A DNA stretch of 41,235 nt, taken from the NCBI GenBank assembly GCA_011052815.1, contig DRIG01000066.1, forward strand, positions 1 through 41,235, read 5' to 3'. The notes beneath the pieces were generated by a model. It was not told the DNA's origin, did no database searches, and was given only the letters and a program-made list of their open reading frames with translations. The first letter of the stretch is position 1; each line of letters opens with the position of its first letter. The position numbers and the translations under genes were made by a program. The DNA comes from a candidate division WOR-3 bacterium (lineage in GTDB: Bacteria > Hydrothermota > Tepidihabitantia > SM23-42). This document shows, one piece after another, positions 1 through 41,235 of the stretch.

Positions 1-1
1 C

Positions 2-52
2 GTCGGTGTCGGTGATGTGCAGGAAGCAGTAAAGTATGCACTCGGGGAGTGA
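2..52 (+). CDS. C-terminal tail of an unidentified protein (partial)
   Basis: An open frame enters from the left edge and stops at TGA 50-52, giving only the last 16 residues (VGVGDVQEAVKYALGE). In Firmicutes a PIN-TRAM gene (yacL) follows radA and disA, and the tail has the look of a RadA C-terminus, but 16 residues cannot prove this. The gap to the next gene (53-120) holds only its ribosome binding site. Confidence 0.4.
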   Translation, partial: VGVGDVQEAVKYALGE

Positions 53-120
53 GACTGAGAGAAAATTTATTGAGGAAGAGATGAACCATATACCCACGGA
101 AGCTATTCTTAGGAGGAAAA

Positions 121-744
121 ATGATATTTTTTAAGAGAGAGAATCGATTTGTTCTGGACTCATCAAGCATTATTGATGGAAGGGTCATCCATCTTTTTGA
201 AAGAAATTTTTATGAAGGAAAGATAATAATTCCGACACTGGTGAGGACCATTGTTCGGAAATTCATCGGCACTAAAGGAGAGAGGGCGATAAATATATTA
301 AAGAGGAATGCACGTGTTGAATTCGTTAAGGAAGAAGGTAACGGATTGGTCGAAGAAGTCTGTGTCCTGAAACTCGCACGAAAGAGACGCGCGAAGCTCT
401 TCACCGTATCGGATGAAGTCTGTCGGCAGTCAAAATATTTTCCACAGGTCAGTATCATCGATATCCGCGATCTGTACAGGGTACTGACTCCGATATTCAC
501 GCCGGATAAGTTGATTACCGTCAGGATATTGAAGAGAGGATTGAATCACAACGAGGGTGTGGGCTATATCGAGGGGGTCAAGATCATCGTGGAGAACGGC
601 GCTAAATTCGTAAATCAGACAGTCACGGCGAGAGTTAATACCATGCTGGCGTTTGAGACCGGGAATTTGGTCTTCTGTTCTTTGGCTGATACAAAGGACA
701 ACAAATCATTGGTTTTGACAAAGATGAAGCAGAAGAAGGGATAG
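121..744 (+). CDS. PIN-TRAM domain protein (YacL-like, soluble)
   Basis: The protein has 207 residues. The N-terminus carries a PIN-type nuclease fold start (FVLDSSSIIDGR, residues 10-21, with the first acidic residue D13) and further acidic residues near D98 (TVSDEV). Residues about 137-195 look like a TRAM RNA-binding domain (KLITVRILK ... GVGYIEGVKIIVENGA). Bacillus YacL has N-terminal membrane helices before the PIN domain; this protein starts directly at the PIN domain, so it should be cytosolic. The start ATG is preceded by AGGAGG with a 4-nt gap. RNA or DNA cleavage is inferred from the family; the substrate is unknown. The next gene begins 6 nt downstream, suggesting co-transcription. 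Confidence 0.8.
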   Translation: MIFFKRENRFVLDSSSIIDGRVIHLFERNFYEGKIIIPTLVRTIVRKFIGTKGERAINILKRNARVEFVKEEGNGLVEEVCVLKLARKRRAKLFTVSDEVCRQSKYFPQVSIIDIRDLYRVLTPIFTPDKLITVRILKRGLNHNEGVGYIEGVKIIVENGAKFVNQTVTARVNTMLAFETGNLVFCSLADTKDNKSLVLTKMKQKKG

Positions 745-750
745 AGACAA

Positions 751-1764
751 ATGGAATACCTTGATACTCTGTTATCGAAACTTACGCTTGCTACAGGAGT
801 GGCATATTCAGGAGAGGTATTGGAGATCATCCGGCGGGAATTGTGCGGTTATGAAGTGGAGGCGCGTACAGAACAGGACGGCAGCGTCATCGGGCATATT
901 CCCGGCGAAAAGAATATCGGAGTTATGCTTGCCTGCCATGTTGATGAAATCGGATTTATGGTCAGCTCCATTGATGATGCGGGCCGGATAAGTTTCAGCG
1001 GCATCGGTGGTGTTGATGTACGTATTCTGCCCGGACAGGAAGTGATTGTTCATGGAAAGAAAAAACTGAGAGGATACATCGGGGCGAAGCCACCTCATCT
1101 GATGACCAAAGAGGAACGCAAGAAGGTTCTTCCCATGGAGAAGCTGTTCGTCGATGTCGGACTGGAGTGTGCCGAGGTTAAAGAACTTGTGAGAATCGGT
1201 GATTGTATCTCTTTTGTCGGGACTTATAAAAAACTACAGGGAGATTTACGGAGCGTGAAATCATTGGATAATCGTGCGAGTGTCGCATGCAGTCTCCTGG
1301 CGTTCAAGGAACTTGTTCGGTCAGTACCTGCCTGCAATCTCTATTTTGTAGCGACGAGCCAGGAGGAGTATACCGGCCTCGGCGCCAGAATCCACTCGTA
1401 TCGGCTTCCTATCCATTATGCCATAACCGTTGATGTGACATTCGGGGAATACCCCACCCTGAAGGACTACCAGTATTTTCCGCTGAACAAAGGGCCGGTG
1501 ATAGGCCGCGGAGCGACGATTCCTGAAAAGCTCTATGATCTGCTTATCAGGACCGCGGAAGAACTGGAGATTCCATATCAGATCGAGCCGCTTCCTACGT
1601 ATACGGGGACTGATGCCGATGCAATAGCATTCAACCGTGAAGGTATTCCGACCTGTGTCATAGGAATTCCGATCCGCTATATGCATACCCCGGTGGAGGT
1701 GGTTTCACTCAAAGATATCATCCGCGCCAAAGAATTGATTGTCGGCGCCATTAGAAGATTGTGA
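751..1764 (+). CDS. M42 family metallopeptidase (glutamyl aminopeptidase/endoglucanase family)
   Basis: The protein has 337 residues, normal for M42. The dinuclear metal ligands of the family can be followed: H63 with D65 (ACHVDE), D173 (SLDNRAS), E205/E206 (SQEE), D228 (TVDVTF) and H312 (MHTP). These cytosolic enzymes form tetrahedral dodecamers and trim peptides from the N-terminus; some members were once called endoglucanases. The start ATG lies 6 nt after the PIN-TRAM stop with only a weak ribosome binding site (GGGATAG), consistent with translation from an upstream ribosome. The exact peptide specificity cannot be read from the sequence. Confidence 0.92.
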   Translation: MEYLDTLLSKLTLATGVAYSGEVLEIIRRELCGYEVEARTEQDGSVIGHIPGEKNIGVMLACHVDEIGFMVSSIDDAGRISFSGIGGVDVRILPGQEVIVHGKKKLRGYIGAKPPHLMTKEERKKVLPMEKLFVDVGLECAEVKELVRIGDCISFVGTYKKLQGDLRSVKSLDNRASVACSLLAFKELVRSVPACNLYFVATSQEEYTGLGARIHSYRLPIHYAITVDVTFGEYPTLKDYQYFPLNKGPVIGRGATIPEKLYDLLIRTAEELEIPYQIEPLPTYTGTDADAIAFNREGIPTCVIGIPIRYMHTPVEVVSLKDIIRAKELIVGAIRRL

Positions 1765-1796
1765 ATGAGAAGAGAACTTTCTCGCAAACCGGGTTG

Positions 1797-1824
1797 TTGA
1801 CATCATTACGTTTTTGGATATAAT
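1797..1824 (+). promoter_or_regulatory. Sigma70-type promoter for the fumarate-reductase-like pair
   Basis: A perfect TTGACA (1797-1802) and a perfect TATAAT (1819-1824) are separated by 16 bp. Transcription should start near 1831, leaving about 88 nt of leader before the ATG at 1919. The leader starts with a near-repeat (TATAATAGAGG, then TATAACATAGAGG) and ends with AAGGAGG at 1903-1909. Confidence 0.85.
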
Positions 1825-1918
1825 AGAGGGTCTTTGTATAACATAGAGGTGTTGATTATTTTACTTTTCCGGATTTTTGTTTAAATTATAAGTCAACTGC
1901 AGAAGGAGGTTAGCCAAA

Positions 1919-2677
1919 ATGTCTGAGAAAGACGACAATATTATGGATAAAATCGCCGATTCTAACAAATCAGTCATCACGGGCATCGATGAAAAAGAGA
2001 TCGAACACTGGATAACGATTTCCATTCTCGGCAGGAAGTACAAAGTTCCTGCAGGCCTCACAATCATGCAGGCGATGGAATTTGCAGGTTATCGGTTCAT
2101 CCGCTCCTGTGGTTGCCGCGCCGGATTCTGCGGTGCCTGTACAACGGTTTACCGGATAGAAGGAGATTATCGTTTAAAGACGGCCATGGCGTGCCAGACC
2201 AGGGTCGAGGACGGTATGTATCTCACCCAGATACCTTTTACACCGGCTGAACGGGCGAACTATGATATAAACAAACTTTCTGCGGGGATCGAGGCTTTTC
2301 TCACCCATTATCCAGAGATATTACGATGTCTCGGCTGTAATTCCTGCACCAAGGCATGCCCTCAGGATATTGATGTGATGGAATATATCGCCGCCGGAAA
2401 ACGGGGTGATATCAGCTTGATGGCTGATTTATCATTTGATTGCATTATGTGCGGTCTTTGTGCGATGCGTTGTCCGGCAGAGCTCGCTCAGTATAATTAT
2501 GCTCAACTCGCAAGGCGTCTGCACGGAAAATACGAGACTCCACCACCTGATCATCTACTCAACAGGGTTAAAGAGATTGAAGAGGGGAAATACAAGGAAG
2601 AGCTTGATAAACTTATGAGTACGAGTACTGATGAGTTGAAGAAGCTTTATACTTCCCGGGATATAGAGAAGGCATAA
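1919..2677 (+). CDS. Succinate dehydrogenase/fumarate reductase-like iron-sulfur subunit
   Basis: The protein has 252 residues and carries electrons between an unknown partner and the flavoprotein encoded next. Residues 30-110 form a plant-type [2Fe-2S] ferredoxin domain with C66, C71, C74 and C92 (CRAGFCGACTTVY), plus an extra C64. Two four-cysteine motifs follow: C137-x2-C-x2-C-x3-CP and C175-x2-C-x2-C-x3-CP. Classical SdhB/FrdB has one 4Fe-4S and one 3Fe-4S site; here both motifs have four cysteines, so two [4Fe-4S] clusters are expected. AAGGAGG lies 9 nt before the ATG. The flavoprotein follows after 12 nt. No membrane anchor gene (SdhC/D type) is nearby. Confidence 0.88.
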   Translation: MSEKDDNIMDKIADSNKSVITGIDEKEIEHWITISILGRKYKVPAGLTIMQAMEFAGYRFIRSCGCRAGFCGACTTVYRIEGDYRLKTAMACQTRVEDGMYLTQIPFTPAERANYDINKLSAGIEAFLTHYPEILRCLGCNSCTKACPQDIDVMEYIAAGKRGDISLMADLSFDCIMCGLCAMRCPAELAQYNYAQLARRLHGKYETPPPDHLLNRVKEIEEGKYKEELDKLMSTSTDELKKLYTSRDIEKA

Positions 2678-2689
2678 AAGGAGGAAAGA

Positions 2690-4345
2690 ATGGCTGAGTT
2701 AAAATTTATCGGTGGCTACCCTGAGTATATGCGGAAGTTGATCGACAATGTAAATCGGACAAGGGCACAGAGAAAAGATTATATCCCCAAAGCGATGACG
2801 ATGGAAGAAAGGGAAGAGGTTTTGAAGGTGCACCCTGATTTTGCACCGGGCGGTAAAAGAGCGATCTCCATCGGTCCGAATAAAGGGGATATGGCTCCGA
2901 ATGAAGTCGTGGATTTGATCGAAGCCTATCCATTGATAGGGGGTAATGAAGTCGATTTAAGTAAGCCCGATTATGTGGTGGATCTCCTTATCATCGGCGG
3001 TGGTCTTGCCGGTACAACCGCTGCTGTGTGGGCGAATGACCAGGGTATTGAAAAGGATAAGATTCTTCTCGTTAATAAGTTGAGGCATGGTGATGCAAAT
3101 TCGATCATGGCTGAAGGAGGCACCCAAGCCGCCGACCGCGAGAACGATTCTCCTGCCCGCCATTTTTTAGATGCCATCGGCGGCGGTCATTTCACCAATA
3201 AGCCGGATGTGCTGCGTGCTCTTGTTGAAGACGCTCCTTTGATAATGAAATGGCTTTGTGATTTAGGAGCGATGCTTGACAGAGAAGAAGACGGTAGTTT
3301 TGTGGAGAAGGCGGGTGGTGGAACTTCACGCCGAAGAATGCACGCCTGTAAAGATTATACCGGTCTCGAGGAACTGCGGGTCATCAGGGACGAATTCAGA
3401 ACACGGGAGATTCCGTACCTTGAGTACTCACCGGTCATCGAATTTTTGACGGATGGAAATCGTGTGACCGGCGCGGTGTTGTATAATCTTGAAACACACG
3501 ATTATAAGATCGTTCAGGCAAAAGCAACGATTCTGGCGACAGGCGGTTTCGGCAGACTCCATGTTCGGGGTTTTCCGACGACCAACCATTATGGCGCGAC
3601 CGCCGACGGTGTCGTGCTCGCTTATCGGGTGGGAGCAAAGCTGCGTGATACAGATACAGTTCAGTACCATCCGACAGGAGCTGCATATCCACAGCAGATC
3701 ATCGGCCTTCTCCTTACGGAAAAACTGCGTGGTATGGGGGCTCAACCCGTGAACAAGGACGGTGAGGCATTCGTCTTTCCGCTTGAACCCAGGGATGTCG
3801 AAGCAGCGAGCTTTATCCGTGAATGTTATGTCAGGAACAAAGGGGTTGTGACTCCGACGGGTATGCGTGGTGTCTGGCTTGATACCCCGATGATCGAGCT
3901 CAAGAACGGCGTCGGTGCCATTGAGAAGTCATTCCCCGGTATGTTCCGGATGTTCAAACGTTTTGATATTGATATGCGTAAAGATCCGGTTCTTGTTTTC
4001 CCCACTCTCCATTACCAGAACGGTGGTGTCGAAACCGATCCATGGGGTAAGACGAATATTGATTGTCTCTGGGTCGCCGGTGAGGTCTCCGGCGGAGTGC
4101 ACGGTAAGAACCGATTGATGGGCAATTCAACGCTTGATTGTCTTGTTTTCGGAAGAAGAGCCGGTATTTCTGTGGCGGAATATTTGAAGAGCGCACCCCA
4201 GCATGGAAAGATGACACTTGCACATCTCGATAATTATGTAAAGTTGTTGAAAGAAGCAGGTATCGAGACCACCCGTAAGGCGCCGATACTTCTGCCTGAT
4301 TATCGCGGTAAAGCCGTACTCGCCCGGATGATCGACGTATTTTAG
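2690..4345 (+). CDS. Succinate dehydrogenase/fumarate reductase-like flavoprotein subunit
   Basis: The protein has 551 residues. The FAD-binding motif (IIGGGLAG, residues 101-108) is preceded by an unusual N-terminal extension of about 95 residues. The rest follows the FrdA/SdhA pattern: MAEGGTQAA, then TADG with TVQYHPTG (substrate histidine), LLTEKLRGMGA (equivalent of the catalytic arginine region REGG), HYQNGG (second histidine) and WVAGEVSGGVHGKNRLMGNS (FAD contacts). The main dicarboxylate-binding residues therefore look intact. The C-terminal helical region after the FAD domain is only about 60 residues, shorter than in classical SdhA. AAGGAGG lies 5 nt before the ATG. Direction in vivo (fumarate reduction or succinate oxidation) is not decided by sequence. 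Confidence 0.88.
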   Translation: MAELKFIGGYPEYMRKLIDNVNRTRAQRKDYIPKAMTMEEREEVLKVHPDFAPGGKRAISIGPNKGDMAPNEVVDLIEAYPLIGGNEVDLSKPDYVVDLLIIGGGLAGTTAAVWANDQGIEKDKILLVNKLRHGDANSIMAEGGTQAADRENDSPARHFLDAIGGGHFTNKPDVLRALVEDAPLIMKWLCDLGAMLDREEDGSFVEKAGGGTSRRRMHACKDYTGLEELRVIRDEFRTREIPYLEYSPVIEFLTDGNRVTGAVLYNLETHDYKIVQAKATILATGGFGRLHVRGFPTTNHYGATADGVVLAYRVGAKLRDTDTVQYHPTGAAYPQQIIGLLLTEKLRGMGAQPVNKDGEAFVFPLEPRDVEAASFIRECYVRNKGVVTPTGMRGVWLDTPMIELKNGVGAIEKSFPGMFRMFKRFDIDMRKDPVLVFPTLHYQNGGVETDPWGKTNIDCLWVAGEVSGGVHGKNRLMGNSTLDCLVFGRRAGISVAEYLKSAPQHGKMTLAHLDNYVKLLKEAGIETTRKAPILLPDYRGKAVLARMIDVF

Positions 4346-4370
4346 AAACAATCCAGGGTTGACAGATAAA

Positions 4371-4405
4371 CAGCAGGGGTGGTTTCAACCACCCCTGCTG
4401 TTTTT
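4371..4405 (+). terminator. Intrinsic terminator after the fumarate-reductase-like pair
   Basis: A perfect 12-bp stem (CAGCAGGGGTGG 4371-4382 with CCACCCCTGCTG 4389-4400) and a 6-nt loop are followed by TTTTTATTTT. It sits between convergent genes and may also stop the opposite-strand pepA transcript, though the T-tract on that side is short (TTTAT). Confidence 0.9.
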
Positions 4406-4447
4406 ATTTTCTTTCCTTAAAAACCAAGCCAGGATTGAATTTGCCGG

Positions 4448-5428
4448 CTATTCCTTCAATAATTTCAATTTAGCCCGGGCGTTTTCCAGATATCGTTTGA
4501 CGTCTTTATAATCGGGGTCGAGTTTGATGACTGCATTCCACTCTTTTATTGCCTGCTCCAGTTCGTTGTTCAGATAGCATTCTATTCCTTTGAGATAGTG
4601 GGTTTCACAGTATTTTTTTTCTTTTTCTGAAAGAGAAGAAGGGGTTTTTTTATCCTTTACCTTACCTTTCGGGATTTTCTCTATCGTGGTTGTTTTTTTG
4701 ACGACGATCGGCTGCTCGACCAGCAGGGTTTCAAGAACAGTGACCTCTTTTACGATTACCGGTGGGCTGAAATTCACCTCGAGTAATAACTTGGTTTCTT
4801 CTTCGAAAAGGAGCTGCCATTTTATAAAGTCACGGAATTTCACACTTAATTCAGCGACAAACCGTTCAGGATGATAACCGCCGCTTAATTGAATGATGAA
4901 ATTCGCCACAGGCTGGGCGACTCCGAGTAGAATGTGCGGGATGAGTTTTTGCCGGGATATCGAATCCTCGAGTTCAAGCGTGCCGGTGAATCTGTTCAGG
5001 GTATATGACAGACCGGCTCTCAATACCCTGTTGTTTTCTAAGAGATTACTGTAATCAAAGCCGAACTTCAAATCTCTTCTGTACCAGAGACCGATATCGC
5101 ACAGGAGGTTTCTGTTTTCGTTTGCTCTTTCGTTGATCCCCAGATTCGCGCCGAGGGATAGAGGTATGGTATTGAAATGGTATGCAAAACTCAGCCAGTT
5201 TTTTCGTTCGGTCTCGGCACGCAGATTCGAAAATGCCATACCCCATGTTCTGAAACGTGCACCGCAGTTAAAGACCGCGATGTCGCCAATGCCTTTCGGC
5301 TCAATCACAACCTGGTAATCACCTTTGTATAAGGTGAAGGCGGGATTCGACAGGGTATAGTAGCTGATCGGGAATGATGCGGGAGTGAGGGTGCAGGAGA
5401 AGAGAAGGACGGGGATTATGTGAATCAT
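4448..5428 (-). CDS. Secreted envelope protein: barrel-like region plus C-terminal TPR
   Basis: The protein has 326 residues. It starts with a likely signal peptide (MIHIIPVLLFSCTLTPASF). Residues about 20-220 alternate short hydrophobic and polar strands (for example LRAGLSYTLNRF, FIIQLSGGYHPE, FVAELSVKFRDF), resembling an outer-membrane barrel of the PorV/PorQ style. A Lys/Thr/Val-rich linker (about 220-270) follows, then one or two TPR units (YLKGIECYLNNELEQAIKEW ...). The ATG overlaps the pepA stop (ATGA, 4 nt), so the two are co-translated. I do not recognise a named family; a role in envelope assembly is only a guess. Confidence 0.65.
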   Translation of the reverse strand: MIHIIPVLLFSCTLTPASFPISYYTLSNPAFTLYKGDYQVVIEPKGIGDIAVFNCGARFRTWGMAFSNLRAETERKNWLSFAYHFNTIPLSLGANLGINERANENRNLLCDIGLWYRRDLKFGFDYSNLLENNRVLRAGLSYTLNRFTGTLELEDSISRQKLIPHILLGVAQPVANFIIQLSGGYHPERFVAELSVKFRDFIKWQLLFEEETKLLLEVNFSPPVIVKEVTVLETLLVEQPIVVKKTTTIEKIPKGKVKDKKTPSSLSEKEKKYCETHYLKGIECYLNNELEQAIKEWNAVIKLDPDYKDVKRYLENARAKLKLLKE

Positions 5429-6921
5429 AGTTCTTCGTTCACAAATTCGAAGAGGGTTCTTACACCGAATCCAGTACCGCCTGCCGGCGTATAAAAGCCG
5501 CTCTTTTCACTGCTTTCTTTTCCCGCCATATCGATGTGGAGCCACCGGGCATTATCCACGAATGATTGGAGAAAGACCCCCGCGGTGATGGCTGATGCTT
5601 TTCTGCCTCCGGAGTTTTTCAGGTCTGCAATCTCGCTCTTTAGCTGCTCGCTGTATTCTTTGAACAGCGGCAACTGCCAGAGATGTTCACCACTTCTTTT
5701 CGACGTTGATAACAACTTGTCGATCAGTCTCTGGTCATTACCCATCACCGCCGCTGTAAGATCGCCCAGGGCGATGACACAACCACCGGTCAGGGTGGCG
5801 ATATCGATGATCGTTTCCGCCTTCTGTTTTTCCGCATAGCATATCGCGTCAGCTAAGGTCATTCTTCCTTCGGCGTCGGTTGAGATTATCTCAATGGTTT
5901 TGCCGTTCATCGCCCGCACCACATCACCGGGCCGCGAAGCCGAACCTGAGGGCATATTTTCTACAGCAGGGATGAGGGTCATTAGATTTATTCTGGCCTT
6001 TGCACGGGCAAGGGCGATGGTTGCACCGATGACCGCCGCACCACCCGCCATATCACCTTTCATCGCTCCCATTCCCGCCGATGGTTTCAACGATATTCCA
6101 CCGGAGTCGAACGTCACTGTTTTTCCGATCAGGGTCGTCAATGGTTTGTTGCTGTTTTTCAATCTCAGTATTATCAGGCGCGGTTCATTACAACTGCCCT
6201 GGGAAACCGACAATAATGCCCCCATACCAAATTTTTCAAGGTCTTTTCTATAGAGACATTTGAAACCTATCACCTTACTCAAACCAGTGGTTTTGATGAG
6301 TGTTTTGATCCTTGTTTCCAGTTTTTCCGGAGTCAGATTATTCGCCGGTTCATTAATGAGGTCACGGGCGATATTCTGGGATTGAGCGAGTATTTCACCG
6401 ATTTTCAGTCCTTTTTTGAATGGTTTGATCTTCTTCTTGTCTAATTCAACGATTGCAAATTCTTTAATCTGCGAATTTTCTATCTTCTTATATTCTTTGA
6501 ATTGATAGAGCCCCAGGATCGTGCCTTCGACAAGCGCCTGACAGGCTTTTTCCGGAGCGATGCCGCCGATGCCTGCTCCGTGTACAATCGTGCCGATTCT
6601 TTTCGCCCTTATTTTCCTGCAGGCATGTGCCGCTGCGCCGGCGATCTTTCTGAGCTGCTCAAGGTCGAACTCTTTCTGTTTCCCCAAGCCGACCACAAGA
6701 ACCCTTTCCGTCTTCAGCTTTTCCGGTGTATGGATTATCGTGGTTTCAGCGAATTCTCCTTTTATCTCACCTTTTTTTATGAGTCGTGAGATTATGCCGT
6801 TGAGCGCCCTGTCCACGGCACCGGTCGCACCGCCGGGGGAGGTCACTCCTTCAAATAGATTAACAATGATTACATCACCTGCGAAATCCGTGATTTTTTG
6901 GTTGATTATTTCTATTTTCAT
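5425..6921 (-). CDS. pepA: Leucyl aminopeptidase (M17 family)
   Basis: The product is 498 residues, usual for PepA. The C-terminal catalytic domain shows the metal and catalytic motifs GKTVTFDSGGISLKPS and STDAEGRMTLAD (family signature NTDAEGRL). The N-terminal macro-like domain is present. The frame stays open upstream to a GTG at 6963, adding 14 residues, but ATG 6921 matches the usual family start and lies 7 nt after a consensus -10 box, whereas GTG 6963 would lie upstream of that promoter. No Shine-Dalgarno precedes 6921, so the mRNA is probably leaderless. The enzyme releases N-terminal amino acids from cytosolic peptides. Confidence 0.93.
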   Translation of the reverse strand: MKIEIINQKITDFAGDVIIVNLFEGVTSPGGATGAVDRALNGIISRLIKKGEIKGEFAETTIIHTPEKLKTERVLVVGLGKQKEFDLEQLRKIAGAAAHACRKIRAKRIGTIVHGAGIGGIAPEKACQALVEGTILGLYQFKEYKKIENSQIKEFAIVELDKKKIKPFKKGLKIGEILAQSQNIARDLINEPANNLTPEKLETRIKTLIKTTGLSKVIGFKCLYRKDLEKFGMGALLSVSQGSCNEPRLIILRLKNSNKPLTTLIGKTVTFDSGGISLKPSAGMGAMKGDMAGGAAVIGATIALARAKARINLMTLIPAVENMPSGSASRPGDVVRAMNGKTIEIISTDAEGRMTLADAICYAEKQKAETIIDIATLTGGCVIALGDLTAAVMGNDQRLIDKLLSTSKRSGEHLWQLPLFKEYSEQLKSEIADLKNSGGRKASAITAGVFLQSFVDNARWLHIDMAGKESSEKSGFYTPAGGTGFGVRTLFEFVNEEL

Positions 6922-6928
6922 AAGTTTA

Positions 6929-6956
6929 AGTATATCGTAAATCGAATGGTTGTCAA
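6929..6956 (-). promoter_or_regulatory. Promoter for pepA, predicted leaderless
   Basis: Read on the minus strand, TTGACA (6956-6951), a 16-bp spacer and TATACT (6934-6929). Only 7 nt separate the -10 box from the ATG at 6921, so transcription should start at or next to the A of the start codon. It is back to back with the aminotransferase promoter. Confidence 0.82.
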
Positions 6957-6974
6957 GATTCACTCGCCTGCAGG

Positions 6975-7002
6975 TTGACTTTTAAACTTACTTATATATA
7001 AT
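6975..7002 (+). promoter_or_regulatory. Promoter for the aminotransferase operon, predicted leaderless
   Basis: TTGACT (6975-6980), a 16-bp spacer and TATAAT (6997-7002). The ATG at 7008 begins 5 nt after the -10 box, leaving no room for a ribosome binding site. Confidence 0.8.
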
Positions 7003-7007
7003 TCTTT

Positions 7008-8204
7008 ATGGCGGAAATAAAGCTTTCCAGAAGAGCAGAAGATATGCCGTATTCAGCAATCCGTAAACTGGCACCTTTTGCTGAAGAGGCGAAGAAAAAG
7101 GGTATTCATGTATTTCATCTCAATATCGGACAACCGGATATCGATACTCCACCTGAGATATTCGAGGCGATTGCACACTATCGGGAAAAAGTACTTCGCT
7201 ACGGACCGTCGGCAGGGCTTCTTGAGTTGCGTGTGGCGGTCGTCGATTATCACAGAAATCTGGGATTTGATATTGATATTGATAATGTATGGATTACGAC
7301 CGGAGGCAGCGAAGCCATTCTTTTCGCAATGATGACGGTGTGCGATCCCGGAGATGAGATAATCGTCTTTGAACCGTTTTATACAAATTACAACGGACTG
7401 GCGGTGATGTCGCAGGTTAAACTTGTTCCCATCACAACCGAAGTCGAGAAGGGTTTTCATCTACCTCCGAAAGAAGTTATTGAAGAGAAGATCGGTTCAA
7501 AGACAAAAGCGATATTGATCAACACCCCCAATAATCCTACGGGTACGGTCCTTACTGAAGAGGAGATGTTTATCATCAACGGCCTGTGCAAAAAGTACGG
7601 ACTATTTCTGCTTTCGGACGAGGTGTATCGGGAGTTTGTTTATGATCAGAGGACGCATATAAGCACACTTTCACTCTCAGAGATCGAGGATCGTGTAATT
7701 GTAATGGATTCCATATCAAAGCGGTTTTCAGCCTGCGGCGCCCGGGTCGGTTCGATTATCAGTCGGAACAAAATGATAATGGATCGCCTGCTTAAATTCG
7801 CCCAGGCGAGATTGTGTCCGCCGACCCTTGAACAGGTCGGTGCAGTGGCTGCTTATAAGAATATCGATAAATATATAAAGCCGATGATTGAAGAATACGA
7901 GTTGCGCAGGAATATTCTTTTTGAAGAACTTCCGGCGGTCCCCGGTGTGTACGGTCATAGACCTGAAGGTGCTTTTTATACGGTATTGAGATTGCCCGTG
8001 GACAACACGGATAAATTCTGTGAGTGGCTTTTGACCGATTTTAATCACGAGAACAAGACCGTTATGCTTGCACCGGCGAACGGCTTCTATTCTTCTCCGG
8101 ATAAAGGTGTGAACGAGGTCCGCATTGCTTATGTGCTGAAAGAGAAAGACTTGCGCGAGGCGATTAAGGTTCTGAAAGCCGCCCTCCAGGCGTATCAGGG
8201 TTGA
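7008..8204 (+). CDS. Class I/II pyridoxal-phosphate aminotransferase (aspartate aminotransferase fold)
   Basis: The protein has 398 residues. Fold-type I landmarks are clear: LNIGQPD (39-45), the NTPNNPTGT motif (172-180), D204 and Y207 in SDEVYREF, and the PLP lysine K238 in SISKRFSACGARVG. Such enzymes move amino groups between amino acids and 2-oxo acids; the exact amino acid is not fixed by these motifs. It is the first gene of a dense plus-strand operon that runs to 13360. Its start codon is probably the 5' end of the mRNA. Confidence 0.9.
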   Translation: MAEIKLSRRAEDMPYSAIRKLAPFAEEAKKKGIHVFHLNIGQPDIDTPPEIFEAIAHYREKVLRYGPSAGLLELRVAVVDYHRNLGFDIDIDNVWITTGGSEAILFAMMTVCDPGDEIIVFEPFYTNYNGLAVMSQVKLVPITTEVEKGFHLPPKEVIEEKIGSKTKAILINTPNNPTGTVLTEEEMFIINGLCKKYGLFLLSDEVYREFVYDQRTHISTLSLSEIEDRVIVMDSISKRFSACGARVGSIISRNKMIMDRLLKFAQARLCPPTLEQVGAVAAYKNIDKYIKPMIEEYELRRNILFEELPAVPGVYGHRPEGAFYTVLRLPVDNTDKFCEWLLTDFNHENKTVMLAPANGFYSSPDKGVNEVRIAYVLKEKDLREAIKVLKAALQAYQG

Positions 8205-8216
8205 GAAGAAAGGTGC

Positions 8217-9065
8217 ATGAATCCTGTTGTGCGGTTGCAAAAGTGCGGCGTCGCGCTTGTAAGAATTTTACCTTTTAAGCTCGCTGACAGGATTGCCGGT
8301 TTGTTGGGGCTTGTCTTCTGTTATTTTGCCGGAGAAAAGAGGAATTACATCAGGAAAAATTTACAATATATCTTTTCAGACCAGAAGATTGAATCTGAGA
8401 TGTTCTGTTATTATATAAAGAGAACTTTTATGAATTTTGCACGTACGATGGTTGATTTTTTCAGGCTGGATTTCATCGGGAAAGAAGATTTCGACGTTGA
8501 AGGTGTCGGGATATATCATGCATCAGAGGCCCTGAAAATGAAACGTGGATGTGTTCTTCTCACCCTCCACCTGGGAAACTGGGATTACGCCGGTGCTTAT
8601 CTCGCGGCCCAGGGTTTGGCGGTCAGTGCTTTAGTGGAAGAGACCGAGCCTGAGATGTTCGCCCTCTACACAAAACACCGTGAACGGACCGGGATGAAGA
8701 CCTTTCCTGTTTCCAGATCCGCTTTTGCCTTTCTTGATGCGATAAAGAATAATCGGATACTTGCGGTACTGGCTGACCGTGATATTCAGAAGAACGGACT
8801 AACCGTGGATTTCTTCACCGGCAAACGGAAAATCCCCAGGGGGTTGGCGGAGATCATCGTGAAGAAGAAGATCCCGGTTGTATTCGCGTATATGGCGTTG
8901 AACCCGCCGACAAAGCGTCATCGTTATATCGGCGTAATTGAACCGCCTTTTGTTTTTGAAGGCGGTGTTGAAGATTTCAACAGATTGATGGTGAAGAAAT
9001 TCGAATCGATCATACGAAGATATCCTGATCAATGGTTTGTCTTTCATCCGGAATGGATCGAATAG
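8217..9065 (+). CDS. LpxL/HtrB-type lysophospholipid acyltransferase
   Basis: The protein has 282 residues, with the HxxxxD acyltransferase motif at H118 and D123 (TLHLGNWDYAG), an N-terminal hydrophobic segment (residues about 12-38), and a conserved later block (ALVEETEPEMFALYTKHRERTGM; LAVLADRDIQKNG). Family members add secondary acyl chains to lipid A or acylate other membrane lipids at the inner face of the cytoplasmic membrane. A short AAAGG precedes the ATG. The glycosyltransferase, MFS exporter and deacetylase downstream suggest an envelope-related operon, with dUTPase as a passenger. Whether this organism makes lipid A cannot be told from this window. Confidence 0.88.
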   Translation: MNPVVRLQKCGVALVRILPFKLADRIAGLLGLVFCYFAGEKRNYIRKNLQYIFSDQKIESEMFCYYIKRTFMNFARTMVDFFRLDFIGKEDFDVEGVGIYHASEALKMKRGCVLLTLHLGNWDYAGAYLAAQGLAVSALVEETEPEMFALYTKHRERTGMKTFPVSRSAFAFLDAIKNNRILAVLADRDIQKNGLTVDFFTGKRKIPRGLAEIIVKKKIPVVFAYMALNPPTKRHRYIGVIEPPFVFEGGVEDFNRLMVKKFESIIRRYPDQWFVFHPEWIE

Positions 9066-9500
9066 ATGGAGAGTCGGATAAAGGTTAAGATTATAGGAAA
9101 ATCCATTCCCCGTTATCACAGTGAGCATGCGGCGGGCTGTGACCTCTGTGCGTGTATTAAGGAAAAGATTGTTCTTGAACCCGGGCAGTTCTGTACTGTT
9201 CCGACAGGGCTGAGGATTGAACTTCCCCGAGGATATGAAGCCCAGGTGAGACCGCGCAGCGGCCTTGCCGCCGTCAATGGAATAGGTGTTCTCAATGCAC
9301 CGGGTACGATCGATGCGGATTATCGCGGTGAGATAAAGATCATATTATTCAATTTCGGAAGTGAAAGATTCGTCATTCAAAACGGCGATCGTATTGCGCA
9401 GATGATCTTCAGCCGCGTTGTCCGGGCGGAATTCATTCCCGTGGACAGACTGCAGGAGACAGAAAGAGGTGAGGGAGGTTTCGGACATACAGGAATATGA
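9066..9500 (+). CDS. dut: dUTP diphosphatase
   Basis: The protein has 144 residues, normal for trimeric dUTPases. All five family motifs are visible: HAAGCDLCA (motif 1), RPRSGLA (2), [11 protein letters not shown] (3), [10 protein letters not shown] (4) and the C-terminal arm [10 protein letters not shown] (5, usually GGFGSTG). It hydrolyses dUTP to dUMP and pyrophosphate, keeping uracil out of DNA and feeding dTMP synthesis. The ATG directly abuts the preceding stop (TAGATG) with no ribosome binding site, so translation is probably coupled. Confidence 0.95.
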
Positions 9501-10615
9501 AGATACTGCTTGTTTCTGATACATTCTATCCCCATACCGGCGGAGTGCCCGAGCATATGCTCTATCTCTGGCAGAACCTGCGGAAGTTCGGTCACGATGC
9601 AAAGGTCCTTGCTCCATCATTCGGCAAGAATTATCCGTATGTTGATGAGAACATAGTGAGAATAGGCCGGGCGATAAAAATTCCGAAGAATAAATCTTTC
9701 TCCGTTATTACGATCGGGCTGACGATCCCCTGGCGATTAAGACGATTCCTTGAACGGCAGAAGTTCGACGTCATCCATATCCACGGTCCGGTGGCGCCCG
9801 TACTGCCGTATTTTGCACTCAAATATTCACAGGCGAAGAACTTTGTCACCTGCCATTCAGCCCATGAGGAGAGTTTCGGTTATCTGCTCTGGGAACCGGT
9901 GCTGGAGCAGTATTTCAGAAAGATCGACGGAATGATCGCTGTTTCTGAAGTGGCGCGGGATTCGGTTTCCAGATATTTCCCGGGTAATTACAGGATTATC
10001 CCCAATGGCATTGATACCACCCGGTTTCACCCTGCAGTCAAACCTCTGCCCGAGTTGGAAAGATATTCACCCAAGATTCTTTTCGTCGGCAGGTTCGAAC
10101 CGAGAAAAGGTCTTAAATACCTCTTGCAAGCCTTTCCTTTGATAACCAGGGAGTTTCCCGGAGCAAAACTCATCGTGGTCGGCAGAGGGATTCTTGAACG
10201 TTTCTACCGCCGCTATGTAGAGGAACATATAAAAGAGAGTGTCATCTTTGCAGGGCACGTAAGTCCTGAAGAATTACCCCGTTATTATGCATCCTGTGAT
10301 ATCTATTGTTCTCCGGCGACAGGGCAGGAGAGTTTCGGTATCGTGCTGCTCGAGGCGATGGCGTCAGGCAAGCCGATCGTGGCTTCTGATATTCCCGGTT
10401 ATCGGAAGGTCCTGGAGGATGATAAAGAAGGGGTGTTTTTTAAAGCTTGCGACGCCGAGTCACTTGCCGAAACCGTGGTCCGTCTTCTGAAGAACAGGAA
10501 GAAGATGGAGGTTCTGGGAGAGAACGGCAGGAAGAAGTCTTTGAAATATGATTGGAAGATCGTGACGAAAAAGGTGCTTGATTTTTATCAGGAAGTTTTA
10601 GAACAGGGAAGGTAG
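9497..10615 (+). CDS. GT4-family glycosyltransferase
   Basis: The protein has 372 residues in two Rossmann-like halves. The acceptor half starts with [14 protein letters not shown] (residues 8-21). The donor half contains [18 protein letters not shown] and the EX7E-type motif ([20 protein letters not shown]). It resembles PimA-like retaining transferases that use a nucleotide sugar and a lipid or glycan acceptor. Its ATG overlaps the dut stop by 4 nt (ATGA). Acceptor and sugar cannot be assigned. Confidence 0.9.
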
Positions 10616-10618
10616 CAG

Positions 10619-11914
10619 GTGTGGGCGACATTAAAAAACAGGGATTTTTCAATATTCGTCTTTTCCCAGACCATAAGTCAATTCGGTGACAAACTGGACT
10701 ACATCGCCCTTATCGGGGTGATCGGTCTTTACCCCGGTGCCAGAACTCCCTTTCTTTTATCGCAACTCGCCATATTTATGACACTGCCGGTGCTCATATT
10801 CGGTCCGATAGCCGGTGTGCTTGTCGACCGTTGGCATAAGAAGAAGGTGATGGTCGTCTGCGACACCCTGCGGATGGTCTGCGCTATTTTGATCCCGATA
10901 TTGTTTCTTTTGACAAAGAACATCTATCCGGTATTCGGGGTTGTCTTTTTTATGTTTCTCCTTACCCTGTTCTTTAATTCCGCACGGAGTGCGATAATTC
11001 CGAACCTTGTGCCGCACGACGGTATTTTAAGGGCGAATTCCGTGGTCAATTTCGTGGGCAGGGGAGCGACTTTTCTCGGTATGTTGACCGGCGGTTTTAT
11101 CGTTGACTGGCAGATGTGGGATAAGTTCATCGGACTTGCCGGATGGATCGTCGCTTTTATCCTCGATGCGCTCACTTTCGGTGTCTCGGCGGTTATGCTC
11201 TATGTGATGAAGGTGAGGTTGCCGGAGATAAAGAAACAGGAACAGCATTTAGAGGCGCGGGGGTTCTTGCTTCTGGTCCGTAACGGTCTGGTCAAGGTCT
11301 GGAAAGAACTGAAACATGCAGTGCAGATTATATTGAAAGAAAGGAATCTCGGCTTCACCATGATTTCAATCCTGCTGCTGATCATCGCCGGAAGTATAAT
11401 CTATGTTCTGGTCATCCCGACGATACAGAAGGAGATGGCATGGGGCACAAGGGGGGTTGGATTTCTCGCCGCCGTCGGTGCACTCGGACTTTTATCCGGT
11501 GCCTGGCTGGTGGGTGTTTTCGGCCATCATTTTGATCTGAAGAAATTAATCATCGTCTGTTTTATTCTGTTGGCGGGCACCTTATTTGTTTTTCCTTTTT
11601 TGAATCATCTCTGGATGTTCGCCGTGGCGGTCTTCATCGGAGGTATTGCGATATCACCGGTATTCATCGGTCAGGAGACCTTGATCCATCGTTATGCAGA
11701 TGAGTTCGTCCGCGGCAGGATGTTTTCCATACGGGACTGGATATTGAACGGCTCGTTCGTGGCTGCGGCTCTGGTTGTCGGTTTTCTCGCGACAGTCGTT
11801 GCAAAGAATTTTCTCTTTTATGTATTCGGCATTTTACTGGCGGTGCTTGCTGTCGTAAGCTGGTTGATCCTTGCGCGTGGTAAAGGCTCTGCAGTTTCAC
11901 AGGATAACGCCTAA
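10619..11914 (+). CDS. MFS transporter, DHA3-like drug/siderophore exporter family
   Basis: The protein has 431 residues with about twelve hydrophobic segments and the loop 2-3 signature (GVLVDRWHKKKVMV, residues about 64-77) typical of the major facilitator superfamily. The start is a GTG three bases after the glycosyltransferase stop, with GGGAAGG upstream. The family exports macrolides, enterobactin or lysophospholipids by proton antiport. Next to an acyltransferase, a lipid or glycan substrate is possible but unproven. Confidence 0.85.
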   Translation: MWATLKNRDFSIFVFSQTISQFGDKLDYIALIGVIGLYPGARTPFLLSQLAIFMTLPVLIFGPIAGVLVDRWHKKKVMVVCDTLRMVCAILIPILFLLTKNIYPVFGVVFFMFLLTLFFNSARSAIIPNLVPHDGILRANSVVNFVGRGATFLGMLTGGFIVDWQMWDKFIGLAGWIVAFILDALTFGVSAVMLYVMKVRLPEIKKQEQHLEARGFLLLVRNGLVKVWKELKHAVQIILKERNLGFTMISILLLIIAGSIIYVLVIPTIQKEMAWGTRGVGFLAAVGALGLLSGAWLVGVFGHHFDLKKLIIVCFILLAGTLFVFPFLNHLWMFAVAVFIGGIAISPVFIGQETLIHRYADEFVRGRMFSIRDWILNGSFVAAALVVGFLATVVAKNFLFYVFGILLAVLAVVSWLILARGKGSAVSQDNA

Positions 11915-12620
11915 ATTCCAGTTTTGTGGAACCTGGAACAGGCCGGAACAGTTCGAGAGCTTCTTGAAATTTTTAAGGTCGTGTGGTATAGCGGCCGTTC
12001 TGCCCGGTGAAGAGAAAGAGGGGGTGGTGATTACCTTTGATGATGGAGAAAAGAGTGTTTATGAGTATGCATTCCCCATTCTCAGGAAATATAATATGAA
12101 AGCCGTGGTTTTTCTGATTGCCGGATACGTGGGCAAAACGAATATCTGGGACCTTTCGTTGAACGGAGAACGTACCGCACACTTGTCCTGGAATGAAATT
12201 ATTGAAATGAGGAATTACGGAATTGAATTCGGTTCTCACACAATGACACACCGCAATCTGACGAGGCTGTCTCTTCCTGATCTTGAATATGAACTCTTTG
12301 AGTCGAAAAAAATACTGGATGAGAAGATCGGCGGATGCGATTGCGTCTCGTATCCCTTTAATCGGCTCAATGAACAGGTGATCAGGGTTGCAGGTGAAGC
12401 AGGTTATAAATTCGGTTTCGGAGGCGACGGCGGTAATGCCCTTGCTTTGAAAAAAGAAGCGATATATATAACAGACACCGTCGGTACTTTGAGAATAAAA
12501 ATTTTCGAAAGACCGATCCTCCAGTATGGATATGAACGGCTGAAGCAGAAGGTGATTAACTATTTTACGATAGCCACCATGCTCAGCCAGAAGAAAGTGT
12601 ATGCCAAAAACAGGAGTTGA
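11877..12620 (+). CDS. Polysaccharide deacetylase (NodB/CE4 family)
   Basis: About 247 residues. The CE4 motifs are present: VVITFDDGEKS (catalytic and metal aspartates), FGSHTMTHRNL (two metal histidines) and SYPFNRLN. The family removes N- or O-acetyl groups from chitin-like, peptidoglycan or exopolysaccharide chains. Two non-ATG starts are possible inside the end of the MFS gene: TTG 11871 and GTG 11877; neither has a clear ribosome binding site. I chose GTG because the protein then begins at the usual ALQFHRI strand. There is no signal peptide, so the substrate may be a cytosolic or lipid-linked precursor. Confidence 0.83.
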   Translation: MVKALQFHRITPKFQFCGTWNRPEQFESFLKFLRSCGIAAVLPGEEKEGVVITFDDGEKSVYEYAFPILRKYNMKAVVFLIAGYVGKTNIWDLSLNGERTAHLSWNEIIEMRNYGIEFGSHTMTHRNLTRLSLPDLEYELFESKKILDEKIGGCDCVSYPFNRLNEQVIRVAGEAGYKFGFGGDGGNALALKKEAIYITDTVGTLRIKIFERPILQYGYERLKQKVINYFTIATMLSQKKVYAKNRS

Positions 12621-12622
12621 AG

Positions 12623-13360
12623 ATGCACAGGAGTTTTATATTATTATTTGCTCTTTTACCGCTGCTCTTTGCTCAGTCAAGTGACTCGCTCGTTGACCGG
12701 GCTGTAGAGCTGTATTTAACCAGGCATCAGAATTTTGAGAATCTTTTCAAGAGCAGGGATATTCTTGAGGAGGTCGTAAACTCGGAACCTGGAAATGTCC
12801 GTGCGTTATATGAACTTTCGAGAGTCTTTTATCTGCTCGGCGATGCTGCGGAGACCAAGGAAGAGAAACTGGAGCTGTACAACAAGGGCAAGGAGTATGG
12901 TGAAAAGGCGATCAAAGCCGATGATGATTCAGCGTGGGCGCATTTCTGGTATATGGTTAACCTCGGGAGGATAGGTCAAACCAAAGGCGTACTGAATTCA
13001 CTGGCATTGGTTCCTGAAATAAAGAAGGAGATCGACAGGGTGTTGAAACTTAATCCTGAACATACCGGTGCATTTGACGCCCGGGCGATGCTCTATTATG
13101 AACTTCCGTGGTTATTGGGCGGTAACCTTAACAAATCGATCGAGGCGCTGAATCGTGGGCTTGAGATTGATTCAAATTATACTGTTCTCTATATTGATAT
13201 GGCGAAGGTTTATATCAAGAAGAAAAACTATGAAAAGGCACGCTGGTACTTGAATAAAGTCCTGCAGATAACGACTCCCACGTATGAAGCCGATTATGTG
13301 CTCATTCACAAACCAGAAGCGAAAAGACTGCTCAAAGAGATCGAGGAGAAGGAAAAATAA
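12623..13360 (+). CDS. Secreted TPR-repeat protein
   Basis: The protein has 245 residues, with a signal peptide (MHRSFILLFALLPLLFAQ, cut near residue 18) and helical repeats of TPR type through the rest (for example NVRALYELSRVFYLLGDAAE; YTVLYIDMAKVYIKKKNYEKA). AGGAG at 12612-12616 lies 6 nt before ATG 12623, which decides against the upstream TTG 12617. It closes the operon started by the aminotransferase. A periplasmic protein-protein interaction role is inferred; no specific family is recognised. Confidence 0.75.
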   Translation: MHRSFILLFALLPLLFAQSSDSLVDRAVELYLTRHQNFENLFKSRDILEEVVNSEPGNVRALYELSRVFYLLGDAAETKEEKLELYNKGKEYGEKAIKADDDSAWAHFWYMVNLGRIGQTKGVLNSLALVPEIKKEIDRVLKLNPEHTGAFDARAMLYYELPWLLGGNLNKSIEALNRGLEIDSNYTVLYIDMAKVYIKKKNYEKARWYLNKVLQITTPTYEADYVLIHKPEAKRLLKEIEEKEK

Positions 13361-13363
13361 ATA

Positions 13364-13391
13364 TTGACTACTTGTAAATTCGATATATGAT
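13364..13391 (+). promoter_or_regulatory. Promoter for thrC, near-leaderless
   Basis: TTGACT (13364-13369), a 16-bp spacer and TATGAT (13386-13391). ATG 13401 follows after 9 nt, so the mRNA would have a leader of about 0-3 nt. A second TATAAT at 13392-13397 is too close to the ATG to serve as the -10 box. Confidence 0.7.
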
Positions 13392-13400
13392 TATAATGTT

Positions 13401-14582
13401 ATGACATATATACATCATTTAGAGTGCTCAAAGTGCGGCAATAAATTGGAAGCGGATCGCCGCTGGAATTTGTGTACTTTCTGCGGTAAACCTCTGGTGG
13501 TTCTGTATGACTTAAAGAAGATAAAGAAGAAGGTGAAGAAAGAGGATATACTGCTGAGACCTCAAAACCTCTGGCGTTATCACGAGTTATTGCCGATACA
13601 ATCATTGGATGATGTCATCTCACTGGGGGAGGGATATACTCCCTTGATTCACGCCGCGCGGCTCGGTCAGGTTCTGGGATTCGATAATCTGTATATAAAA
13701 GATGAAGGCAGGAATCCGACCGGTTCTTTTAAAGCACGCGGTATGGCGGTGGCTGTTTCACGGGCGCGTGAGCTCGGGGTCACCGAACTTTCACTGCCTT
13801 CTGCAGGAAATGCCGCCGGTGCAATGAGCGCCTATGCCGCTCTCGGCGGATTGAAGGCGCATATTTATATGCCGCGCGATGTTCCCAAGACGTTCATCGT
13901 CGAGTGTATTGCAAGAGGAGCCCAGGTTCAGCTCGTCGACGGGCTCATCAACGAATGCGGTCAGCGTGCTGCAAGTGATGCAGCACAATACGGATGGTTT
14001 GATATGTCGACACTCAAAGAACCGTACCGTATCGAGGGCAAGAAGACCATGGGTTTTGAGATCGCTGAGCAGATGGGCTGGACATTACCGGATGTCATAA
14101 TATATCCGACCGGAGGCGGTACAGGACTTATCGGTATGTGGAAGGCATTTGAGGAGTTGAAGAATTTAGGATGGGTCAAGTCTGCACTGCCCAGGATGGT
14201 CGTTGTTCAGGCAAAAGGTTGTGCTCCGATTGTGAGGGCGTTTGAAGGCGGTATGGAGTCGGCGGCACCCTGGCGGGAAGCAGAGACCATTGCCAGTGGA
14301 ATCCGGGTGCCGGCTGCGATCGGTGATTTTCTTATTTTACGTACGATCCGCGAAAGCCGGGGGACGGCGGTTGCGGTTTCTGATGAAGATATGATGGAGG
14401 CGATAACCCAGATAGGAACCACAGAGGGAATATTCTGTTGCCCTGAAGGAGCGGCTACACTCGCCGCTTTCAAACAATTACGCAGTAAAAGATGGATCAA
14501 GGATAATGAAACAGTGGTCCTTTTCAACACCGCTACAGGCATCAAGTATGCCCACCTGTGGGTGAAAAATCTTCGTTTGTAA
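13401..14582 (+). CDS. thrC: Threonine synthase
   Basis: The protein has 393 residues. A small N-terminal zinc ribbon (C9, C12, C25, C28) is followed by the fold-type II PLP domain: PLP lysine K111 in NPTGSFKARGM, LPSAGNAAGAMSAYAALGG, and the glycine-rich phosphate loop YPTGGGTGLIGMWKA. This layout matches zinc-ribbon threonine synthases, which convert O-phosphohomoserine to threonine. Related PLP enzymes (cysteate synthase, other lyases) share the fold, so a threonine role is likely but not exclusive. No Shine-Dalgarno is seen before the ATG. Confidence 0.88.
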   Translation: MTYIHHLECSKCGNKLEADRRWNLCTFCGKPLVVLYDLKKIKKKVKKEDILLRPQNLWRYHELLPIQSLDDVISLGEGYTPLIHAARLGQVLGFDNLYIKDEGRNPTGSFKARGMAVAVSRARELGVTELSLPSAGNAAGAMSAYAALGGLKAHIYMPRDVPKTFIVECIARGAQVQLVDGLINECGQRAASDAAQYGWFDMSTLKEPYRIEGKKTMGFEIAEQMGWTLPDVIIYPTGGGTGLIGMWKAFEELKNLGWVKSALPRMVVVQAKGCAPIVRAFEGGMESAAPWREAETIASGIRVPAAIGDFLILRTIRESRGTAVAVSDEDMMEAITQIGTTEGIFCCPEGAATLAAFKQLRSKRWIKDNETVVLFNTATGIKYAHLWVKNLRL

Positions 14583-14604
14583 TAGAAAGGTATAAAAGTT
14601 TTTA

Positions 14605-15528
14605 ATGAGAATGGGTGATTTTTTCACCTCTCTATTTCGACTCGACCGTGAAAACAGACAGCGGAGATACGGATATGCCGCTGGTGTCATCAGTATTATA
14701 GTAAACATCATTCTTTCACTCGTGAAGTTTATCATGGGAATGGCGGTGAACAGTATCTCTCTTATTACAGACTCGATACATTCCCTTTCCGACGTCGCCA
14801 CCTCGTTGGTGGTAATCATCGGTTTCAGGATTTCGACGAAACTTCCCGATCATAAGCATCCCTTTGGTCACGGTCGTGCAGAGCGGGTCGTCTCGATCAT
14901 CATCGCCTGCATGCTCATCATCGTCGGCTTTGAGTTTTTTATCCAGGGATTCCATCGAATGCGGAATCCTGTTCCCGTGGAATTCAGGTGGCTTGTTGTT
15001 TTGATTCTTTTTATCACAGTTATCTGCAAAGAGTGGCTTGCACGCTTCACTTTTAAACTGGGAAGAAAGATCGATTCTTCAGCGCTGCGGGCTGATGCAT
15101 GGCACCACCGCGCCGATGCCGTTTCAACAGTTCTTGTAATTATCGGATTTATAATGTATCGGTTCGGGCTTTATTATGTAGACGGAATTTTGAGTATACT
15201 GATTGCGTGTTTTATCGTATATACAGGTCTGGGGATCATTAAAGAATCATCCAGTTTTCTCATCGGTGAGGCACCTTCAGCGTCGTTTATCAACAGAATC
15301 AAGATGATCGCTTTGAAATGCGACGGCATAAATGATGTGCACCACATCCATGTCCACGACTACGGCGGAAAATATGAGATAACGGTCCATATCAGATTGA
15401 AACCCGATACCCTTCTTGATGAAGCCCATAAAAAAGCCACCGAAGTGGAAGAGTGTATAAAGGAGTTTATCGAAGGGGCAGAAGTGACTGTCCATGTCGA
15501 GCCGGAAGGTGATGATGGTCACAGGTAA
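14605..15528 (+). CDS. Cation diffusion facilitator (CDF) divalent-metal transporter
   Basis: The protein has 307 residues. Six hydrophobic helices (residues about 20-215) carry the CDF metal site pattern: DSIHSLSD in helix 2 and HHRADAVST in helix 5, with HKHPFGHGRAE between helices 2 and 3. A C-terminal cytoplasmic domain (about 225-307) has the ferredoxin-like fold with histidines (VHHIHVHDYGGKYEITVHI). The family exports Zn, Fe, Mn or Co in exchange for protons; the metal cannot be assigned. AAAGG lies 13 nt before the ATG; ATG 14611 is an alternative start. Confidence 0.92.
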   Translation: MRMGDFFTSLFRLDRENRQRRYGYAAGVISIIVNIILSLVKFIMGMAVNSISLITDSIHSLSDVATSLVVIIGFRISTKLPDHKHPFGHGRAERVVSIIIACMLIIVGFEFFIQGFHRMRNPVPVEFRWLVVLILFITVICKEWLARFTFKLGRKIDSSALRADAWHHRADAVSTVLVIIGFIMYRFGLYYVDGILSILIACFIVYTGLGIIKESSSFLIGEAPSASFINRIKMIALKCDGINDVHHIHVHDYGGKYEITVHIRLKPDTLLDEAHKKATEVEECIKEFIEGAEVTVHVEPEGDDGHR

Positions 15529-15976
15529 AAGCGGTAATCAGGTCGGTATTAAGATTCGGCCGTTACGCATCGAAGATTATGATGATCTCATTCGGTTGTG
15601 GAATGAAGCGGGATTACCTTATAAACCGGAAGGTCGGGACAGGAGAGAGAAAATCGCCGTTGAATTGAAACACCCCACTGCTGTATTTCTCGTTGCAGAG
15701 AAAGGCGGTATCTTGATCGGCTCGGTGTTCGGTACGCACGACGGTAGAAAGGGTTGGATAAACCGGCTTGCGGTCGCTCCGGCGTATCAAAGGCAGGGGA
15801 TCGGTCATCGACTGGTGCAGGAGGTTGAGCGCCGTTTCGGAAAGATGGGGATAGAGATAATCGCCTGCCTGATTGAAGAGTGGAACAAAGTGTCCATGAC
15901 GGCGTTTGAAAGGATGGGATATAAACGCCATTCCGATATCATCTATTTTACAAAAAGGAAGGGGCCGAAGGTTTAA
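15515..15976 (+). CDS. GNAT-family N-acetyltransferase
   Basis: About 153 residues. The acetyl-CoA pyrophosphate loop is visible (VAPAYQRQGIGHRLV; pattern R/QxxGxG/A). The N-terminal part has the usual IRPLRIEDYDDLIRLW strand-helix. The frame is open from ATG 15494 inside the CDF gene; ATG 15515 lies 5 nt after GGAAGG, the spacing used elsewhere in this window, so I prefer it. The start overlaps the CDF stop by 14 nt. The substrate is unknown; small protein or amine acetylation is typical. Confidence 0.82.
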   Translation: MVTGKSGNQVGIKIRPLRIEDYDDLIRLWNEAGLPYKPEGRDRREKIAVELKHPTAVFLVAEKGGILIGSVFGTHDGRKGWINRLAVAPAYQRQGIGHRLVQEVERRFGKMGIEIIACLIEEWNKVSMTAFERMGYKRHSDIIYFTKRKGPKV

Positions 15977-15996
15977 CCTGCGGCTTTAAAATCTTC

Positions 15997-16024
15997 TTGA
16001 CAAAAGTTCTATATCGGATATAAT
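15997..16024 (+). promoter_or_regulatory. Promoter for the cold-shock gene
   Basis: TTGACA (15997-16002), a 16-bp spacer and TATAAT (16019-16024). Transcription from about 16031 gives a leader of roughly 77 nt, AT-rich in its middle, before the start at 16108. Long leaders of cold-shock genes often act as RNA thermosensors; no fold was computed here. Confidence 0.85.
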
Positions 16025-16107
16025 GATTCAAGCTGTGACCGTAGAGGTTTGCCTTTTTAGCATTTTTAAAATGTGAATAAAGGTACGATGGCTTGAAAGG
16101 AGGACAT

Positions 16108-16320
16108 TTGGATATCTACGGTAAGGTTAAGTGGTTCGATAGTAAGAAAGGCTTTGGATTTATAGAGAAAGAAGACGGCTCCGGTGATGTGTTCGTTCAC
16201 TATGCAGATATAGTGGGTGATGGTTATCGGGTCCTTAGAGAAGGCGAAAGAGTTAAGTTTGAAATTACATCAACACCAAAAGGTGATAAAGCCTTGAAAG
16301 TCGAACGAGTAAGCGAATAA
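16108..16320 (+). CDS. Cold-shock domain protein (CspA family)
   Basis: The protein has 70 residues, MDIYGKVKWF onward, with RNP1 (KGFGFIEKEDG) and RNP2 (VFVHYADI). It binds single-stranded RNA and DNA and melts RNA structure. The start is TTG 16108: AAAGGAGG at 16096-16103 sits 4 nt before it, and the family begins exactly here. An in-frame TTG at 16093 would add five residues but lies before the ribosome binding site. It is monocistronic, with its own promoter and a strong terminator. Confidence 0.95.
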   Translation: MDIYGKVKWFDSKKGFGFIEKEDGSGDVFVHYADIVGDGYRVLREGERVKFEITSTPKGDKALKVERVSE

Positions 16321-16340
16321 AAGAGACTTAAACCGTCTCG

Positions 16341-16377
16341 CAGGGGGTCTGGCTCAAACCAGACCCCCTGTTTTTTT
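16341..16377 (+). terminator. Intrinsic terminator of the cold-shock gene
   Basis: A perfect 12-bp stem (CAGGGGGTCTGG 16341-16352 with CCAGACCCCCTG 16359-16370) with a CTCAAA loop is followed by seven T (16371-16377). Confidence 0.95.
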
Positions 16378-16392
16378 AGGTAGTTGTTCATA

Positions 16393-16420
16393 TTGACATA
16401 AAAAGTAATTTAGTTATAAT
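16393..16420 (+). promoter_or_regulatory. Promoter for thiD2-thiE, predicted leaderless
   Basis: TTGACA (16393-16398), a 16-bp spacer and TATAAT (16415-16420). The GTG start at 16426 lies 5 nt after the -10 box. Confidence 0.83.
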
Positions 16421-16425
16421 TCTAT

Positions 16426-17436
16426 GTGCAGTGGGAGCGTATTGCGGACGTAAATTTGAATCGTCTCGATGAATCCCTGAAATTTTTAGAAGATTTAATC
16501 AGATTCGAACTTGCGAATCAAAAATCTCTTGATTTAATCAGAAACATAAGAAGAGAATTTTTGAATATCAAGAGGAATCTACCGTGGTTTGAAATCATCG
16601 GTCACCGCAAAAGCCAAAAGGATCCGGGCAGGCATGGTAAGTTTGACACCCGGACCGACTCTTCTTTGAAAGAACTTGTTATCGCCAACTTTACACGTGC
16701 AAAGGAGTCCTGTCGCATTCTCGAGGAACTTACCAAGAGCGGAACACTGGGCATAAGCCGCAGAGTGAAAGAGCTCAGGTTCAAAATTTATGATCTGGAA
16801 AAGACTGTGGCAGCTATACTGGCAAAACAGTTCGATCCCTCATTGTATGTGATTCTCGATGAAAGGTATTTAGGTTTCCACAGGATAGAAGATCTTGTGA
16901 GCATCTTTGAGAAAAACGGCGTTACAATGATTCAATTGAGAGCCAAGAGATTGACGGCCAGGAAGTTTTACAATTATGCAGTCAGGATTAAGAAGGCGAT
17001 AAGGGGTGACGGTTTAAAGTTCATCATTAACGACCGTACCGATATTGCTTTAGCCTGCCGCGCCCATGGAGTTCATTTAGGACAGGATGATTTTAATGCC
17101 AGGATCGCCCGTGAGATTCTTGGAGAGAACTATATAATCGGGGTTTCGGCACGGACAACAGAGGAAGCGGAAAGAGCGGTGAAACAGGGAGCGGATTACC
17201 TCGGTGTCGGTGCTGTTTTTAAAACCGTGACCAAAGCCGACGCTGTTGTATGCGGTTTGAAGACCCTGCAGAAGATCTGCAGGAAGGTCAATATCCCGGT
17301 GGTGGCGATCGGCGGTATCAACGCCGGGAATTTTCAGCGTGTTCTTAAAAGCGGCGCCGCCGGTATCGCGGTTTGTTCATATATTTTCGACGGAGATATC
17401 AAAAGAAAGATTCGTGCATTGACACGAAAAAAATAA
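16426..17436 (+). CDS. thiE: ThiD2-ThiE fusion: HMP-P kinase-like domain plus thiamine-phosphate synthase
   Basis: The protein has 336 residues. Residues 1-135 match the ThiD2-type domain (ADVNLNRLDESLKFLEDLIRF; ANFTRAKESCRILEE), proposed to phosphorylate hydroxymethylpyrimidine phosphate in place of ThiD. Residues about 140-336 are ThiE: YVILDERY, HGVHLGQDDF, GVSARTTEEA, GADYLGVGAVFKTVTKAD and VVAIGGINAGN. It joins HMP-PP to thiazole phosphate, giving thiamine phosphate; ThiC, also in this window, makes the HMP-P. The GTG at 16426 is chosen because the out-of-frame ATG at 16424 meets a stop after nine codons. No TPP riboswitch fits between promoter and start. Confidence 0.88.
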   Translation: MQWERIADVNLNRLDESLKFLEDLIRFELANQKSLDLIRNIRREFLNIKRNLPWFEIIGHRKSQKDPGRHGKFDTRTDSSLKELVIANFTRAKESCRILEELTKSGTLGISRRVKELRFKIYDLEKTVAAILAKQFDPSLYVILDERYLGFHRIEDLVSIFEKNGVTMIQLRAKRLTARKFYNYAVRIKKAIRGDGLKFIINDRTDIALACRAHGVHLGQDDFNARIAREILGENYIIGVSARTTEEAERAVKQGADYLGVGAVFKTVTKADAVVCGLKTLQKICRKVNIPVVAIGGINAGNFQRVLKSGAAGIAVCSYIFDGDIKRKIRALTRKK

Positions 17437-17446
17437 TGGTTATAAT
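17419..17446 (+). promoter_or_regulatory. Promoter for hpf-hprK-EIIA-acyl-CoA ligase
   Basis: TTGACA (17419-17424) lies inside the end of thiE; a 16-bp spacer is followed by TATAAT (17441-17446). The leader is about 47 nt and ends with AAGGAGG 4 nt before the ATG. Confidence 0.83.
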
Positions 17447-17499
17447 TGAATAGAATATGTTATCTCAGAACATAATCACCCCAAAAACAAGGAGGTTTT

Positions 17500-17817
17500 A
17501 TGGATTTGAAGATATCCGCAAAAAATTTTCAACTCACTGATGCTCTGGAAAAATATGCACAGAAGAAAATCTCCAAACTGGAAAAGTACTCTCATCACAT
17601 TATAAAAGGGGATCTGATTTTTGAAAAGGATAAGTCTTTCAGCATCGTTGAATTGAATCTTTCTGTCAAACATTCGACTGTCATAAGTAAGGTGAAGAAT
17701 CACGATATCTATCAGGGGATAAATGAAGTCTTCAGAAAAATCGAGCGGCAGTTGATTAAATATGAAGAGAAATTCCGTGAAAGAAAGAGGATCGCCCAGA
17801 AGACAAGGCGGAAATGA
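17500..17817 (+). CDS. hpf: Ribosome hibernation promoting factor, short form (HPF/RaiA/YfiA family)
   Basis: The protein has 105 residues and matches the sigma54-modulation/HPF fold: MDLKISAKNFQLTDALEKYAQKKISKLEKY, then basic residues and a long C-terminal helix (INEVFRKIERQLIKYEEKFRERKR). It binds the 30S decoding region and keeps ribosomes inactive in starved cells. Only the N-terminal domain is present, so it is the short type that needs a partner to form 100S ribosomes or just blocks translation. It is co-transcribed with hprK (ATGA overlap). Confidence 0.92.
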   Translation: MDLKISAKNFQLTDALEKYAQKKISKLEKYSHHIIKGDLIFEKDKSFSIVELNLSVKHSTVISKVKNHDIYQGINEVFRKIERQLIKYEEKFRERKRIAQKTRRK

Positions 17818-18794
17818 AGAAGATAACAGTAGAAACTTTGTATCGTGAAAAGAAAGATGAATTTTCGTTTGAAATTCTCGTCGGCGGGGAGTATTTAAAG
17901 ACAAGAAAGATAACAACCTATGATATCTTCAGACCCGGTATGGCTCTTGCCGGATATACCGGTTATTTCCTCGGTGACCGTATCGCCATCATCGGTAAGA
18001 CAGAGGTTTCTTTTTTAAAGACGTTGCCGAAGAGAATAAAAAGCCGTCGCATCGCCACTGTTATGCGGCTCGTTGAACCCTGCATTATTGTCGCCAAAGG
18101 GCTGGCGATCGATAAGAAGTTTCTTGAAGAGGCAGAGAAACGCAAGATTCCGATTTTACGGACTCCGATGTCAACGACCCCCTTCATTCATAAGCTCTCG
18201 ACATACCTCGATTATAAACTTGCTCCCACGAAATATATTCAGGGTACACTCGTGGACATCTATGGTGTCGGAGTACTCTTGATCGGAAAACCGGGTACGG
18301 GTAAGAGCGAATGTGCTCTTGATTTGATCGAGAGGGGGCATCGTCTCGTTGTCGATGATCTTGTGAAGATCATACAGCGGGGGAACATCCTTGTCGGCTC
18401 AGGTGCGGAAAAGAGTGATCGTTTGAGGCATCATATTGAGATTCGGGGCGTCGGGATTGTGGATATTTTTCGAATATTCGGTGTCAAATCAGTGCGTCTG
18501 AGAAAACGTATCGAGGTTGTTATTGAGCTGGTACTCTGGGATGAAAGTAAAGGCGATTTCGACCGTGTCGGTCTGCAAAGAAAGACGAAGACGATTCTTG
18601 ATGTTAAAATCCCCCGTTATGTTGTTCCTCTTACACCCGGCAAGAATATATCGGTTATCGCCGAAGTGATTGCCATGAATCATCTGCTTGAACTGCGTGG
18701 TATCCGACCTGCTGAAGAATACGATAGAGAACTGCGGCGTGTTCTGTCTCAAATGGAAACCCCCAGTGTGCACTATGATGAAGATATAGAGTAA
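17814..18794 (+). CDS. hprK: HPr kinase/phosphorylase
   Basis: The protein has 326 residues in the HprK family: N-terminal domain (1-130), then the P-loop GKPGTGKS (158-165), the VVDD motif and the signature LRHHIEIRGVGIVDI. It phosphorylates a serine of HPr using ATP and can reverse this. The conserved histidine just before the P-loop strand (family TVHGVLVD) is replaced: here the stretch reads YIQGTLVD, with glutamine at about residue 143. HPr itself is not in the window. The pairing with hpf and an EIIA points to a regulatory, not sugar-import, phosphotransferase branch. Confidence 0.9.
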   Translation: MKKITVETLYREKKDEFSFEILVGGEYLKTRKITTYDIFRPGMALAGYTGYFLGDRIAIIGKTEVSFLKTLPKRIKSRRIATVMRLVEPCIIVAKGLAIDKKFLEEAEKRKIPILRTPMSTTPFIHKLSTYLDYKLAPTKYIQGTLVDIYGVGVLLIGKPGTGKSECALDLIERGHRLVVDDLVKIIQRGNILVGSGAEKSDRLRHHIEIRGVGIVDIFRIFGVKSVRLRKRIEVVIELVLWDESKGDFDRVGLQRKTKTILDVKIPRYVVPLTPGKNISVIAEVIAMNHLLELRGIRPAEEYDRELRRVLSQMETPSVHYDEDIE

Positions 18795-18801
18795 GGACGG
18801 T

Positions 18802-19194
18802 ATGGTACGGGCGATCGTCGTCGGACATGGTAAATTCGCTGAAGTTATGGTCAGTACGGCTGAACAGATAGTCGGAAAACAGAATCATGTCGAGATTATT
18901 TCCAATACAGGACTTTCCTGTAATATGTTGAATAAGAAGATTGCAGAGGCGGTTGATAAAGACAGAGAACAGGAGAGCTTGATTTTTCTGGATCTACCGG
19001 GCGGCAGCTGTACGATAAGCTGTTATGCATTATTAAAAGAGAATAGAGAATTGAACATCATAAGCGGTGTGAATCTGCCGATGCTCATTGAATTTTTTGT
19101 GCTGCGTGAAAAACACTCTGCACGGGAACTTATTCCCATTTTAATAGCAAAAGGAAAAGAGAATATTATTCAGTTAAGGTGTAGAAATGAATAA
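18802..19194 (+). CDS. PTS mannose-family EIIA-like protein
   Basis: The protein has 130 residues: MVRAIVVGHGKFAEVM with the expected phosphorylation histidine at H9, followed by SLIFLDLPGGSC and ISGVNLPMLIEFF, all typical of EIIA-Man. No EIIB, EIIC or EIID gene is near, so it probably acts as a regulator or phosphate sink in an incomplete phosphotransferase system. It starts 7 nt after hprK and its end overlaps the next gene by 8 nt. Confidence 0.85.
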   Translation: MVRAIVVGHGKFAEVMVSTAEQIVGKQNHVEIISNTGLSCNMLNKKIAEAVDKDREQESLIFLDLPGGSCTISCYALLKENRELNIISGVNLPMLIEFFVLREKHSARELIPILIAKGKENIIQLRCRNE

Positions 19195-20833
19195 AAAGAT
19201 AAAAAATCTGGGGAAAGTTTTTGAATACGCCGCCGAGAAATTTCCGGATAAACTGGCTCTCAAAAAAGGAGATACCGCTTACACGTATCGGCAACTCAAG
19301 ACAGAAGTGATAAAACTGAAGAATTATCTTCTTTATCTTGGATTGAAAAAGGGAGATAAGTTTGCGGTGCTGGGTGAGAACCGACCTGAATGGGCGATCG
19401 GATATCTGGCGGTTGTAAGGGCGGGATTGGTTTGTGTCCCTGTGGATCGATTGCTTTCAGAGACAGAAATTCTTCATATCCTTCGGCAGAGTGAAGCCAG
19501 AGGGATTGTGGTTTCTGAACACTATCTGGAAAAGATCGAAAACGTAAAAGAAGAATTGAAGAATCTGGAGTTCATCATTCGGATGGATGAAATAAAGAAG
19601 CTGAAGTCGACGCGGGAATTTTCTGTACCGGAATTGGATCCGGATTCATTGGCGGTGTTGATATTCACTTCCGGAACCACCGGTACTTCGAAGGCGGTTA
19701 TGTTGAGCCATACAAATATTTTCAGTAATCTGATCGCAATCGACAGTGCGATCAGGGTGGATGAGAATGATACAATGGTTTCAATCATTCCGATGCACCA
19801 CACATTTGAAGGAACGTGCGGCTTCCTGTATCCCCTTTATCAGGGCGCCACTGTTTATTACCCGGCGAGTTTGAAACCGAAAGACCTTCTGGCTGCAATG
19901 GAAGAAGCCAAGGTTACCTGCATCATCGCGGTGCCGCTCTTTTTCGAGAAATTTCTCGGAGCGGTTTATAGAAAAATATCACATTCCCCGCTTCCCACAA
20001 AGATTCTGTTTAACACGATTAAAGGGATAGGTTCGGCTTTTAAATTTTTGCGCAAACCGCTCTTTGCAAAGGTCCGTAAGGAGATGGGACTCAGTAATCT
20101 GCGTATCGCCTGTGCCGGCGGCGCCGCGCTTACTGAAAAAGTGGCACGCGGTCTGGAACTTTTCGCCCTGCCTATTATTCAGGGGTATGGTTTGACAGAG
20201 GCTTCACCGGTGATATCGGTGAGTCCTCTGGAAAGACCCAAGAATAGATCAGTGGGGATTCCTATCCCCGGGGTAGAGGTCAGAATAGATGCACCGGATG
20301 AAAACGGTATCGGTGAGGTTGTGGTACGGGGTCCGAATGTAATGCTCGGCTATTATAAAAACAAAGAAGCAACTGATAAGATTCTGCGTAACGGCTGGCT
20401 TTATACCGGCGACCTGGGGTGGATTGATAGAGAAGGATATCTTTATATCACCGGTCGAAAAAAGAGTTTGATCGTGACACAGAGCGGTAAGAATGTTTAT
20501 CCGGAAGAACTGGAAGAAAAGTTATTGAAGAGTCAATGGGTGAAAGAAGTCCTTGTCGTACCGCGTATCGAACCGGAAACCAAAAAAGAACTGATCTGCG
20601 CCTTGATCTTTCCGGACTACGAATTGCTTGAAAAATACAGTATTTCAGCCGATCTTACTCTTACAAAAGAGGATATAGAAGAACTCTTTAAAGAGGAGAT
20701 AAAGAAGGTAAACGAGGAGTTACCCTCTTACAAAAGAATCACACGGTTCGAATTGAGGGAAGAGGAGTTCCCCAAGACGACGACCCAGAAGATCAAGCGT
20801 CATCTCTTTATTGATCGGGGACTCAGGGTTTAA
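19187..20833 (+). CDS. Long-chain fatty acid-CoA ligase/AMP-forming acyl synthetase
   Basis: The protein has 548 residues in the ANL superfamily: P-loop-like FTSGTTGTSKAVMLSH (residues about 161-176), QGYGLTEASPV, GWLYTGDLGWIDREGYLYITGRKKSLIV, and the C-terminal lysine region TTTQKIKRHLF. It activates a carboxylate to an acyl-AMP and then an acyl-CoA; the length and motifs resemble long-chain FadD/FAA types. The ATG overlaps the EIIA stop by 8 nt, so translation is coupled. The chain length and its link to HprK regulation are unknown. Confidence 0.9.
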   Translation: MNKKIKNLGKVFEYAAEKFPDKLALKKGDTAYTYRQLKTEVIKLKNYLLYLGLKKGDKFAVLGENRPEWAIGYLAVVRAGLVCVPVDRLLSETEILHILRQSEARGIVVSEHYLEKIENVKEELKNLEFIIRMDEIKKLKSTREFSVPELDPDSLAVLIFTSGTTGTSKAVMLSHTNIFSNLIAIDSAIRVDENDTMVSIIPMHHTFEGTCGFLYPLYQGATVYYPASLKPKDLLAAMEEAKVTCIIAVPLFFEKFLGAVYRKISHSPLPTKILFNTIKGIGSAFKFLRKPLFAKVRKEMGLSNLRIACAGGAALTEKVARGLELFALPIIQGYGLTEASPVISVSPLERPKNRSVGIPIPGVEVRIDAPDENGIGEVVVRGPNVMLGYYKNKEATDKILRNGWLYTGDLGWIDREGYLYITGRKKSLIVTQSGKNVYPEELEEKLLKSQWVKEVLVVPRIEPETKKELICALIFPDYELLEKYSISADLTLTKEDIEELFKEEIKKVNEELPSYKRITRFELREEEFPKTTTQKIKRHLFIDRGLRV

Positions 20834-20846
20834 TATATATCCTTCT

Positions 20847-21101
20847 TTATTCGGTTACTTTATAGACCTCGTCCTTTTCGTGAACCGGTTGTTCGACCTT
20901 CAAACCCACTTCATTACCTTTCTTCGCTTTTTCGATATTTTCGTGTTCAACCTGCATCGAGTTTATTGTTTGGGTGAAGTCGGTATGTTTCCCTTTGATA
21001 TGGATCGTATCACCGACCGCCACTTCGTCGTCGGTTACTTTCAGAACCGCCACACCGATCTTACCGAAATAGTGGGTGATCGTACCGATTAATTTTTCCA
21101 T
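20847..21101 (-). CDS. Small EF-Tu domain-2-like protein
   Basis: The protein has 84 residues and a translation-factor beta-barrel pattern: IGTITHYFGKIGVAVLKV, DEVAVGDTIHIKGKHTDFTQTINSMQVEH and GNEVGLKVEQPV. It is usually annotated as translation elongation factor-like; the same module ends some U32 peptidases. No GTPase domain is present, so it is not a translation factor by itself. AAGGAGG lies 4 nt before the ATG. It converges with the acyl-CoA ligase gene with a 13-nt gap. Confidence 0.85.
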   Translation of the reverse strand: MEKLIGTITHYFGKIGVAVLKVTDDEVAVGDTIHIKGKHTDFTQTINSMQVEHENIEKAKKGNEVGLKVEQPVHEKDEVYKVTE

Positions 21102-21122
21102 TCATCCTCCTTTTTTCGTTCT

Positions 21123-21150
21123 ATTCTACTCATAAAAGTATGAGTGTCAA
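21123..21150 (-). promoter_or_regulatory. Promoter with a perfect dyad filling the spacer
   Basis: On the minus strand, TTGACA (21150-21145), a 16-bp spacer and TAGAAT (21128-21123). The spacer (21129-21144) is exactly the inverted repeat CTCATA-N4-TATGAG, a good candidate operator. It drives the EF-Tu-domain-2-like gene. Confidence 0.75.
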
Positions 21151-21174
21151 TATTTTATTAAGAAGGCGGTCTTA

Positions 21175-21202
21175 TTGACAAAAAAAAATTTTGGATTATA
21201 AT
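21175..21202 (+). promoter_or_regulatory. Promoter for the small protein-thiC-MCP-NtrC operon
   Basis: TTGACA (21175-21180), a 16-bp spacer containing an A-tract, and TATAAT (21197-21202). The leader is about 12 nt and consists almost only of the AAGGAGG ribosome binding site (21211-21217). It is divergent from the preceding promoter. Confidence 0.83.
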
Positions 21203-21220
21203 AAGTTTGTAAGGAGGCTT

Positions 21221-21463
21221 ATGATTTTTGTTACTACGCTTGATTGTATACCGGGTAAGGTCGATGAATTGAGAGAAATCATTCGGAACCTCGAATTGCC
21301 TGAAGATATCAAAATCAGGGAATTTTTAACCTTGTTCGGTAAACCCGACTTTTTGCTGACCTTTGAGGCTCCTGATGAAGAACGGGCGATGTCTTTTATC
21401 CTGAAATTTGTTTCGGTCGCCGTCCCCAAGACGTCTGTAGGTGTATCCGTGGAGAAGATGTGA
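21221..21463 (+). CDS. Small protein upstream of thiC, unrecognised
   Basis: The product is 80 residues, MIFVTTLDCIPGKVDELREI onward. The alternation of strands and helices suggests a small ferredoxin-like (dimeric alpha-beta barrel) fold as in ABM or GYD proteins, but I cannot name the family. The open frame extends upstream to a TTG at 21191; that codon lies inside the promoter spacer, and ATG 21221 has AAGGAGG 3 nt before it, so 21221 is the start. The stop shares one base with the thiC ATG (TGATG). Confidence 0.68.
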   Translation: MIFVTTLDCIPGKVDELREIIRNLELPEDIKIREFLTLFGKPDFLLTFEAPDEERAMSFILKFVSVAVPKTSVGVSVEKM

Positions 21464-22713
21464 TGCGTTCGTTGCTTCAACGTCTGGCAGAGGAAGAGGG
21501 CGTTTCGGTCCGGCATATCGGAAAGGGACTGAAGAACGGCCGTATCGTTCTTATCAAGAACAAAAAACATCGTATCAAACCGCTTCTGATCGGAGAAGGG
21601 TTGAGAGTGAAGATAAACGCCAACATCGGTACCTCACCCGATATCAGCAGTTTGAAGTACGAGTTAAAGAAATTGAAGGCAGCGGTTGATGCCGGAGCAG
21701 ATACAGTAATGGATTTATCCACGGGCGGAAATATCAATCGAATCAGGAAGGAAATCATAAATGCTTCCGGAGTTCCTGTAGGTACTGTGCCCATTTACCA
21801 GGTGGCGATTGATGCCCGGAAAAAGAGGAGGTCATTTTTAGACGCATCGGTGGATGAGATTTTCGATGTGATCGAGCAACACCTTGACGATGGTGTTGAT
21901 TTCATTACCGTGCACTGCGGCGTCACCAGGGAGAGTATCAGGGGTTTGAAACGGAAGAAACGGGTTTGTGGGATTGTAAGTCGAGGCGGTTCGATGATGG
22001 TTGAATGGATGGCTTACAACAAAAGGGAAAATCCACTGTATGAATATTATGACAGATTACTGAAACTTGCAAAAAAGTACAACGCCACACTGAGTCTGGG
22101 CGACGGACTGCGGCCGGGTGCAATCGCCGACGCCACTGACAGATATCAGATAAAAGAGCTTATCGTCATCGGTGAGCTCGTAAGATGGGCGCGTGACGAA
22201 GATGTTTCCGTTATGGTGGAAGGTCCGGGCCATGTGCCGATCAATGAGATTGAAGCCAATATTCGACTCGAAAAGACGATATGTGAAGGGGCGCCGTTTT
22301 ATGTACTGGGCCCATTGGTGACTGATGTCGGAGCCGGCTATGACCATATCGTCTCAGCCATAGGTGGAGCTCTTGCTGCTTATTATGGAGCGGATTATTT
22401 ATGTTATGTAACACCATCCGAGCATCTCGGTCTGCCTGATGTGGATGAGGTGAGGGAAGGGGTTATCGCGGCAAGACTCGCCGCACACGCAGCCGATATC
22501 GCCAGAGGAAACAGTAAGGCGAAGAAGAGGGACCTTGAGTTATCCAGGGCGCGGTATGCACTCGACTGGCGGCAGATGCTGAATCTTTTGATCGATAAGA
22601 AGAAAGCAGAGAAGATATTCAAACGTTCGCCTTCAAAATCGAATATGACCTGTACTATGTGTGGAGAATTTTGTGCGATGAAAAAAACAAAAGAAGTTAT
22701 CGGGAGGTCATGA
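21463..22713 (+). CDS. thiC: Phosphomethylpyrimidine synthase
   Basis: The protein has 416 residues, the shorter ThiC type. Motifs include [51 protein letters not shown] and the C-terminal radical-SAM cluster C-x2-C-x4-C ([13 protein letters not shown]). It rearranges aminoimidazole ribotide to HMP-phosphate in thiamine synthesis, using SAM. GGAG lies 8 nt before ATG 21463; GTG 21460 is a weaker alternative. No TPP riboswitch sequence is seen between its promoter and the operon. Confidence 0.95.
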
Positions 22714-24323
22714 TGGATATTTTAAGAGAAGAACTTCGTGAAAAAGAAAAGAATTTTACGATAAAGGCATCCAGGACAGTTGTGGTCTTCTGTATATTGC
22801 TGGAACTTTTATATATCTTCGGACTGATTTTCAAGTTTTTGTATATCCCGGAATTGATCGTACTTCTTACAGCCGTTCTTCTCATCAGTGGGTTTGTTCT
22901 GTTTATTCTATGCAAAAGAGGCATCTTTTCGAGTATAATGCCCTATTTGATAATGATACTGACGATACTGGTGCTAAGTATATCACTCGGATTTATCAAC
23001 CCCAGTTTAAGAATTCCGTTTTTCTTGATATATTTTTATGTTATTCTTCACCCTTCTATATTTCTCGGTAAAAAATACGGTATCTTAGCTACTTTTCTTT
23101 CTATCATATCTTATCTTGTTGTGGTGCTTCTCACCCAGGCGAAGTATCCTTATGTCAGTCTGCAGACCGAGGCGATGAGAATAGTTTTTCTGACCGTCAT
23201 CGCTCTGCTTCTGATCTTTGAGTTTGATAATGACCTGAAGAGAATTTTTGAGATACGGAAAGTGGCGGGGATGGCGGAACATGGTGATCTTACGGGAAGA
23301 ATCGAGATTACAGATGATAAGGATGATATCGCCTTTCTCGCGCATAGTTTCAACCGGGTTCTGAAGACTGAGGCTAATCTCGTAAGATTGATTATGGATA
23401 TAGTGGAGAGCCTGACCGATATGAGCGAACAGATCGCCACCACCGCGAGTGAAATGGCGGCTTCATCGTCTGAGATCGTACATACGACCCAGAAGATGAC
23501 CGAAGGAATCAATGAACAGCATCTTGAACTCGACCAGACGATATCAACCGGTAAGACCCTGAGCGAGTTGAGTTTCGATGTCGTCAGCAATGTGAAGAAA
23601 GTTGAAGAATTTTCAGTGAGCGTTTCAGACAGTGCCGGCAACGCCATTAAACAGAGTGATGTGGTGATAAAGAATATCGAATTGATTGGAGAGAGATATT
23701 CTTATTTGATCTCTTTGATGTCGAAGTTGCAGGAAATATCTTCCACGATAAACAAAATAGTCAATACCATCGATTCTATATCAGAGAAGATTAATATCCT
23801 TTCCCTCAATGCCTCGATTGAGGCGGCTCGTGCCGGTGAGGCGGGTAGAGGGTTCTCAATCGTCGCCGATGAAGTTAAAAAGCTTGCGGACAGTTCCCAG
23901 GAATCGGCATCAGAAATCGGGCGTATTATAAAAGAGATGATGGAGTCCATAAAGACGGTTACGGTAAGTACCGAAGAAGTGAAGAAGGCGATCAACGACG
24001 GAAGCGTCGTCATTAAATCAACAGTGGATTTTTTGAGGTCCATATCCAATAATGTACTGGAGCTGAATGAGGCGATAAAGAATATCAAAGAGATGATTTC
24101 CAAAGAGGAGCAGCAGATTACAGATATCATCAAACAGGTTGAGGGGTCACACAGTATTGCCGAGGAGAACACCGCGGCGGCTCAACAGATTCTGGCTTCG
24201 CTTCAGGAACAGTCAGCCGCAACCCAGGAGTTTTCCGCAACGAGTCAGGAGTTGGTTTCCGTCGCGAATAAGTTGAAAAAGATGATAAAGACGTTCACCG
24301 TTGAAAAGACCGGCGAGAATTAG
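22713..24323 (+). CDS. Methyl-accepting chemotaxis protein
   Basis: The product is 536 residues. Residues about 20-175 form several membrane helices (roughly six) with short loops, so there is no large periplasmic sensor domain; a signal arising in or near the membrane is likely. A HAMP-like linker (about 180-225) and a long coiled coil follow, with the receptor hairpin tip [20 protein letters not shown] and [20 protein letters not shown] lies 5 nt before ATG 22713, which is preferred to the upstream starts; the ATG overlaps the thiC stop by one base. No CheA, CheW or flagellar gene is in the window. Confidence 0.88.
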
Positions 24324-24341
24324 TCTTTTTACAGAAATAAG

Positions 24342-25688
24342 ATGGCGGATGTTCTGATTGTTGAAGACAAAACGAGTTTCGGTGAGATGCTCAAGGGTAA
24401 TCTTGAGGATGCTGAGATATCCGTAGCCTGGGTCAGGCGTGGAAGGGAAGCCCTGCAATTCTTCAAAAAAGAAAAATATGAAATAGCTCTCATCGATTTA
24501 AGATTGCCGGATATCGACGGAATTGATCTACTCCGTCAGTTTAAGAAATTCGACACCGACACCAAATTTATTATAATGACCGCATTCGGCTCGATCGAAA
24601 AGGCGGTCGAGGCGATGAAGCTCGGGGCTTATGATTTTATCACCAAACCGTTCGACATCGAACAGCTTATAAATCTGCTCAGCAGACTTCTTAAAGAACA
24701 GCGGTGTTTTTACGAAAATATTATCCTGCGGGAAGAGACGGAGAAACTGCACGGTTTCCAGATCATCGGCAGGAGTGCGGCGATAAAGAAAGCAGCGGAG
24801 TTACTTCAGAAAGCGGCACCGACCGATGCCACTGTATTGCTTCTCGGAGAGTCTGGTACGGGCAAAGAGCTCTTTGCCCGGGCGTGTCATATGCTGTCGA
24901 ATCGGAAAGAAAACCCTTTTGTACCGATCAACTGTGCTGCAATCCCTCGTGAACTGCTTGAAAATGAACTATTCGGTTCGGAAAAGGGTGCTTTTACCGG
25001 TGCGACCGCCAGGAAACTCGGAAAGTTTGAACTCGCAAATAAAGGAACTATTTTTCTGGATGAGATTGGAGACCTTGATCTTGATTTACAGGCGAAGATT
25101 CTGCGCGTTCTTCAGGAAAAAAGTTTTGAAAGGCTCGGAGGCACCTGTTCGATAAAAGTAGATGTGCGGGTGATTGCGGCGAGCAATAAAGACCTTCTGA
25201 AACTTGTCAGGGGAGAGAAATTTCGGGAGGATTTATATTACCGTTTGAGTGTCTTTCCGATAACGATTCCCGCGCTGCGTGAAAGAAAAGAGGATATTCC
25301 TCTGCTGGTTGAACACAATCTGAAAAGGTTGCATTCGCCAAAGAAAATTTCTGAAAAGGCTTTATTGAAATTGCAGGATTATGATTGGCCGGGGAATATA
25401 CGGGAACTGGAGAATACTATTGAACGGGCGGTGATCCTCGCCGGAGATATAATCAAACCGGAACATATATTGCTGCCGGAGACAAAGGTTTCGTTTTCTG
25501 ATCTAAGCGGGGTGCAGACTTTACGCCGGGCTGCAGAACAAGGGCGTGCGATCGCCGAAGCGGCGCTTATTAAAAGAACCCTCTTGCAGACCGGGGGGAA
25601 TAAGTCAGAAGCGGCTCGCCGCCTGGAGATATCTTACAAAACACTTCTTAACAGGATAAAAGAGTATAAGAAAAAAGGGTACTTATAG
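24342..25688 (+). CDS. NtrC-family sigma54-dependent response regulator
   Basis: The protein has 448 residues. The receiver domain (1-120) has the phospho-acceptor D52 and K102. The AAA+ domain (about 138-375) has Walker A GESGTGKE (169-176), the sigma54 contact loop GAFTGA (216-221) and FLDEIGDL. A Fis-type helix-turn-helix ends it (NKSEAARRLEISYKTLLNRI). It should activate RpoN promoters when phosphorylated. No cognate kinase lies next to it. The ribosome binding site is weak. Its stop codon sits in the loop of a hairpin that terminates the opposite tRNA transcript. Confidence 0.95.
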   Translation: MADVLIVEDKTSFGEMLKGNLEDAEISVAWVRRGREALQFFKKEKYEIALIDLRLPDIDGIDLLRQFKKFDTDTKFIIMTAFGSIEKAVEAMKLGAYDFITKPFDIEQLINLLSRLLKEQRCFYENIILREETEKLHGFQIIGRSAAIKKAAELLQKAAPTDATVLLLGESGTGKELFARACHMLSNRKENPFVPINCAAIPRELLENELFGSEKGAFTGATARKLGKFELANKGTIFLDEIGDLDLDLQAKILRVLQEKSFERLGGTCSIKVDVRVIAASNKDLLKLVRGEKFREDLYYRLSVFPITIPALRERKEDIPLLVEHNLKRLHSPKKISEKALLKLQDYDWPGNIRELENTIERAVILAGDIIKPEHILLPETKVSFSDLSGVQTLRRAAEQGRAIAEAALIKRTLLQTGGNKSEAARRLEISYKTLLNRIKEYKKKGYL

Positions 25689-25695
25689 ACCCTTT
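25671..25695 (-). terminator. Probable terminator of tRNA-Leu, overlapping the end of the NtrC gene
   Basis: Read on the minus strand, AAAGGGT (25695-25689), an 8-nt loop, then ACCCTTT (25680-25674) merging into a T-run (25676-25671). The stem is 7 bp. The TAG stop of the plus-strand gene (25686-25688) lies in the loop. Confidence 0.6.
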
Positions 25696-25713
25696 ATTTG
25701 ATATTCTCAATAC

Positions 25714-25799
25714 TGCCGAGGGCCGGACTCGAACCGGCACTCCCATTGCTGAGAAGCGGATTTTAAGTCCGCTATGTCTACCAATTCCATCACCCCGGC
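25714..25799 (-). tRNA. tRNA-Leu (anticodon UAA)
   Basis: The 86-nt gene folds as a class II tRNA. The 7-bp acceptor stem pairs GCCGGGG with CCTCGGC (one G-U), the discriminator base is A (25714), the anticodon stem is GCGGA/TCCGC with loop CTTAAAA giving UAA (25763-25765), the long variable arm is 5 bp with a GCAA loop, and the T-arm is GCCGG-TTCGAGT-CCGGC. The 3' CCA is not encoded, so it must be added after transcription. Confidence 0.97.
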
Positions 25800-25827
25800 G
25801 TTAAAGGTATTAATATTACTTGAATGT

Positions 25828-25855
25828 ATTATATTCAATAAGAAAATGATGTCAA
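25828..25855 (-). promoter_or_regulatory. Promoter of tRNA-Leu
   Basis: On the minus strand, TTGACA (25855-25850), a 16-bp spacer and TATAAT (25833-25828). Both boxes match the consensus fully. The predicted 5' leader of the tRNA precursor is about 21 nt. Confidence 0.85.
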
Positions 25856-25869
25856 CCGATCTTTTCGGA

Positions 25870-26775
25870 TCAATCTGTTGTTATCGTGACATCGTCGAAA
25901 TTTACCGAGGTTGTTTGTGTCGGAATTTTATTCATCACCGTCAGTCCAGCTCTTCCACTTGTCAGCACGTTATTGACCTCATAGAACATAAGCTGGTCAT
26001 TCAGATAGGTCTTTATTACGGTGAAGTAACATTCGACTCCCAGTGAGAACCACTTTTCTTTCGGTGTTGCACATTCAACAACGGCGACTGCTTTCTGGAT
26101 GCCGTTTTCTTTTTTGACCAGAGAAAGTGTATCTGAAGATATTTTAAGACAGTAATGATTTTCTTCGTTTCTGTAGCGAAAAACAATACCTGCCTCCCAA
26201 TTTTCTTCCGTACTGTTCAAAATTTTAAGCTTTGTTTTGAATTTGAAATCACCGAAATCCATTGAATAGAGAACGAGCGCTTTCTCAGTATTCTTGTTCT
26301 TTCCGTTGTAGACATTCGGCAGGGAGTGTTCTGTAGTTTGTCCGTTGTCATTCATAATATTCCAGTCTCCGGTTATTGTTTCGAATCCATAAGCCGACGC
26401 CGTACCGGCCGCCTCATTATCAAAATGGAGTGTTGAAAAATATATATCGAAACCATTCAGCTTTGTGCCGGCCCATAAAGTTTCAGGGGATATTTCCACC
26501 ATGGTGTAATATAACGCCGTCGCTTCTATTTTATAGATACCCGGTGTGATATCATCCAGCATAAACACACCTTCTCCATCACTCGTATCACTTTGGATCA
26601 TTTTTTCTCCCTGGAACAGGGCGATTACAGCATTTTCCAGGGGAGTACCGTCGGGTTCCCTGACCGAGCCGGTTATCCGCGCTTTATGAGGATTTTCCGG
26701 ATCATAGATATTGCTGTGTGGAGCATTAATGCAGCCGATGATGAAAAAATAGATTATCACTATCTGTTTTCTCAT
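25870..26775 (-). CDS. Lipoprotein with carboxypeptidase-regulatory-like and jelly-roll domains
   Basis: The protein has 301 residues. The lipobox IIGC (C15) follows a short hydrophobic segment, so the mature protein should be lipid-anchored. Residues about 32-113 form a carboxypeptidase-regulatory-like Ig domain (ITGSVREPDGTPLENAVIALFQG; YKIEATALYY). Residues about 115-301 look like a concanavalin-type jelly roll (WEAGIVFRYRNEENHYCLKI; FYEVNNVLTSGRAGLTVMN), often used for carbohydrate binding. It starts 2 nt after the upstream TPR protein. The ligand is unknown. Confidence 0.78.
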   Translation of the reverse strand: MRKQIVIIYFFIIGCINAPHSNIYDPENPHKARITGSVREPDGTPLENAVIALFQGEKMIQSDTSDGEGVFMLDDITPGIYKIEATALYYTMVEISPETLWAGTKLNGFDIYFSTLHFDNEAAGTASAYGFETITGDWNIMNDNGQTTEHSLPNVYNGKNKNTEKALVLYSMDFGDFKFKTKLKILNSTEENWEAGIVFRYRNEENHYCLKISSDTLSLVKKENGIQKAVAVVECATPKEKWFSLGVECYFTVIKTYLNDQLMFYEVNNVLTSGRAGLTVMNKIPTQTTSVNFDDVTITTD

Positions 26776-26777
26776 AA

Positions 26778-27527
26778 TTAAAATTCCATCCTGTAACCGA
26801 GTTGGAATGAATTCGCGGTCGATTCAAAGAATAAACCTGTATTTTTGTCCTGGGGTATCGTCTTCTTTTCTTTCTTCAATGAGAGGGCGTCGATAATACT
26901 GTAGATGTAGATACTGAGGAAGATCGATGAATTCACCAGGGATATTTTATACCATCTGTCGTAGTCCTGATAGGCATCTTTTATCTCATTCATATCATCC
27001 GGTCCCAGGCTGTTATAATAGTTGCCTTTATTGTCGGTGATCAGCCAGGATATGATTGATGTACCGAGAAAGAAGCCGGCTGCCGCCATTATTATTTTGC
27101 CTTTTTCTTCGTTTCCTTCCATGAACTGGCCGAAACCAGGAATAAAACAGGAACACATTGCTGATTCTCCGGCGCGTTCTTTCTTTGCATTTTCAAAAAG
27201 TTCGAGGATGTCAGGAGAGGTCGTGATCGGATTTAATTCGTATTTCGGTTCAATATGCAGAAGTTTTTTGAAATAATCGAGCGCTGTTTCGCGGTCACCG
27301 ACGGCGGCGTAACAGAGTGCAAGATATTCATATACTTCGATCTTTTCGCTGCCTTTCGATTGATCTTCAATTTTCTTTAATTCTTTTATGGCTTTTGTGT
27401 AATCACCGATCGTATAATAAGATTTCGCATCCGAGAGAACAGTTCTTGAAGAGTCACCGACTGATTCCTGGGCGATGGCAACGGTGACGAATATAAGAAA
27501 GGATAAAGATACTATTCTTGTGTTCAC
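26778..27527 (-). CDS. Membrane TPR protein (DUF5683/TM2-like tail)
   Basis: The protein has 249 residues, with a signal peptide or anchor (LSFLIFVTVAIAQ), TPR units (residues about 27-95: YTIGDYTKAIKELKKI; AALCY-like and ALDYFKKLLHIEP), then the motif CFIPGFGQFMEGNEEKGK and two hydrophobic segments, as in DUF5683/TM2-type membrane proteins. The start is GTG 27527 with no strong ribosome binding site. Its promoter lies 22 nt upstream. The role is unknown; it is probably co-expressed with the lipoprotein behind it. Confidence 0.72.
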   Translation of the reverse strand: MNTRIVSLSFLIFVTVAIAQESVGDSSRTVLSDAKSYYTIGDYTKAIKELKKIEDQSKGSEKIEVYEYLALCYAAVGDRETALDYFKKLLHIEPKYELNPITTSPDILELFENAKKERAGESAMCSCFIPGFGQFMEGNEEKGKIIMAAAGFFLGTSIISWLITDNKGNYYNSLGPDDMNEIKDAYQDYDRWYKISLVNSSIFLSIYIYSIIDALSLKKEKKTIPQDKNTGLFFESTANSFQLGYRMEF

Positions 27528-27549
27528 TTTTGAATCCCGTTAGAGCCAC

Positions 27550-27577
27550 AGTATAATCATAAAAACAGCCCTGTCAA
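27550..27577 (-). promoter_or_regulatory. Promoter for the TPR protein-lipoprotein pair
   Basis: On the minus strand, TTGACA (27577-27572), a 16-bp spacer and TATACT (27555-27550). The leader is about 15 nt. The -35 box lies in the loop of a possible terminator of the upstream gene. Confidence 0.8.
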
Positions 27578-27592
27578 GTATACTGCGGCTGT
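27561..27592 (-). terminator. Weak terminator-like hairpin after the 895-residue signalling gene
   Basis: On the minus strand, ACAGCC (27592-27587) can pair with GGCTGT (27570-27565) around a 16-nt loop, followed by TTTT (27564-27561). The stem is short, so termination may be partial. Confidence 0.35.
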
Positions 27593-27597
27593 GCTGG

Positions 27598-30285
27598 TTA
27601 TTTAAATTTGAATTTTCCCTGTTTGAATAACTTGAGGCAGGTTTCTACAACCTTTTTGTCATAGAGTTTACCGCTGTTTTTTTGAATTTCTTTTAATGCC
27701 TCTTCAAGTCCAGGAGCGCTTCTGTAAGGGCGGTCCGCGCTCATCGCTTCAACCACATCGGCGACGGCGAGTATCTTCGCCTCCAGAAGGATATCTTTTC
27801 CCTTGACTCCTTTGGGATATCCTGAACCGTTCAGTCTTTCATGATGTTGATGGACGATCTGTGCGATGAGCCAGGGGAATTTGATTGTTTTCAGGATATC
27901 ATAACCTGCAATGGGATGAACTTTGACGACTTTCATCTCGTTGGCGTTCAGCTTTTCAGGTTTATTAAGGATATCCTCAGGCACTTTTGTTTTTCCTACA
28001 TCGTGGATTAAAGCGGCGAGCTTTATTCCTTTGATCTGTTCTTCCTTCAGTTTCATCTCTTTAGCGATCGCCTGAGCGAGTTCAGACACTCTTTTTTGGT
28101 GGCCTGCAGTATAGGGGTCGCGCATTTCAACGACGGTCGCCAGGGTGTTGATTGTTTCTTCCAATACGTGCAGGAATTTTCCGAAGCTGTTTTTCAACTC
28201 AAGCTCGGCGTATTTACGCTCTATTGCATATCTGATGGCGCGGATCAAAACGTCGGCGGTGAATTTTCCTTTTGCAAAGCAATCCTGGGCGCCTTCTCTT
28301 ATTGCCTTCACCGCAAGGTCTTCGACCTCCATGGCTGTGAGGACTATGATTGGAATTTCCGGAACTTTCGTATGAAGTTTCTTCAGTGTTTCGAATCCCA
28401 TACTGTCGGGAAGATTCAGATCAAGAACTACGATATCGATAGGTTCCCGGGCGAGGTAGTTCAGTCCGTTTTTCAGAGTTTTTACATGAACAACGTCGAA
28501 TTTATTGTTTTTCGCCTGCATAAGCATCTTGACAAAGAGATCGCGGTCATCGGGATTGTCTTCGATTATCAGCACTTTAATAACCTCAGAACGGAGATAA
28601 AACTCTGTTCTTTCTTTTTTCGCCAAATGGGGCGATTCGGATTTTGTAAGAACTAAGCGGGGGCTGTGTTTCTGCATTTTGTGTTCATACATCAGTTTGT
28701 CGGCGTACTCGAGCAGCTCTTCCACCGGACATGGATTTTCCGGGTCATAGTATGTGGTGCCGATACTCAGAGAGAGTTTTACTTTATTCTGCGAATTTTT
28801 ATTGTAGTTGAATAAATTTTTCCGCAGACGTTTGATAAGCATCTGGGCACTGTCTTTGCGCGCCTCAATCGCACAGATTGCGAATTCATCACCTCCTAAT
28901 CTGCCGACGATGTCTGATTTCCGAAAACTCTGTTTACAGATGGCGGCGATTGTTTTCAGAGCGCGGTCACCTTCGTGGTGTCCGAGATTATCATTTATCC
29001 ATTTCATTCTATCGATGTCGGCGAAGATCAAAAAGAATCCTTTTTTACTGCGATTCGCCAGGTCAACCTGCTGTCTCACAAGTGTCAGAAATCCGCGGCG
29101 GTTATATAGGCCGGTTAAAGGGTCGATGAGGGAAAGAATGCGCAGTTCTTCTTCAGTATTTTTACGAGCCGATATATCCCACAGGTAAGAACGTGTTCCC
29201 ACTATTTTGCCTTTTTCTTTGATCGTGGTCGTCTGCACTTCTACATAGATCAAAGAACCATCCTTTTTAATCCCGCGAAATTCATAGGATTTCGGAGCCA
29301 GTTTATCATTGATTCGCTCTTTATGGAATGTTAGTACTTTCTTGACATCATCCGGATGGATGAGCGCCGAAAAAGTTTTATCTTTCATCTCTTCGTAGGT
29401 ATAACCGAATATCTCGGCGAATTTCGAATTGAAATATTTGATATTTCCGTCGATGTCGTTGATCAAGATCGCCACACTTGCTTTTTCAACCAGTTCCCGA
29501 TAGTTTTTTTCACTCTCCTTCAATGTTTCTTCGAAAAGCTTTCGATGAGTGATGTCATGAGCGATACCCAGCATATATGTTTTGCCTCTTATCTTTACGG
29601 GAAAAGTCCTTATTTCCACGTAAACCCGTGAGCCGTCTTTTCGGATGATCGTAAACTCATGGGAATCCCTGATTATCTTTTTGACCCCCTTTGACAGCAG
29701 TTCTCTGGCACGCGGGATCTGTTCAGGCGGCAGGATGTTTATTTCGAAAATATTTTTTCCTTTTAATTCTTTTATCGAATAACCGGTTATTTCTTCAGCC
29801 GCCCTGTTGCCATCGATGAGGTTGCCGTTCAAATCATGAATGTAGTAGGCATCCGGAGCGTATTCGAAGAGTATTTTAAAACGTTCTTCACTCTCCTGCA
29901 GCGCCTGTTTCATTTTATGTTTGTACAGAGTCATTTCTATATTTGTATATAATTCACTCGCCTCGAATGGTTTGACGATATATGCGTAAGGCTCTATCTT
30001 CTTCGCTCTCTGGAGTATGGTGTCGTTTGTGAATGCGGTTACGAATATAATGGGGATGTCGAATATTTTTTGAATCTGTTCAGCGGTTTTAATCCCATCC
30101 ATTTTCCCTTTAAGCACGATATCGAGAAGGATCAAGTCGGGTTTGTTCTTCTTGATGCTTTCGATCGCCTTCTTGCCGGTATTGGCTATCGCGGTGACGA
30201 CAAAACCTCTGTTCGCCAGGATATTTTCGATATCCTTTGCCACGATCATCTCGTCTTCGACTATCAGTATTTTTTCATTAGCCAT
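27598..30285 (-). CDS. REC-PAS-PAS-GGDEF-REC-HD-GYP cyclic-di-GMP signalling protein
   Basis: The protein has 895 residues. In order: receiver 1 (1-120, D55), PAS (about 130-250), PAS (260-378), GGDEF domain (385-545) with intact GGDEF (464-468) and the RxxD inhibitory site (455-458), receiver 2 (567-690, D622), and HD-GYP domain (700-895) with H761-D762 and HHERLNGSGYP. It carries both c-di-GMP synthase and phosphodiesterase modules with full motifs, each behind its own receiver. The ATG overlaps the preceding gene by 8 nt (ATGGCTAA). It is the last gene of the second signalling unit. Which activity dominates is unknown. Confidence 0.93.
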   Translation of the reverse strand: MANEKILIVEDEMIVAKDIENILANRGFVVTAIANTGKKAIESIKKNKPDLILLDIVLKGKMDGIKTAEQIQKIFDIPIIFVTAFTNDTILQRAKKIEPYAYIVKPFEASELYTNIEMTLYKHKMKQALQESEERFKILFEYAPDAYYIHDLNGNLIDGNRAAEEITGYSIKELKGKNIFEINILPPEQIPRARELLSKGVKKIIRDSHEFTIIRKDGSRVYVEIRTFPVKIRGKTYMLGIAHDITHRKLFEETLKESEKNYRELVEKASVAILINDIDGNIKYFNSKFAEIFGYTYEEMKDKTFSALIHPDDVKKVLTFHKERINDKLAPKSYEFRGIKKDGSLIYVEVQTTTIKEKGKIVGTRSYLWDISARKNTEEELRILSLIDPLTGLYNRRGFLTLVRQQVDLANRSKKGFFLIFADIDRMKWINDNLGHHEGDRALKTIAAICKQSFRKSDIVGRLGGDEFAICAIEARKDSAQMLIKRLRKNLFNYNKNSQNKVKLSLSIGTTYYDPENPCPVEELLEYADKLMYEHKMQKHSPRLVLTKSESPHLAKKERTEFYLRSEVIKVLIIEDNPDDRDLFVKMLMQAKNNKFDVVHVKTLKNGLNYLAREPIDIVVLDLNLPDSMGFETLKKLHTKVPEIPIIVLTAMEVEDLAVKAIREGAQDCFAKGKFTADVLIRAIRYAIERKYAELELKNSFGKFLHVLEETINTLATVVEMRDPYTAGHQKRVSELAQAIAKEMKLKEEQIKGIKLAALIHDVGKTKVPEDILNKPEKLNANEMKVVKVHPIAGYDILKTIKFPWLIAQIVHQHHERLNGSGYPKGVKGKDILLEAKILAVADVVEAMSADRPYRSAPGLEEALKEIQKNSGKLYDKKVVETCLKLFKQGKFKFK

Positions 30286-31318
30286 TATTCATCCTGTCCG
30301 GTTCATCTAAAAGATATTGACTGTTGAATTTGAAGTGTTTTTTCTTGAAGAGACGCAGGCAGGCGTCGACGACATCCGCTTCATAAAGAATCCCTTTGTT
30401 CGCGGCAATTTCGTTCAGTGCCTTATCCAACCCAGGAGCAGGACGATAAGGTCGGTGGGAGCACATCGCTTCGACTACATCAGCCACGCCCAGGATTTTC
30501 GCCTCGAGAAGTATTTCTTTGTCTTTCAGCCCCTGGGGATATCCGGTGCCATTCAATCTTTCATGATGCTGGTAGACAATCTTCGCAATGGGCCAGGGAA
30601 ATTCAATGGTCTTTAGAATGTCATAACCGACCTGACAGTGTGATTTGACGATCATAAATTCACCCTCGGTAAGACGGGTCGGTTTGCTTAAAATCTCCGA
30701 CGGTACGTAGATTTTGCCGATGTCGTGGATAGCCGCCGCCATATGAACACCGGTAATTTTTTCTTCAGGAATCTTTAATTCTTTTGCAATGGCGAATGCC
30801 AGTTGAGCGACACGCCACGAGTGGCCTGCAGTATACGGGTCCCTTTTTTCCAGAGCTATTGCCAGGGCTTTGACGGTTGATTCCAGACTCTTTTTCAGCT
30901 TTTCAAAACTCTCTCTTAGTTTCTGCTCTGTTTTATGCTTGTAAAGGGCTATTTCCACCGCGGTACGCAGATCCCTTTCGTCGAACGGTTTTATTATATA
31001 ACCGTGCGGTTCAGTCGCTTTGGCGCGCGCCAATATTTTTTCATCTGCGTATGCCGTGAGGTAGATGATCGGGATGTTGTAATGTCGTCGTATCTGTTCA
31101 GCCACTTCAATACCGTCAAGTTTACCGTTCAGAACAATGTCGATGAGCAATAAATCCGGCTTGAACTTTTTGATTATTTTAATCGCCTTTTCACCACTCG
31201 TTTCGATCCTGGGTACTTTATATCCCAATCGTTCCAGAATGAGTTTTATGTCTTCTCCGACGATTCTTTCGTCTTCGAATATTATGATCTTCTCTCTCTT
31301 TGTTTCTTCTCTTTTCAT
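30278..31318 (-). CDS. REC-HD-GYP response regulator (c-di-GMP phosphodiesterase)
   Basis: The product is 346 residues from ATG 31318, which overlaps the upstream stop as ATGA; the open frame allows ten more residues from 31348. The receiver (1-125) has D60. The HD-GYP domain (150-346) has the metal motif H198-D199 (AAIHDIGK) and HHERLNGTGYP, all intact. It should linearise c-di-GMP under control of a kinase, probably one of the kinases encoded in the same region. Its HD-GYP part is a close paralogue of the one in the next gene. Confidence 0.92.
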   Translation of the reverse strand: MKREETKREKIIIFEDERIVGEDIKLILERLGYKVPRIETSGEKAIKIIKKFKPDLLLIDIVLNGKLDGIEVAEQIRRHYNIPIIYLTAYADEKILARAKATEPHGYIIKPFDERDLRTAVEIALYKHKTEQKLRESFEKLKKSLESTVKALAIALEKRDPYTAGHSWRVAQLAFAIAKELKIPEEKITGVHMAAAIHDIGKIYVPSEILSKPTRLTEGEFMIVKSHCQVGYDILKTIEFPWPIAKIVYQHHERLNGTGYPQGLKDKEILLEAKILGVADVVEAMCSHRPYRPAPGLDKALNEIAANKGILYEADVVDACLRLFKKKHFKFNSQYLLDEPDRMNNG

Positions 31319-32187
31319 GTGGTCCGTCTTTCTCCGGGAATACAACATAAGACTTTACGTGCCTGAGATAGTAATTCCGCTATCGAACGATTCACTGCGG
31401 GGTCGTAGTATGCCGTACCGATATTGAGAGAAAACCTGCCGCTGATTTTCCTGGATGCATTATAGATATCCAGATTCTTTTTGAGACGTTCAATCAATTT
31501 ATTGATATTACTCTTATGTGCTTCCAGGGCGATCACCGCGAACTGTTTTTCGTCTATTCGGGATATTATATCTGATCTGCGAAATGTCTGTTTCAGGATA
31601 TTGGCGACCGCAATCAATTCCTCCTGATTTTTCTGAGACGGTTCACCAGATGTCGGTGTTTTATTCCATTCGACGACGAGAACTATAAGACCGCGGTTAT
31701 TGCGTTTCGCCAATTTCAAATAGTGCATCGCCAGGATGAGAAATGATTGTTTCGTATATAAACCGGTGGGTTTATCTATCAGAGGCAGTCCGCTCAGTTC
31801 TTGCTGGATTCTTTGTTGGTCAATGGCGTATTGGATTGAACATAAAAGTTGTGAACTGTCTGTTTGCTCTTTGATTATGAAGTCCTTTGCACCGAGCTGG
31901 GTTGCTTTGGCACCCAGTGATTTCTGCTCGACCGTGGTGACGACTATTATCGGGGCATCCGGAAACTGCCCATAGAGACGGCTGAATGCATCAAGCCCCT
32001 GAATATCCGGGAGCTGCAGGTCCAGTAGAACAACATCGAATTTTTCTTCAATTAACTTACTTAATCCTTCTTCCAGATTGTCGCTCGTGACCAGTTCGAA
32101 TTCTGAGTCCATTACTTCAGTCAACATTGTTCGGAAAATCTCGATTTGTTCGAGATCATTTTCAATCAACAACAGCCGGATATTCAT
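31315..32187 (-). CDS. REC protein with degenerate GGDEF domain
   Basis: The protein has 290 residues. The receiver (1-122) has D56. The second domain (about 140-285) aligns with the diguanylate cyclase of the 895-residue protein, but GGDEF is replaced by DEKQF (212-216), so synthase activity is unlikely. The RxxD inhibitory-site motif (R203-D206) is kept five residues before, which could allow c-di-GMP binding as an effector. No Shine-Dalgarno precedes the ATG; a stable hairpin stands 16 nt upstream of it. Confidence 0.85.
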   Translation of the reverse strand: MNIRLLLIENDLEQIEIFRTMLTEVMDSEFELVTSDNLEEGLSKLIEEKFDVVLLDLQLPDIQGLDAFSRLYGQFPDAPIIVVTTVEQKSLGAKATQLGAKDFIIKEQTDSSQLLCSIQYAIDQQRIQQELSGLPLIDKPTGLYTKQSFLILAMHYLKLAKRNNRGLIVLVVEWNKTPTSGEPSQKNQEELIAVANILKQTFRRSDIISRIDEKQFAVIALEAHKSNINKLIERLKKNLDIYNASRKISGRFSLNIGTAYYDPAVNRSIAELLSQARKVLCCIPGERRTT

Positions 32188-32202
32188 ATCATTTAAATTA
32201 AT

Positions 32203-32234
32203 GAGGCAGCCGGGACGTCCGTCCCAGCTGCCTC
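32203..32234 (-). promoter_or_regulatory. Stable intergenic hairpin between two signalling genes
   Basis: A 14-bp stem, GAGGCAGC-T-GGGAC against GTCCC-G-GCTGCCTC with one G-T pair and a 4-nt loop, lies between the NarL regulator stop and the next start. No T-run follows on either strand, so it is not a classical terminator. An attenuator, an RNA stability element or an RNase III site are possible. Confidence 0.55.
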
Positions 32235-32276
32235 AGGAGGGAGGTACGAAAAGAATGAGCCGTGCCTTCTCATAAT

Positions 32277-32942
32277 CTATTGAACCAACTTATTCTGAAT
32301 CGCTAGTCTGACCAGAGCAGCGGTGTTGTGGGCGTTCAATTTACGCATTATACTCAGTCGATGATGTTCCACGGTCCGCACGCTGATCCCCAGTTTACTG
32401 GCGGCTTTTTTATTCGAATCGCCTTCTGTAATGAGTTTAAGAACTTCCCGTTCGCGTGGCGTGAGGGTTGTGTATGGTGTTTTTTTTGTTCGTTTTGCCG
32501 GTTTCTGTTTACGCTGGACGAGCATTTTTATCACATCGCTTGAGAAAGTGGGGGAGACGTACAGTTTGTTGTTCTTCAATGTCTCGAGAGCGGTCATAAG
32601 TTCTTTGTCTGCATCTTCTTTGAGCAGGTATCCCTGAGCTCCACATGTCAGGGATTCATATACATATTCTTCATTTTTGTGCATCGTTAAGATGAGAATT
32701 TTAACTTTTTTGTTGAAACGCCTTATCTTTCTGATCGCCTCGATACCTCTGAGTCTGGGCATGGAAATATCGAGGATAACGATGTCGGGCTGTAATTTTT
32801 TAACGCCGGTGATGATCTCCAGACCGTCACCGGTTTCTCCGATGATCCTGTAATTACCTTTTTCCTCGATGATACGCTTTAACCCATTGCGGATTAGGGT
32901 ATGATCATCAGCCAGAAAGATTGAATAAGGCATAGTTATCAC
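32277..32942 (-). CDS. NarL/FixJ-family response regulator (second unit)
   Basis: The protein has 221 residues. The receiver (1-125) has D58 (IVILDISMPRLRG); a linker is followed by a LuxR-type helix-turn-helix (about 158-218: [36 protein letters not shown]). It should bind DNA when phosphorylated. It is a close paralogue of the 39076-39726 product. AAGGAG precedes the ATG. Its promoter and upstream motifs lie between 32960 and 33030. Confidence 0.95.
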   Translation of the reverse strand: MITMPYSIFLADDHTLIRNGLKRIIEEKGNYRIIGETGDGLEIITGVKKLQPDIVILDISMPRLRGIEAIRKIRRFNKKVKILILTMHKNEEYVYESLTCGAQGYLLKEDADKELMTALETLKNNKLYVSPTFSSDVIKMLVQRKQKPAKRTKKTPYTTLTPREREVLKLITEGDSNKKAASKLGISVRTVEHHRLSIMRKLNAHNTAALVRLAIQNKLVQ

Positions 32943-32959
32943 TCCTTTTCCATACTTAC

Positions 32960-32987
32960 ATTCTAAAAAATAACCGGGAAATTACAA
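32960..32987 (-). promoter_or_regulatory. Promoter of the second signalling unit
   Basis: On the minus strand, TTGTAA (32987-32982, 4/6 match to the consensus), a 16-bp spacer and TAGAAT (32965-32960). The weaker -35 box and the conserved motifs just upstream suggest an activator-dependent promoter. The leader is about 11 nt. Confidence 0.6.
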
Positions 32988-33030
32988 TAGAACCTATTGC
33001 GTATATTTACATATGTATAAATACCTATTT
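32985..33030 (-). promoter_or_regulatory. Candidate regulator-binding sites upstream of the second signalling unit
   Basis: On the minus strand, AAATAGGTATTTATAC (33030-33015) lies 28 nt before the -35 box, and the dyad CAATAG-N3-CTATTG (32999-32985), which contains a weaker AATAGGT copy, touches the -35 box. The first motif recurs with one mismatch upstream of the paralogous regulator at 39810-39825. Confidence 0.6.
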
Positions 33031-33062
33031 ACAAAATCGTGGGAGGTTAATTGTTTATTGTT

Positions 33063-33449
33063 TTAGCAGCTGAAAAGAACGCGGATTTTCTTTAATAAAT
33101 AAGGAAGCGGTTCTCCTTTGACAAAATAATCATCGGCTCCCGCCTCGGCGGTATAGGTGGCGGCCTCATTCTCCGACCAGATCGTGCAGATGATGATTTT
33201 TATCCAGGGATATTTTCCCTTAATTAAACGAGCGGTCTGTGGGCCGTCCATACCGGACATCCGTACATCCAGTATTATCAGGTCGGGTTTTTCTTTTTCA
33301 ATGAATTCAAGGGCGTCTTCACCTGTTTCCATAACTCCGAGTAATTTAATTTCCGGGTGTGATTCGAAAAAGCATTTAATCGCATCCTGGAAAAACAGAC
33401 TGTCGTCAACGACGAGAGTTCTTATTTTATCTTTTTTCATTCTGTTCAT
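33063..33449 (-). CDS. Stand-alone receiver domain protein
   Basis: The protein has 128 residues and contains only a receiver domain with D61 (LIILDVRMSG), the threonine/isoleucine strand (IIICTIWSE) and lysine K115 (YFVKGE). The sequence resembles the receiver of NarL-type regulators but no helix-turn-helix follows. It could be a phosphate sink or a relay partner for the REC-PAS-HisKA_3 kinase whose gene it overlaps by 23 nt. ATG 33440 is an alternative start. Confidence 0.85.
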   Translation of the reverse strand: MNRMKKDKIRTLVVDDSLFFQDAIKCFFESHPEIKLLGVMETGEDALEFIEKEKPDLIILDVRMSGMDGPQTARLIKGKYPWIKIIICTIWSENEAATYTAEAGADDYFVKGEPLPYLLKKIRVLFSC

Positions 33450-34881
33450 CTACAAGAGGGAAAGTTCCTCTGATGATAGTTCCTTTTCCCGGTTTCGTTC
33501 TGATGGTGATGCTCCCGCCGATCAAGCGCGCCCTTTCCTGCATAATAAGAAGACCGTAATGGCCTGTTCTTTTGTTCATGATGTTTTTCAAGTCAAAACC
33601 GATTCCATTATCTTCTATTTTTAATCTCAGGTTGTTTTTATACACTTTGAGTTCTAGGGAAACGGCGGTGGCGCGGGAATGTTTGTTTATGTTTGTGAGT
33701 GCCTCCTGGATAATACGGATGATGTTCGTTCGTATAATGAGGGTCATATCCGGCAGTTTTTCAGGATACTTGAAGTCTATCTTTATCTTTGAATCGATGA
33801 ATTTATGGTCGATTGTCTTTTTTATTACATGGATAAAACCTGCGTCAAATTCCCGGAGCGGTTCGATCTCACTGATCATCGCCCGTCCTCTTTTTATGGA
33901 CGTTTTAATTATTTCAATCAGTTTATTGCGCTGTTTCAATGTTTTCGCATCCAGCTTGGAAAGATCGATCATCTGAAAGAAATAGAGGACCGCAACCAAT
34001 CCCTGGAGAAGGTCGTCATGTATTTCAGACGCGAGATAGAGACGTTCCCTTTCCTGGGCATAAATAATCTTTTTCGTCAATTCTTTGGTGCGCCGCTGTT
34101 CTTCCCGCAGTGCTTTTTCCATATTCTTGCGTCTTGTGACATCCCTTACGATACCGAGAAATCCCTGGATTCCTCTTTCTTCTTCTTCGATTATCGTCGT
34201 ACTCACCTCAAAGATCTTTGTTTTTCCCTTTACATCCTTTATTTTAACTTCCATCAGTTCAGTGGTATCTTTCGTATCGAGGACATTCTGGAAAAGATCA
34301 GAGAATTTTGCTATTGTTTCTTCACCGAGGAAAGAAAGGTCTAAAAAGTTTTTATTTATTATCCTGCTGCGTTTAAAGCCGAGTATCTTTTCGACCTTTC
34401 CGTTGATGTCGATGATTTTGCCGTCTTTATTTAAATATACGATGATATCATTCGCCTTTTCAAAGATTGTTCTGAATTTCTCTTCGCTCTCTCGCAATTT
34501 TCCTTCAATTTTGTGTTTGTAGAGCGCCAGCTCAATGGCTGATTTTAATTCGGTGTCTTCGAACGGTTTCAGTATATATCCGAACGGCTCGGTTATTTTG
34601 GCACGTTCCAGGGTTTGGTTGTCTGCATAGGCGGTGATGTAGACCACAGGAATTTTGAAACGGGTACGGATCTGTTCAGCAGCCTCGATCCCGTCCATTC
34701 TTCCTTTGAGTTTGATGTCCATAAGTACAATATCCGGATCTTCTTTCTTTATTTTTTTTACGGCTGCTTCACCGCTTGCTGAGATGGATGTCACCTGATA
34801 ACCGAGGTTTATCAACCTTTGCTCGATATCTTTGGCTACGATACTTTCGTCTTCGACAATTAATATCCGCGTCCCGGACAT
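33427..34881 (-). CDS. REC-PAS sensor histidine kinase, HisKA_3 (NarX/DegS) type
   Basis: The protein has 484 residues: receiver (1-120, D55), PAS (about 132-252), HisKA_3 dimerisation domain with H288 (YLASEIHDDLLQG), and HATPase (about 370-478, with DNGIGFDL and GHYGLLIMQERARLIGG). HisKA_3 kinases usually phosphorylate NarL-type regulators, two of which are encoded nearby. The N-terminal receiver makes it an inverted hybrid kinase. There is no membrane segment, so it is cytosolic. The ribosome binding site is weak; the gene starts 11 nt after the upstream stop. Confidence 0.93.
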   Translation of the reverse strand: MSGTRILIVEDESIVAKDIEQRLINLGYQVTSISASGEAAVKKIKKEDPDIVLMDIKLKGRMDGIEAAEQIRTRFKIPVVYITAYADNQTLERAKITEPFGYILKPFEDTELKSAIELALYKHKIEGKLRESEEKFRTIFEKANDIIVYLNKDGKIIDINGKVEKILGFKRSRIINKNFLDLSFLGEETIAKFSDLFQNVLDTKDTTELMEVKIKDVKGKTKIFEVSTTIIEEEERGIQGFLGIVRDVTRRKNMEKALREEQRRTKELTKKIIYAQERERLYLASEIHDDLLQGLVAVLYFFQMIDLSKLDAKTLKQRNKLIEIIKTSIKRGRAMISEIEPLREFDAGFIHVIKKTIDHKFIDSKIKIDFKYPEKLPDMTLIIRTNIIRIIQEALTNINKHSRATAVSLELKVYKNNLRLKIEDNGIGFDLKNIMNKRTGHYGLLIMQERARLIGGSITIRTKPGKGTIIRGTFPLVDEQNEKR

Positions 34882-34892
34882 AAAATCAGTTT

Positions 34893-35987
34893 CTACTTGA
34901 TTTTCTCAAAGGTAATGGTGAATTTTGTTCCACCTTTTCTTTCCAATTTTATCGTACCGTTCAGTTGTTCAACGAGTGTTTTAACCAGTTGCAGCCCCAG
35001 GGTCTTTAAGCTATTCAGCGTGATATGCTGAGGAATGCCGACTCCATTATCTCTGATAATTAAGGTATAGAGATTTTTTTTGCTCTTACGGAGTATTACG
35101 TCGATCTTATGCTGTCTGCGGGTTTTCGGGATTATGGAAAGGCGGGGGAATGCATATTTTAAAGCATTTGACAGCAGTTCATTGATGATCAATGCGCAGG
35201 GAATCGCCGTATTGATATCAAAATATATGTTTTTGATATTGATGTTCAATTTAATACGTGATCTACTTATTCCATAGGACAGCATCAACTGTTTACTGAG
35301 GTCTTTTACATATTCTTCACAGTCTACGTGTGTCAGGTCTTTTGATTCATATAGTTTTTCGTGGATCAATGCCATTGTCCTGATGCGATTCTGACTGTGG
35401 CGCAGGACCGTGGTTATCTTTCCATCCGCACTGTGGCGGATCTGGAGGTTCAAGAGGCTTGATATGATCTGCATATTATTCTTAACTCGATGATGGATTT
35501 CTTTCAAAAGCACTTCTTTTTCCTGAAGTGATTCTTTAATGGTTTTTTCGGCTTCCCGCTTTTCACACTCGAGTTTTATTGAATGGAGTGCGAATGCAAG
35601 GTCGCCGCTGATCTCTTTGAGTAATGAAAGTTCTTCCCGGTCGAATATCCGGGAGTGGAGTACATAGAGGGTCGCTTTTATCGTATTTTTTATGATGGGT
35701 GAGATTACGAGATACTTTCCGTTGAAAGACTCTGCATGGAGTTTTCTCTTCTGGAGAACTTTTTCGCCCAGGATTTTCTTTTTCAGTTTTTTACATTCTT
35801 TACGGTCTCCTGCTTGGAATATCCTGCCGTCGTAATGGATCAGGATTGCGGTGTAGCCTTTCACTTTGATCAGGATGTCGCATGCCTTTTGAAGGAGTAG
35901 TTCTTTTTCTTGCTCTCTGGTGATGAGCTGATTCACGTTGCGGATCGCGCGCAACACAAGATTGAGGTGTTGCTCTCTCTTATTCAT
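34893..35987 (-). CDS. GAF-like sensor histidine kinase, HisKA_2 type
   Basis: The protein has 364 residues. The N-terminal part (1-140) looks like a degenerate GAF domain. The HisKA_2 motif [14 protein letters not shown] carries H165/H166, followed by the HATPase domain (about 255-362; [31 protein letters not shown]). There is no membrane segment. The ATG overlaps the upstream kinase stop by 4 nt (ATGA). The C-terminal 200 residues are closely similar to the end of that upstream kinase, so the pair probably arose by duplication. Confidence 0.92.
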
Positions 35988-38900
35988 TTTTTGAAGGTAA
36001 TGGTAAATTTTGTACCTTCCTTGACTTCAACCGTAATGACACCGCTGAGCTGCTCCACCAATGCCGATACCAGCTGCAGTCCCAGTGATTTTGTTTTTTG
36101 GAGATCGATGTTTTTCGGCAGCCCCACACCGTTGTCGCTGACGATAAGAACGGTTCTGTTGCGTTTATCCTGGAATAATTTTAAGGTGATCTCCGGAGAT
36201 CGGGGTAGAGAACGAGGAAAGGCATGTTTCAATGAGTTGGAAATCAGTTCATTGATTATTAAACCGCAGGGGATCGCCGTATCGATATTCAACGTGATGT
36301 TCTTTATGTTTTTCTTCAGAACAACGGTTTTGGGTTTTACACCATAAGAGTGAAAGAGATGCCTTACCAGACCGTCGATATAATCATCCGCTTTGATGTT
36401 TGCAAGGTCTTTTGATTGGTACAGTTTTTCGTGTATGAGCACCATTGATTTAATACGGTTTTGGCTTTCTTTGAAGAGATTCTGGTAATACTCGTCTTTG
36501 ATATATCCGGCCTGGAGATTCAAGAGGCTTGAAATGATCTGCAGATTATTTTTCACTCGGTGATGGATTTCTTTGAGGAGCGCTTCTTTCTCTTTCAATG
36601 ACGCCTTTAATTTTTCTTCGGCTTCGATACGCTGTTTCAGCTCTTTTTTACTCTCTTCATACAACTGGGCGTTTATGATCGCAAGTGCGATCTGCTGGGC
36701 GATCGAGGTCAACAGGCGCTCTTCCTGTTTGGACAGCAGACAGGAGGTTCTGCAGCCGACGATCATCAGCCCCACAACTTTTCCTTTCGCCTGCAATAAT
36801 ACATAGTGCATATACTTCAGGTTCAGTCCTTCTTTCCTTATCGCCAAGAGTATTCTTTCGAACTCCCTTGGATTGGATATTATCGTTTTTAGAGACAATA
36901 TAAATTCCCCTAATTTACCTTTTTCCTCTACCATCTTTATCGTCCCCTCATCAACGCTTATCACCTTTACCTCTTTCGCGAACTTTTTGGAAACACCGCT
37001 GTGGACGAACAGTTCCAATTTGCTTCTTGTTTCATCAGCAAGATATATGCCGCCAATTTCAAGGTTCATCACTTCCAGTATTTTAGCGAGTGCGGCACTT
37101 AAAGTTTCCTGTAGATAGAGTGATTGGCTGATGACTTTGGAGATGGTGTTCAATGTGGCGAGTTCCTTGGTACGCTGTATAACTTCTTCTTCTGAACGCT
37201 TGCGTTCTGTGATGTCGCGCATGAAGACGAGAAACGCCGGTTTTCCCAAGTAATTAATTATTGTGCTGTTTATTTCAGCCGGGATGAGGGTACCGTCCTT
37301 TTTTTGAATTTCTATTTCATAGATATTCGGGACGCTTTTGCCGGCGAGGCGATCTTTCACCCGCTGTCGTATCATTGAGTGGTATTTCTTGGCAATGAAG
37401 TCGGTGATGTTTTTCCCCATGATCTCCTTAAATCTATAACCTCCAATTTTACAGGCGGCGGAGTTTGCGAATTTTACCACACCGTTCTGGTGGATGATTA
37501 TTGCATCTTTGCTGTTTTCAACGACAGACGAGTATTTTTCTTCACTTTCGCGCATTGCTTTTTCAGCCTCTCTGGTCTGCATAAGCAGGTAGGCGTTATT
37601 GATGGCGGTCGCCGCCGTGTTCGCCAGGGTTTTGACGATTTCCAGTTCTTCTTCAGATATTTCCTTACGTGGTGATGAGATCATTATTCCACCGATGATC
37701 TTCTTTTCCACTTCCAGGGGTACGACCATATAGTTCCGCGAACTGCCGATTTTCTGTAACGCCTGACATATCTTTTTGCTTAAGATCGGATAAGCTATCT
37801 CTTCCAGGGATGCGGCGGTGACGATCTTCCCAGTCAGTGCCGAACGGGTTTTTGCTCCGAGGTCGGCGTCAGCAGAAAAGGAGAGATTTTTGATTGAATA
37901 ACCCAGAATTTCATTTATTTTTTGGAAAAGATTATGTCGTGTGGAGGATGTTTTGACCTCAAAGCGATTTTTCTGTTCATTCAGCATCAGGATAAAGGCA
38001 CTGTTGTATTCAAGGAGATTTATAAAACCCTCGGTTATCTGCTTGAATATCTTATTCAACTCCAGGCTGCTGTGAAGGGTCGCAGTGATTTCTTGAAGCA
38101 TCTTCAGTTCTTTGTGCTTCTTCAAAATGTTTTCTTCGGCTTTTTTCTGTTCTGTGATGTCATGATTCACAGCCACGGTACCGATGTAATTGTTTGTGTG
38201 GTCATTAATCAAACTGATGGAGGACAACACCTTCATCCGTGAGCCGTCTTTTCTCTCCTGGATTAATTCACCACGCCAGTGTTCTTTTTTGAAAAGCTCT
38301 TTCATCGCTTTTTCTTCTGTTCCGCTCGGGAATATTGAATTGGTGACCTTGTGTAGAGGTTTTCCAAGGACTTCATACGCCTGCCACCCGTACATCTGTT
38401 CCGCTGCACGGTTCCATGTTCGGATCCGGAAGTCAAGATCAGTGGAGATTATAGCATCGGAGACGTTCTGGAGCAAGTCTGCCTGGTAATGGAGTTTTTC
38501 CATTGTCCTTTTGCGGTCTGTAATATCTCTTATAATCCCCAGAGTTCCAAGAAACTTCTTGTTTTTCATCTTTGCCGAGGGGTTATAATATCCGGTGGAA
38601 CTTACATCACCGAATGCGATCACCTCGCCGATCAGGGGTTCAATATCCTTCTTGTTTTTCTGTTTTTTCGGTATAAGCCGGACTTCAAGATTTTTTGTTT
38701 TTCGCACGCCGGTTCTTCTTTCATCGAAGAGTTTTGGTGCATTTTCGTCACCGGTGATTTTACCTCTGTATTTCGGCAAAACATATAATCTTCCGAATTC
38801 CCTGACATCGTCAGGATGTATTATTTTACTGAAGTGCTCACCGATTAATTCTTCGGGGTCATATCCAAGTATCCGTACTGAATTATTGACGAAAGTGAAA

Positions 38901-39067
38901 TAACCGTCCGGGTCTATTTTATAGACGATATCCGGTAATTCTTTTAAGATCGCCAGATATTTTTCCTCGTCTTCCAGTTTTGTTTGGCTTGATCTGTATC
39001 GGCGGTAGGCTCTTTTTTGTTTAATCCTTCTCCTGCCTTTTTGGGTTATTTTCTTTCTGGCGTTCAT
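35984..39067 (-). CDS. Multi-sensor histidine kinase PAS-PAS-GAF-PAS-GAF-HisKA_2
   Basis: The protein has 1027 residues and no membrane segment. A basic N-terminus (1-30) is followed by PAS1 (about 35-190, with a long insert around 100-165), PAS2 (195-315), GAF1 (330-495), PAS3 (505-630), GAF2 (640-800), the HisKA_2 motif [14 protein letters not shown] (histidine near residue 834) and the HATPase domain (about 920-1025; [19 protein letters not shown]). It integrates several cytosolic cues; ligands are unknown. It starts 8 nt after the NarL regulator gene with AGGTGGAAG before the ATG. Confidence 0.93.
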
Positions 39068-39075
39068 ACTTCCAC

Positions 39076-39726
39076 CTATGTCACCTCGATCAACCCTGTT
39101 TTTATGGCATATTTTATCAGCTGGGCGGTGTTTTGTATATTAAGTTTCCGCATAATGCTAAGACGATGATGTTCCACGGTCCTGACACTGATGCCGAGTT
39201 TTTTCGCCACCTTTTTGTTCGAGTTTGCTTCTGCAATGAGTTTGAGTACTTCTCTTTCACGTGGAGACAAGCTTTTGAATGCAGAATTTTCCCTGGCACT
39301 CTTTTTATGCTCAAGCAGCCTTCTGAGGACATCGCTTGAGAAAGAACATGAGATATAAAGTTTATTATTCCGCAGGGAATTGATTGCACTTATTAATTCT
39401 GTATCAGCATCTTCTTTCAGAACATACCCATGGGCGCCGTTAAGCAGGCATTCATAGACATATTCTTCATTTTTATGCATTGTCAGAATTAGAATCTTTA
39501 TTTTTTTATCAACCCGTTTTATCTTTCTGACCGCCTCAATACCTCTTAAATTGGGCATGGATATATCCAGAATTATCATTTCCGGATTAAGTTTCCTGAT
39601 TTGTGGAACTATTTGGAGTCCATCACCGGTTTCACCGATGATCTTTAATCCTGAATTCTCCTCAATGATTCTTTTCAGACCATCCCGTAACAGGGTATGG
39701 TCGTCTGCCAGAAAGATAGTATACAT
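39076..39726 (-). CDS. NarL/FixJ-family response regulator (first unit)
   Basis: The protein has 216 residues, with a receiver (1-120, D54 in [12 protein letters not shown]) and LuxR-type helix-turn-helix (about 152-212: [36 protein letters not shown]). It is very similar over its length to the 32277-32942 product. It heads an operon of three kinases and a receiver. AGGAG precedes the ATG. The leader from the upstream consensus promoter is about 118 nt and contains two copies of the AAATAGGTA motif. Confidence 0.95.
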
Positions 39727-39759
39727 AATTATTCTCCTAAAGTTTTTTTATTTATTTTA

Positions 39760-39825
39760 GTATATTCTACCTATTTTTTCAATTAGACAAACTACCGGTT
39801 TCAATGTAAGTATAATTACCTATTT
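39760..39825 (-). promoter_or_regulatory. Two AAATAGGTA motifs in the leader of the first signalling unit
   Basis: On the minus strand, AAATAGGTAATTATAC (39825-39810) and AAATAGGTAGAATATAC (39776-39760), 49 bp apart. The first differs by one base from the motif upstream of the paralogous regulator (33030-33015). They lie downstream of the consensus promoter, so they may be an autoregulatory operator or serve a second, weaker promoter (TATACT within the nearer copy). Confidence 0.6.
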
Positions 39826-39850
39826 TCAGTGACTCATACTCTATTGTAAA

Positions 39851-39878
39851 ATTATATCGGGAAAAATCGAATTGTCAA
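39851..39878 (-). promoter_or_regulatory. Promoter of the first signalling unit
   Basis: On the minus strand, TTGACA (39878-39873), a 16-bp spacer and TATAAT (39856-39851), both perfect. Confidence 0.83.
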
Positions 39879-39900
39879 GGAGTATTATTTGATCCAGTAA

Positions 39901-39938
39901 TATAGAGGGGATTTGCTTTAAAGCAACCCCCCTCTATA
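39901..39938 (-). terminator. Terminator-like hairpin after the selenoprotein gene
   Basis: TATAGAGGGG (39901-39910) pairs with CCCCTCTATA (39929-39938), with an inner TTGC/GCAA pairing in the loop. It follows the stop of the minus-strand gene by 26 nt. The T-tract is poor on both strands, so this could be an RNA-stabilising hairpin or a weak terminator. Confidence 0.55.
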
Positions 39939-39964
39939 AGAATAGCAGAACAGATAGGTATATC

Positions 39965-41029
39965 TTATCTTACAACTATTTTCCCGTTCGTTGTCAGTGT
40001 TTGACTATCGAATCTATAGAAATATACGCCGGCGCCCACCTGGGAACCGGTGTCATCCTTGAGCGACCATTTGATTGATTCTCTATTGCCGGTTGCTGTA
40101 CCTGTCATCTTTGTAATGAGACGGCCTGTGATATCAAAGATACTGATTTCATAATGAGAACCAATGGGTAGTTCAAACTGGAAGTTTGTTCCGTTGACGC
40201 AAGGGTTGGGAACCGGTGATATCTTCTGAACGGTGGTAGTTTTCGAAGATTCCTCTTTTATTCCTATGAGGTCAAGAACCTTTACGATTCCACCCTGCCA
40301 TACTTCTTTAGTGGAATCAGAGGCAAGAGTCGGATTTTGAATGAACGTCACGATTTCGCACATACTGTCATCCCACCCTGATTGAATGGTAAAGCTCTGA
40401 GTCACCGTGACTGAGTCTCCCGGTGCGATGCTGACACTCTGGCCGTTTTGATTCGGTATATAATCACGAGCCACATGGTTATGCCAGTAATCGCCGTTCG
40501 GAGCTGCATAATACAGACTATCTTCAGTGATGACGAAGAGGACTCTTCCGTTCAACGTCGCTGTCGAATCGTTGCGGAACTGGGCGTTTATTGTACCGGT
40601 TCCTGTTCCCGGATCATAATCGCCCCACATCGTGACAGTAACCGGTGATGGTTGACTCATCCGACTGGTGATTTTTGATTCCCATGTCGAGTAAGTGTAA
40701 CTGCCGTGGGGGTCGCCGTCGTACCAGAGCCAGGGGGTCGCATAGTACCACGAGCCATTATAATAATATGGAGGAGGATAGGTGTACATACGCTGCACTG
40801 CCTCGGCACAATACAGGGGATAGCTTGAAGAGATATGCATTTCAATGGCAGCGACTCTTCCAGGATAGTTTATTGCGATATTAGCCAGTGTCCCACTGGC
40901 GGGATTGCATGAACTTCAACCTTCCTGATAGAGTTCTTCACAGACCACGACACGCTCTGCAGCGAAGAGAGGTGAGAGCATGCCGATTCCTGCAACAAGA
41001 CTTAAACCTAATAATAGAGCTTTTTTCAT
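39965..41029 (-). CDS. Predicted secreted selenoprotein: thioredoxin-fold UxxC domain with C-terminal sorting domain
   Basis: The reading frame runs from ATG 41029 to the stop at 39965 with one internal TGA (40918-40916). Read through, it gives 354 residues. A signal peptide (MKKALLLGLSLVAGIGMLSPLFA) is followed by RVVVCEELYQEG, the TGA as residue 38, then SSC: a UxxC motif in place of the CxxC of Omp28-like thioredoxin folds. EMHISSSYPLYCAEAVQ and a TPWLWYDG cis-proline-like loop continue that fold. Residues about 135-255 look like a beta-sandwich, and 271-354 a FlgD/Por-type sorting domain (PVPNPCVNG; GAGVYFYRF). AAGGAGG is 4 nt before ATG 41029. A start at 40840 would lose the signal peptide and active site. 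A nonsense mutation is the main alternative. Confidence 0.82.
40884..40918 (-). promoter_or_regulatory. Candidate bacterial SECIS element with its UGA
   Basis: On the minus strand the UGA (40918-40916) is followed by 15 nt and then a perfect 7-bp hairpin, GCCAGTG-GGA-CACTGGC (40900-40884). The apical loop begins with G and lies 22 nt after the UGA, within the window usual for SelB-dependent insertion. A possible lower stem pairs TGC (40909-40907) with GCA further downstream. Confidence 0.75.
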
Positions 41030-41079
41030 ATCGCCTCCTTTCCGATGGGAAATTTCTCTATTCTACTATAACTTTATAT

Positions 41080-41107
41080 AATATATATAAAATAAGAAAA
41101 TTGTCAA
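41080..41107 (-). promoter_or_regulatory. Promoter of the selenoprotein gene
   Basis: On the minus strand, TTGACA (41107-41102), a 16-bp spacer and TATATT (41085-41080). The leader is about 44 nt. This shows that the gene starts upstream of the TGA, at ATG 41029. Confidence 0.8.
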
Positions 41108-41235
41108 GAGGGAAAAGGGGAAATGGTGAAACGGAGAAACGGAGAATGGGAGATTCTTCGCGGAGTTTACACTGAACAGAGTGAATGTGCTTAGAATAAC
41201 GGGGAGAAACAGGGAAAGGGAGAAGCAGTGGATGC
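41108..41235. repeat. Purine-rich, degenerate repeated intergenic sequence (cut by window edge)
   Basis: The plus strand repeats short units such as GAAACGGAGAAACGGAGAA and GGGGAGAAACAGGGAAAGGGAG, separated by a segment at about 41150-41200 that reads like a dispersed intergenic repeat (cggagtttacactgaacaga and following). No gene is seen in it. Confidence 0.45.

Follow-up and report, generated by a model that had tools for sequence, protein, structure and literature searches.

We report that a gene on the minus strand of a 41,235-nucleotide stretch of DNA from a candidate division WOR-3 bacterium (the whole stretch, hereafter the window, is part of contig C66 of a 2.39 Mb genome that is 97.6% complete) only looks broken by a stop codon and is almost certainly intact, its in-frame TGA very probably specifying an active-site selenocysteine (Sec) in a thioredoxin-like protein that is exported. 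From the sequence evidence we hold it highly probable that the gene encodes an exported selenoprotein, decoded through a SECIS element and SelB, that would serve as a thiol-disulfide (selenol) oxidoreductase at the cell surface. With this gene, a little-studied candidate phylum gains a selenoprotein family that is Sec-only and present in several copies. Dozens of related species have the gene too, with the codon unchanged, and selenocysteine is here joined to a T9SS-type surface-sorting domain. The features of the locus, in the direction of transcription, are:

41078-41107, minus strand: sigma-70-like promoter, TTGACA-16/18-TATATT/TATTAT, 11/12 matches, starting at 41107
41034-41040, minus strand: Shine-Dalgarno sequence AAGGAGG, 4 nt 5' of the ATG (sequence)
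39965-41029, minus strand: predicted selenoprotein gene, 355 codons, 354 aa, Sec at residue 38, TAA stop (sequence)
40958-41029, minus strand: signal peptide, residues 1 to ~24, MKKALLLGLSLVAGIGMLSPLFAA (by eye; type conserved in the alignment)
40916-40918, minus strand: TGA codon 38, very probably read as selenocysteine, first position of U-S-S-C (translation, homologue alignment)
40907-40909, minus strand: codon of Cys41, the putative resolving cysteine (sequence)
40884-40900, minus strand: SECIS-like hairpin GCCAGTG-GGA-CACTGGC, 7 bp, folding at -11.2 kcal/mol
40658-40957, minus strand: thioredoxin-fold region, residues ~25-124 (AlphaFold2 model, invariant columns, HBP35 fold match)
40331-40738, minus strand: Omp28 domain (PF11551), residues 98-233 (E 1.4e-16, 61.2 bits, cut-off 34.9)
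39968-40210, minus strand: T9SS type-A C-terminal sorting domain (TIGR04183 / PF18962), residues 274-354 (TIGR04183 37.9 bits, cut-off 23)
39900-39938, minus strand: strong hairpin directly 3' of the gene, possible terminator (-24 kcal/mol, z -5.0)

The sequence-only reading had located the gene correctly but had not given its strand, which is minus, from 41029 down to 39965. Translation confirmed its claim that one TGA interrupts an otherwise open frame of 355 codons, here closed by TAA, and the reading-frame scan counted 48 open codons before the TGA and 316 after it. The TGA does fall at the first position of a CxxC-type motif, as U-S-S-C at residue 38; the signal peptide is followed by RVVVCEELYQEG-U-SSC, and the residue, in the context ...VVVCEELYQEG-U-SSC..., is the only U among 354 amino acids. 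The expression signals were likewise as described, with the Shine-Dalgarno sequence at its claimed spacing from the ATG and the promoter ~50 nt further upstream, although in this AT-rich surrounding DNA the promoter search returned 9 sites against 3.5 expected. The hairpin behind the gene is an inverted repeat without a clear T tail, and the terminator search did not count it.

A lone in-frame stop in an open frame resembles a recent nonsense change, and a downstream ATG at 40840, where the mechanical ORF call starts, would yield an ORF of 291 aa; both would suit a real stop in a pseudogene under decay, or a TGT or TGC misread in sequencing or assembly. That ORF, however, has neither the signal peptide nor the active site, the latter missing because standard gene calling truncates these genes, and the TGA recurs far beyond this contig. 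The single paralogue in the same genome (56% identical) contains one internal TGA, which aligns with that of the window gene, and ~80 close homologues from other assemblies, at 35-70% identity, share this codon as their single in-frame TGA, in every case within a UxxC motif. Such recurrence of one codon within one motif excludes chance, and since the assemblies are many and independent, an erroneous base is implausible. Moreover, the frame is conserved on both sides of the TGA, with compensatory synonymous changes downstream of it. We therefore regard the real-stop or error explanation as already refuted by the conservation of the TGA and leave it practically no weight. Among the matches listed from 150 related genomes, all those with E below ~1e-60 that reach residue 38 have the in-frame TGA. 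One match without TGA (G008:C161, 46% identity) is an exception in appearance only, since a run of N covers the site; another relative (G008:C91) has an in-frame TAG besides the TGA and may be broken.

The sequence-only reading had proposed asking whether the TGA aligns with Cys codons in homologues, and it does. Searching the retrieved DNA with a profile of 30 members yielded 172 relatives, 164 of which cover the residue-38 site: 127 have TGA, all within UxxC, and 37 have Cys (36 CxxC and one CxxS), a ratio that is not a frequency estimate, as some loci were duplicated from two collections and non-TGA relatives were deliberately picked. No third residue type occurs at the site among these 164 sequences. 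All named records with close homologues belong to WOR-3 or Candidatus Stahlbacteria, and a scan of viral contigs found no relative. In a tree of 125 sequences with the Sec/Cys site masked (a quick tree with some long branches), the window gene is one of 68 close relatives that group together with a support of 99, and all of them are Sec forms. Outside this clade Sec and Cys alternate, with at least eight changes, six of them forced by well-supported branches; this is the usual exchange of Sec and Cys at one catalytic position.

Some candidate phyla have reassigned TGA, so that an organism-wide reading as Trp, Gly or Cys has to be weighed; we consider it extremely improbable here. TGA is the ordinary stop of 11 of the 37 window genes, which shows that the code has not been reassigned; in the alignment the site corresponds to Cys, not to Trp or Gly, and the genome has the full selenocysteine machinery. 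Its tRNA-Sec (77.4 bits, anticodon TCA) lies on contig C30 adjoining selB and selA, and selD, on contig C61, has a TGA of its own (CPGUASK), i.e., it is itself a selenoprotein gene. Because the model RF01852 also matches other long-arm tRNAs at 31-51 bits, only matches of ~70 bits were accepted as tRNA-Sec, with ARAGORN support in the case of this genome. Thus all four components that the earlier reading had named as a check (selA, selB, selC and selD) are present in a near-complete genome. Of the 150 genomes, 53 have the TGA form, and SelA was found in 50 of these; among the other 97, for which no TGA form was listed, it was found in 12 (Fisher p 2e-24; the sequences are related and come from metagenome-assembled genomes, and p-values therefore overstate their independence). 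The three TGA-form genomes without SelA reach a completeness of 53-82%, and a clear tRNA-Sec was identified in two.

Two minor observations concern the machinery genes. The SelD protein (G000:C61:33517-34419, L018) has a Cys-rich N-terminal extension in the same open frame (YFCPCKQHHP...CPCPTL...GFCHCRLF) that by eye resembles the catalytic chain of ferredoxin-thioredoxin reductase. In three relatives SelA is present in two adjoining pieces (G047:C59:75459-76619, G055:C107:2854-4065 and G113:C23:3956-4871), which in G047 and G055 are parts of one frame with an insertion and in G113 lie in different frames.

The hairpin downstream of the TGA has the properties of a bacterial SECIS element. It begins 15 nt after the TGA and presents its loop 22 nt after it, which is the bacterial SECIS distance, and in the same genome selD also has a hairpin after its own TGA, with the loop at the same distance. 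G stands at the first loop position almost without exception, though the codon in question can specify Gly, Ser, Trp, Arg or Cys. Across 38 aligned genes, two-sided changes were observed in four of the seven pairs (21 cells), the covariation score was reached by none of 500 shuffles, and the paired fraction was 90.6% in the true register against at most 39% in any shifted register; in one member, e.g., TCC..CTG has become TCA..CTT, both changes being synonymous and the pair being kept. Compared with synonymous recodings, the hairpin region is more stable than the protein sequence demands in the Sec homologues (mean z -1.82, 93 genes) but not in the Cys homologues (mean z -0.21, 33 genes; Mann-Whitney p 6e-11, a value made too small by relatedness), which lack the hairpin. 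For the window gene taken singly the signal is only modest (z -2.05, with 4% of synonymous recodings as good), and by dinucleotide shuffling its hairpin is not significant (z about -1.5); the argument for a SECIS element is therefore based on the covariation and on the comparison of Sec and Cys genes.

Low efficiency of UGA recoding is common in bacteria, and one might suppose that the codon is merely read through by a near-cognate tRNA or by a Cys-loaded tRNA-Sec, or that it works mainly as a selenium-sensing switch yielding mostly a short peptide. We judge this very unlikely, because the UxxC motif is strict and, across the 68-member clade, the TGA has long been retained and has never reverted to Cys, which argues that Sec itself is selected. 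The claim of the sequence-only reading that Sec is inserted at residue 38 is thus supported at the level of sequence by a site restricted to TGA and Cys, the SECIS covariation and the sel genes. In the selenoprotein reading, which we prefer, the ribosome would reach the UGA at codon 38, the hairpin downstream would recruit SelB with Sec-tRNA-Sec, and selenocysteine would be inserted instead of termination, as the conserved signals and the machinery suggest. The 354-aa product would leave the cytoplasm by means of its signal peptide, pass through the outer membrane with the help of a type IX-like system, by way of its C-terminal sorting domain, and act at the cell surface or outside the cell as a selenol-disulfide oxidoreductase, with Sec38 as the probable attacking residue, Cys41 as the resolving residue and Pro99 as the cis-Pro, as fold and conservation indicate. 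Under selenium shortage translation would end after 37 residues, and the enzyme is therefore expected only when selenium is available. The most likely function is that of an exported selenol-disulfide oxidoreductase; the likeliest role, by analogy with HBP35 of Porphyromonas gingivalis, is to reduce disulfide bonds of exported proteins or to handle the redox state of a metal or heme ligand.

The predicted structure agrees with a redox function. The AlphaFold2 model (mean pLDDT 89.3, pTM 0.66) has a strand at residues 28-34, the UxxC motif (38-41) at the start of a helix (41-54), a second strand at 59-65 and a helix at 113-124, and together with Pro99, which is invariant in the alignment within TPWLWYDG and probably sits at the place of the thioredoxin cis-Pro, it displays the order of a thioredoxin fold (strand, CxxC at helix start, strand, Pro). 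Its best fold match in the PDB is HBP35 (5y1a, E 3.8e-15, TM 0.53/0.59); transglutaminase-like matches were set aside, as they reached a TM of at most 0.25 and were based on Ig-like sandwiches. The sequence-only reading had placed a signal peptide upstream of the TGA and thioredoxin-like and sorting domains in frame downstream of it, and both were borne out, by eye for the signal peptide and by profile matches for the Omp28 domain and for Por_Secre_tail of Pfam (residues 274-353, E 1.5e-6, 28.9 bits, cut-off 27). It had called the tail FlgD/Por; the Por part held, as a T9SS type-A domain, but the FlgD match (E 0.014) is weaker than that to TIGR04183 and was rejected. The protein thus has both features of type IX cargo, a signal peptide (by eye) and a type-A sorting domain. 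The genome further encodes an SprA-like protein (233 bits, over the cut-off, in pieces on fragmented contigs), a PorV-family protein (197 bits, over the curated cut-off) and ~50 proteins with a related C-terminal tail, which makes export and surface display of the window protein by a type IX-like system plausible.

Omp28-related selenoproteins as such are already known. GOS_C, a hypothetical protein with a thioredoxin-like fold, was first described from ocean samples in 2008 (Zhang and Gladyshev, PMC2398784), corresponds to the NCBIfam model NF045500 ('Omp28-related selenoprotein') and is listed as a hypothetical protein with UxxC in a 2026 review (PMC13188914). The window protein resembles it in the Omp28-related N-terminal region, the thioredoxin-like fold, the UxxC motif, the exchange of Sec and Cys among homologues and the SECIS element after the TGA. 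However, it scores 44.1 bits against the NF045500 cut-off of 200, which none of the 150 related genomes reached, and the close homologues of its family are, among named records, only from WOR-3 and Stahlbacteria; some WOR-3 Cys forms outscore the Sec family on this model. Given these scores, the window protein is a new, separate family of an already known kind, the UxxC thioredoxin-like, Omp28-related selenoproteins. The protein matches PF11551, the family of Porphyromonas gingivalis Omp28 (PDB 2r2c), above its cut-off, and differs from it and from the Omp28 lipoproteins of NF033782 in having Sec in place of Cys; on NF033782 it scores 60 bits against a cut-off of 150, and a sorting domain replaces the lipid anchor. 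In HBP35 of P. gingivalis, a cell-surface protein whose reduction of insulin depends on two active-site cysteines (PMC2907840), a thioredoxin domain is likewise followed by a T9SS C-terminal domain, but the active site is Cys48/Cys51 instead of Sec and identity to the window protein is 16%. Other UxxC selenoproteins (thioredoxin, DsbA-like, DsbG-like and thiol:disulfide interchange proteins) also have Sec at the N-terminal position of CxxC in a thioredoxin fold, but belong to different domain families, and none of the entries examined in table 1 of the same review is described as Omp28 combined with a sorting domain. A literature search, with subscription journals and preprints largely outside it, found no paper pairing selenoproteins with Omp28 or with WOR-3. 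The suggestion of the sequence-only reading that the combination was undescribed therefore stands in part: an Omp28-related selenoprotein was known (NF045500/GOS_C), whereas the window protein lies well below the cut-off of that family.

The window family is not the only Omp28-type selenoprotein of these bacteria. A short, lipoprotein-like relative of the Omp28 type (~250 aa) that has a UxFC motif lies downstream of the main-family gene in several WOR-3 genomes (L042/L071, L060/L089, L092 and L093; FTED[S/N]UGFC in L071 and L060), and arrays of different Omp28 selenoproteins thus occur; its Cys homologues lie in L104 and L086. A family of ~600 aa, with an Omp28 domain, further domains and a sorting domain, mixes Sec and Cys members (L137 and L139-L147 versus L104, L118, L119 and L122-L125), and its Sec genes have a different, similarly placed hairpin (GGCAAG-AGGT-CTTGCC). 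The main family itself occurs as tandem duplicates ~1 kb apart with the TGA in both copies (L044, L055, L056, L057 and L062). We lean slightly towards the view that these families, i.e., the main Sec-only family with several copies per genome, the ~600-aa family and the short lipoprotein-like one, belong to an unrecognised extracellular selenoproteome of WOR-3, comprising several Omp28-type thioredoxin families with type IX-like surface display and performing selenium chemistry outside the cell. If true, surface-displayed selenoproteins would carry selenium chemistry to the outside of WOR-3 cells. The window family makes extracellular selenium-dependent redox chemistry open to testing, and its Cys homologues can serve for comparison.

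Next to the selenoprotein gene, a perfect 12/12 sigma-70 promoter match (TTGACA-16-TATAAT, 39851-39878, minus strand) precedes a gene for a LuxR-type response regulator (39076-39726, minus strand; family assigned by eye), which adjoins a run of PAS, histidine kinase, HD-GYP-like and GGDEF-like genes (27598-39726, also by eye).

Follow-up and report, generated by a model that had tools for sequence, protein, structure and literature searches.

A thioredoxin-like UxxC selenoprotein, GOS_C, was described in 2008 in a study whose new families bore SECIS-like elements (PMC2398784), and this family corresponds to the protein model NF045500 for Omp28-related selenoproteins (PMC13188914). According to published criteria, a bacterial SECIS is a coding-region stem-loop downstream of an in-frame UGA, with the loop 16–37 nt away, an upper stem of 4–16 bp, a loop of 3–9 nt with a G among its first two positions, and an MFE of -7.5 or lower (PMC13188914). 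A structurally characterized point of comparison is HBP35 of Porphyromonas gingivalis, which reduces insulin via the two cysteines of its thioredoxin motif and has a C-terminal domain involved in outer-membrane transport (PMC2907840). The Omp28 family (Pfam: PF11551) is not defined by selenocysteine (Sec), and in the open-access literature we found no account of Omp28 as a selenoprotein and, for WOR-3 together with selenocysteine, a single paper containing few mentions.

We analyzed a window of 41,235 nt, the whole of the stretch studied here, from a candidate division WOR-3 bacterium (contig DRIG01000066.1). Its features of interest are a minus-strand gene with an in-frame TGA and a hairpin shortly downstream of that codon (Table 1). 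Standard ORF calling reduces this gene to a truncated fragment of 291 aa; in the genomes of the family many homologues have exactly one in-frame TGA. A TTGACA hexamer lies upstream of the gene, as read from the sequence by inspection rather than by a promoter scan. On the 3' side of the gene the window carries, on the same strand (32277-39726), two-component genes coding for PAS/GAF histidine kinases and response regulators, including two of the LuxR type.

Table 1. Features of the predicted selenoprotein gene and its surroundings in the window
Feature	Position	Strand	Remarks
Selenoprotein gene	39965..41029	(-)	354 codons, one in-frame TGA; Omp28 and Por_Secre_tail matches
Domain order of the product	39965..41029		N-terminal signal-peptide-like stretch (assigned by eye only), thioredoxin-like domain with UxxC, beta-sandwich, T9SS-type C-terminal tail
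In-frame TGA, codon 38 (U38 of EGU-SSC)	40916..40918	(-)	Opposite the first CxxC cysteine of 14 Cys homologues; retained by 91 homologues
Predicted bacterial SECIS hairpin GCCAGTG-GGA-CACTGGC	40884..40900	(-)	Loop 22 nt after the TGA
Apical loop GGA	40891..40893	(-)	At least 90% of 59 homologues keep its first G (alignment column 26)
Shine-Dalgarno-like AGGAGG region 5' of the ATG	41034..41042	(-)	Read directly from the sequence

The preliminary description of this locus, which spanned 40884-40918 from the TGA through the end of the stem, had reported seven perfect base pairs starting 15 nt after the TGA and a G-starting loop 22 nt from it, and had proposed that both position and loop fit a bacterial SECIS. 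Re-measurement gave exactly these distances for a 17-nt hairpin with 7 Watson-Crick pairs, and a script applying the published bSECIS criteria (PMC13188914) recovered it on every count (7 bp, GGA, 22 nt, -11.2 kcal/mol). The hairpin resembles the bacterial SECIS model in lying within the coding region and in its stem and G-first loop, but differs in that its 3-nt loop is at the minimum length of the model and its conserved core is just 5–6 bp (see below). Dinucleotide shuffling of the 51-nt region left the fold unremarkable (z -1.14, with equally good folds in 27 of 200 shuffles), and because this gave no clear signal we used a null that preserves the protein. When codons were resampled synonymously, 61 of 5000 recodings (~1%) folded equally well and 1.9% had stems 7 bp long or longer, which supports the earlier claim that the hairpin is not demanded by the protein sequence. 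Within the window, only 4 of the 795 minus-strand TGA triplets are accompanied, 16–37 nt off, by a perfect hairpin whose stem has 7 bp or more and whose first or second loop base is G. Judged on the single gene, the hairpin is moderately unusual and hence suggestive; it is the homologues that make the case decisive.

The encoded protein matches Omp28 (PF11551; 1.4e-16, 61.2 bits against a gathering cut-off of 34.9), Por_Secre_tail from Pfam (1.5e-6) and the T9SS type A C-terminal sorting domain TIGR04183 (37.9 bits against a cut-off of 23). To NF045500 it shows a weak match over residues 25-254, scoring 44 bits where the cut-off is 200, a score that none of the 147 WOR-3 genomes attains; other selenoprotein models were run on the window's own protein only. 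It shares with GOS_C a thioredoxin-like fold with UxxC and a SECIS-like element downstream, but differs in falling far under the cut-off of that family, in its T9SS-type tail and in the several paralogues that many genomes carry. For the 230-residue part surrounding UxxC, the predicted fold (pLDDT 94.1) matches HBP35 (PDB: 5y1a; Z 24.3, 220 residues, rmsd 2.4), followed by AGR_C_4864 and an Omp28 domain (PDB: 2r2c; Z 10.0). HBP35 has in common with it the fold, the thioredoxin motif and a C-terminal domain linked to outer-membrane transport, but has two cysteines (C48, C51) in place of UxxC, and the two proteins are 16% identical. A sequence search of the PDB returned no relevant match for the thioredoxin or Omp28 part, and for the tail a weak match to PorU (E 0.047). 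By sequence and predicted structure, then, the protein is Omp28/HBP35-like, predicted to be exported, and a distant relative of the selenoprotein GOS_C.

Among named relatives, the closest are genomes of candidate division WOR-3/Candidatus Stahlbacteria. A phylum search of 147 genomes recovered 91 genes with TGA and 14 with TGC/TGT at the same position, of which 76 and 14, respectively, remained after removal of near-copies at 85% DNA identity. The aligned position opens a U/C-x-x-C motif, such that the UGA stands where the Cys homologues have their redox cysteine. In a tree, a 59-member main clade is entirely TGA, whereas elsewhere Sec and Cys interchange, with at least 5 changes. One homologue (L014; G012:C91) contains an in-frame TAG besides the Sec TGA, and may be a pseudogene or reflect an assembly error.

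Using one simple motif, CP[GSN] following UxxC, we divided these genes into a main and a long subfamily and measured folding against synonymous recodings in successive windows. Over codons 4-14 past the TGA, z averaged -2.49 in the main TGA subfamily (sem 0.12, n=61) and -2.06 in the long one (sem 0.17, n=15), and in both it stayed near zero in all ten windows further downstream. Cys homologues showed no fold signal at codons 4-14, with z of +0.12 in the long (n=12) and +0.16 in the main subfamily (n=2), so that most of this contrast comes from the long subfamily. Hairpins obeying the strict published SECIS constraints occur in 49/76 TGA genes as against 0/14 Cys genes; with the limit relaxed to -5 kcal/mol, a G-loop hairpin at 16–37 nt is present in 73/76 and 3/14, respectively. 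Homologues with the TGA but devoid of a hairpin, the outcome named at the outset as speaking against a SECIS, therefore proved rare, and the 3 remaining TGA homologues have weak hairpins only. The long subfamily has a hairpin of its own in a different register (GGCAAG-AGGT-CTTGCC), which its Cys members show in weakened form or not at all. In one family, the Cys homologues L136, L137 and L140 retain CAGCGC-GT-GCGCTG at the SECIS position; this is possibly a remnant of a Sec-containing ancestor, or merely a product of the protein's own codons.

Covariation of the stem, which the preliminary description had put forward as a check, was examined in 59 sequences (the 61 main-subfamily rows minus the most divergent, L133 and L134), with a positive result. 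Paired cells amount to 86.2%, compared to 78.4% after shuffling, and 51 cells are changed on both sides, compared to 15.3 in shuffles; neither value was reached in any of 500 shuffles. When the partners are slid by one to three bases, pairing falls to 20–42%. As the shuffles ignore relatedness, this slid control and the contrast with the Cys homologues weigh more. Pair 24-30 alternates between C-G and U-A (26 and 25 sequences), and pair 25-29 between G-C and A-U; in pair 21-33, C-G and A-U both occur. The conserved core of ~5–6 bp comprises pairs 20-34 to 24-30 and, in part, 25-29, while the outer pair 19-35 is weak and unpaired in 27/59 homologues.

The host genome contains SelA, SelB, SelD and tRNA-Sec, the complement sought in a selenoprotein host. 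The selA and selB genes (551.7 and 351 bits) lie side by side with the tRNA-Sec gene (anticodon TCA; 77.4 bits) adjacent to them on contig C30, and selD (320.9 bits) is on C61. An in-frame TGA also occurs within selD itself, together with a hairpin, CTGCGC-AGTTG-GCGCAG, whose loop likewise begins 22 nt after that TGA. In this selD (L040:1192-2502), a ferredoxin-thioredoxin reductase catalytic-chain domain (FeThRed_B; 1.5e-14) is fused at the N-terminus, and at L009:8042-15670 tRNA-Sec, selB and selA adjoin genes for a BadF-type ATPase, a uroporphyrinogen-decarboxylase-like protein and two 2-hydroxyglutaryl-CoA dehydratase D-component-like proteins. Among the matches listed, tRNA-Sec accompanies the TGA form in 46/55 genomes, as against 0/20 genomes with the Cys form only (Fisher 1.2e-11, a nominal value given that the genomes are related). 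Nine TGA-form genomes have no detected tRNA-Sec among the matches listed, two of them being single-contig assemblies that are 90–91% complete; SelB exceeds its cut-off in 6 of these nine, compared to none of the 6 Cys-only genomes checked. A search next to selB in five TGA genomes of this kind found no tRNA-Sec. The single-contig genomes G005 and G006 have several TGA homologues and SelB, and their missing tRNA-Sec could possibly be due to an incomplete assembly or a divergent tRNA.

At the level of sequence, we observe a hairpin selected for in TGA homologues only, its covariation, a complete Sec machinery and the co-occurrence of tRNA-Sec with the TGA form; the further steps draw on established knowledge of the Sec pathway, which is textbook material, and on analogy to HBP35. 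The hairpin is very likely a bacterial SECIS: SelB carrying Sec-tRNA(Sec) would bind its apical G-loop and direct insertion of Sec at the UGA of codon 38, thereby equipping an exported thioredoxin-like oxidoreductase of the Omp28/HBP35 type with its UxxC active site. By comparison to HBP35, such a protein would probably carry out thiol-disulfide chemistry either within the envelope or on the surface of the cell.

The modest single-gene statistics given above, namely the frequency of 7-bp stems among synonymous recodings and the shuffle z-score, could speak for a genuine stop codon, or for an error of sequencing or assembly, with the downstream frame a decayed gene and the hairpin a product of chance. 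Yet 76 non-redundant homologues, spread over many genera, retain this TGA, the frame stays open for the next 120 codons and the hairpin signal is family-wide; we consider this reading exceedingly improbable and reject a pseudogene, which the conservation of the TGA in effect refutes. An open frame, once TGA is read as an amino acid, would equally be produced by genome-wide reassignment of TGA to Trp or another residue, or by readthrough without a SECIS. Against this, 8 of the 30 larger ORFs in the window terminate at TGA, TGG codons are also used, the residue falls opposite the Cys of CxxC, and the full Sec machinery is present. The chance of this reading being correct is minimal, and reassignment of the genetic code was rejected on account of the TGA stops in window ORFs and the alignment with Cys. 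Slightly more credible, though still very unlikely, is a hairpin maintained by constraint on the encoded ASGTLA residues or by a regulatory role of the RNA, with Sec inserted via another element. The encoded A-S-G-T-L residues are themselves well conserved, but the z of -2.5 was obtained with the protein held fixed by synonymous recoding, the stem undergoes compensatory changes, the hairpin is absent in Cys homologues and its spacing to the TGA is nearly fixed, all of which favor a SECIS.

The gene appears to be a new, divergent Omp28-type selenoprotein from a branch that seems to lie outside existing protein models, in a phylum where NF045500, the single curated model for Omp28 selenoproteins, stays under its cut-off. 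There is perhaps an even chance that WOR-3 possesses an expanded clade of HBP35-like selenoproteins, exported and exclusively of the Sec form, with several paralogues per genome and some of these in tandem, which a T9SS-type tail displays outside the cytoplasm and which constitutes an extracytoplasmic, selenium-based thiol system. In practical terms, the gene model is corrected where standard ORF calling yields only a fragment, and a phylum-wide selenoprotein clade under the NF045500 cut-off would allow annotators to recover dozens of mis-called genes. Beyond annotation, the finding poses a testable question regarding the use of selenium in the envelope of an uncultured lineage.
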